Shown here piece after piece: positions 1 to 36,801 of a stretch of 36,801 nt of DNA. The DNA is from Planctomycetota bacterium. GTDB taxonomy: Bacteria; Planctomycetota; Phycisphaerae; Tepidisphaerales; Tepidisphaeraceae. The translations under genes and the position numbers were made by a program. Position 1 is the first letter of the stretch; each line of letters opens with the position of its first letter. The notes under the pieces are model-generated. The model did no database searches. It saw only the letters and a list, made by a program, of their open reading frames with translations, and was not told where the DNA came from. Where the stretch lies: assembly GCA_039182125.1 (NCBI GenBank), contig JBCDCH010000039.1:1-36801 (forward strand), written 5' to 3'.

Positions 1-181
1 ATCGATTAAATTTGTCTTGCGACGGAGTTCGTGTAAACCACACATCCGCCAACGCCGTAGAAGTTTCAGGCGGCCGGCTGAACACCGGGGACTTTGGATG
101 CCGACGACGCGCGGTCGCCGGCGGTCGATCGCCAGATCGGCCCTGAATTTGACGCCGTTGTTCGACCCGTGGGTCCGACCA

Positions 182-1615
182 ATGCCGGAACAAGAACCCA
201 TCCCGCCCGCCAAGACCACCGCCACGGAGGAGGCACCACCGCCGAATCCGAGGCCAGCGGACTCGAAGCCCGTGGCCGAGTCACTATCGGGCAGCCGGGT
301 CGAATCGCTTTCCGGCTCACGCCCCACCACGCCCTCCGACAGCGGCTCCGGCCTGATGGCCCCCGCTCCGACCAAGCCGCCGGTCAACGACCAAGACGTC
401 GGCAAGTTCGTCACCGACTCCGGTCTCGCAACGGCCACCGAGGTCGAATATTGCCGCGAGCAGCAAAACAACTCCTCCGACCCCATGCAGCGGTCGCTCG
501 CGGACCTGCTGGTCGAAAACAACTTCATCACGAGCAACCAGGCGAAGCGGATTCGCCACCAGATCGAGTCGCGCAAGTCCAGCCGAATCCCCGGCTACCA
601 GCTCATCACCGAGGCCGGCAAGGGCGCGATGGCCAAGGTGTACAAGGCCAAGCAAGTCTCGCTCGATCGCATCGTCGCGGTCAAAGTCTTGCCGAAAAAG
701 GTCAGCGACAACGCCGACTTCGTGGAACGGTTCTACCGCGAGGGGCAGGCGGCGGCGAAGCTGTCGCACAACAACATCGTCCAGGCGATCGACGTCGGCT
801 CCACGCCCGACGGCTACCACTTCTTCGTCATGGAGTGGCTCGAAGGTCCGTCGCTCTACGACATGATGCAGGCCCCGCCTGTCGGGGAGAACAAGACCTT
901 CTCCGAGGCCGAAGTCATCGACATCGGCATCCAGATGGCCTCGGCGCTCTCCCACGCCCACAAGCGGGGCATGCTCCACCGCGACGTCAAGCCCAAGAAC
1001 ATCGTCCTCTCCCCCAACGGCATCGCCAAGCTCACCGATCTGGGTCTGGCCCGGGCCAAGGACGACGTAAAAGCCGCCGAGTCCGAGGCCGGCAAGGCCT
1101 ACGGCACGCCCTACTACATCTCCCCCGAGCAAATCCGCGGCGAGATCGACATCGACTACCGGGCCGACATCTACTCGCTGGGGGCGACGCTCTGGCACTT
1201 GGCCGTCGGTCGTCCGCCCTACGAGGGGGATTCGCCTTCGGCAGTCATGCACAAGCACCTGAAAGAGCCGCTCACCCCGCCGGACCACGTCAACGTCGTG
1301 CTCGGCACCGGGATCAGCGAGGTCATCGAAGTCTGCATGAAAAAGGACCGCAACGAGCGGTACCAGCACACCGAAGACCTGCTTCAGGACCTAAGACGCG
1401 TTAAGGACGGCGAGCCGCCGATCCACGCCCGCCGGGCCGTCGATTTCGAGGCCCTCGCCGAAGCCGAGGCCAACGCCGGCCAACGCACCGTCGACCTGAA
1501 CCCCGTCGACCAACCCAACATCTGGGAAAACCCCGGCGTTCTCGCCATCCTCGGCCTCGGCGTCGTGAGCATCCTGGCCAACCTGATCCTCGTCGCGATC
1601 GTGCTAACGGGTTGA
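182..1615 (+). CDS. Membrane-anchored serine/threonine protein kinase
   Basis: A Hanks-type (PknB-like) Ser/Thr kinase of 477 aa that should phosphorylate cytoplasmic protein targets. Seen: glycine-rich loop GKGAMAKVY near residue 145, ATP-binding Lys in VAVKVL (K168), catalytic HRDVKPKN (D268), DLG in place of DFG (D286), an SPEQ activation-segment end, and a single C-terminal membrane span at about 448-476 with almost nothing beyond it. Residues about 70-130 form a helical region resembling the N-terminal domain of GspE-type ATPases; this is a family resemblance, not proven. The first 70 residues are Pro/Ser-rich. The start is uncertain: the frame is open back to a TTG at 17, with another ATG at 98, but that extension is Arg-rich and looks non-coding. 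No SD precedes 182. There is no extracellular sensor domain. Confidence 0.88.
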   Translation: MPEQEPIPPAKTTATEEAPPPNPRPADSKPVAESLSGSRVESLSGSRPTTPSDSGSGLMAPAPTKPPVNDQDVGKFVTDSGLATATEVEYCREQQNNSSDPMQRSLADLLVENNFITSNQAKRIRHQIESRKSSRIPGYQLITEAGKGAMAKVYKAKQVSLDRIVAVKVLPKKVSDNADFVERFYREGQAAAKLSHNNIVQAIDVGSTPDGYHFFVMEWLEGPSLYDMMQAPPVGENKTFSEAEVIDIGIQMASALSHAHKRGMLHRDVKPKNIVLSPNGIAKLTDLGLARAKDDVKAAESEAGKAYGTPYYISPEQIRGEIDIDYRADIYSLGATLWHLAVGRPPYEGDSPSAVMHKHLKEPLTPPDHVNVVLGTGISEVIEVCMKKDRNERYQHTEDLLQDLRRVKDGEPPIHARRAVDFEALAEAEANAGQRTVDLNPVDQPNIWENPGVLAILGLGVVSILANLILVAIVLTG

Positions 1616-1707
1616 TATCAAAGTAGTTAAAAGAAGCCGGCCCGGCTGGTTGTCTTCCGCCCGTCAGGCCACCTTGACCACGCCATGATTTCGCGATATT
1701 TTTCGGT

Positions 1708-1735
1708 TTGAACCGGTTCAATACGTCCATATCGG
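1708..1735 (+). promoter_or_regulatory. Candidate promoter with palindromic operator
   Basis: A perfect 14-base palindrome TTGAACCGGTTCAA (1708-1721) lies in the gap between the kinase and the PEP-CTERM gene. Its left half, TTGAAC, could be a -35 element with TATCGG (1730-1735) as -10 at 16-base spacing. A dimeric repressor on the palindrome would then cover the promoter. The palindrome is seen; the function is inferred. Confidence 0.35.
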
Positions 1736-1787
1736 CCTGAGGAGGCTGTGGATGTCGTTTACGGAAATCGGTCCAGAGGAGAATCTC

Positions 1788-2582
1788 ATGCATGTGCGTC
1801 TCACAGCCGCCTTGGCGGCTCTTTCCATCTCAGCGGCAACGTCGTTCGCGGCGAACGTCACGCTCGTCGACACGACGGCCGGCACCGCCGTCAATGACGG
1901 AATCGTCGGCCTTCCGGGCGAATACAGCCAGTCCACTGCCGGCATCAACAGCGGGTTTGGTGACGTGATCGGCCTGGGTAGCTCGTTCGCCATCGACTCG
2001 GACACGGCCGGCAACGTCAATATCGGGATTGCCTCCGCCGGGTCGTTCAACGACGCGGCCGTGATTTATATTGACTCGATCGGCGGCGTCGGGCTCAACT
2101 CGACCACCACGATCGAGGACACCTCCGACCCGGGCCGCAGCGCGATCAGCGGTGACGGCGGCGGCAACGAGAGCGAGATCACCTTTGCACCCACCTTCTT
2201 CGCCGATTTCGCGATCGCCATCGACACCGGGTTTGCCGGCTTGTTCCAGATCAACAGCGACGGGTCATTGACCTTCGTCGCCAGTGCCAACCGGAACGCC
2301 GCCGACAGCAACAACACCGAGATCGACTTCAATCTCTCGAATATCGGCCTCTCCGCGGGCGACAGCTTCGACTTCGTCGTCACCTACCTGAACTCGAGCA
2401 ACGCGTTCCGCTCGGACGAGTTCGTCGGCGTCTCGGGTACGACCGTCCCGTCGGGCAACATCGGCCAAAATCCGGTTACGCTGCTGACCAACGACTTCGC
2501 GACGTTCACCGCCATCCCCGAACCCCTCTCCGTCCTCGCCGGCGGTGGGCTGCTCGGGCTGATCGTGCTTCGTCGGCGTTGA
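1788..2582 (+). CDS. PEP-CTERM sorting-domain protein
   Basis: A secreted surface or exopolymer-associated protein of 264 aa. Seen: an N-terminal signal peptide ending near SFA/ANV, a Gly/Asp/Ser/Thr-rich body with no Cys, and a C-terminal IPEP motif followed by a hydrophobic stretch and a final RRR. In the known PEP-CTERM/exosortase system this tail is recognised by a membrane exosortase; no exosortase is in this window. The start at 1788 is chosen because AGAGGAGA (1775-1782) is a good SD six bases upstream and the signal peptide begins right after; the frame is open back to 1752. The body matches no family I recognise. It is one of three unrelated-looking PEP-CTERM genes here, each followed or preceded by strong intergenic signals, so each is probably transcribed alone. 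Confidence 0.85.
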   Translation: MHVRLTAALAALSISAATSFAANVTLVDTTAGTAVNDGIVGLPGEYSQSTAGINSGFGDVIGLGSSFAIDSDTAGNVNIGIASAGSFNDAAVIYIDSIGGVGLNSTTTIEDTSDPGRSAISGDGGGNESEITFAPTFFADFAIAIDTGFAGLFQINSDGSLTFVASANRNAADSNNTEIDFNLSNIGLSAGDSFDFVVTYLNSSNAFRSDEFVGVSGTTVPSGNIGQNPVTLLTNDFATFTAIPEPLSVLAGGGLLGLIVLRRR

Positions 2583-2610
2583 GCGCTTACGAACAAGCTG
2601 CGATTCACCG

Positions 2611-2646
2611 ACACCGCCGTGGCCCTCGGGTCGCGGCGGTGTTTTT
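2611..2646 (+). terminator. Rho-independent terminator
   Basis: Nine-base stem ACACCGCCG (2611-2619) pairs with CGGCGGTGT (2634-2642), followed by a T run (2642-2646). It closes the PEP-CTERM gene ending at 2582 and isolates it from dnaB. Confidence 0.8.
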
Positions 2647-2793
2647 GAGTTGGTGTGGGCGGGTCTCGTACACACCCACCGGTCGTGTACAACCTGGCGC
2701 GCTCGCACATTCTCGGACGTGCCCGACACCACCGCGCATACCCTTGCCCGACGGACCGAACTGCCCCACGCCGGGCGTCACGGAGGAACTTTC
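2647..2793 (+). promoter_or_regulatory. dnaB upstream region with SD
   Basis: This 147-base gap holds the start signals of dnaB. A GGAGG (2782-2786) sits eight bases before the ATG at 2794. A small inverted repeat GTACAC (2668-2673) / GTGTAC (2685-2690) lies further up. No convincing -35/-10 pair was found. Confidence 0.4.
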
Positions 2794-4212
2794 ATGGCGG
2801 AACTGCAGAGCGAATCCACCCCGAACACCAACGGCTCCAACGGCCGCGCGCCAGTCCGCCGGGAGGTTCCGGCAGAGACCGCTCCCACCACCAACGACGT
2901 CCGCCTGCCACCCAACGACATCGTCGCGGAGATGTGCCTGCTGGCGTCGCTGATGCTCGACCGCGACGTCGTCGGCGACATCGCGCCGATGCTCACCAAG
3001 GAGACGTTCTACCTCCCCGAGCACGGACTGGTCTACGAGATCATCGTCGCGCTCTACAACGAGAACCGCGCGTGCGACACCGTCATCGTCCGCGACGAGT
3101 TGGTGAAGCGCGACCAGTACGAACGCCTCGGCGGCGCGGAGTTCCTCGCCAATATCCTCGGCTCCGTCCCATCCGCCGCCCACGCCAAGCACTACGCGCA
3201 GATCGTCAAGGAAAAGCAGATCCTGCGTCGGCTGATCAAGGCGTCCGACGAGGTGTTGCAGGACTGCTACGGCTCGCACGACAAGGCCGAGAACGTGCTC
3301 GAAGTCGCCGAGCGTCGGTTCTTCGAGATCGCCCAGGAGAAAGTTTCGGGCGACATGTCCAAGCTCGGCAACGTCGCGATGGACGTGTACGACATGCTCT
3401 ACGAGCGTGGCCATCGCGGCATCGACACCGACTACACCGATCTCGACGAAATGCTCAACGGCCTGCAGAAGGGCGAGATGCTCATCGTCGCGGCCCGGCC
3501 GTCGATGGGTAAGACCGCCTTCGCGATGAACATCGTGCAGAACGTCGCGGCCAAGCAGGTGCCGTGCGCGGTCTTCAGCCTGGAAATGTCCAAGCAGCAG
3601 CTCGCCCAGCGGATGCTCTGCAGCCGGGCCGGCATCGACGCGCAGCGCGTCCGCAAGGGCATGCTCAACCACGAGGAGTACCAACGCCTCGCACAGGTGG
3701 TGAATGAGTTGGACAAGTACCCCGTCTGGGTCGACGACTCGGCCGGCCTGACGCTGCTGGAGCTCCGCGCCAAGTGCCGACGCCTGCACCGCCAACACCA
3801 GATTCAGCTCGTGATGATCGACTACATGCAGCTGATGGACAACCCCGGCCCCGAGTCACGCCAGCAGCAGATCAGCGAGATCAGCCGCGGCATCAAGGCG
3901 ATCGCACGAGAGTTGGAAGTGCCGGTGATTTGCCTGAGTCAGCTCAACCGCCAGTCCGAAGGCCGCGACGGCCACCGCCCCCGCATGAGCGACCTGCGCG
4001 AGTCGGGCTCCATCGAGCAGGACGCCGACGTCGTCATGCTCCTGCACCGCGAGGATTACTACAATCAGACCCAGCCCGACTTCGTCCCGAGCAACGAAGC
4101 GGAGGTGATCGTCGCCAAACAACGCAACGGCCCGACCGGCACGGTGAAGCTGATGTTCGACAACAAGACGACGAGCTTCAGGAACCTGGCGAGCGGGATC
4201 GATGCGTTCTGA
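2794..4212 (+). CDS. dnaB: Replicative DNA helicase DnaB
   Basis: Hexameric 5'-3' helicase that unwinds the replication fork and recruits primase; 472 aa, normal for the family. Seen: an N-terminal helical domain (about 40-150) starting LPPNDIVAEMCLLASLM, then the RecA-like ATPase with Walker A ARPSMGKTAF (K240), the SLEMSKQQLAQRML segment, Walker B VMIDYMQLM, and the C-terminal SQLNRQSEGRDGHRPRMSDLRESG signature. The start at 2794 follows a strong SD; an in-frame extension back to 2650 crosses the promoter region and is unlikely. No intein interrupts the ATPase motifs. It is flanked by a terminator upstream and a REP hairpin downstream, so it is probably monocistronic. Confidence 0.97.
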   Translation: MAELQSESTPNTNGSNGRAPVRREVPAETAPTTNDVRLPPNDIVAEMCLLASLMLDRDVVGDIAPMLTKETFYLPEHGLVYEIIVALYNENRACDTVIVRDELVKRDQYERLGGAEFLANILGSVPSAAHAKHYAQIVKEKQILRRLIKASDEVLQDCYGSHDKAENVLEVAERRFFEIAQEKVSGDMSKLGNVAMDVYDMLYERGHRGIDTDYTDLDEMLNGLQKGEMLIVAARPSMGKTAFAMNIVQNVAAKQVPCAVFSLEMSKQQLAQRMLCSRAGIDAQRVRKGMLNHEEYQRLAQVVNELDKYPVWVDDSAGLTLLELRAKCRRLHRQHQIQLVMIDYMQLMDNPGPESRQQQISEISRGIKAIARELEVPVICLSQLNRQSEGRDGHRPRMSDLRESGSIEQDADVVMLLHREDYYNQTQPDFVPSNEAEVIVAKQRNGPTGTVKLMFDNKTTSFRNLASGIDAF

Positions 4213-4228
4213 GTATCGGACCTCGCGG

Positions 4229-4299
4229 CCGACCCACGCCTGAAGGCGTGGGCTTTTGGTATGCGTCGCCAAAGCCCACGGCTTCAGCCGTGGGTCGGC
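4229..4299. repeat. REP pair 1 (two inverted REP hairpins)
   Basis: Two REP-like units face each other. Unit 1 has stem CCCACGCC/GGCGTGGG with loop TGAA at 4233-4252. Unit 2 has CCCACGGC/GCCGTGGG with loop TTCA at 4275-4294. Each stem is flanked by GCCGA on one side and CTTTTGG or CTTTGG on the other, so unit 2 is unit 1 inverted. Unit 2 contains the stop codon of the transposase. Unit 1 could also act as the dnaB terminator. Confidence 0.85.
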
Positions 4300-4853
4300 A
4301 ATGCCGCTGGATCGTGCAACAACGTCCGATCAGGCAAACACAGAATCCCCGCTGCACCACGCTTCGTGTGATCCATGATGTACGGCACAACGGCCAGTTG
4401 ATGCTCCCGATTCTCAATCGGCTTGCACAAACCCCGCTTGGCAAACACACCGCCCTGCCGCGTGATCCCGATCCTCGACAGATGACGCGCTGTTCGCCCT
4501 TTCGCTCGACCGATCCAATGTCGCGGATTGTCGTCGACGCATTTCACCAGCGCGTGCAGGTGATGGTCGTCGAGCGTCAAACAAACCCAAGCTTGGCCAT
4601 CGGCACACAGTGAGCGAGCGATCAACCGGCAGGCGACCAACGCCGCCGAGCTCGGCACATGGACTGGGGCTCGCGACATCGATCGCCGGACCGCCGCACG
4701 GCGATGGTCGAACGCGTTGGCTGGTGGAGGGTGCTTGTAGTCGAACGGAATATGTTCGCGATGGTGCCGTGTGCGAAAACCAAAAGCGGAACCGTGGAGC
4801 CACGTGCCATAGGTACTGGCAGTGACGTGGTACCAGTGGTTCCAAGCGGGCAC
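4284..4853 (-). CDS. REP-associated Y1/HUH transposase (RAYT)
   Basis: A 189-aa single-strand DNA transposase of the IS200-like Y1 superfamily, the type that mobilises REP hairpins. Seen: an N-terminal WYHVTASTYGTWLHGS motif typical of this group, an HUH-type metal site in DDHHLHALV, and a candidate nucleophile Tyr in VPYIMDHTKRG. GTG at 4853 gives an N-terminus that aligns with the usual start. The C-terminus ends in ALPTHG inside REP unit 2, so the element may have replaced the native tail. The gene is flanked on both sides by REP pairs, the classic arrangement. It lies opposite to its neighbours. Known: RAYTs are usually single copy and act on REPs in trans. Whether this one is active cannot be judged. 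Confidence 0.85.
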   Translation of the reverse strand: MPAWNHWYHVTASTYGTWLHGSAFGFRTRHHREHIPFDYKHPPPANAFDHRRAAVRRSMSRAPVHVPSSAALVACRLIARSLCADGQAWVCLTLDDHHLHALVKCVDDNPRHWIGRAKGRTARHLSRIGITRQGGVFAKRGLCKPIENREHQLAVVPYIMDHTKRGAAGILCLPDRTLLHDPAALPTHG

Positions 4854-4901
4854 ACACGAACTTCTACCGAACCGCGTGGCGGATTGTCAACGATCGCTCT
4901 T

Positions 4902-4978
4902 GAAAGCCCACGCCTTCAGGCGTGGGTCGGCAAGACCGTTCTTCGCTGCCGACCCACGGCTAAAGCCGTGGGCTTTGG
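4902..4978. repeat. REP pair 2 (two inverted REP hairpins)
   Basis: Unit 3 has stem CCCACGCC/GGCGTGGG with loop TTCA at 4907-4926. Unit 4 has CCCACGGC/GCCGTGGG with loop TAAA at 4953-4972. The GCCGA flanks face each other here, the reverse of pair 1. Each pair holds one GCC-type and one GGC-type stem; the two types differ by compensatory base-pair swaps. Confidence 0.85.
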
Positions 4979-4983
4979 TCTGT

Positions 4984-4989
4984 TAGTCT
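4984..4989 (+). promoter_or_regulatory. Leaderless -10 box, amidase
   Basis: TAGTCT seven bases before the ATG at 4997. It begins 12 bases after REP unit 4, so the REP pair occupies the -35 region. Confidence 0.45.
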
Positions 4990-4996
4990 GAACACG

Positions 4997-5626
4997 ATGC
5001 TCACGCTTCTCCTCTGCCTCCTCGCGCCGACGACGCAACCCAACATGCCGGCGATCATCGCCGCGGAGCAGTGGAACTCGACACCGCAAGCCTTTCCCGA
5101 TGAGTACCTGCACGAGCCGACGACGGTGCTGTTGCACCATGCCGGCGTGACTTGGGAGGCCGGCGACAACCCGGCAGTCAAGATCAAGAACCTCCAGACC
5201 TGGGGCATGCGTGAACGCGGCTGGCACGACGTGCCGTACCACTTCCTCATTGCACCGGACGGGCGGATCTTCGAGGGGCGAGACATGAAGTATCGCCCCG
5301 ACACCAACACCGACTTCGACACCGCCGGCTACATCAACGTCCAACTTTGGGGCAACTTCGACGAGCAGCGCGTGTCGCTCGAACAACTCCGGGCCACCGT
5401 CGCACTCGTCGCGCACCTTGCCGAGACAGTCGATATGCCGACCGACGACCTCGTCTCGCACATGGACGTCGCCAACACCGGCTGTCCTGGTACCGACTTC
5501 CAACGCTATCTCGATGGCGGCCCGCTCAAGGACTGGATCGACGCGGCACGTAACGGCCGGGCGCCGGACGTGGCATTGCTGCCGGAGTTGGAGAACGGAC
5601 CGGCGGACATGATCCCCGTCGAGTAG
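4997..5626 (+). CDS. N-acetylmuramoyl-L-alanine amidase (Amidase_2 / PGRP fold)
   Basis: A zinc amidase that cuts the bond between MurNAc and the stem peptide; 209 aa. Seen: zinc-ligand pattern H47 in VLLHHAG, H155 in SHMDVA and C163 in TGCPG, plus the core strand YHFLIAPDGRIFEGRD and an INVQLWGNF segment. The N-terminus MLTLLLCLLAP is short and hydrophobic, so export is likely but the signal is minimal. The start at 4997 is supported by a -10-like hexamer seven bases upstream and the absence of room before the REP. The lipoprotein gene follows after nine bases. Role in wall remodelling or recycling is inferred. Confidence 0.88.
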   Translation: MLTLLLCLLAPTTQPNMPAIIAAEQWNSTPQAFPDEYLHEPTTVLLHHAGVTWEAGDNPAVKIKNLQTWGMRERGWHDVPYHFLIAPDGRIFEGRDMKYRPDTNTDFDTAGYINVQLWGNFDEQRVSLEQLRATVALVAHLAETVDMPTDDLVSHMDVANTGCPGTDFQRYLDGGPLKDWIDAARNGRAPDVALLPELENGPADMIPVE

Positions 5627-5629
5627 CAT
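5624..5629 (+). promoter_or_regulatory. Leaderless -10 box, lipoprotein gene
   Basis: TAGCAT six bases before ATG 5636. Its first bases are part of the amidase stop codon, so the two genes may be both cotranscribed and separately started. Confidence 0.4.
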
Positions 5630-5635
5630 GCGGCA

Positions 5636-6154
5636 ATGAACGCACGCAACCGCCGGATCGCCACGCCCCTGCTCGCCGCACCGCTGCTCCTCGTCAGCCT
5701 TCTCCTGGCCAGCGGTTGCGAAGAAGAATCAACCAACAGAGCGACAACGACAACCACCGAAACACCCAATAGCACCAAGACAAAGGTGTCCGTCAAAAAG
5801 TACGACTCCCTGAACGACCTCATGAAGGAAGTCGCCAAGCAGTACGAGTTCCTGAAGCTCAACGTCGCGGAGGGGGATCAGACCGAACTGCTCGAATGCA
5901 CCGACATCCTGATCGAGTTGTTCAGGCAGGCAGGGCTGGTGATCCCCAAGTATATTGACCACATCACCGATGACGAAAAGTGGTTCGAGACGGCCGGTGT
6001 ATACAGCGACTTCACCGACGCCACGAGCAAAGAACTTGAGGTGCTACGCAAGGCGTTGGAGCAAGACGATCGCACCGCCGCCAGCGAATCGGTTGAACGT
6101 TTGCGACAGATTGATGAGTTTGACTATGAAACGTTCGGGATCGATCGGGGATGA
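5636..6154 (+). CDS. Putative lipoprotein, unknown function
   Basis: A 172-aa protein with a clear lipoprotein signal: Arg-rich start, hydrophobic core and lipobox LLASGC with Cys28, then a Thr/Glu/Asn linker of about 20 residues. The remainder is mostly helical and acidic (motifs such as YDSLNDLMKEVAKQYEFLK and KELEVLRKALEQ), perhaps a four-helix bundle. It resembles small periplasmic helical proteins, but no heme CXXCH motif is present, so a cytochrome role is not supported. It follows the amidase closely, suggesting a cell-envelope context. No function is assigned. Confidence 0.75.
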   Translation: MNARNRRIATPLLAAPLLLVSLLLASGCEEESTNRATTTTTETPNSTKTKVSVKKYDSLNDLMKEVAKQYEFLKLNVAEGDQTELLECTDILIELFRQAGLVIPKYIDHITDDEKWFETAGVYSDFTDATSKELEVLRKALEQDDRTAASESVERLRQIDEFDYETFGIDRG

Positions 6155-6237
6155 GCCCAATCGCGTTCATCATGCGCCGGTACCACACCTCCGGCTGTGG
6201 TGCTGATCCCGATGAAATCTCCTGAGCCGAATCGCTC

Positions 6238-6243
6238 TACCAT
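6238..6243 (+). promoter_or_regulatory. Leaderless -10 box, polyprenyl synthase
   Basis: TACCAT five bases before ATG 6249. The 94-base gap upstream also has a weak hairpin ACCACA/TGTGGT (6182-6201). Confidence 0.4.
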
Positions 6244-6248
6244 GCGAC

Positions 6249-7130
6249 ATGCCGGTGGAGTGGTTGCAACGCGATGCGGAGACGGTCAACGAGGCTCTGG
6301 CGGGCCTGCTGAGTGCGAGCCGTGTCGATGTGCCGGGTCGACTTTGGGAGGCGTTGCAGTACAGCGTGACCGCCGGCGGCAAGCGGCTGCGGCCGGCGCT
6401 CGTGCTTCGTTTCGCTGCACTGGCCAACGGCCAAGCGCTCGACGCCGCCCCTGCCCCCAAGGCGCTTGCCGCCGCCGTCGCGATCGAACTGATCCACACG
6501 TTCTCGCTGGTGCATGACGACCTGCCGGCCATGGACGATGACGACCTGCGTCGCGGCCGGCCGACGGTTCACAAAGCCTACGACGAAGCGACCGCGATCC
6601 TGGTCGGCGACGCGCTGGTCACGATGGCGTTCGAGCTGCTGGCGCGCGACGGGGATGCGGGCCTTTGCGTGGAGTTGGCACGTGCATCCGGGCCGATCGG
6701 GATGATCGGTGGCCAGATGCTCGATATCGCCGCGGAGGGGCAGACGCTCGCGCTCGAACAACTGCAGGACGTACACCGCCGCAAGACCGGGGCTCTGCTC
6801 ACGGCGGCGTGTCGGCTGGGGGTGATGGCGGCGGGTGGCGGTGCCGATGTGCTGCTGGCAGCGACGCGCTACGGTCGGCACCTCGGGCTGGCGTTTCAGA
6901 TCACCGACGACCTGCTCGACGCCACATCCACCGCCGAGAAGACCGGCAAGGCAACGGGCAAGGACGTCGCCGCCGGGAAAAACACCTATCCCGCCCTTCT
7001 GGGCGTCGACGGGGCCAGGGCGGCGGCCGACCAGCAACTCGCAGCGGCGGTTGACACGCTGGAGTCGTTCGGGGAGTTGGCAATAAGTTTGCGTGAGTTG
7101 GCCCGGTTCGTGGCCGACCGCGACCGGTGA
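6249..7130 (+). CDS. ispA: Polyprenyl (farnesyl/geranylgeranyl) diphosphate synthase
   Basis: A trans-isoprenyl diphosphate synthase that condenses DMAPP or allylic diphosphates with IPP; 293 aa, the size of IspA-type enzymes. Seen: GGKRLRPALV near residue 39, first Asp-rich motif DDLPAMDDDD (90-99) containing the two-residue insertion typical of bacterial FPP/GGPP synthases, GGQMLDI, and second motif DDLLD (220-224) followed by the GKDVAAGKNTYP segment. Product length cannot be fixed from sequence alone. DXP synthase lies 1.6 kb downstream, and both feed isoprenoid synthesis, although two unrelated genes intervene. The symbol is by family; crtE-like activity is an alternative. Confidence 0.92.
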   Translation: MPVEWLQRDAETVNEALAGLLSASRVDVPGRLWEALQYSVTAGGKRLRPALVLRFAALANGQALDAAPAPKALAAAVAIELIHTFSLVHDDLPAMDDDDLRRGRPTVHKAYDEATAILVGDALVTMAFELLARDGDAGLCVELARASGPIGMIGGQMLDIAAEGQTLALEQLQDVHRRKTGALLTAACRLGVMAAGGGADVLLAATRYGRHLGLAFQITDDLLDATSTAEKTGKATGKDVAAGKNTYPALLGVDGARAAADQQLAAAVDTLESFGELAISLRELARFVADRDR

Positions 7131-7222
7131 CCCCCACGGGCAGGCCCGCAAATGCTTGCAAGGGCAATATCTAGCCGCCACCGGCCGTGACGACATGGGT
7201 ACGGATTGGCCAAGATTTGCGC

Positions 7223-7249
7223 TTGCGTGTGATGATGGTCCGGTATAGT
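7223..7249 (+). promoter_or_regulatory. Candidate promoter for PEP-CTERM gene 2
   Basis: TTGCGT (7223-7228), a 15-base spacer, then TATAGT (7244-7249) in a 180-base gap. The spacer is short, so the -35 is doubtful. An SD AGGGAG (7299-7304) precedes the ATG at 7311. The leader around that SD, GGGAGAATCTAATG, resembles that of PEP-CTERM gene 1. Confidence 0.35.
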
Positions 7250-7310
7250 CTGCAAGCTGTACGGCATGAGGGTGCCGTTGTTACCCGGACTGGAAACGAG
7301 GGAGAATCTA

Positions 7311-7988
7311 ATGATTACGCCTTTCCGCGCAGCGGCTGTGTCTGCAATTGCGCTTGTTGGTTTTTCGGCGACCGCCGATGCCGCGTTCATCCCGTGGGAT
7401 GTCCCGAGCGGTTCGACGTCCAGCTTCTCGTTCTCTGGCGGGGGGTCCGACAACGGACTCTTCGGCAGCCCCGACGTGGTGAGCGACGACGGCTTTGCCT
7501 TCTCGCCCGACGCCTTCATCGCCGTCGATGATGTCGACGATGACATCTCGGTGTCGACCACCGACCGCCTCGAGGTCACCATCACCGCCAACCCCGGCCA
7601 GACGATCGACAAGATCACCATCGGTGAGCTCGGCGACTTCGCCATTCTTGGTGCCGGTTCGGTGCAGGTCAGCGGTGCCCTGTTCCTCCTTGGCGATGGC
7701 CTACCGCTCACCGGTCTTTCGGACCTGCTGACGACCAGCCAGCCCATGCCGATCGCGACCGCCGGCTCGGGCCTTTACGACGGCATGGTCATGATCGACC
7801 TGCCGGCGGGCATCACCGAAGTCACCGTCATCTACAACAACACGCTCCAAGCCGACTCCGAAGGCGGCAGCGCGTTGATCCAGAAGAAGACGGCCGGCCT
7901 TGAGATCGTGATCGACGTTATCCCCGAGCCCGCCACGCTCGGCCTGGCCGGACTCGTCGCACCGATGCTCCTGCGTCGTCGTCGATAA
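7311..7988 (+). CDS. PEP-CTERM sorting-domain protein
   Basis: A secreted protein of 225 aa. Seen: a signal peptide with cleavage near ATADA/AFIP, an Asp/Gly/Ser/Thr-rich beta-type body, and the tail VIPEPATLGLAGLVAPML followed by RRRR. The start at 7311 follows an SD and places the signal peptide at residue 1; the frame is open back to 7266. The body carries no recognised domain. Presumed sorting by an exosortase is family knowledge. A strong terminator follows within 31 bases, so it is likely monocistronic. Confidence 0.85.
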   Translation: MITPFRAAAVSAIALVGFSATADAAFIPWDVPSGSTSSFSFSGGGSDNGLFGSPDVVSDDGFAFSPDAFIAVDDVDDDISVSTTDRLEVTITANPGQTIDKITIGELGDFAILGAGSVQVSGALFLLGDGLPLTGLSDLLTTSQPMPIATAGSGLYDGMVMIDLPAGITEVTVIYNNTLQADSEGGSALIQKKTAGLEIVIDVIPEPATLGLAGLVAPMLLRRRR

Positions 7989-8018
7989 CCAATCACAACA
8001 CCAGACTTCCAGTCCAAG

Positions 8019-8054
8019 CACCAAGCACGTCGGATGACGTGCTTGGTGTGTTTG
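8019..8054 (+). terminator. Strong hairpin terminator
   Basis: A perfect 13-bp stem, CACCAAGCACGTC (8019-8031) with GACGTGCTTGGTG (8036-8048), tetraloop GGAT, followed by TGTTTG. It ends the PEP-CTERM transcript; the T tract is weak. Confidence 0.75.
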
Positions 8055-8064
8055 CGGCACGCGA

Positions 8065-8070
8065 TAAGCT
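8065..8070 (+). promoter_or_regulatory. Leaderless -10 box, DinB-fold gene
   Basis: TAAGCT then GGGGTG then ATG 8077. An almost identical string (TAAGCT, GGGGCG, GTG) starts the minus-strand gene at 20146. Confidence 0.45.
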
Positions 8071-8076
8071 GGGGTG

Positions 8077-8610
8077 ATGCCCACGCCCGATCTTGACCGG
8101 TGCATCGAGAAACTCGCGCGGATGCCGGCGGTCTTGCCGGCGCTGCTGAACGGCGTCACCCCCGACGAAGCCCGCCAGCGCGGTCCCGAGGGGCAATGGG
8201 CGATCATCGAGATTGTCTGCCACCTTGCGGATGAGGAGACCGAGGACTTTCGCCAACGGCTACGTCTCACGCTCGAAGACCCTGAGCAACGCTGGCCCGA
8301 GATCGACCCCGCAGGCTCCGCCGACGCACGCAACTACCTCGAACGCGAACTGAAACAATCCATCGACGCGTTCCGCAACGAACGGGCCACCTCGCTGGAC
8401 TGGCTGCGTGGCCTCGACGCGGCGGCGTGCGATTGGGAGGCCGTCCATCCGCACCAGCGTTGGCCGATCACCGCCGGCGACCTGCTCACGAGTTGGCTCG
8501 CACACGACCAACTGCACCTTCGCCAGTTGGCCAAGCGTCTTTACGAAATCGCCATCACGCGCGGCGGTGGCTTCAACGCTCTCTACGCCGGCAAACCGCC
8601 GGGGGCTTGA
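8077..8610 (+). CDS. DinB-family (DUF664-like) metal-binding protein
   Basis: A 177-aa four-helix-bundle protein of the DinB/YfiT superfamily. Seen: His in VCHLADEE (about residue 49) and the paired His of SWLAHDQLHLRQLAK near the C-terminus, which together form the usual three-His metal site, and a WAIIEIVCHL helix start. Members are thiol-dependent transferases or damage-inducible proteins of unknown substrate; no substrate can be named here. The alternative GTG at 8074 is one codon upstream; ATG 8077 fits the -10 spacing. It stands alone between a terminator and dxs. Confidence 0.8.
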   Translation: MPTPDLDRCIEKLARMPAVLPALLNGVTPDEARQRGPEGQWAIIEIVCHLADEETEDFRQRLRLTLEDPEQRWPEIDPAGSADARNYLERELKQSIDAFRNERATSLDWLRGLDAAACDWEAVHPHQRWPITAGDLLTSWLAHDQLHLRQLAKRLYEIAITRGGGFNALYAGKPPGA

Positions 8611-8704
8611 ATGGGTGGGTCGGCCGCAGACAACCTCCAGCCGACGCAAATGATGAAACCTGCGCCCGACCGATACATGACCGTCCCCGGAGCGTCGGCC
8701 ACCG

Positions 8705-8710
8705 TATAGT
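8705..8710 (+). promoter_or_regulatory. Possible -10 box for dxs
   Basis: CCGTATAGT: the TATAGT hexamer recurs upstream of PEP-CTERM gene 2, and TATAGC upstream of the candidate small RNA at 13388. It would give a leader of about 30 bases. No -35 is obvious. Confidence 0.3.
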
Positions 8711-8748
8711 TGTTATGTGCGGTAGATCACCGCCACGCCCCCACCACC

Positions 8749-10734
8749 ATGGCCGACCGTACCGATGCTGATGATGTCCCCGCCGCCGCGAAACCGACCG
8801 GCGAACCGATCTTGCCGCGAATCAAGTCACCGGCCGATCTGAAATCCCTGGACATCACCCAGCTCGAGCAGGTCGCGGCCGACATCCGCAGTGAGATCTA
8901 CCAAGCCGTCTCCACCCACGGTGGACACCTCGCGTCCAACCTCGGCGTCGTCGAGCTCACCACCGCCCTGCACTACGTCTACGACTTCGGCAAGCACCCG
9001 ACCGGCCCGGACCGCCTGCTCTTCGACGTGGGCCACCAGTGCTACCCGCACAAGATGCTCACCGGGCGGGTCGCCGGGTTCGAGCGGTTGCGCAAGCGTG
9101 ACGGCGTCGGCGGCTTCCCGATGCCCGACGAGTCGGACTACGACCTGTTCGCCGTCGGCCACGCCGGCACCGCGATCAGCACCGCCGTAGGCATGGCCCG
9201 AGGCGACGAAGCACTCGGCAAGAAGAACCATGTCGTCGCCATGGTCGGCGATGCGTCGATCGTCAACGGTCTTGCCTTCGAAGGCCTCAACAACGCCGGG
9301 ACGCTCGATCGCCAGCTGCTCATCATCCTCAACGACAACGGCATGAGCATCTCCGGCCCGCAAGGTGCACTGGCGGAGTATCTCGAACGCATCCGCGTCT
9401 CCACGACCTATGACGACTTCAAGAAGGTCAGCAAGAAGATCCTCGACCAGATGCCCGGTGGCATCGGCGACGCGCTCCAGGCCGCCTACCACTCGGTCAC
9501 CGAGGGCGTGAAGGGCGCGATCTGGGCCGGCGGCGTCTTCGAGGCGCTCGGCATCAAGTACATGGGCCCGATCGACGGCCACGACCTGCCGGGACTCGTG
9601 AACTTCCTTGGCGAGATCAAGCACGTCGACCGCCCGGTCCTACTGCACGTCAAAACCAAAAAAGGCCACGGCGTCGACGTCGCGACAACCGACCCGACCA
9701 AGATGCACAGCCCCGCGGCCTTCACGGTCAACGGCTGCCGCGTGGAGATTCCGAAGAAGGGCCGCACCTGGACCGAGGCGTTCGCGGATGCGGTGATCGA
9801 ACTGGCCGACGAGGAACCGAAGATCTGGGCCCTCACCGCCGCGATGCCCGATGGCACCGGGCTTTCCCGCTTTGCCAAAGCTCACCCCGAACGCTTCCTC
9901 GACACCGGCATCTGTGAATCACATTTGGTCGCGATGGCCGCCGGCATGGCCAAGTCCGGCCTCAAACCCGTCGCTGGCATCTACTCGACGTTCACGCAGC
10001 GGGCGTTCGACCAGCTCTGGCAGGAAGTCACGCTCAACGACTTGCCGTTGGTGCTGGGCATGGACCGGGCCGGCTATGTCGGCAGTGACGGCGCGGTGCA
10101 TCACGGGTTCTGCGACCAGGCGTTCCTGCGCCCGATGCCCAACGCGGTGCTCGTGGCCCCGGCCGACGAGGCGGACCTGAAGAAGATGCTCCGCCTCGCG
10201 CTGCAGCAGACCCACGTCACCGCCCTGCGCTACCCGCGTGACAACGTCCCGGCCGACTACGCCGACGAGCCGTTGGAACTCGGCAAGAGCCGCGTGATCC
10301 GCCCAGTCAACAACAACGCCGAAAACGCCGACGCGTACATCCTCAGCTACGGCACCCTCGCCGCCGACGCCATCGCCGCGGCCTGCGAACTCGAAGCCGA
10401 CGGCGTCCACGTCGAAGTCATCGACGCCCGCTTCTGCAAGCCACTCGACGCCGCGATGCTCAAGCGCGTCCTGGCCACCGGAAAGCCGGTCCTCACCCTC
10501 GAAGACCACGCCGTCGTCAACGGCTTCGGCACCGCCGTCCTCGAACACGCCGAAGCCCACGGCCTGCCGACCCATCACATCACCCGCTTGGGCCACCCCG
10601 ACCGCCTCATCGGCCACATGTCGCGCACGCAGCAACTCGAAGAAGCCGGCTTGGACGCGACCGGAATCAAGCGGGCGCTACGCAAGTGCCTCGGATCCCA
10701 TGCCGTCGCACGGGCGACGAAAACGCTGTCCTGA
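8749..10734 (+). CDS. dxs: 1-deoxy-D-xylulose-5-phosphate synthase
   Basis: Thiamine diphosphate enzyme that joins pyruvate and glyceraldehyde-3-phosphate, first step of the MEP isoprenoid pathway; 661 aa with a roughly 30-residue N-terminal extension. Seen: STHGGHLASNLGVVELT (catalytic His near 57-60), GHQCYPHKMLTGR, the ThDP motif GDASIVNGLAFEGLNN (G167-D168), and NDNGMSIS. The transketolase central domain (from about 340) has GICESHLVAMAAGMA and DRAGYVGSDGAVHHG, and a C-terminal domain follows with EDHAVVNGFG. The ThDP motif reads GDA where GDG is the usual form. ATG 8749 is chosen because it begins before the conserved LPRIKSPADLKSL; a TTG at 8710 is less likely. A TATAGT (8705-8710) in the 138-base gap could be its -10. 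Downstream 240 bases contain no gene. Confidence 0.95.
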   Translation: MADRTDADDVPAAAKPTGEPILPRIKSPADLKSLDITQLEQVAADIRSEIYQAVSTHGGHLASNLGVVELTTALHYVYDFGKHPTGPDRLLFDVGHQCYPHKMLTGRVAGFERLRKRDGVGGFPMPDESDYDLFAVGHAGTAISTAVGMARGDEALGKKNHVVAMVGDASIVNGLAFEGLNNAGTLDRQLLIILNDNGMSISGPQGALAEYLERIRVSTTYDDFKKVSKKILDQMPGGIGDALQAAYHSVTEGVKGAIWAGGVFEALGIKYMGPIDGHDLPGLVNFLGEIKHVDRPVLLHVKTKKGHGVDVATTDPTKMHSPAAFTVNGCRVEIPKKGRTWTEAFADAVIELADEEPKIWALTAAMPDGTGLSRFAKAHPERFLDTGICESHLVAMAAGMAKSGLKPVAGIYSTFTQRAFDQLWQEVTLNDLPLVLGMDRAGYVGSDGAVHHGFCDQAFLRPMPNAVLVAPADEADLKKMLRLALQQTHVTALRYPRDNVPADYADEPLELGKSRVIRPVNNNAENADAYILSYGTLAADAIAAACELEADGVHVEVIDARFCKPLDAAMLKRVLATGKPVLTLEDHAVVNGFGTAVLEHAEAHGLPTHHITRLGHPDRLIGHMSRTQQLEEAGLDATGIKRALRKCLGSHAVARATKTLS

Positions 10735-10975
10735 AACGTGCGAATCGGCCTTCGACGGCCAGAAGACATGACCTAGTCCGATAAGTTGCGATTTTCCTTG
10801 CGTTAAGACCCGCTTTCGTTACTTTGTGCCACGAACGGGTGGAGAGAATGCAGCCCAAGCCGATTCTGGCAGACGGCTCAATCACCTGTTGCCAACCCAA
10901 CTCCCACGAACTGGCCCTCACGCCAGCCTGCTCGTGGTATGCCCCTCTAGGCGTGAAGAGAGAGAAAGCAGAGAC
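10735..10975 (+). other. Intergenic region, dxs to PEP-CTERM gene 3
   Basis: This 241-base gap holds no convincing gene. The frame of the next gene is open back to 10826, but that extension has no signal-peptide character. Purine-rich GAAGAGAGAGAAAGCAGAG (10955-10973) before ATG 10976 may serve as a diffuse ribosome site. No terminator with a T run was found after dxs. Confidence 0.4.
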
Positions 10976-11533
10976 ATGAAGCACCTTCTTACCGCGGCAG
11001 CCGCCGCCACGCTGATCGCTGCGTCGTCGGCCTCCGCCCAGACTGTCACCGGCAGCCTTGGCGCCTTCGAGTTCGCCGCCATCGAGATCGAAGTCAGCGG
11101 TGGTACCACCCTCGTCATCGACACGATCGGATCAACCAACGCGGGCTTCTTTGGCAATGACACCGAACTCGGCCTGTACGACGGCGTCGGCCCGTCGGCA
11201 ACGCTGATCGCCAGCAACGACGACTTCGGATCATTCGGCGATGGTGAGACCGAAAGTCTGCTCGACTTCGGTGTTGACTCACCGATCGACACCGACCTCG
11301 TTGAGACCGGTCCCTACCCGGGCGACGGTGTGTACACCGTCGTGGTCGGCCCCTTCAACACGGTTTTCGGTGGCACCCTCGGAGAAGTCGAAGTTCTTGA
11401 TGACCTGCCGACAGAGTTTGTCGTCAACTTCGATTCTGACGGCGTTGTAACCGTCGCCGTCATCCCGGAGCCGGCCAGCCTTGGCCTGCTTTCGGTCGCC
11501 GGCCTCGGTCTGATCCGTCGCCGTCGCGCCTAA
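10976..11533 (+). CDS. PEP-CTERM sorting-domain protein
   Basis: A secreted protein of 185 aa. Seen: signal peptide MKHLLTAAAAATLIAASSASA with cleavage before QTVTG, an acidic Gly/Asp-rich body with DTELGLYDGVGPSATLIASN and SNDDFGSFGDGE that recalls pre-peptidase-type beta domains, and the tail VIPEPASLGLLSVAGLGLI with RRRR and a final Ala. The start is set by the signal peptide. It converges on the flavin reductase gene and shares one hairpin terminator with it. Confidence 0.85.
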   Translation: MKHLLTAAAAATLIAASSASAQTVTGSLGAFEFAAIEIEVSGGTTLVIDTIGSTNAGFFGNDTELGLYDGVGPSATLIASNDDFGSFGDGETESLLDFGVDSPIDTDLVETGPYPGDGVYTVVVGPFNTVFGGTLGEVEVLDDLPTEFVVNFDSDGVVTVAVIPEPASLGLLSVAGLGLIRRRRA

Positions 11534-11557
11534 GCCTCACAGCTTTCGCAGCAACCC

Positions 11558-11589
11558 CCGCCCGGCGATGCATGAGTATCGCCGGGCGG
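11558..11589. terminator. Bidirectional hairpin terminator
   Basis: A perfect 12-bp stem CCGCCCGGCGAT (11558-11569) / ATCGCCGGGCGG (11578-11589) with an eight-base loop, placed between convergent genes (stops at 11533 and 11598). It probably serves both strands. Confidence 0.75.
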
Positions 11590-11597
11590 CTCTGTGT

Positions 11598-12197
11598 TTA
11601 TGGCCGATCGAGTTCGAAGCGGTCCGTCGTTCGACAGTACCAGCCCGGACTCGCCATCCGGCCAACCATCGTCAACCGTGTCACATCGACCCGCAGCGAG
11701 GCCGGATCGACCAGACCGTCACGGACGAAGGCGGCGGTGACTTCGCCGAGAATGATGCGGTTGTTGCCGATGTGTTGGGTGCTGTGATGCCGGCATGCGA
11801 AGCTCGCCGGGCTCTCGGCGATGCGGGGGATGTCGATGCCGGGCATGTCGGCGGACGCGAAGCCAACCTCGTCCAGTTCGTTCACCTCCGGCGGGAACGG
11901 GCCGGCTGTCGCATTCATCCGCTCCGCCATCGGCTCATCGACCATGTTCACGACGAACGCGCCGGTGGTTTCGATGTTCGCGGCGGTGTCCTTGGGGGTG
12001 TCGGCGGCGCGGTTGCCGACCGACAGGATCACCAGCGCGGGATCGGAGCCGACGCAGTTGAAAAAACTGAACGGCGCGGCGTTGAGATTCCCCTCGGCAT
12101 CGCGGCTGGTCACCAGCGCGATCGGCCGCGGCACGATCAAACCCGCCAGCAACTTGTACCGTTGCTGCGGAGTGAGTTGGATGAAGTCGAGTTCCAC
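11598..12197 (-). CDS. Flavin reductase-like domain protein
   Basis: A 199-aa protein of the flavin reductase-like (FMN-binding split barrel) family. Seen: RYKLLAGLIVPRPIALVTSRD at the N-terminus, the flavin-contact segment NLNAAPFSFFNCVGSDP, and a C-terminal half with LGEVTAAFVRDGL. Known members reduce FMN with NAD(P)H or act as flavin-dependent partners of oxygenases; the partner is unknown here. GTG at 12197 is chosen because the family core begins directly after it and TACACT lies five bases upstream; longer open frames run back through moaC and are artefacts. It lies 11 bases after moaC on the same strand. Confidence 0.82.
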   Translation of the reverse strand: MELDFIQLTPQQRYKLLAGLIVPRPIALVTSRDAEGNLNAAPFSFFNCVGSDPALVILSVGNRAADTPKDTAANIETTGAFVVNMVDEPMAERMNATAGPFPPEVNELDEVGFASADMPGIDIPRIAESPASFACRHHSTQHIGNNRIILGEVTAAFVRDGLVDPASLRVDVTRLTMVGRMASPGWYCRTTDRFELDRP

Positions 12198-12202
12198 GCG
12201 GC

Positions 12203-12208
12203 AGTGTA
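12203..12208 (-). promoter_or_regulatory. Leaderless -10 box, flavin reductase
   Basis: TACACT on the minus strand, then GCCGC, then GTG 12197. It fills the gap after the moaC stop, so the gene may have its own start inside an operon. Confidence 0.4.
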
Positions 12209-12682
12209 TCAACCGGCGTCGGCAGACCACGTTCCGCTCTTGCCGCCGGACTTGGCGACGAGCCGAACACCGTCGATATTGGCAGCGCGATCGACAGCCT
12301 TGACCATGTCGTAAACGGTCAGAGCGGCCACGTTCACGGCGGTGAGCGCCTCCATCTCGACGCCGGTCGGGCCGGTCGTTCGCGCCGTCGCCGTGATGCG
12401 TAGATCGTCGCCAACCCAATCGAACTCGACGCCCAGATGACTCAACGCCAACGCGTGGCAGAGCGGAATGAGTTCGTGGGTCCGCTTGGCCGCCTGAATG
12501 CCGGCGATACGAGCGACCGTCAGGACATCGCCTTTGGGCACATCACCGGTGCGAATCATCTCGGCCGTTTCGGGCTGAAGACGAACGAAGCCTTCCGCCG
12601 TCGCACCGCGCGGCGTGTCAGGCTTGGCCGAGACGTCGACCATGCGGGCATTGCCATCGGCGTCGAGGTGTGAAAGGCCCAT
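12209..12682 (-). CDS. moaC: Cyclic pyranopterin monophosphate synthase MoaC
   Basis: Second step of molybdenum cofactor synthesis: converts the MoaA product 3',8-cyclo-GTP to cyclic pyranopterin monophosphate; 157 aa, standard length. Seen: [13 protein letters not shown] (66-78), [10 protein letters not shown] (107-116) and YDMVKAVD near 124, which hold the active-site residues. Start ATG 12682 overlaps the stop of the upstream heavy-metal gene by one base (TGATG), so the two are translationally coupled. No moaA, moaB or moeA is in the window. A MOSC-domain gene lies 14 kb away. Confidence 0.95.
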
Positions 12683-13074
12683 CACTTGCCGCCGAGTTTC
12701 TGAAAGCTGACCACGTCGTAGCCGCTGTCGTTGATGGCCTCGGCAAGAGCGGCGGGTTCAGCGACTTTGGGGTCGTAGAGGACGCTGGCCGAGCCGCTGT
12801 TGAAGTCGATCTCGGCTTCCTTCACGCCACGAACGCCGCGCAAGGCCTCGCCGACGGCGTCCTCGCAGCGGTGGCACGTCATGCCGGCGACCTTGAACAA
12901 CAGCATCGCATCTCCCGCAACCGAGTCGGTCCGGGCGTCGGCCCGCATCGCTTCTTCGTGAGGGAGATTAAGGTGCCCGTTGGTGTGGGCCGGGCGTGTC
13001 TCGCCGGACGTATTGCCGCAGCCATCCTCGCCGCAGCCGGACATGCCGCCGGTTTGATCCTTGGGTTGGTTCAT
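12682..13074 (-). CDS. Heavy-metal-associated (HMA) domain protein
   Basis: A 130-aa protein with a C-terminal HMA domain of the CopZ/Atx1 type, which carries Cu(I) or a similar soft metal. Seen: the metal site GMTCHRC (C67, C70), the fold continuing to [17 protein letters not shown], and an N-terminal 50 residues with [11 protein letters not shown] and several His, a possible second metal-binding tail. The start at 13074 is chosen for AAGGAG eight bases upstream; the frame is open further, with ATG 13185 (MSDLK) as an alternative giving a 167-aa protein. It is coupled to moaC by a TGATG overlap, an unusual pairing. Confidence 0.78.
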
Positions 13075-13376
13075 CCCTACAGCTCCTTCTTGGACAGCCC
13101 CGTTCGCATTGGTCATCGGAAGGGTCGCGGCGATGCGGCGCCGGGCCGGCCAGAGTTTACCCAAAACGCTCTTCAAATCCGACATCCGCAAACCACAGCG
13201 ATTGGCCGGGATGATCTTTGCGGTGCGTACGCCCGTTTGGACGCAGACAGGTTGACCTGGTTCGGGCGGATCGGTCCGGCGTGTTGTCGGTGTGGCGTTT
13301 TGCCTACACGGGCTGAGCGATGTCAAAGGCGACCGAAGTTCGATCGGGAGAGTTCTGGCCCAAGGTTTGCAGCCCG
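13075..13376. other. Region without a supported gene
   Basis: About 300 bases between the HMA gene and the small RNA candidate. It must contain the leftward promoter for the HMA-moaC transcript; I could not place it. TTGACC (13252-13257) is visible on the plus strand without a matching -10. I searched for the SRP RNA signature loop, because its gene often sits near ybaB/dnaX, and did not find it. Confidence 0.4.
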
Positions 13377-13382
13377 TATAGC
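13377..13382 (+). promoter_or_regulatory. Candidate -10 box for small RNA
   Basis: CCCGTATAGC: TATAGC resembles the TATAGT boxes at 7244 and 8705. A start about seven bases later would give an RNA of about 90 bases ending at the terminator. Confidence 0.35.
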
Positions 13383-13387
13383 GACTG

Positions 13388-13478
13388 CCCGAGATTCCGG
13401 CTCATACCCACCTGACCCCACCCAGAGCCGGAACCATGCCCGACCGCCGCCCTCACCCCGGGGCGGCGGTCACTTTTT
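13388..13478 (+). ncRNA. Candidate small RNA with C-rich loops
   Basis: No coding frame explains this stretch. It has a nine-bp hairpin TTCCGGCTC (13395-13403) / GAGCCGGAA (13425-13433) with a 21-base C-rich loop (ACCCACC and ACCCCACCC motifs), a short linker, then a Rho-independent terminator with its own C-rich loop. A -10-like TATAGC precedes it. The terminator ends only 28 bases before ybaB, which appears to have its own start. A separate sRNA is therefore favoured over a ybaB attenuator, but both remain possible. It matches no Rfam family I recall. Confidence 0.4.
13442..13478 (+). terminator. Rho-independent terminator of the small RNA
   Basis: Eleven-bp stem GACCGCCGCCC (13442-13452) / GGGCGGCGGTC (13461-13471) followed by ACTTTTT (13472-13478). 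No plus-strand coding gene lies upstream for 1.9 kb, so it must end a non-coding transcript or attenuate ybaB. Confidence 0.8.
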
Positions 13479-13494
13479 CCAGCCCGCCCGACCC

Positions 13495-13500
13495 TATCGT
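13495..13500 (+). promoter_or_regulatory. Leaderless -10 box, ybaB
   Basis: TATCGT five bases before ATG 13506, located 17 bases after the terminator T run. Confidence 0.4.
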
Positions 13501-13505
13501 CGTCC

Positions 13506-13874
13506 ATGTTCGACAACCTCAAGAACCTCTCCCAACTCCCCGGCATGCTCGCCAAGGCCAAGGAGGCCCAAGCGAAGATCCAACAGATGCAGGCCGAGAT
13601 GGAGTCCAAGCGGATCACCGGCGACGCCGGTGCCGGGATGGTCGAGGCGACGGTCAACGGCAAGCTCGAACTCGTCAATCTCAAGATTGATTCGGACCGG
13701 CTGGGCACCGGCGACCTTGGCGGTACCGACGTCGAACTGCTCCAGGACCTGATCATCGCGGCCGTCACCGCCGCCCAGGGAAAGGCCCAAGCCCTCATCC
13801 GCGAAGAAATGGCCAAGCTGGCCGGTGAAGCGGGGTTGCCGCCGGGCATGATGGATCAATTACCCGACGGATGA
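13506..13874 (+). CDS. ybaB: Nucleoid-associated protein YbaB/EbfC
   Basis: Small dimeric DNA-binding protein that coats the nucleoid; 122 aa. Seen: an N-terminal helix with LAKAKEAQAKIQQMQAEME, the central strand pair GMVEATVNGKLELVNLKID, and the helix LLQDLIIAAVTAAQGKAQ, all typical. The C-terminal GLPPGMM is also typical. In many bacteria it sits next to dnaX and recR; here dnaX is 2.1 kb downstream with one gene inserted, and recR is not in the window. An ATGA overlap with the next frame (13871) could couple them, although the next gene has a better start at 13913. Confidence 0.92.
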   Translation: MFDNLKNLSQLPGMLAKAKEAQAKIQQMQAEMESKRITGDAGAGMVEATVNGKLELVNLKIDSDRLGTGDLGGTDVELLQDLIIAAVTAAQGKAQALIREEMAKLAGEAGLPPGMMDQLPDG

Positions 13875-13899
13875 GCGAAACCTCGCCGGCTTATTGGCG

Positions 13900-13905
13900 T
13901 ATAAT
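13900..13905 (+). promoter_or_regulatory. Consensus -10 box, large membrane-anchored protein
   Basis: TATAAT, an exact consensus -10 element, seven bases before ATG 13913. Confidence 0.5.
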
Positions 13906-13912
13906 CAGGGCT

Positions 13913-15895
13913 ATGGGAACACGCTTGTTGACGATTCTCGTGGCGTTGGCCGTCTCGGTCGCCGCCTGGATTGGGGCTGCGGGTCTGTCCAAGCCGATCA
14001 ACCGGCAACGCTCGGACCTGCAGTTGACCGTGTCCGACATTGACCGCGCCTTGCCGGCCGACGCCGTGGTGACCAACGCGCTGCTCGGCACCTTCCGCGG
14101 CGTGGCCGTCATGGCACTTTGGCAGCGGGCCGAATACCTCAAAAACGAGGGCCGCTACGCCGAGGTCATGCAGCTGACCGACCTGATCACCACCCTCCAG
14201 CCCAACCAGGCCAAGGTCTGGGAGTACGCCTCCTGGAACACCGCGTACAACGTCAGTGTCGGCACCCACACGCCCAGCGAGCGGTGGATGTGGGTCGAGA
14301 ACGGCATCAACCAACTCCGCGATAAGGGTATCTTCTACAACCCGGACGCACTCGCGCTCTACCGCCAGCTGTCGTGGATTTACCTGCACAAAGTGCAAGG
14401 TTTCCAGGACGACGCCAACCAGTTCTACAAGCGCCAGGTGGCTACCGAATGGAGCGAGATTCTCGGCGGCGAGCCACCACTGGACGACGCGGAAGCCTAC
14501 AAGGCGTTCTTCGACGAAATCGCCGCGGCACCGGAGAGTCTCGATGAGGCCGTCGCCGGCATGCCCAATGGCGAGGTGGCTGCGGTTTGGGCACGCAGCT
14601 ATGAGGCCGAGTTGAACCCGCGTCGGTTCCTTGGAGCCATGGCTTATGAATGGCACGACTTCCACCCCGAAGACGAGAGCAACCCACACATTTGCGAGGG
14701 AGGGTTCAACGAGGACGGCGTCCACGGACCGCCGATCCAATCCCGGACGCTCGACGACATCGAACTGGGCGACCAGGACATTCGTGATCGTTTCGAATAC
14801 GCGCCGGCCACTCCGTGGATCGCCGACGAAACTCGTGCCGCCGTGCTTGCCTGGGCCCGGAAGAAAGTAATCAGCTCCTCGCCGTATCACATGGACCCGG
14901 CCCGGATGGGTGAGCTTGGCATTCGTTACACCCCGGTCGATTGGCGGCACCCCGCATCCCACTCGCTCTACTGGTCGACCTACGGGGTCGACCGCATGTG
15001 GGAGCAGTACGAGGATCGCGACGACCTCCCCGAAGATCTGGTCAACACCCAGCGCAACGCCATTCTCGCGGCACAGGCTCTCAAAAACTCCGGACGCATC
15101 ATGTTCGACCCCCGCCTGGGCGTGTTCGGCCAAACCACCGACCTCGAATGGGGCAAGGTGTACATCCAAGTTGTTGGCGAAGCTCAAGACCGCTTCGGCG
15201 ATCGACTCGGTGACCTTGACCGCTTCTACGGCAGCGGCCTGCGGAACTTCACCGACGGCATCATCCGCGATCTCTACTTCATCGGCGACATTGACGGTGC
15301 CCAAGCCGTTAAAGATCGCATGGCCGAACGCTTCGCCGACTCGGAATATGGCGCCCGATACGACAAGGACCTGATCCCGTTCATCGAGGAGGACCTGCTC
15401 GACACCCTCGAAAACCCCGACGCCACTGTCGCAACGGTTCAAACCCTGCTCATCCGTTCGATCATCGAAGGTCTTGGCGAGGGCGACATCGCCCAGGCCC
15501 AAAACTCCGTCGACAACGCCAAGCGGATTTATGCGAGTTTCCGTGCGCAGTTCGATATCAACGAGGACGTCGTCAGCCAGGAACTCCCGCCGTTCCAGCA
15601 GGTGTACGACACGGCGGCGTCGATCGTCCTGACCGACAGCGCGTACCCGGTGCCGCCGGACACGAAACTCGTGATCTGGATGAACCTTGACGAGAACGTC
15701 AAGATCCGCATCTGGCCACAGGTCGCCCCGTACCTCAGCAGCCAGGCCGACGGCATGGGCTTCGTGTTCGAGACCGCTTTCAAGCAGCCGGCCGGCAGCC
15801 TCAGCGTCGAGGAACTGATCCGCGACATCCAGGAGCGATCCGAACGTCAACGCCGCGAGGGCACGCAACAAGGCCCGCAGATCATGCGGCAGTGA
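13913..15895 (+). CDS. Membrane-anchored conserved protein, unknown function
   Basis: A 660-aa protein with one N-terminal membrane span (about 3-24), then a large, probably periplasmic helical domain. Segments such as NEGRYAEVMQLTDLITTLQP and NPDALALYRQLSWIYLHK look like TPR-type repeats near residues 80-160. The rest is Asp/Glu/Trp/Tyr-rich with no catalytic motif I recognise. Start choice: an alternative ATG at 13871 overlaps the ybaB stop, but ATG 13913 begins the membrane span directly and has a perfect -10 at leaderless spacing. It sits between ybaB and dnaX. I recall similar proteins only as planctomycete hypotheticals; no function assigned. Confidence 0.8.
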   Translation: MGTRLLTILVALAVSVAAWIGAAGLSKPINRQRSDLQLTVSDIDRALPADAVVTNALLGTFRGVAVMALWQRAEYLKNEGRYAEVMQLTDLITTLQPNQAKVWEYASWNTAYNVSVGTHTPSERWMWVENGINQLRDKGIFYNPDALALYRQLSWIYLHKVQGFQDDANQFYKRQVATEWSEILGGEPPLDDAEAYKAFFDEIAAAPESLDEAVAGMPNGEVAAVWARSYEAELNPRRFLGAMAYEWHDFHPEDESNPHICEGGFNEDGVHGPPIQSRTLDDIELGDQDIRDRFEYAPATPWIADETRAAVLAWARKKVISSSPYHMDPARMGELGIRYTPVDWRHPASHSLYWSTYGVDRMWEQYEDRDDLPEDLVNTQRNAILAAQALKNSGRIMFDPRLGVFGQTTDLEWGKVYIQVVGEAQDRFGDRLGDLDRFYGSGLRNFTDGIIRDLYFIGDIDGAQAVKDRMAERFADSEYGARYDKDLIPFIEEDLLDTLENPDATVATVQTLLIRSIIEGLGEGDIAQAQNSVDNAKRIYASFRAQFDINEDVVSQELPPFQQVYDTAASIVLTDSAYPVPPDTKLVIWMNLDENVKIRIWPQVAPYLSSQADGMGFVFETAFKQPAGSLSVEELIRDIQERSERQRREGTQQGPQIMRQ

Positions 15896-15975
15896 TAACT
15901 TGGCCAAGTGGAATGGGCTTGGATACCCTGCGTCTCGACACCGTTCGCCTCGGTGAACCGTCGGGATCGACCGGC

Positions 15976-15981
15976 TACGAT
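15976..15981 (+). promoter_or_regulatory. Possible -10 box, dnaX
   Basis: TACGAT eleven bases before ATG 15993; the leader would be only about four bases long. Confidence 0.3.
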
Positions 15982-15992
15982 CCCACCCGCTG

Positions 15993-17135
15993 ATGTCCTA
16001 CACCGTCCTCGCTCGTCGCTACCGATCGCGCACCTTCGACGAAGTCGTCGGGCAGGAGCACGTCGCGCTCACGCTCAAGAAGGCGATCGAGACCGGACGC
16101 GTTGCACACGCCTACCTCTTCTGCGGCACGCGCGGCGTCGGCAAGACCTCCATGGCCCGCATCATGGCCGCCGCGCTTCAGGCCGAAGGTGACGGCCCTG
16201 CGGCGGACTTCGACCCTGAGTCCGAAGCCTCCCAGCGCATCTTCCGCGGCGAGGACCTGGACGTCATCGAGATCGACGCCGCCAGCAACACCGGCGTCGA
16301 CAACGTCCGCGAGATCATCGAGAACGCCCAGTACCGGCCGGCACACTCGCGGTTCAAGGTCTACATCATCGACGAGGTCCACATGCTCTCCAAGGCGGCG
16401 TTCAACGCGCTGCTCAAGACGATGGAGGAGCCGCCGGGGCACGTGAAGTTCATCCTCGCGACGACCGAACCCGAGCGTGTGCCGGCGACGATCCTCTCGC
16501 GGGTGCAGCGGTACGACTTCCGGAACATCCCCACAAGCGAGATCGCCGGGCACTTGAAGGACGTGGTCGGATCCGAGAAGCGCGAAGCCGACGACGAGGC
16601 ATTGATGCTCGTCGCGAAAGCCGGCGCCGGGTCGATGCGAGACGCGCTGTCGTTGCTCGATCGGCTGCTCAGCGTGGGCGAAAAGCTCACCGCCGAGCAC
16701 ATCGTGCAGATGCTCGGCATGCCGCGGCAACAAGCGCTGGCCGACCTGACCGACGCGATCGGCACCGGCGAGATCAGCAAGGTGCTGGAGCAGACCGAGG
16801 CGATGCTCGCGGCCGGCCTGTCCGGCGAATCGCTCGTGACCGCGCTATCGGATCACCTGCGCGACCTGCTGCTGATGGGCACGTGCGGCAAGGACACGGA
16901 TCTTGTCGAGCCGGCCGGGCTGGAGCGTTCGACGCTCGCCGAGCAGGCCGAGAAGTTTTCGCCCGCCGACCTCGCCCAGGACATCGCGATCCTCGAAGAC
17001 CTCAAGCGCAGCCTCCGCGGCGGAACGGGGCGGGCGTTGCTCGACGCGACGCTGGTGCGCTTGACGTTGGCGAGCCAGTTCACGCCGGTGAGCGCGTTGA
17101 TGGACGGGTCGGCAAAAAAAAAAGTGAGCGCTTAA
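15993..17135 (+). CDS. dnaX: DNA polymerase III subunit gamma (short dnaX product)
   Basis: Clamp-loader ATPase of the replisome. In the unshifted frame it is 380 aa and ends SAKKKVSA at a TAA (17133-17135). Seen: MSYTVLARRYRSRTFDEVVG start, Walker A GTRGVGKTS near residue 50, DAASNTGVDNVREII, Walker B YIIDEVHMLSKAAFNALLK, and the arginine finger region LATTEPERVPATILSR, then clamp-loader domain III. The usual four-Cys zinc module between Walker A and DAASN is absent: that stretch is short and has no Cys. The gene ends at an A10 tract and the next frame continues the protein, so this is read as the gamma-like product of a programmed frameshift. Confidence 0.93.
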   Translation: MSYTVLARRYRSRTFDEVVGQEHVALTLKKAIETGRVAHAYLFCGTRGVGKTSMARIMAAALQAEGDGPAADFDPESEASQRIFRGEDLDVIEIDAASNTGVDNVREIIENAQYRPAHSRFKVYIIDEVHMLSKAAFNALLKTMEEPPGHVKFILATTEPERVPATILSRVQRYDFRNIPTSEIAGHLKDVVGSEKREADDEALMLVAKAGAGSMRDALSLLDRLLSVGEKLTAEHIVQMLGMPRQQALADLTDAIGTGEISKVLEQTEAMLAAGLSGESLVTALSDHLRDLLLMGTCGKDTDLVEPAGLERSTLAEQAEKFSPADLAQDIAILEDLKRSLRGGTGRALLDATLVRLTLASQFTPVSALMDGSAKKKVSA

Positions 17136-17240
17136 GTCCGTTGAGCGGCGACCGCAGGGAGCTTCCGCCGACGCCCGCGCAAGAGCCAACGCCGTCCGCC
17201 CCGCCGCCCGAAGAGAAGCTCCCTCCGGTCGCCGCTCAAC
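17114..17240 (+). promoter_or_regulatory. dnaX frameshift signal: A10 tract plus long stem-loop
   Basis: Ten A residues (17114-17123) followed by GTGAGCGCT and the in-frame TAA. Sixteen bases after the A tract begins a 25-base arm (17140-17164, starting GTTGAGCGGCGACC). It is complementary at 24 of 25 positions to 17216-17240 (ending GGTCGCCGCTCAAC), with a 51-base loop. Poly(A) slippage or -1 frameshifting near such structures makes gamma and tau in several bacteria. Confidence 0.75.
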
Positions 17241-17641
17241 AGCCGAAACCCGCCGCCCCGCCCGACGACCCCGACGCGCCGCTTCTCCAACGCCTGCGCA
17301 CCAAGCTCGCCCCGACCCACCCCGCGCTACCCGGCCTGCTCGACGGCGCGACGCTAGACCAAACCGACGCCGCGATCACCCTCCGCTACCCGACCGCCGC
17401 CGCGACCAACGCCGCCATGCTCGAACGCGGCGATCGCCCCAAGCTCCTCGCCGACGCCCTGACCGACCTTCTCGGCAAGCCCGCCACACTTGAAATCGCC
17501 GTCGACGAAACCCTCCCGCCGCCCGCGTCTGACCCTGACGACACCCCCGCCCCGTCCGCCACCGACTACGACGCCAGCGATGACGAACTGCTCCAAACCG
17601 TCCTCGACGTCCTCGGCGGCACCATCGTGAAAGTGGAATAA
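17123..17641 (+). CDS. dnaX: Tau-specific C-terminal extension of DnaX (-1 frame)
   Basis: The -1 frame after the A10 tract encodes 172 more residues beginning SERLSPLSGDRREL. There is a Pro/Ala/Glu-rich linker (about 60 residues), then a folded domain with APLLQRLRTKLAPTHPAL, DQTDAAITLRYP, NAAMLERGDRPKLLADAL and an acidic end ELLQTVLDVLGGTIVKVE. This pattern matches the C-terminal region of DnaX tau proteins. Joined to the first frame it gives a protein of about 549 aa, a common tau length. There is no independent start codon with a sensible N-terminus near 17123. The product needs one extra A in the mRNA or a -1 ribosomal shift. Confidence 0.82.
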   Translation, partial: SERLSPLSGDRRELPPTPAQEPTPSAPPPEEKLPPVAAQQPKPAAPPDDPDAPLLQRLRTKLAPTHPALPGLLDGATLDQTDAAITLRYPTAAATNAAMLERGDRPKLLADALTDLLGKPATLEIAVDETLPPPASDPDDTPAPSATDYDASDDELLQTVLDVLGGTIVKVE

Positions 17642-17642
17642 T
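17637..17642 (+). promoter_or_regulatory. Possible -10 box, glutamine amidotransferase
   Basis: AATAAT five bases before GTG 17648, overlapping the tau stop codon. It deviates from TANNNT in its first base. Confidence 0.25.
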
Positions 17643-17647
17643 CGGCC

Positions 17648-18238
17648 GTGCTCTTGCTCATCGACAACTACGACTCGTTCACGTTCAACCTCGTGCACCT
17701 CATCGGCATGGCACAGCCGGGCATTGACGTCGAAGTCGTGCGTAACGACAAGATCACCGTCGAGGCGGCGCGGGCGATGAATCCGGAGTACCTCGTCATC
17801 TCGCCGGGGCCTTGCACGCCGACCGAGGGCGGGGTGAGCAACGACCTCATCGCGGCACTCGGGCCGACGGTCCCGACGCTCGGCGTGTGCCTCGGCCACC
17901 AGTGCATGGCTCACGTCCACGGCGGCATCGTCGAACGCGCCGACCGACTCATGCACGGCAAGACCGACGCCATCCACCACAACGGCTCGGCCCTCTTCAC
18001 CGGCATCCCCTCGCCGTTCACCGCGATGCGTTACCACTCGCTGATCGTCCGTCGCGGCTCGTTGCCCGACGACTGGCTCGTCGACGCGTGGACGGATCAG
18101 GACGAGGTCATGGCCCTGCGGCACGCGACCCACCCAATCTTCGGCGTGCAGTTCCACCCTGAGTCGTTCATGACCGAGCACGGCGACCGGCTGATCAAGA
18201 ACTTCCTCGCGGTCAGCCCGGCTGCGGCCGTTGCCTGA
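17648..18238 (+). CDS. Anthranilate/aminodeoxychorismate synthase glutamine amidotransferase
   Basis: Class I glutamine amidotransferase that releases ammonia from glutamine for anthranilate (TrpG) or 4-amino-4-deoxychorismate (PabA) synthesis; 196 aa. Seen: LLIDNYDSFTFNLVH at the N-terminus, oxyanion motif ISPGPCTP, nucleophile GVCLGHQ (C81), and the His/Glu pair FHPES (H170, E172). TrpG and PabA cannot be told apart without their synthase partner; neither trpE nor pabB is present. GTG start six bases after the dnaX tau stop, so likely cotranscribed with dnaX. Its last 26 bases overlap the convergent ACT gene. Confidence 0.93.
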   Translation: MLLLIDNYDSFTFNLVHLIGMAQPGIDVEVVRNDKITVEAARAMNPEYLVISPGPCTPTEGGVSNDLIAALGPTVPTLGVCLGHQCMAHVHGGIVERADRLMHGKTDAIHHNGSALFTGIPSPFTAMRYHSLIVRRGSLPDDWLVDAWTDQDEVMALRHATHPIFGVQFHPESFMTEHGDRLIKNFLAVSPAAAVA

Positions 18239-18605
18239 CCGTGTGCCCTGCCGCCTCCAACGCGGCGACCGCAGCGTCGGCGTCCTGCACCAACACATGA
18301 TCCGTGTCGAACGTCGCGATCGGAAAGACACTTACCTGCGCCCGGGCCAACGGCGCAAGCAGTTCCGCGAGCACGCCCACCAATGCAAGGTCCAACTCCC
18401 CGTCGATGCTCAACCTTTTCCAGCCGACGCTGACCCGCATGTTGGGCGAGCGTTTCGTCGGTAATGCCACGGCAGGGCAGACGATGCTTAACTCGGTGGG
18501 TGTGCGTGTGACACTGACAAAGGAGCCGCGTGCCCATGTGGGCCGGGCGGTGCTGCCGCTGAGTCGGCAGATCGCCAGTTCCGGTTCGTGCAACGAAAGC
18601 TCCAT
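18213..18605 (-). CDS. ACT domain protein (COG3603-like)
   Basis: A 130-aa protein resembling uncharacterised ACT proteins that may sense amino acids. Seen: ELAICRLSGS near the start, SFVSVTRTPTELSIVCP, WKRLSIDGELDLALVGVLA and VSVFPIATFDTDHVLVQDAD, a two-ACT pattern I recognise for this family. No enzyme domain is attached. It converges on the amidotransferase gene, and the two stop regions overlap by 26 bases. Divergent from the 67-aa gene, with overlapping -10 boxes. A link to tryptophan or folate amidotransfer is only suggested by position. Confidence 0.82.
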   Translation of the reverse strand: MELSLHEPELAICRLSGSTARPTWARGSFVSVTRTPTELSIVCPAVALPTKRSPNMRVSVGWKRLSIDGELDLALVGVLAELLAPLARAQVSVFPIATFDTDHVLVQDADAAVAALEAAGHTVRQRPQPG

Positions 18606-18611
18606 CGGTTC

Positions 18612-18621
18612 ACGGTAAACT
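18612..18621. promoter_or_regulatory. Overlapping divergent -10 boxes
   Basis: Minus strand: TACCGT (18617-18612) six bases before ATG 18605. Plus strand: TAAACT (18616-18621) seven bases before GTG 18629. The hexamers share two bases, and only 23 bases separate the two start codons. Confidence 0.45.
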
Positions 18622-18628
18622 CGGTACC

Positions 18629-18832
18629 GTGACCGACAAGCCCGACAACCTCTTCCGCTGGCTGGGCCGCCAGGTCGGTCATGTAAAGCGTGCCGTCAAG
18701 CCGGCCGAGAAAGTCGTCTACCAACGCGAGCAGGTCGAGGAGAAGGATCACCCCGACGACCCTAATCTCACGCTCCGTCGAACGACCAAGGACGAGGTTG
18801 TTGAGAAGAACGACTCGGGCCTGGTCACTTAA
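18629..18832 (+). CDS. Small charged conserved-looking protein
   Basis: A 67-aa hydrophilic protein, Lys/Glu/Asp-rich, with LFRWLGRQVGHVKRAVK, VVYQREQVEEKDHPDD and LTLRRTTKDEVVEK. No membrane span and no Cys. The clean amphipathic sequence and snug fit between signals support a real gene. GTG start with a -10-like box seven bases upstream. Its stop codon lies in the centre of a 26-base palindrome. Function unknown. Confidence 0.65.
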   Translation: MTDKPDNLFRWLGRQVGHVKRAVKPAEKVVYQREQVEEKDHPDDPNLTLRRTTKDEVVEKNDSGLVT

Positions 18833-18843
18833 GTGACCAGGCC
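18818..18843. terminator. 26-base perfect palindrome, possible terminator
   Basis: GGCCTGGTCACTT (18818-18830) is followed directly by its exact reverse complement (18831-18843). The TAA stop of the small gene is at its centre. There is no T run, so it may be a terminator-like hairpin, an RNA 3'-end stabiliser or a protein site just upstream of the next -10 box. Confidence 0.5.
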
Positions 18844-18851
18844 GGACCGAG

Positions 18852-18857
18852 TACGCT
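18852..18857 (+). promoter_or_regulatory. Leaderless -10 box, ribokinase-family gene
   Basis: TACGCT six bases before ATG 18864, nine bases after the palindrome. Confidence 0.45.
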
Positions 18858-18863
18858 GACCCC

Positions 18864-19793
18864 ATGCCCGTCCTCGTCCTCGGCAGTCTCAACCACGACC
18901 TCACGCTCCACGTCGCCCGCCATCCGGCCGAGGGCGAGACGCTGCACATCCATCACGTCAGCACCGCCCCCGGCGGCAAGGGCGCGAACCAGGCGGTCGC
19001 CGCAGCACGGGCCGGGGCGGCGACGACGATGATCGGCCGGGTCGGCGACGATGACGCCGGGGCCGAGTTGCTCCGCGCCCTCGACGCCGCCGGCGTTGAC
19101 TGGCAACACGTCACCCGCAGCGGCCGCACCGGTACCGCGTACATCACCGTCAACGCAGAAGGCGACAACCGCATCCTCATCCACGGCGGTGCCAACGACG
19201 ACGTCGGCAAGGACGAACTCGCCGCCCTCAACAGCCTGCTGCTCCAGGGCGACCGCGACGGGCACCGCGTGCTGATGCTCCAGCGTGAAGTCCCGCCCGC
19301 AGCCAACATCGAAGCGATCAAGGTCGCCCGCAAGCTCGGCAACATCACCGTCGTGCTCGACCCCGCGCCGGCACCCGGACAAGCCGCCGACGTACTCGAT
19401 CTGCTCGAAGACTTCATCTGGCTCACGCCCAACCAGACCGAGGCGGCCGCGCTGCTGGGTCGCGACATCCCCGACCGCGCTGCCGCCGAGAAAGCCGCCG
19501 ACGAACTGATGGCCCACAACCCCGCCGGCGTCATCCTCAAGCTCGGCGGGCAAGGCGCGGTCGTGCGCAGCCACGCCACCAGCGGCTTCCTCGAACCGAT
19601 GCCCGTCCGCCCGGTCGACACCGTCGCGGCCGGCGACGCGTTCAACGGCTACTTCGCCGCCGCCCTCGCCGAGGGCCTGCCCATCGACGACGCCGCCGAG
19701 CGCGCCGCCATCGCCGGCGCCCTGAGCGTCACCCGCCCCGGCGCCATGGACGCCATCCCCACCCGCAGCGAGGTCGAAGCACTATTGGATTAA
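18864..19793 (+). CDS. rbsK: PfkB-family carbohydrate kinase, ribokinase type
   Basis: A 309-aa sugar kinase that phosphorylates a sugar, most likely ribose at O5, with ATP. Seen: the N-terminal sugar loop LGSLNHDLTLHVARHP (the commoner ribokinase form has N.D), GGKGANQAVAAARAGA (about 36-51), the lid region GRTGTAYITVN, NQTEAAALLG, and the C-terminal PfkB signature DTVAAGDAFNGYFAAAL with catalytic D258. Signature two usually reads GAGD, here AAGD. No ribose transporter is near, so substrate is inferred from family. Its end overlaps the minus-strand membrane protein by four bases. Confidence 0.9.
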   Translation: MPVLVLGSLNHDLTLHVARHPAEGETLHIHHVSTAPGGKGANQAVAAARAGAATTMIGRVGDDDAGAELLRALDAAGVDWQHVTRSGRTGTAYITVNAEGDNRILIHGGANDDVGKDELAALNSLLLQGDRDGHRVLMLQREVPPAANIEAIKVARKLGNITVVLDPAPAPGQAADVLDLLEDFIWLTPNQTEAAALLGRDIPDRAAAEKAADELMAHNPAGVILKLGGQGAVVRSHATSGFLEPMPVRPVDTVAAGDAFNGYFAAALAEGLPIDDAAERAAIAGALSVTRPGAMDAIPTRSEVEALLD

Positions 19794-20146
19794 CCGCCCA
19801 ACACGATGCCGAAGCAAATGCCGCCCAACAGCAACGCAAAGGCAGCGGCAAGGATCATGCCGTGCGCAAGGCCTCGCTCCCGGGCACCGCGTCGGCTTGT
19901 GAGGATGAAAATACCCGCAACCAGACAACCTAGATGAATCGCCGCGGCGGACAACGTGCCGTAGACCATTCCGGTCAAGCCGGCGTACCGGTCGCCAGGC
20001 ATCAACGTGGTCGACAAAAACGAGCCTCCGAAGCAAAACAGCGGAAAGACCGCGAGCATTCCGAAAAATGCAAACAACGCCGCCTTGGAACTTGGTTCTT
20101 CGGGCGGTGTCGTGGGCTGCTCGTACTCCAGCGTCGGCTTCGACAC
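19790..20146 (-). CDS. Small membrane protein, unknown
   Basis: A 118-aa protein with a hydrophilic Pro/Glu N-terminus (about 22 residues) and three membrane spans: AALFAFFGMLAVFPLFCFGG, MVYGTLSAAAIHLGCLVAGIFIL and the C-terminal GMILAAAFALLLGGICFGI. No motif recognised. GTG start fits a TAAGCT box (20158-20153) six bases upstream. It converges on the ribokinase gene and diverges from the large export-associated gene. Confidence 0.65.
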   Translation of the reverse strand: MSKPTLEYEQPTTPPEEPSSKAALFAFFGMLAVFPLFCFGGSFLSTTLMPGDRYAGLTGMVYGTLSAAAIHLGCLVAGIFILTSRRGARERGLAHGMILAAAFALLLGGICFGIVLGG

Positions 20147-20152
20147 CGCCCC

Positions 20153-20158
20153 AGCTTA
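20153..20158 (-). promoter_or_regulatory. Leaderless -10 box, small membrane protein
   Basis: TAAGCT on the minus strand, then GGGGCG, then GTG 20146; near-identical to the DinB-gene start. Confidence 0.45.
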
Positions 20159-20198
20159 CCGTGCCGCCCCGCAACTTCATCGACTCCCGGGAATGCGT

Positions 20199-20227
20199 TT
20201 GAGCAGTGTCCGTCGCTCCGGTACAAC
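20199..20227 (+). promoter_or_regulatory. Promoter of the ABC-2 export operon
   Basis: TTGAGC (20199-20204), exactly 17 bases, then TACAAC (20222-20227). The GTG at 20236 is eight bases further, so the mRNA would be leaderless or nearly so. It is one of the few sites here with a recognisable -35. Confidence 0.45.
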
Positions 20228-20235
20228 GTTCTTCC

Positions 20236-22680
20236 GTGAACCGCTTTGTGGGGATGTTCGTGTGGTGCCTGCTGCTTGCCGTCCCGGCGTTCGCGCAGCA
20301 AGGGCCGGCCGTGGCGGTCGGACAGATCGAATCCATCGGCATCAACAACTTCTACCGGCCCGGCGACTGGGTTCCCATGCGGGTCCGCATCGACTCCCAG
20401 TCGCTCGATCCCGGCACCTACACCGTCCGCATCGAACAGCGCGACCTCGACGGCCAGAAAGTTTTCTGGACCCGCGCGGTCCCGATCACCGGCGGCGGGC
20501 AGGAACGGTTCGAGGTCTATTTCATGCCCGACCCGCTCGACGGCGGGCTGTCGAGCAACCCCGCCGAGCTGCGTCGACAACTTCGCGTCACACTCGCCGA
20601 CGACGACGGCCGGGAGGTCGGGCTGCTACAACTCCCGACGCCGCCGCGATCGAGCGAAGCCATCTTCAACTCCGCACGAGACATCCGCCTGGTCATCGCC
20701 GTCTCGCCCAAGCCCGTGCCGACGGGCGACTACGGCGACCGGGGCCTGCGCGGCATCAGCGAGGACGTCGCCTTTCTCGCGGCTCGGCCGGCCGACCTGC
20801 CGCAATCGGTTCTCGGGTACGATATGGCCGACGCCGTGCTTTGGGGTGATTACTCCGTTGATGAGCTTGATCCGGTGCAGAAGCGGGCGCTCGATGAGTT
20901 CGTGGCGCGCGGCGGACATTTGGTCATCATGCAGCGGCCGGCCGAGCCGCAGACGGTGTTGCAATGGGGCGCGCTGCTCCCGGTGAACCTAACCGGAACG
21001 ACGCAGGTCGATCTTCCCGGGCTGCTTAGCCCCGGCGACACACGGGGGTGGGCGGTCGAGCCAACGGTGCGCAATCAGGAAACCCGCGAGGCCATCGACA
21101 AAGTCTGGCCCCGCATCCGCGGCACCGCCACGCTCGGTACCGCCACCCCGAAGGACGGCGCGATCGTCGAGACGCGCTGGGAAGGCATGCCCTTCGTCGT
21201 CCGCAAGACCTATGGCACGGGCGCGGTGACCTGGCTCGGCATCGACGTCGTTGCCAACCCCACGCTCTCGCCCATCTCGCGCGGCTGGGCCGGCATCTGG
21301 TCCAACGTCTTCGGCTGGAACGACGACCCGACGTTCATCGACGATCTCAACCCCGACGACGACACCCGGCAAGCCTTCCAGTCGGCCGGCCCGCGCGACT
21401 TCGGCACGGCGCTGCTCGACGGCATGAAACAGAGCGGCAAATCGGCCGCACTGGTCGGCATCGCGATCCTGTTCTTCGTCGGCTATTGGCTCGTCGCCGG
21501 GCCGGGCGTGTACCTGTACCTCGCGACCAAGAAGCGGGCGTCGCTGAGTTGGTTCGCGTTCGGAGCCGCCGCGCTGGCGGCCACCGTGCTCACGCTCGGG
21601 ATCGTCAGCCTGGTACTGCGTGGCGATCCGCAAGTCGCCCACCAAACGCTGCTACGCGGCGGCTTCGACCCCCGGCTGGGCACCAACGACGGCATGGCCG
21701 TCGCCTACTCCAACGTCGGGCTCTACATCCCCTCCGACGGCGACCAAACCATCGCGCTCGAAGGGTTCGACGAGACCAACCTTTCGACCGTCACGCCGTA
21801 CATCGGCCACCCCCGCCATTACGAACAATCCCGCTCCTCCTCGGGCAGCTACGAGATCAACGTCCGCACCGCCGGTGAGGTCGGCGTCGGCGCCGAGGAC
21901 ATCCCCTTCCGCTCGACGCTTAAGAAGCTCGAAACCGTCTGGCGTGGCAACCTCGGCCCGGCGAGTTCCGAGAATGCCCTACCGCGGATCGAAGGCGCGC
22001 CCAAGCTCGCCGCCACCGGCACACGCATCTCCGGCAAACTGCTCAACGTCACCGGCCAAAATCTCGAGTCCGTCTGGATCGCCTACCGGCAACCGATGAG
22101 CGGCGGCGCTTGGTGGGATCAGTTGCTGTTCATCCCGACATGGGAGAACGGCACCGAGATTGATCTCGCGGTCGCCGCGCGCGGTACCGAGAACAACCCG
22201 ACACGCAACATCGTCGCCAACAACGCCCGCCCATTCGCGAATCAACAAGTCATCGGCCGGCTCGACGCGCCGGGTTTCTGGCCGCTCAAGATGCCGTTCC
22301 TGCGCGGCATCAACATCGCCGGCGGCGGACAGGTCGACGAACTGGACGCCGGTGCTTTGGTGATGCTCAGCTTTTTCGATCGCTTTCCCGTGGTTCGCAA
22401 TGAGCAGAACAACAGCCGTTCGCGGATCGATCCGCGTCGGCTCAACGCCCGGCACTACGACGTAAGCAACGCGCTGCTGAGCGGCTCGCTCGTCGTGGTC
22501 GGCATGGCCGAGGATGCGCCCATGCCGGTGCCGCTGACCGTCAACGAGGACGAAGCGACCGGCGATGGGACTGTCGTCTACCAGTTCGTACTGCCCCTCG
22601 AACGCGAAACCCCGACCGCATCGGACACAACCGCCGACACCGCCCCGCAAGCCGAGGTCGATGATTTGCCCCGAGAATAA
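20236..22680 (+). CDS. Large exported membrane protein of the ABC-2 cluster
   Basis: An 814-aa protein. Seen: signal peptide (FVGMFVWCLLLAVPAFAQ), a beta-rich region to about residue 150, then a segment like the glutamine-amidotransferase-like fold of GldG/BatA-type proteins (DAVLWGDYSVDEL, RALDEFVARGGHLVIMQ). Two membrane spans lie at about 405-460 (ALVGIAILFFVGYWLVAGPG, FAFGAAALAATVLTLGIVSL), and a large second extracytoplasmic domain follows. GTG 20236 is chosen because the signal peptide starts there; GTG 20206 adds ten residues. An ABC ATPase follows 18 bases after the stop, so a shared operon is likely. It may be an accessory of that transporter, comparable in layout to gliding-type Gld systems. 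Substrate unknown. Confidence 0.75.
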   Translation: MNRFVGMFVWCLLLAVPAFAQQGPAVAVGQIESIGINNFYRPGDWVPMRVRIDSQSLDPGTYTVRIEQRDLDGQKVFWTRAVPITGGGQERFEVYFMPDPLDGGLSSNPAELRRQLRVTLADDDGREVGLLQLPTPPRSSEAIFNSARDIRLVIAVSPKPVPTGDYGDRGLRGISEDVAFLAARPADLPQSVLGYDMADAVLWGDYSVDELDPVQKRALDEFVARGGHLVIMQRPAEPQTVLQWGALLPVNLTGTTQVDLPGLLSPGDTRGWAVEPTVRNQETREAIDKVWPRIRGTATLGTATPKDGAIVETRWEGMPFVVRKTYGTGAVTWLGIDVVANPTLSPISRGWAGIWSNVFGWNDDPTFIDDLNPDDDTRQAFQSAGPRDFGTALLDGMKQSGKSAALVGIAILFFVGYWLVAGPGVYLYLATKKRASLSWFAFGAAALAATVLTLGIVSLVLRGDPQVAHQTLLRGGFDPRLGTNDGMAVAYSNVGLYIPSDGDQTIALEGFDETNLSTVTPYIGHPRHYEQSRSSSGSYEINVRTAGEVGVGAEDIPFRSTLKKLETVWRGNLGPASSENALPRIEGAPKLAATGTRISGKLLNVTGQNLESVWIAYRQPMSGGAWWDQLLFIPTWENGTEIDLAVAARGTENNPTRNIVANNARPFANQQVIGRLDAPGFWPLKMPFLRGINIAGGGQVDELDAGALVMLSFFDRFPVVRNEQNNSRSRIDPRRLNARHYDVSNALLSGSLVVVGMAEDAPMPVPLTVNEDEATGDGTVVYQFVLPLERETPTASDTTADTAPQAEVDDLPRE

Positions 22681-22698
22681 TCCGTTTGCCCACCGATC

Positions 22699-23634
22699 AT
22701 GCCCGTCATCAAAACCGTCAACCTGACCAAGCGCTACGGCTCGCTGGTGGCCCTCTCGAACCTGAACCTCGAGATCGAGGAAGGCGACTGCTTCGGCTTC
22801 ATCGGACCCAACGGCGCGGGCAAAACCACCACCATCAAGATCCTCGCCACGCTGTTGCAGCCGACCTGGGGCGAGGCGCGGGTGTGTGATTACGTAGTCG
22901 GCTTCCAGTCGCGGCAGATCCGGCCGCTGCTCGGGTATGTGCCGGACTACTTCGGCGCTTACGAGGACATGGTCGTCAAGGAGTACTTGGAGTTCTTCGC
23001 CGCGGCGTATGACATCAACGGCTCCGAGCGTGAGAAAGTCGTCGGCGATGTGCTGGAGCTGACGGACCTGTCTTACAAGGTGGACGCGCCTGTCGATGGC
23101 TTGAGCCGAGGGATGAAGCAGCGGCTCTCGATCGCCCGGGTGTTGCTGCACGACCCGAAGGTGTTGCTGCTGGATGAGCCGGCGGGCAACCTCGACCCCC
23201 GCGCCCGTGTCGAGCTGCGCGAACTGCTCAAGACGCTGCGCGACATGAAGAAGACGATCATCATCTCCTCGCACATCCTGCCGGAGTTGCAGGACCTGTG
23301 TAACACCGTCGGCATCATCGAACAGGGCGAGCTGCTGTACTCGGGCCCATGGACGGAGATCGTCAAGAAAGCCCGCACCGGCCTGATGCTCCACGTCGGC
23401 GTCGCCCACAACCACGCCGGCGCTGCGGCGTTGTTGTCCGAAGACGAGAACGTGTTGGAAGTGAAGAACCTACCCACCGGCGAAATGGCCGTGAGTATCC
23501 GCGACGGCGTCGTCGACTACAGCTTCGTCCCCGGCAAGCTGGTGAGCAATGGGTTCAAGCTAACCATGCTCAAGGAAGAGGAAGTGAACCTCGAAACCGC
23601 CTTCATGCGACTTACTAAAGGAATGGTCCAATGA
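22699..23634 (+). CDS. ABC transporter ATP-binding protein (ABC-2 type)
   Basis: A 311-aa ATPase that powers the permease two genes downstream. Seen: Walker A GPNGAGKTTT (near residue 37), Q-loop region LGYVPDYFGAYEDM, signature LSRGMKQRLSIARVLLHDP, Walker B VLLLDEPAGNLDP, H-loop IIISSH. The Q-loop Gln is not evident: the usual GYLPQ reads GYVPD. A C-terminal region after about 220 is typical of NatA/CcmA-like exporters. The signature LSRGM replaces LSGGQ, a common variation in this subclass. Its stop overlaps the next ATG (ATGA). Confidence 0.92.
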   Translation: MPVIKTVNLTKRYGSLVALSNLNLEIEEGDCFGFIGPNGAGKTTTIKILATLLQPTWGEARVCDYVVGFQSRQIRPLLGYVPDYFGAYEDMVVKEYLEFFAAAYDINGSEREKVVGDVLELTDLSYKVDAPVDGLSRGMKQRLSIARVLLHDPKVLLLDEPAGNLDPRARVELRELLKTLRDMKKTIIISSHILPELQDLCNTVGIIEQGELLYSGPWTEIVKKARTGLMLHVGVAHNHAGAAALLSEDENVLEVKNLPTGEMAVSIRDGVVDYSFVPGKLVSNGFKLTMLKEEEVNLETAFMRLTKGMVQ

Positions 23635-23897
23635 ACGATGAGACACTGCCTTATGCAACAGAGCACACTGATCGCGTCGACCGCGGACTCGTGCCAACAC
23701 TAACCGGTATGGCACTGGTCGTCCTTGGCATTGGCGGGGCCTTGGTGTCGCTGATCGTCGTCTCTGCCGGCGCTCCCGAGAGCATCAGTGCCGTTGACGG
23801 GTTCTATTTGCTCGCGTGCCTTCCGATTTTCCTTTGCACGATTCTCGTTGGAGCTGGCCTTTGGATCGTCTTCCGTTCCCTCCGTCGGTACATCTAG
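23631..23897 (+). CDS. Two-span membrane protein in the ABC cluster
   Basis: An 88-aa protein with two membrane spans (VPTLTGMALVVLGIGGALVS and FYLLACLPIFLCTILVGAG) and short hydrophilic ends. It overlaps the ATPase stop by ATGA and ends five bases before the permease start, so it is firmly inside the operon. It may be an accessory subunit of the exporter. No family recognised. Confidence 0.7.
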   Translation: MNDETLPYATEHTDRVDRGLVPTLTGMALVVLGIGGALVSLIVVSAGAPESISAVDGFYLLACLPIFLCTILVGAGLWIVFRSLRRYI

Positions 23898-23902
23898 CCC
23901 CC

Positions 23903-25996
23903 ATGCTCGGCCTCCCCAACTACCTCTACCGCCTTATCCCAGCCAACCCGATCCTCTTGCGGGTCGTGGCTGTGGGGGGCAAGCGCAAGCGGGACCTGTT
24001 CGTCCGCTGCGGGTACCTGGCGCTGCTGATCATCCTCGTCGTCATTGGCGTCTTCTCCAATGCCGGCGACATCGCGGGAACCGACCTCGATGATCTTTCG
24101 CGTAGCTCGGTGAGCATCTTCAAGATGCTCTCGTACCTGCAACTGGCGCTCGTCGCGCTCATGGCTCCGGTGTTCACCGCCGGGGCGATCACGCAAGAGA
24201 AGGATTCACAGACCTACGACATCCTTCTGACCACGCCGCTGAGCAACGGGCAGATCGTTCTGGGCACCCTGCTCTCGCGGCTGTTCTTCGTCTTCGCCCT
24301 GCTGCTCTCGGGCATCCCAGTCTTCTCGATCACGCAGATCTTCGGCGGGGTCGCGATCGGGGACATCGTCACATCCTTCGGCATCGCCGCCGCGACGGCT
24401 TTGGTTTGCGGGGCGCTCGCCGTCGGTATCGCGACGTTCAAGATCGGCACGCGGCGGACGATTTTCTCGTTCTTCATGTTCGTCGCGATCTACATGGTCG
24501 GCGGTCTGCTGCTGGATCGGCTCGCGTTCTTCCGGCCCGACATCATCGAGGCCGACGGCACGATCGCCGCCGCGCAAACATCCTGGCTCACCGGACTGCA
24601 TCCGTTCCTCGCGTTGGCGACCGTGCTCGAACCGGACAGCTATCAGCCACCGACCCTCGCACAGCTACCGGCGGCGCTGCGGTGGTGGCCGGTGTCGTGG
24701 TACCTGACCCAGCCGGTGGCGTTCTTCATCACGTTCATGTTCGTGCTGAGCTCGACGATCGTGCTACCCGGCATCGCGCTGCTGCGACGCGTCGCCCAAT
24801 CGACCGGCAGTGTCGGTGGCTGGTTTGCGAAGAAGCTCCGGGTCGACGGACTCAAACGTGACCGCGAGCCGCGCCGTGTCTGGTCCAACCCCATCGCCTG
24901 GCGTGAGGCAAAGACCAAGGCGTCCGCGGCGAAGGCCTCGATCACGCGGTACGGGTTCATCCTCCTGGGCCTAGCGGGCGCGATCATTCTTGCGGTGCTG
25001 TACGCATCCGAAGCCTCGACGCCGGGCGCGTACATCACGGCCAACAGCTACAACCCGACCAACCGCACGATCGCGCTCTACGGCGTGGAAGCCGGCCGGT
25101 ACGGCATCGTGCCCAACGCCAACATCACGCTCGACCAAGAGCCGCTCGCGATCGACTACCTGCGTGGCCGCTACGAAGTCATCGGCACCAACTTCGTCGA
25201 TCGTGCCGACGGCACCAAGGCGATCGCTTCGCTAAGCCTCGGCGAGATTCAACGCACTGTCAGTCGCACGCAGGTTCGCCAGTTTCTGCTCGGTGCGGTG
25301 TTCCTCGAAACGGTGGTCATCCTGCTGATCGTGACCAACGCCGCGGCGAGTACGGTAACGCGCGAAAAGGAAGACGGCACGCTCGACCTGCTGCTCTCGA
25401 CGCCGATCACGAGCAAGTACTACATCTGGGGCAAGCTCCGCGGACTGGTGAGCTACGTGCTGCCGTTGGTCGCGGTGCCTGCGGCGAGCGTGTTGATCTT
25501 CGTGATCTACGACGTGATGGCGACGCTCACCGGCAATGCCACGCGCGAGTGGACCGTCTTCCCGGAAGCCGTCTTGTTGCTGCCGGCGATGCTCGTGATC
25601 ATGACGGCGTTCGCGTCGATCGTCGGCATGCAGATGTCGCTGCGGCTCAAGACGACGGTGCGGTCCACGCTCGCGTCCATCGCGATCGTGCTCGGCGTCA
25701 TCGGGCTGTTGGGATTCTGCGGTGTCACGCTCGTCGATAACGGCGGCAGCGGCAACCCAATCCCCTACGCCATCGCGGCTTTCAGCCCGTTTACCACGAT
25801 GGCCGTGCTCATCGCCCCGCTCAGCTACGGCGGCCCGACGTTCGGGGCCGGCGACCCCAGCGAGATCATGCTCGTCCGCGTGGTCGTGATCCTCTTCACG
25901 CTCGTCGCCGTCAGCGCGTACACCGCCGTCGTCTGGGGCATGTACCGCAGCATGGTCAAGAACTTCGACATGACCATCCGCCGGCAGCACCGGTGA
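23903..25996 (+). CDS. Double ABC-2 permease (two fused halves)
   Basis: A 697-aa membrane protein with about 12 predicted spans. Two similar ABC-2 modules are visible. The first has GAITQEKDSQTYDILLTTPL near residue 94 and the second has STVTREKEDGTLDLLLSTPI near residue 484, each followed by a glycine-rich span. A soluble loop with a basic stretch (KKLRVDGLKRDREPRRVW) joins them. ABC-2 permeases normally work as dimers, so a single chain could form the whole channel. Start ATG 23903 is chosen; the open frame back to 23816 overlaps the preceding gene. It converges on the MOSC gene with a six-base gap. Confidence 0.88.
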   Translation: MLGLPNYLYRLIPANPILLRVVAVGGKRKRDLFVRCGYLALLIILVVIGVFSNAGDIAGTDLDDLSRSSVSIFKMLSYLQLALVALMAPVFTAGAITQEKDSQTYDILLTTPLSNGQIVLGTLLSRLFFVFALLLSGIPVFSITQIFGGVAIGDIVTSFGIAAATALVCGALAVGIATFKIGTRRTIFSFFMFVAIYMVGGLLLDRLAFFRPDIIEADGTIAAAQTSWLTGLHPFLALATVLEPDSYQPPTLAQLPAALRWWPVSWYLTQPVAFFITFMFVLSSTIVLPGIALLRRVAQSTGSVGGWFAKKLRVDGLKRDREPRRVWSNPIAWREAKTKASAAKASITRYGFILLGLAGAIILAVLYASEASTPGAYITANSYNPTNRTIALYGVEAGRYGIVPNANITLDQEPLAIDYLRGRYEVIGTNFVDRADGTKAIASLSLGEIQRTVSRTQVRQFLLGAVFLETVVILLIVTNAAASTVTREKEDGTLDLLLSTPITSKYYIWGKLRGLVSYVLPLVAVPAASVLIFVIYDVMATLTGNATREWTVFPEAVLLLPAMLVIMTAFASIVGMQMSLRLKTTVRSTLASIAIVLGVIGLLGFCGVTLVDNGGSGNPIPYAIAAFSPFTTMAVLIAPLSYGGPTFGAGDPSEIMLVRVVVILFTLVAVSAYTAVVWGMYRSMVKNFDMTIRRQHR

Positions 25997-26002
25997 CACA
26001 CG

Positions 26003-26623
26003 CTACGCCAACGCCTCACGCCACTCGGGATTGAGCGGCTCGTAGTTCGCCAGACTTCGCCGGACGTACGGGTCCAGGTCTTTACGCCCGACCATCGCGT
26101 CATGCACGGCCTGCACCGTAAACCGCTCGTCGCCGCGTTCGCGCAGCTCGAACGTATCGCCGGCTTGCACTTGGCCCTCGGCCAGCACGCGGACGTACCA
26201 CCCGTTGCGGCCGGTCTGCATCGCGCGCTTGGTGAGCCCTTTCGTCTCCCAACGCGCGTCGATCTTCCAACACGGCTGACGCGGCTGACTGACCTGCAGC
26301 ACGAGATCACCGTTGACAAGCACATCGCCAATGCGTGCATCGTTTTCGTCGACACCGTCGACAGTGAGGTTCTCGCCGAACCCCCCCGGCGGCAGATCCC
26401 ACCCTTCTTGCCGCCACGCGTCGTGGTGTTTGGCCGGGTAGATGAGTAGCGCCCGCTGCGGACCACCGTGAAAGCGGGTGTCCACCACGGTGTCCTCGGC
26501 GATGCCGAGCGTGCCGACGTGGACGGCGCCATCGACGGGGCGCTTGTCGAACCCGCTGGGTTCGGTTTTGTCACCTCGCTGGAGTGTGCCACGCGGACCG
26601 ATGTTGACGGAGATGATGTGCAT
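26003..26623 (-). CDS. MOSC domain protein (YiiM-like)
   Basis: A 206-aa protein of the MOSC family, linked to molybdenum-cofactor-dependent chemistry, for example reduction of N-hydroxylated bases by YiiM. Seen: VDTRFHGGPQRALLIYPAKH (about 48-66), GGFGENLTVDG (80-90), and the conserved Cys in VSQPRQPCWKID (C118), the presumed molybdenum ligand. The C-terminal 3-alpha helical segment follows. ATG 26623 is preceded by TACCAT six bases upstream. It shares no operon; gdh diverges. A moaC gene elsewhere in the window supports cofactor availability. Confidence 0.9.
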   Translation of the reverse strand: MHIISVNIGPRGTLQRGDKTEPSGFDKRPVDGAVHVGTLGIAEDTVVDTRFHGGPQRALLIYPAKHHDAWRQEGWDLPPGGFGENLTVDGVDENDARIGDVLVNGDLVLQVSQPRQPCWKIDARWETKGLTKRAMQTGRNGWYVRVLAEGQVQAGDTFELRERGDERFTVQAVHDAMVGRKDLDPYVRRSLANYEPLNPEWREALA

Positions 26624-26629
26624 AGGCCG

Positions 26630-26635
26630 ATGGTA
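26630..26635 (-). promoter_or_regulatory. Leaderless -10 box, MOSC gene
   Basis: TACCAT on the minus strand, then CGGCCT, then ATG 26623. Confidence 0.45.
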
Positions 26636-26690
26636 CTAGCGCCCTTGACAACCATCACGCGCGCTGGTCCGCTTCGAGCAGAGGAGCTTC

Positions 26691-27980
26691 ATGACACCCG
26701 ACAAGACCAACCGACTTTCCGCCGCCAAAGCCCCGGCCGACCGCTTCTGGCAGAACGCCAACTTCTACTTCTCACGCGTCTTCGACCGCATGAACGTCAA
26801 CGAGAAGTGGCGTGACCTGCTCAGCAGCCCCAAGCACATCACCACCGTGAGTTGCCCGATCGAGCGCGACGACGGACGCATCCAGACCTTCACGGGGTAT
26901 CGGGTCCAACACAACAACGCGCTGGGCCCGTACAAGGGCGGGCTGCGCATGGCCACCAGCGTCGACCGCGACGAGGTCATGGCGTTGGGCATGCTCCAGA
27001 CCTGGAAGAACGCGCTCGTCAGCCTTCCCTACGGCGGGGCCAAGGGCGGCATCGTCGCAGACCCGAAGCTGCTCAGCGATCGCGAAAAGGAAGCACTCAT
27101 TCGCCGTTGGACTCATGAGGTCTTCCAGGTCATCGGCCCACAGAAAGACATCCCCGCGCCCGACATGGGCACCGATGCCCAGTGCATGGCGTGGGTAATG
27201 GACACCTACTCGTCGCTCGTCGGCCATCAGGTGCTCGGCGTCGTCACCGGCAAGCCGGTCTCGCTCGGCGGAAGTTGCGGCCGTGAAGAAGCGACCGGCC
27301 GCGGCGTCATGAACGTACTCCGCCGATATCTGCAAATCGTCAAGGACCAAACGCTCAAGGGCAAGCGTGTCGTCGTGCAGGGCTTCGGTCAGGTCGGCTT
27401 CCACGCGGCCCGCCTGCTCGCCGAGCGCGGCGCGATCGTCATCGCCGTCAGCGACAAGTTCGGCGGTATCTTCGACGAGAACGGTCTCGACATCATCCGC
27501 GCCGGCGATTACTACGCCGAAAACGGCCAACTCGAGAACTGCCCCGACGTCGATCAACTCACGAACGAGGAACTTCTCACGCTCGACTGCGATGTGCTCA
27601 TTCCCGCCGCGATGGAGAACACCGTCGACGCGGCCGTCGCCCCGCACATCAAGGCGAGCATCATAGTCGAAGCCGCCAACGGACCGGTCACGCCCGGAGC
27701 CGACGAGATCCTCCGCGACGCCGGCGTCACGATCCTGCCCGACATCCTCGCCAACGCCGGCGGTGTCACGGTCAGCTACTTCGAATGGGTGCAAGGCCTG
27801 GACGCCTACTTCTGGGATCTCAAGCGGGTGCAGGACGAGTTGCAGAAGATCATGGAAGCCGCGTTCGACCGGGTGAACGGGATGGCCGACGAGGCCGACT
27901 GCGACTACCGCACCGCCGCCTACACGATCGCCGTCCAACGGGTGGCCGACGCGTACGAAGTGAAGGGCCTGTTCCCGTGA
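26691..27980 (+). CDS. gdhA: Glu/Leu/Phe/Val dehydrogenase (glutamate dehydrogenase)
   Basis: Hexameric amino-acid dehydrogenase, most likely glutamate to 2-oxoglutarate plus ammonia, NAD(P)-dependent; 429 aa. Seen: YKGGLRMATSVDRDEVMALG, catalytic Lys in PYGGAKGGIVADPK (K118), PAPDMGTDAQCMAWVMDTYS, the Rossmann motif GFGQVGFHAARLLAERGA near residue 232, and ANGPVTPGADEIL. Coenzyme preference cannot be read reliably. SD AGAGGAG (26680-26686) ends four bases before ATG 26691. A TTGACA (26645-26650) is present but has no -10 at the right spacing. Single gene between divergent MOSC and the next promoter. Confidence 0.93.
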   Translation: MTPDKTNRLSAAKAPADRFWQNANFYFSRVFDRMNVNEKWRDLLSSPKHITTVSCPIERDDGRIQTFTGYRVQHNNALGPYKGGLRMATSVDRDEVMALGMLQTWKNALVSLPYGGAKGGIVADPKLLSDREKEALIRRWTHEVFQVIGPQKDIPAPDMGTDAQCMAWVMDTYSSLVGHQVLGVVTGKPVSLGGSCGREEATGRGVMNVLRRYLQIVKDQTLKGKRVVVQGFGQVGFHAARLLAERGAIVIAVSDKFGGIFDENGLDIIRAGDYYAENGQLENCPDVDQLTNEELLTLDCDVLIPAAMENTVDAAVAPHIKASIIVEAANGPVTPGADEILRDAGVTILPDILANAGGVTVSYFEWVQGLDAYFWDLKRVQDELQKIMEAAFDRVNGMADEADCDYRTAAYTIAVQRVADAYEVKGLFP

Positions 27981-27982
27981 TC

Positions 27983-27999
27983 GCGGGGTAACATCCCGC
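27983..27999 (+). promoter_or_regulatory. Leaderless -10 box inside an inverted repeat
   Basis: GCGGG (27983-27987) and CCCGC (27995-27999) flank the hexamer TAACAT (27989-27994), which lies five bases before ATG 28000. The repeat could be a binding site controlling this start, or chance in GC-rich DNA. Confidence 0.4.
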
Positions 28000-28452
28000 A
28001 TGCTCACGCTCTTCCGCACGATCGCCGGGGTCTCGTCCGCCGTTTGGCTCGGCTGGCTGGTGGCGATGTTCGTGTTGGTGCGAGCGCTTTTCGCGGCGGA
28101 ACTCGTCCGCGGCGATTCGCAGCCCGAGCGGTTGGTGATCTTCGACGTGACCGAGAAAGCGCAGCTCGTACTCGCGGCACTGGTGCTCGTCGGATTGGCC
28201 GGCTGGCAGGTGTTGACCAAACGCAAGGCGATCGCGGCATGGTTCGGCGTCGCCGTCGTGGCGGCCCTACTCGCGGCCGCGTTGCCGACGTCTGTCACCG
28301 GCGAAATGGAAACCCTGCGCGTCGCCGGCCAAACCGACACGCCCAAGTTCCGGCAACTTCACGGCATCTCGATCGCCCTGTACGGCGGTTTGACGCTACT
28401 GACCGGCGCGATTCTCACGGGTGTCATCATCCACCGCGACAAACCCGTGTAG
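28000..28452 (+). CDS. Four-span membrane protein (DUF4149-like)
   Basis: A 150-aa membrane protein with four spans: IAGVSSAVWLGWLVAMFVLV, LVLAALVLVGLAGW, AAWFGVAVVAALLAAALP and ISIALYGGLTLLTGAILTGV. A conserved-looking LHGISIALYGG precedes the last span. The pattern resembles DUF4149/TMEM205-like proteins of unknown role; this is a tentative match. Its 3' end overlaps ksgA on the other strand by 57 bases. Confidence 0.7.
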   Translation: MLTLFRTIAGVSSAVWLGWLVAMFVLVRALFAAELVRGDSQPERLVIFDVTEKAQLVLAALVLVGLAGWQVLTKRKAIAAWFGVAVVAALLAAALPTSVTGEMETLRVAGQTDTPKFRQLHGISIALYGGLTLLTGAILTGVIIHRDKPV

Positions 28453-29214
28453 CGCGATCAACTCGTCGACGCTCAACCGCTCGGGACGCACCGTCTCGTC
28501 GAAGCCGGCGGGCACGTTGATGATCGCGCGGAGCATCTTGCGGCGTTGCTGAAACAGCCTGCCGACGAACACGCCAAACCCCGCCGCATCCTCGACTCGC
28601 GGCGACCGGCGGATCCGCACCAGCGATGACACGATCTTCGGCGGCGGCCAGAACGCACTCGCCGGCAACGTCCGCATCACCTCGACCGAGCCCAGCGCCT
28701 GCGCCATCACCGACAGCGGCCCATAGATTTTCGATCCCGGTCCTGCCGAGAGACGATCGGCGACTTCCTTCTGCACCGTAAACGCCAGGAGTCCACAGCC
28801 ACCGGCGAGCAACTCGATGATCAGCGGCGACGCGATGTTGTACGGCAGGTTCGCCACGAGCTTGCCGGCCGGTGCGAGTTCGGCGAGCCGGGGATGCAAC
28901 GTGTGTTTGTTCGACAACGCATCGCCCTCGATCAGTTCGAACCGCGGATCATCCATCCGCGTTCGCAGCAGCGTGGCAAGGTCACGGTCGATCTCGAAAG
29001 CCACGACCTTGCCCGCCCGTTCGAGTAGTTCGTCGGTGAGCGTCCCGGTACCGGGGCCGACCTCAAGGGCGGTGTCGTCGGGCGTGAGTTCACCGGCGTC
29101 GGCGACGACACGGGTGAGATTGCCGTCGACCATGAAGTTCTGCCCGAACCGGTGCTTGGGCCGGGTGCGCGCGCGTTCGAGTAACTCGCGGATTTGGTTC
29201 TTGGTTTGGGCCAA
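28396..29214 (-). CDS. rsmA: 16S rRNA dimethyladenosine transferase KsgA
   Basis: SAM-dependent enzyme that dimethylates two adjacent adenines near the 3' end of 16S rRNA during small-subunit maturation; 272 aa. Seen: HRFGQNFMVDGNLTRVV (about 21-37), SAM loop EVGPGTGTLTDEL (51-63), acidic FEIDRDLA, and the catalytic NLPYNIASP (122-130), then a C-terminal helical domain with SVDELIALHG. TTG at 29214 is chosen because ALEVGPGTG spacing and the RTRPKHRFGQNF lead-in fit the family and no ATG exists upstream. TACCGT lies five bases before it. The C-terminal tail of about 15 residues overlaps the neighbouring gene. Confidence 0.95.
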   Translation of the reverse strand: MAQTKNQIRELLERARTRPKHRFGQNFMVDGNLTRVVADAGELTPDDTALEVGPGTGTLTDELLERAGKVVAFEIDRDLATLLRTRMDDPRFELIEGDALSNKHTLHPRLAELAPAGKLVANLPYNIASPLIIELLAGGCGLLAFTVQKEVADRLSAGPGSKIYGPLSVMAQALGSVEVMRTLPASAFWPPPKIVSSLVRIRRSPRVEDAAGFGVFVGRLFQQRRKMLRAIINVPAGFDETVRPERLSVDELIALHGFVAVDDDTRENRAGQ

Positions 29215-29219
29215 GCGTA

Positions 29220-29225
29220 ACGGTA
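29220..29225 (-). promoter_or_regulatory. Leaderless -10 box, ksgA
   Basis: TACCGT on the minus strand, then TACGC, then TTG 29214. If truly leaderless, a TTG start would be unusual because leaderless mRNAs prefer ATG or GTG. Confidence 0.35.
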
Positions 29226-29247
29226 CGGCGCGATCGCACCGCGTTGC

Positions 29248-29253
29248 TACGCT
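29248..29253 (+). promoter_or_regulatory. Leaderless -10 box, small conserved gene
   Basis: TACGCT five bases before ATG 29259, the same hexamer as at the ribokinase gene. It is divergent from the ksgA box only 22 bases away. Confidence 0.45.
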
Positions 29254-29258
29254 CCGAC

Positions 29259-29561
29259 ATGGATCGGGCCGAACTGGAAGCGACCTACCTTCGGCTTGTC
29301 CGCGAAGTGCTCCCCGATGCCGCGAAGTTGCGCGACTGGCCGATCCGCTTTGATCACTGCTTCATGCGGATCGTGCTCGATCACCTTTTCGACGGGTGCT
29401 GGTACGACCACCTTTCCCGCGAACAGCCGGCATACCGACAGTTGAGCGATGACCAATTACGCACGGCGATCCGCCTGGCCGAGCGGATTCGTGACGGAGA
29501 CGACGCGATGCTGGCTGCGATGAACAAACAATCGCTTCGCTGGCGCGGTAAGCTGCGTTAG
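29259..29561 (+). CDS. Small conserved protein with FDHCFMRIVLDHLF motif
   Basis: A 100-aa soluble protein. Seen: LPDAAKLRDWPIRFDHCFMR, IVLDHLFDGCWYDHLS, then QPAYRQLSDDQLRTAIRLAE. The motif with adjacent His-Cys and Trp-Tyr is familiar from conserved hypotheticals found next to or fused with acetyltransferase-like genes, but I cannot assign a function. ATG 29259 has a -10-like box at leaderless distance; the frame opens at 29244 with TTG. It ends one base before the HTH gene. Confidence 0.68.
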   Translation: MDRAELEATYLRLVREVLPDAAKLRDWPIRFDHCFMRIVLDHLFDGCWYDHLSREQPAYRQLSDDQLRTAIRLAERIRDGDDAMLAAMNKQSLRWRGKLR

Positions 29562-29562
29562 G

Positions 29563-30072
29563 GTGGTGCGCGTGAAGAGCCATGAAGTCATCCGCGATGC
29601 GGTCAAGGAACCCGGCGTGAAGCAGGTCGCCAGCGCGCTGCGCGTGTCGCAAGCGCTGGTCTACAAGTGGTGCGAGGAGAAGGACGACGGCGAGATCGAG
29701 GGCAGCGGCGCGCGCAACCCACTCGACCGCGTCGCCGAGTTGTACGGGCAGACCAAGGATATCCGCCTGATCCGCTACCTGTGCAACCGCGCGGGCGGGT
29801 TCTTCGTGGCCAACCCGGACCTGGACATCCGCAAGAGCCGGGACGAAGCGATCTTCGACGAGACGCGTTCGATGTTCGGCGAGTTCAGCGAGCTGCTCGA
29901 CGCGATCCACCGAAGCACGGCGAATGACCCGTACATTGATGCCAACGAAGCCGAGATCATCCGGGACAAGTGGGAAGACCTCAAAGCCGTGCTCGAGCGG
30001 TTCGTGACCAAGTGCGAGGAAGGGCACTACCACGTTCTGCCCGAGGAGAAGCAGAAGCTGGGGAAGAAATAA
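29563..30072 (+). CDS. Helix-turn-helix regulatory protein (phage CII-like)
   Basis: A 169-aa protein with an N-terminal HTH: VIRDAVKEPGVKQVASALRV then SQALVYKWCEE (residues about 8-38). The remainder is helical, with VAELYGQTKDIRLIRYLCNR and a C-terminal FVTKCEEGHYHV. The layout recalls phage CII / Phage_CP76-type regulators, but a chromosomal role is more likely because no phage genes are near. Start is GTG; three GTGs (29563, 29566, 29572) are possible. TAAGCT lies eight bases before the first, inside the preceding gene. Confidence 0.75.
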   Translation: MVRVKSHEVIRDAVKEPGVKQVASALRVSQALVYKWCEEKDDGEIEGSGARNPLDRVAELYGQTKDIRLIRYLCNRAGGFFVANPDLDIRKSRDEAIFDETRSMFGEFSELLDAIHRSTANDPYIDANEAEIIRDKWEDLKAVLERFVTKCEEGHYHVLPEEKQKLGKK

Positions 30073-30096
30073 CATCCGGCACCGAGCAACTGCCCC

Positions 30097-30939
30097 ATGG
30101 CCCGCAAGACCTTCACCGCCGACTTTCGCAGGTTCTTCCTGCAGGGATTGCGCGCGTTGGGGCCGACGCTGATCACGCTGGCGATCATTTACTACGTCCT
30201 GAACTTCCTCTGGCGATCGCTGGGGTGGTACGTGATCCAGGCGATCAAGTACGGCTGGGTGTTCGCGCTGGATCGTGGCTGGGTCGATCGCACGAGCTAT
30301 GGCTACATCGAGCGGTACTGGGCCGAGGAAAACTGGTACACGCCCGTCGTTGGCGTGGTCCTGGCGCTGTTGATCATCTACATCGTCGGGCTGTTCGTCG
30401 GCAATCTCATCGGGCAAGGCCTCTACCGGCTCGGCGAAAAGCTCGTGCTGCGCATCCCCGTGGTCAAGCAGATTTACCCGGCGGTCAAGCAAGTGATCGA
30501 CATGTTCCTGGCCGATCCAAGCGACAAGAAAGCCGCCGGCCAGTTCGCCGGGAGCCGCGTCGTCGCGGTGCGGTACCGGGAGGTGGACTTGTGGAGCATC
30601 GGGCTGGTGACCGGAACAGGGTTATCGGCCTTCGACAAGGTGGCACATGAAGACGCCGGCGCTGATCACATGGTCACCGTCTTCATCCCCAGCAGCCCCA
30701 CCGCATTCAGTGGCTATGTCGTGGTGGTGCCCCGCCATGCGGTGCGTGAGTTGCCCATGACGGTCAACGAAGCCATGCAGTTGCTCGTCAGCGGCGGCGT
30801 GGTGCAGCACAGTTCGGAAACATCCCAACGAGCCGCGGCCGCATCGACGCAATCGGCCAAGGCTTCGGCGATCGCAGCCACTACCGCGCCGGCCGCCGAT
30901 CCCGTCGAGCCCGCACCGACAAAGGGCGCGGGTGTTTGA
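30097..30939 (+). CDS. DUF502 family membrane protein
   Basis: A 280-aa protein of the DUF502 family. Seen: two membrane spans (ALGPTLITLAIIYYVLNFLW near 20-40 and VVGVVLALLIIYIVGLFVGN near 85-105), then RIPVVKQIYPAVKQVIDMF, the strand VFIPSSPTAFSGYVVVVP and the SVEEA-like MTVNEAMQLLVSGG. The C-terminal 45 residues are Ala/Thr/Pro-rich and probably disordered. Function is unknown; homologues are widespread in Gram-negative bacteria and plants. It is followed by hpf on the same strand. Confidence 0.88.
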   Translation: MARKTFTADFRRFFLQGLRALGPTLITLAIIYYVLNFLWRSLGWYVIQAIKYGWVFALDRGWVDRTSYGYIERYWAEENWYTPVVGVVLALLIIYIVGLFVGNLIGQGLYRLGEKLVLRIPVVKQIYPAVKQVIDMFLADPSDKKAAGQFAGSRVVAVRYREVDLWSIGLVTGTGLSAFDKVAHEDAGADHMVTVFIPSSPTAFSGYVVVVPRHAVRELPMTVNEAMQLLVSGGVVQHSSETSQRAAAASTQSAKASAIAATTAPAADPVEPAPTKGAGV

Positions 30940-30952
30940 GCCGGCTTTGGTC

Positions 30953-30958
30953 TACAAT
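30953..30958 (+). promoter_or_regulatory. -10 box for hpf
   Basis: TACAAT, then GCGTC, then an ATG at 30964 in frame with hpf. Transcription from about 30964 would give a 60-base leader to the SD-led GTG 31024, or a leaderless long form with 20 extra residues. Confidence 0.45.
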
Positions 30959-31023
30959 GCGTCATGCAGGTGCCAGTTCGCCCGGCTCCTGCACGAACAC
31001 CAGCCCCGAAAAAGGAGTCTTTC

Positions 31024-31338
31024 GTGCATATTCTCGTCACCGTCCGCCAACTCGATGCCAGCGACAAGCTCAAGTCTTTCGCCGAAGAGCGTGCCAACAA
31101 ACTCACGCGCTACTACGACCTGATCCAGGAGATCGAAGTCACCATCGAAGGCGGCAAGGAAGGTCACGAAGGCAATCACGTCGAAGTTCTCGTCAACGCC
31201 GAACACAACAACACGTTCGTCGCCAACGCTTCCGACGACAACCCCTATGCCGCCATTGACGCCTGCTGCGACAAGCTCGAACGGCAGATCAGCGAACACA
31301 AAAAGAAGTTCCGCAACCGCAAACACCAAACCTCCTAG
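31024..31338 (+). CDS. hpf: Ribosome hibernation promoting factor (HPF/RaiA family, short form)
   Basis: Binds the decoding centre of idle 30S subunits and stabilises inactive ribosomes; 104 aa. Seen: HILVTVRQLDASDKLKSFAE, ERANKLTRYYDLIQEIEVTI, and DDNPYAAIDACCDKLERQIS with a basic tail KKKFRNRK, all typical. It lacks the C-terminal domain of long HPF, so 100S formation would need a partner. GTG 31024 is chosen for AAAAGGAG six bases upstream and the standard N-terminus; ATG 30964 would add 20 Pro/Ala-rich residues. Next to ptsN, as in many proteobacteria. Confidence 0.9.
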   Translation: MHILVTVRQLDASDKLKSFAEERANKLTRYYDLIQEIEVTIEGGKEGHEGNHVEVLVNAEHNNTFVANASDDNPYAAIDACCDKLERQISEHKKKFRNRKHQTS

Positions 31339-31356
31339 GTTCGTCCTTGGTCATTT

Positions 31357-31432
31357 GTCCTTCGTCCTTTGTGCCCGATCCGGCGATCGTTGCGATCGGC
31401 AGCGTCACCGCTGACGGCAAAGGACGAAGGAC
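31357..31432 (+). repeat. 15-bp inverted repeat with nested hairpins
   Basis: GTCCTTCGTCCTTTG (31357-31371) is perfectly complementary to CAAAGGACGAAGGAC (31418-31432). Between them are CCGATC/GATCGG (31375-31380, 31395-31400) and a CGTCA/TGACG hairpin. The region fills the hpf-ptsN gap and could fold into a branched RNA. The arms resemble the short Fc-type repeats (GTCCTT units) I recall from planctomycete intergenic DNA. Confidence 0.65.
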
Positions 31433-31454
31433 CAGGAACAAAGAACATCACCCC

Positions 31455-31919
31455 ATGAAGCTGCAAGAGTTCATCGTCCACGACGCGATCGTCCCCGACC
31501 TGCAGGCCACCGATCGCGACGGTGCGATCCGCGAGCTGGTCAGTTCCCTCGCCGCCGCCGGTGCCATCGAGCCGGACGGGTCCGACGAGATCGTCGCCGC
31601 CTTGATCAAGCGGGAGCAAAACGGCTCCACCGGCTTCGGCAAAGGCGTGGCCGTCCCTCACGTCAAGCACCCCAAGGTCAACAAGATGGTCGGCACCGTC
31701 GGCCGAAGCGCCTCTGGCATCGACTTCACCGCGCTCGACAGCCAGCCGGTCTACTCCATCGTCCTGTTGCTGAGCCCCGACAACGAGCCGCAACAGCACC
31801 TGCAGGCGATGGAAATCGTGTTCCGGTCGTTGCAAAAGGACATGTTCCGCCGGTTCCTGCGTCAGTCCGAGACGCGCGAAGCCATCGTCGACCTGCTCGA
31901 GGAAGCCGACAACGGATAG
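31455..31919 (+). CDS. ptsN: PTS IIA-Ntr family protein
   Basis: Phosphoryl acceptor of the regulatory phosphotransferase system; 154 aa. Seen: an EIIA(Ntr/Fru) fold with IREFV-like LVSSLAAAGAIEP, ALIKREQNGSTGFGKGVAVP and the active His in AVPHVKHP (H69), and LLLSPDNEPQQHLQAMEIV near residue 100-120. It has no attached EIIB or EIIC, so it cannot import sugar by itself; regulation of K+, N or stress functions is typical. ATG 31455 begins the conserved fold. HPr follows after 64 bases with its own SD. Confidence 0.92.
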   Translation: MKLQEFIVHDAIVPDLQATDRDGAIRELVSSLAAAGAIEPDGSDEIVAALIKREQNGSTGFGKGVAVPHVKHPKVNKMVGTVGRSASGIDFTALDSQPVYSIVLLLSPDNEPQQHLQAMEIVFRSLQKDMFRRFLRQSETREAIVDLLEEADNG

Positions 31920-31983
31920 ATCGGCCTTGGCAGCGAAGTTGGCGACGACGGTCCGAGATCACGGGAGGAGGAGTCCCGGTGTC

Positions 31984-32277
31984 ATGGCGAGTATCGAGCG
32001 GCAAATCACGATCCAGAACGACAACGGACTGCACGCCCGCCCGGCGATGCAGTTCGTCGACTGCGCCAACGCTTTCTCGGCCAACATCACCGTGATCCGC
32101 GCCGCCGACCACCCCGAAGGGCCCGCCGAAGCCGACGCGAAAAGTGTCATGCAGATGCTCACCCTCGCCGCGACCAAAGGCACGATCCTCACCGTCGTCG
32201 CGGAGGGCGACGACGCCGAAGACGCACTGAAGCAGTTGGAGCAAATGGTGCATGACAAGTTCGGAGAAGAAAGCTAG
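31984..32277 (+). CDS. ptsH: HPr phosphocarrier protein
   Basis: Small phosphocarrier between enzyme I and EIIA; 97 aa. Seen: QNDNGLHARPAMQFVDCA with phospho-accepting H17, and DAKSVMQMLTLAATKGT, where S54 matches the regulatory Ser46 of Gram-positive HPr (an HPr-kinase target). No hprK is visible in the window. Start ATG 31984 follows GGAGGAGGAG (about 31964-31973), a long SD; the upstream 31927 start would add a non-homologous leader. ptsI starts 18 bases downstream. Confidence 0.93.
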   Translation: MASIERQITIQNDNGLHARPAMQFVDCANAFSANITVIRAADHPEGPAEADAKSVMQMLTLAATKGTILTVVAEGDDAEDALKQLEQMVHDKFGEES

Positions 32278-32295
32278 CCCCGTCCGCTTCACACC

Positions 32296-34047
32296 ATGGA
32301 GATTTTCAAAGGCATCGGCGTTTCTCCCGGCGTGGTCGTCAGCACCGCAGTGGTGCTCGACGCCGAGGATGTAAGCGTCCCGCGCCGCACCGTCGCGCCC
32401 GACGCCATCACTGAAGAGCTCCAACGCATCGACCTGGCCGTCGAACATGCCATCGACGATCTGACCAATCTCCGCGACGACATGGCCGACAGCCATGGCA
32501 GCGACATCGGCGGCATTTTCGACTTCCACCTCGGTATTCTGCGGGATAAGTCGATCCTCAAGCGCATCCGGACTTCGGTCGAAACCGAACAACTCGCGGC
32601 CGAGTCCGCCGTCCACGGCATCCTGCAGGACACCGCCGCCAAGTTCCTCGGGCTCAAGGACAAGTACTTCGCCGAGCGGGTCAAGGACGTTTACGACATC
32701 GAGCGTCGCCTGCTCCGCCGGCTCATCGGACAACAGCACGAGGCCCTCACCGCCCTCTCCGGAGACGTCGCGGTCATCGCCCACGACCTGCTCCCGTCGC
32801 AAACCGCCGCGCTCGACAAGCGTCACGTCAAGGGCTTCGCGACGGATGTCGGCGGCCGAACGAGCCACACCGCCATCGTCGCCCGGGCGATGAACATCCC
32901 GGCCGTCGTCGGCCTCGGCAATGCCACCGCCGCGCTGTCCAACGGCGACGTCGTCATCATCGACGGCACGCGCGGCATGGTCATCGTCCACCCGGACAAG
33001 GATCAAATCGCCGAGTACCGCGCCAGCGAACGCCAACAGGCCAAGGTCCAGATGGAGCTCGCCAAGCTCCGAGACCTGCCCGCCGAGACGGCCGATCCGC
33101 CGCCCAACACCTACCGCGTCGCCCTCGAGGCCAACATCGAGTTCCCAGCCGAGATCAGCGACGCCGTCGAGCAAGGTGCCGAAGGAATCGGCCTGTACCG
33201 CACCGAGTTCCTCTATCTCGCTTCCAAGCAAGAGCCGAGCGAGGAAGACCATTTCGCCGCCTACCACGACGCGCTCCAGCGGCTCGACGGCAAGCCGCTG
33301 ACCATCCGCACCCTCGACCTCGGGGCCGACAAGTACTCCGAGGATCAGGCCCGCACCCCCGAGAAGAACCCTTTTCTCGGCGATCGCTCCATCCGCATGT
33401 GCCTGCACGACATTCCGATGTTCAAGCGGCAACTGCGGGCCATCCTCCGTGCCAGCGCTCACGGCACCGTCAAGGTCATGTTCCCAATGATCTCCACGTT
33501 GATGGAACTGCGTCAGGCCAAGATGGTCCTCGGCGACGTCATGGAGGAGCTCGAAGACGAAGGCATCCCCTTCGACCGCGACATCCCGATCGGCATGATG
33601 GTCGAAGTCCCCGCCGCGGCGTTCATGGCCCCGCAGTTCGCCAAGGAGGTCGATTTCTTCTCGATCGGGACCAACGACCTCATCCAGTACACCCTGGCGG
33701 TCGATAGAACCAACGAGCGCGTCGCGGGCCTGTTCAACCCCGCCCACCCTGCCGTGCTCGGGCTCATCCGCGACGTCATCCGCGCCGCCCAGCGGGCCAA
33801 GATCCCCGCCAGCGTCTGCGGCGAGATGGCCGGCGAACCGCTCTACACCCTGCTTTTGCTGGGCCTGGGCCTGCACACCTTCAGCATGAACGGCCCTGAC
33901 GTGCCGGAGGTCAAGAAGATCATCCGCAACACCACCATGGACCACGCCCGCACCGTCGCGCGCAAGGTCATGAGCTTCGACAGCGAACGCCAAGTCATCC
34001 ATTACCTCCGCGAACAGACCCGAACCATCCTGCCCGAAGCCTTCTGA
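32296..34047 (+). CDS. ptsI: Phosphoenolpyruvate-protein phosphotransferase (enzyme I)
   Basis: Transfers phosphate from PEP to HPr; 583 aa, the normal length. Seen: GIGVSPGVVVSTAVVLD at the N-terminus, swivelling-domain active site GGRTSHTAIVARAMNIP (H191), LYRTEFLYL, the PEP-binding TIRTLDLGADK, IGMMVEVPAAAFMA, DFFSIGTNDLIQYTLAVDR, and the catalytic Cys region PASVCGEMAG. No GAF domain is fused, so it is the ptsI and not the ptsP type. Together with ptsN and HPr it forms a complete phosphorelay lacking a sugar permease. Confidence 0.96.
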   Translation: MEIFKGIGVSPGVVVSTAVVLDAEDVSVPRRTVAPDAITEELQRIDLAVEHAIDDLTNLRDDMADSHGSDIGGIFDFHLGILRDKSILKRIRTSVETEQLAAESAVHGILQDTAAKFLGLKDKYFAERVKDVYDIERRLLRRLIGQQHEALTALSGDVAVIAHDLLPSQTAALDKRHVKGFATDVGGRTSHTAIVARAMNIPAVVGLGNATAALSNGDVVIIDGTRGMVIVHPDKDQIAEYRASERQQAKVQMELAKLRDLPAETADPPPNTYRVALEANIEFPAEISDAVEQGAEGIGLYRTEFLYLASKQEPSEEDHFAAYHDALQRLDGKPLTIRTLDLGADKYSEDQARTPEKNPFLGDRSIRMCLHDIPMFKRQLRAILRASAHGTVKVMFPMISTLMELRQAKMVLGDVMEELEDEGIPFDRDIPIGMMVEVPAAAFMAPQFAKEVDFFSIGTNDLIQYTLAVDRTNERVAGLFNPAHPAVLGLIRDVIRAAQRAKIPASVCGEMAGEPLYTLLLLGLGLHTFSMNGPDVPEVKKIIRNTTMDHARTVARKVMSFDSERQVIHYLREQTRTILPEAF

Positions 34048-34334
34048 ACCAGCGGACGAGTTGGCGTCGTCGCTTTGCCCGACGAAACAAGACGCTACAC
34101 TCGGCCGGTCCGATAACGGACACGCAGCTAACGAACCACCCATGAACCCTCCGCCGGCCCTCCGCCGCGGACTCACCCCAAACCCGGAACGCCGCCGAGC
34201 GGCCCGCTTCGAAGCCCCGACTCACCCGAGTCACCGGTTCACCTGAATCGACCGACGCGCCCGGCCCCCGACGTTCCCCAAAGCCCCGCCCGCCACCCAA
34301 TCACTCCGCGGGCCATGGCAAGGAATCTCCGACC
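34048..34334 (+). promoter_or_regulatory. Long leader of the RNase E/G gene
   Basis: A 287-base stretch with no supported gene. A candidate promoter is TTGCCC (34075-34080), 15 bases, TACACT (34096-34101). If used, the 5' leader is about 225 bases, as in other RNase E genes that control their own mRNA. An out-of-frame 34-codon ORF (34142-34246, MNPPPALRRG start) could be a leader peptide. AAGGA (34320-34324) is a plausible SD for TTG 34335. Confidence 0.4.
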
Positions 34335-36801
34335 TTGGAAAACGAAAACCAGGACCAAGGCGCCGTCTCCGCGAGCGCCGACTCTCAGGACGAGAAGCCC
34401 AATCCCGCCGCCCGCCGCCGACGTCGCCGCCGACGCAGCGCTCCCGAAGCCGAACCGGTCGAGACCGTCGTCGCCGAGGAGCCGGCCGTGGTCGAAGCGC
34501 TTGCCGACGACATTGATGACGAGGACGTCGAGGTCACCGATGTCGAGGACGTCGATGTCGAGGCCGACGAGATCGACGAGCCCGTCGACGAAGAGGACGA
34601 CGACGAAGCCGCTGAAGAGGAAGCGTCCGACGACGACTCGGACGAGGATGACTCGGACCACGACACTGACGACGAGCCCGAGGAAAAGCCCAAGAAGAAC
34701 AAGCGCGTCCTGAAGGACATCGGCCTCGGCCCCGACGGCAAGCCCAAGAACCCCCGCAAGCGCCGCACGCGCCAGGACCGCGAGGCCAACGTCTACCGCG
34801 ACCGCGAGGAAGACGCCGACGCCGCCGACCGACCCGCCCCCGCCAAGCGTGCCCGCCCCGAGCCGCAGCGCAAGGAGATGTTCATCAACGTCACCGAGGG
34901 CGAGGAGTGCCGCATCGCCCTGCTCGAGGACGGCGTACTCGAAGAGCTCTACCTCGAACGCACCACCACCGCGACCAACGTCGGCAACATCTACCTCGGC
35001 AAGGTCAACAACGTCGAGTCCTCCATCCAGGCCGCGTTCGTCGACTTCGGCTACGGCCGCAACGGCTTCCTCCACGTCCAGGACCTGCACCCCTGGTACA
35101 TGGGCTCCCAGGGCAAGAACATCGTCGAGCGCGTCGGCAAGAAGCTCGGCCGACGCGACCGACCGCCCATCCAGCAGTGCCTGCGCCGCGGCGACCAGAT
35201 CATGGTGCAGATCATCAAGGAAGGCATCGGCACCAAGGGGCCCACGCTCTCCTCATACCTGTCCATCCCCGGCCGCTACCTCGTGATGATGCCCGGCGTC
35301 ACGCAGATGGGCGTCTCGAAAAAGATCGAGGACGAGCCCGAACGCCGACGCCTCCGCAAGATCCTCGACGGCCTCGAACCGCCCAAGGACGTCGGCTTCA
35401 TCATCCGCACCGCCGGCGTCGGCAAGACCAAGGCCGAGATCGAACGCGACTTCAAGTACCTCGTCCGCGTCTGGGAAGCGATCGAGAAAAAGCGCAAAGC
35501 CTCCAAGCCGCCCGTCGAGCTCTACTCCGAGGGCGACTTGGTGACCCGCACGATCCGCGACGTCTGGACCAGCGAACTCGACCGCGTCGTCGTCGACGAC
35601 AAGGACACGCTCGACCGCATCGAGGGCTTCTTCAAGCTCGCGATGCCCCGCACCAAGCACAACATCGAGCTCTACACCGACACCGAGCCGCTGTTCAACA
35701 AGTTCGGCATCGAGCCGGAGGTCGAGAAGATGTTCAGCCGCGAGGTGCCGATGAAGTCGGGCGGCTCGCTGGTCATCGACGCGACCGAGGCCGTCGTCGC
35801 GATCGACGTGAACAGCGGCAAGTTCCGCGTCCACGATGACGCCGAGGAGACCGCCTACCGCGTCGACCTCGAAGCGGCCGACGAAATCTGCCGCCAGCTG
35901 CGCCTGCGTGACCTGGGCGGCGTGGTGCTGTGCGACTTCATCGACCTGCGCTACCGCCGACACCGCGAAGCGCTCCACGATCGGCTCACCGAGAACTTCG
36001 AACGCGACAAGGCCAAGAGCCGGCACCTGCCGATGAACGAGTTCGGCATCGTCGCGATCACCCGCCAGCGCATGCGGCCCGACCTCAAGAAGGCCGTCTT
36101 CATGCCCTGCCCCCTCTCCGACGGCACCGGCTGGATCAAGACGCCCGAGTCGATGGCGCTGGAAGTCATGCGCAAGCTCCGCGTCGCCGCCGCCCACAAG
36201 AAGGTCCGCCGCATCGACGTCTCGCTCTACCCGACCGTCGCGACGCACATGCTCAACCACAAGCGGATCAACCTCGCCGAGCTCGAGGACGCGACCGACA
36301 AGGACATCTTCGTCCGCGCCGATGACGAACTCAGCGCCGACGACATCAAGCTGGTGCTCTTCGACGAGCGCGAGGGGCTGGTGTTCATGCCCGAGTTGGA
36401 CGTCACGCCCGAGAGCACAAAGAACCACAAGGCGTCGCTCCCCGTCTCCGACCTCGACCAGCCGCGCGGCAAACGCCGCCGGCGCGGCAAGCTGTTGGCC
36501 AAGGACGACTCCGGCGTGGGCAGCTTCGACGCCGAGGTGCTCGAAGACCCGGACGAGGACGACGAGGAAGACAAGCCCAAGAAGCGTCGCCGTCGTCGTC
36601 GTCGCGGTCGCGGCGGCAAGGACCGCGACGGCGAGACCAACACCGAATCAGCCGAGCGGGACGAAGATGCAAACCCGTCTTCCGGAGAGGACGAAGATGC
36701 ACCGGCCGAGCCGGAAGCGGACGCTTCGGACGGGCCGACGGACGAGGCGGAGGAGGCCGATGCCCCGACCGGCCGCCGGCGTCGCCGCCGGCGCGGTCGC
36801 G
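34335..36801 (+). CDS. rne: Ribonuclease E/G, 3' end outside window
   Basis: Endoribonuclease for mRNA decay and rRNA/tRNA processing; at least 822 codons with no stop before the window end. The start is TTG 34335 (MENENQDQGAVS), because no ATG/GTG exists in this frame after the stop at 34143 and the next Met is at the S1 domain. Seen: an N-terminal extension of about 180 residues with an eight-Arg run and very acidic stretches, S1 domain from residue 182 (MFINVTEGEE...), RNase E/G catalytic AIDVNSGK (D491) and CDFIDLRYRRHR (D534), TRQRMRPDL, then CPLS (592-595) where CPxC normally forms the zinc-link. A C-terminal tail alternates acidic blocks with Arg runs (RRRRRRRGRGG), likely RNA- or protein-binding. 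Confidence 0.92.
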   Translation, partial: MENENQDQGAVSASADSQDEKPNPAARRRRRRRRSAPEAEPVETVVAEEPAVVEALADDIDDEDVEVTDVEDVDVEADEIDEPVDEEDDDEAAEEEASDDDSDEDDSDHDTDDEPEEKPKKNKRVLKDIGLGPDGKPKNPRKRRTRQDREANVYRDREEDADAADRPAPAKRARPEPQRKEMFINVTEGEECRIALLEDGVLEELYLERTTTATNVGNIYLGKVNNVESSIQAAFVDFGYGRNGFLHVQDLHPWYMGSQGKNIVERVGKKLGRRDRPPIQQCLRRGDQIMVQIIKEGIGTKGPTLSSYLSIPGRYLVMMPGVTQMGVSKKIEDEPERRRLRKILDGLEPPKDVGFIIRTAGVGKTKAEIERDFKYLVRVWEAIEKKRKASKPPVELYSEGDLVTRTIRDVWTSELDRVVVDDKDTLDRIEGFFKLAMPRTKHNIELYTDTEPLFNKFGIEPEVEKMFSREVPMKSGGSLVIDATEAVVAIDVNSGKFRVHDDAEETAYRVDLEAADEICRQLRLRDLGGVVLCDFIDLRYRRHREALHDRLTENFERDKAKSRHLPMNEFGIVAITRQRMRPDLKKAVFMPCPLSDGTGWIKTPESMALEVMRKLRVAAAHKKVRRIDVSLYPTVATHMLNHKRINLAELEDATDKDIFVRADDELSADDIKLVLFDEREGLVFMPELDVTPESTKNHKASLPVSDLDQPRGKRRRRGKLLAKDDSGVGSFDAEVLEDPDEDDEEDKPKKRRRRRRRGRGGKDRDGETNTESAERDEDANPSSGEDEDAPAEPEADASDGPTDEAEEADAPTGRRRRRRRGR

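What the first reader, a model, noticed from the sequence alone, without database searches (positions are those of the whole stretch)
17114..17240. dnaX recoding: A10 slippery tract with a 25-bp inverted repeat
The dnaX frame ends in Lys-Lys-Lys-Val-Ser-Ala-stop right after A10. The -1 frame continues with a tau-like linker and C-terminal domain for 172 residues. A 25-base arm starting 16 bases after the tract pairs at 24 of 25 positions with 17216-17240 around a 51-base loop. The same DNA encodes linker residues in the tau frame, so the structure is maintained inside coding sequence. The gap of 16 bases is longer than for classical ribosomal stimulators, so transcriptional slippage (one extra A), as in Thermus, is equally possible.
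Basis: partly seen in the sequence, partly recalled or inferred. Interest (0 to 1): 0.72.

Follow-up and report, generated by a model that had tools for sequence, protein, structure and literature searches.

The report
dnaX slip site with stray palindrome
In this Phycisphaerae-type bacterium the replication gene dnaX carries a run of ten As, the only one in the genome, that most likely makes RNA polymerase slip so that one gene yields two proteins; the large hairpin beside it is a repeated DNA element that happened to land there, not part of the switch.

Summary
In detail: A10 at 17114-17123, 0-frame end at KKKVSA-stop (380 aa), -1 frame open for 172 codons, and a 25/26-paired inverted repeat at 17140-17165/17215-17240. 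The recoding reading holds, but the hairpin is not part of it. Its arm is a dispersed palindromic repeat: 28 arm copies in this genome, none in 60 relatives, also in frame inside a metal P-type ATPase and ValS. The A tract is deeply conserved: 128 of 154 dnaX genes surveyed in the class carry A9 or A10 there, never longer. In this 4.13-Mb genome it is the only A10. Across 133 tracts no downstream structure is conserved. In genes whose 0 frame is tau, both other frames stop within 10 codons in 94 of 114 (9% at control sites). The default product switched between tau and gamma at least 14 times on the tree; in three genomes tau needs -1 or +2 nt, which -1 ribosomal shifting cannot supply. Transcriptional slippage is therefore favoured: A10 and A9 mRNAs give gamma, A11 gives tau (549 aa). 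Two-ORF dnaX with A10 was described by Antonov et al. 2013, so this is a new member of a known kind. Another family of this class shows a real -1 ribosomal cassette.

The parts
15993..17135 (+). dnaX 0 frame, gamma, 380 aa
   Evidence: TIGR02397 390.8 bits (cut-off 250), DNA_pol3_delta2, ATPase lid and domain III; only dnaX in the genome over the cut-off
17114..17123 (+). A10 slippage tract
   Evidence: only A10 in the genome, either strand; A9/A10 in 128 of 154 dnaX genes of the class
17125..17127 (+). TGA reached right after the tract if one A is lost (9-A mRNA): the second short frame, 377 aa
   Evidence: frame table, dA=-1 stops after 1 codon
17133..17135 (+). TAA stop of the 0 frame (gamma)
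17114..17641 (+). tau-specific linker and C-terminal part in the -1 frame, reached with one extra A
   Evidence: open frame; homologous to tau C-termini of relatives, other two frames not
17140..17165 (+). left arm of a dispersed palindromic repeat
   Evidence: 28 arm matches in the genome, 0 with the control pattern, 0 in 60 relatives
17215..17240 (-). right arm of the same repeat, 25 of 26 paired with the left arm

Best explanation
dnaX here is a two-ORF gene decoded by RNA polymerase slippage on A10. Faithful transcripts (A10) and transcripts that lost one A give gamma (380 and 377 aa). Transcripts with one extra A (or two fewer) join the frames and give tau (549 aa with one extra A). The palindrome downstream is a copy of a genome-specific dispersed repeat that inserted in frame into the unstructured tau linker and was tolerated there; it plays no part in the slip. 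Shown here by sequence: the tract, the frames, the tau homology, the conservation and the repeat family. Inferred: that slippage happens, its rate, and that both proteins are made and needed.
For: A10 is unique in the genome; in 15 of 61 genomes the sole A10 lies in dnaX. A9/A10 is kept in 128 of 154 class members although phase and downstream sequence vary. Both non-tau frames stop within 10 codons in 94 of 114 tau-default genes against 9% of control sites: slippage in both directions needs this, -1 shifting needs only one. All 19 gamma-default genes have A10, never A9 (Fisher p = 0.0017, not corrected for relatedness), as expected if tau depends on slipped mRNA. At least 14 switches of the default frame. 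Three gamma-default genes need -1 or +2 nt for tau (L069, L268, L282). No conserved structure (mean z -0.06) or Shine-Dalgarno-like excess (11% against 9%) at A9/A10 sites. The palindrome family and its in-frame copies.
Against: No RNA or protein data. The tract also contains in-frame A AAA AAA, on which bacterial ribosomes can shift -1, giving the same tau. The genome is a 131-contig assembly, so a miscounted A cannot be fully excluded (A11 would make tau the default, but no A11 is seen in 133 tracts). About a sixth of class members lack the tract.
Confidence: 0.8

Rival explanations
1. -1 ribosomal frameshifting on A AAA AAA within the tract, stimulated by the downstream hairpin, makes tau.
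For: The in-frame heptamer is present and the hairpin is very stable. Reversed -1 frameshifting with tau as shifted product appears to exist in the same class (family f4).
Against: The hairpin starts 16 nt after the tract, against 6 nt in the f4 family; it is a dispersed repeat absent from relatives; no SD-like match of 4 nt or more just upstream. Relatives keep A9/A10 without any structure, and f4, which has the ribosomal cassette, lacks the long A run (A7 or GGGAAAA; G028, G037 and G054 have no A10 at all).
Confidence: 0.12
2. Sequencing or assembly error: the chromosome has A11 and tau is the ordinary 0-frame product.
For: Homopolymers are error-prone; most relatives are tau-default.
Against: No A11 or longer in 133 tracts; 18 other gamma-default genes, some shared by sister species (L227/L236/L240) or by neighbouring genera (L268/L282); even then A11 would be a slip site.
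Confidence: 0.05
3. The hairpin is a co-opted regulator: the inserted palindrome tunes ribosome passage, transcription or mRNA decay near the gamma stop.
For: It lies 4 nt after the gamma stop and has kept 25 of 26 pairs.
Against: Other copies, at unrelated places, keep their pairing about as well, so pairing is explained by recent spread; the nascent-RNA hairpin known to stimulate slippage lies 5' of the slip site (PMC5009743).
Confidence: 0.06

Closest known systems
Two-ORF dnaX with A10 (Antonov et al. 2013, PMC3711429)
   Same: Two adjacent ORFs with a -1 transition, recoding needed for tau, A10 at the junction, slippage proposed; nine such genes with ten As were listed.
   Different: Here with a dispersed palindrome in the linker, and seen as one state in a class where tau-default and gamma-default interchange.
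Thermus thermophilus dnaX transcriptional slippage (Larsen et al. 2000, as described in PMC1088944 and PMC5009743)
   Same: Long A run, slip of RNA polymerase, stops in both other frames, tau and gamma from one gene.
   Different: Thermus has A9 and tau as the template-encoded product; here A10 and gamma.
Escherichia coli dnaX -1 ribosomal frameshift
   Same: Same gene and products; A-rich slip site.
   Different: E. coli has A AAA AAG, an upstream SD-like element and a close stem, and gamma is the shifted product; neither stimulator is met here.
Protein-coding palindromic repeats of Rickettsia (RPE) and REP-type repeats
   Same: Dispersed stem-loop DNA repeats, some inserted in frame in unrelated proteins.
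   Different: Different sequence and host; mobility partner unknown here; common origin not tested.

Membership tests
dnaX transcriptional slippage (Thermus type, including the two-ORF form) | Homopolymeric A run of 9 or more in the sense strand after domain III | tested here: met
   A10 at 17114-17123
dnaX transcriptional slippage (Thermus type, including the two-ORF form) | Exactly one downstream frame is tau, the other two stop at once | tested here: met
   Stops after 1 and 3 codons, third frame 172 codons
dnaX transcriptional slippage (Thermus type, including the two-ORF form) | Tract conserved against sequence drift | tested here: met
   128 of 154 class members A9/A10
dnaX transcriptional slippage (Thermus type, including the two-ORF form) | mRNAs of heterogeneous A-run length; tau and gamma both present | not testable with these tools
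   needs cDNA and protein data
-1 programmed ribosomal frameshift (E. coli dnaX type) | In-frame X XXY YYZ heptamer | tested here: met
   A AAA AAA at 17114-17120 and 17117-17123
-1 programmed ribosomal frameshift (E. coli dnaX type) | Stem starting about 5-9 nt after the heptamer, conserved in relatives | tested here: not met
   16 nt; no structure conserved in relatives
-1 programmed ribosomal frameshift (E. coli dnaX type) | Upstream Shine-Dalgarno-like stimulator | tested here: not met
   No AGGAGG match of 4 nt or more in the 18 nt upstream (sequence); class-wide 11% against 9% control
Dispersed palindromic repeat family | Many copies of the stem-loop in the genome | tested here: met
   28 arm matches, 0 control
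Dispersed palindromic repeat family | In-frame copies in unrelated proteins (RPE-like) | tested here: met
   P-type ATPase and ValS
REP with RAYT transposase | Cognate RAYT moving this repeat | not tested
   Two Y1_Tnp genes exist in the genome but no link to this repeat was sought

The most novel reading that the evidence does not exclude
In the Phycisphaerae, slippage at a fixed A9/A10 makes the template reading frame of dnaX selectively almost irrelevant: tau-default, gamma-default (+1) and gamma-default (-1) genes interchange freely, while another family of the class uses a complete -1 ribosomal cassette instead. The class is then a natural series for how one recoding mechanism is exchanged for another.
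Probability: 0.5. Interest if true: 0.6.

Novelty: new member of a known kind. Interest (0 to 1): 0.45.

Why it matters
The wider survey shows an essential replication gene whose default product has flipped many times, with slippage and ribosomal frameshifting as alternatives inside one bacterial class, which makes the question of how recoding mechanisms replace each other testable.

Tried and rejected
Rfam gave only sub-threshold miRNA noise on the hairpin. Pfam and NCBIfam have no model for the tau-specific part, so homology was tested against relatives instead. Conserved structure up- or downstream of A9/A10: none. SD-like element at A9/A10 sites: no excess. Searches of the literature for dnaX slippage in Planctomycetes or Phycisphaerae found nothing specific. 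The phylogeny is one gene by the quick method with many open forks; the counts of switches are minima on that tree.

Full report
What is there. dnaX starts at 15993. Its 0 frame runs through the AAA+ domain, lid and domain III and ends ...GSA-KKK-VSA-TAA at 17135, 380 aa. It is the only dnaX over the family cut-off in the genome. A10 lies at 17114-17123. The -1 frame is open to 17641. One extra A, or one -1 ribosomal step, gives 549 aa. The -1 frame matches tau C-termini of relatives (best E 3e-14) and the other two frames match nothing.

The tract is real and selected. In 4.13 Mb, A10 occurs once on either strand, here; A8 occurs at only three other places. Of 61 genomes searched, 15 have exactly one A10 and it lies in dnaX (positions). 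In a survey of dnaX from 157 loci of the class (three truncated before the tract), 92 have A10, 36 have A9, none has more, 26 have neither. A10 or A9 also appears in dnaX of Aporhodopirellula, a Pirellulales MAG, a Planctomycetaceae MAG and two Opitutaceae.

The hairpin is something else. The arms 17140-17165 and 17215-17240 pair at 25 of 26. The arm pattern TTGAGCGGCGACCNNNGGGAGCTT has 28 matches in this genome and none in 60 relatives; reversed control patterns give none. Most copies are head-to-head hairpins with a loop of about 10-20 nt; the dnaX copy has a longer loop. Two further copies lie in frame inside conserved proteins: a heavy-metal P-type ATPase (...TDVSLSGDRRELSAEAPFGRRSTEDLL...) and valyl-tRNA synthetase (...ALSGDQRELPPEAPFGRRSTNQL...), with the same first-arm reading as dnaX (PLSGDRREL...) (the ValS name is from the synthetase domains and the motif seen by eye). 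Several contigs end in the repeat, so there are probably more copies. The stability of this hairpin is therefore explained by the repeat, and pairing 'inside coding sequence' is not evidence of maintenance for recoding.

Slippage or ribosome. In 133 distinct A9/A10 dnaX genes, folding energy just downstream equals that of shuffles (mean z -0.06, n = 132); in the longer window this genome is the lowest of all. There is no SD-like excess. In the 114 genes whose 0 frame is tau, both other frames stop within 10 codons in 94 (9% of control sites in the same genes). A -1 shift alone needs only one of them. Nineteen genes are gamma-default: 16 need one extra base for tau, 3 need one fewer or two more (L069, L268, L282), which -1 shifting cannot provide. 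All 19 have A10; among tau-default genes 77 have A10 and 37 A9 (p = 0.0017 without correction for relatedness). On the DnaX tree the default frame changes at least 14 times, 16 with three states. Some gamma-default states are shared by neighbouring species or genera, so they are not all assembly errors. The simplest reading is transcriptional slippage producing all three frames.

A useful contrast. Family f4 (G028 and relatives) has no A9/A10 in the dnaX genes examined. Its dnaX is also gamma-default, in most members with an in-frame A AAA AAA or G GGA AAA, one codon, a stop, and a stem that begins about six nt after the heptamer: 8/8 pairing arms are found at that offset in 12 of 35 against 0-4 at other offsets, mean z -1.81 against 0.04 for a control. 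SD-like matches lie upstream in 57% against 6% of controls. This is what a ribosomal cassette looks like in this class, and the window does not look like it. Reversed roles with tau as the shifted product have been proposed for a few bacteria (PMC5009743).

Known or new. Two-ORF dnaX genes with A10 and proposed slippage were reported by Antonov et al. (PMC3711429), and Atkins et al. note that one nucleotide can reverse the roles (PMC5009743). The window is a new member of that kind. What I did not find in the held literature is the class-wide pattern, the repeat inside dnaX, or the f4 cassette; the library is partial.

Limits. Nothing here measures RNA or protein. Slippage rate, the tau:gamma ratio and the need for both proteins are inferred from other bacteria.

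Noticed in passing
L312-L341 (family f4), also L111-L114, L117: dnaX with what looks like a complete -1 ribosomal frameshift cassette (in-frame AAAAAAA or GGGAAAA, stop one codon later, stem 6 nt downstream, SD-like upstream) in which tau is the shifted product.
   Followed up: partly
window 17140-17240; L087 and L090 around 1501-1560: Genome-specific palindromic repeat inserted in frame in dnaX, a heavy-metal P-type ATPase and valS, resembling the protein-coding palindromes of Rickettsia.
   Followed up: partly
window 16170-16250: DnaX of this genome lacks the four-cysteine zinc module of domain I; so does its sister L047, and 20 of 176 aligned class members in all.
   Followed up: partly
window 4228-4299 and 4903-4976, ORF 4284-4853 minus: Two palindromes of a second repeat (GCCCACGGCTTCAGCCGTGGG, 87 matches in the genome, none with the control) flank a 189-aa ORF with an HHLHAL motif; it may be a REP-associated transposase, but Pfam and PDB gave no match.
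   Followed up: partly
window 17648-18238: dnaX is followed by a glutamine amidotransferase of the trpG/pabA kind (by eye from the translation), whereas several class relatives have a ybaB- or recR-like gene after dnaX.
   Followed up: no
L069, L268, L282: Gamma-default dnaX genes with A10 in which tau needs a loss of one or a gain of two nt.
   Followed up: partly
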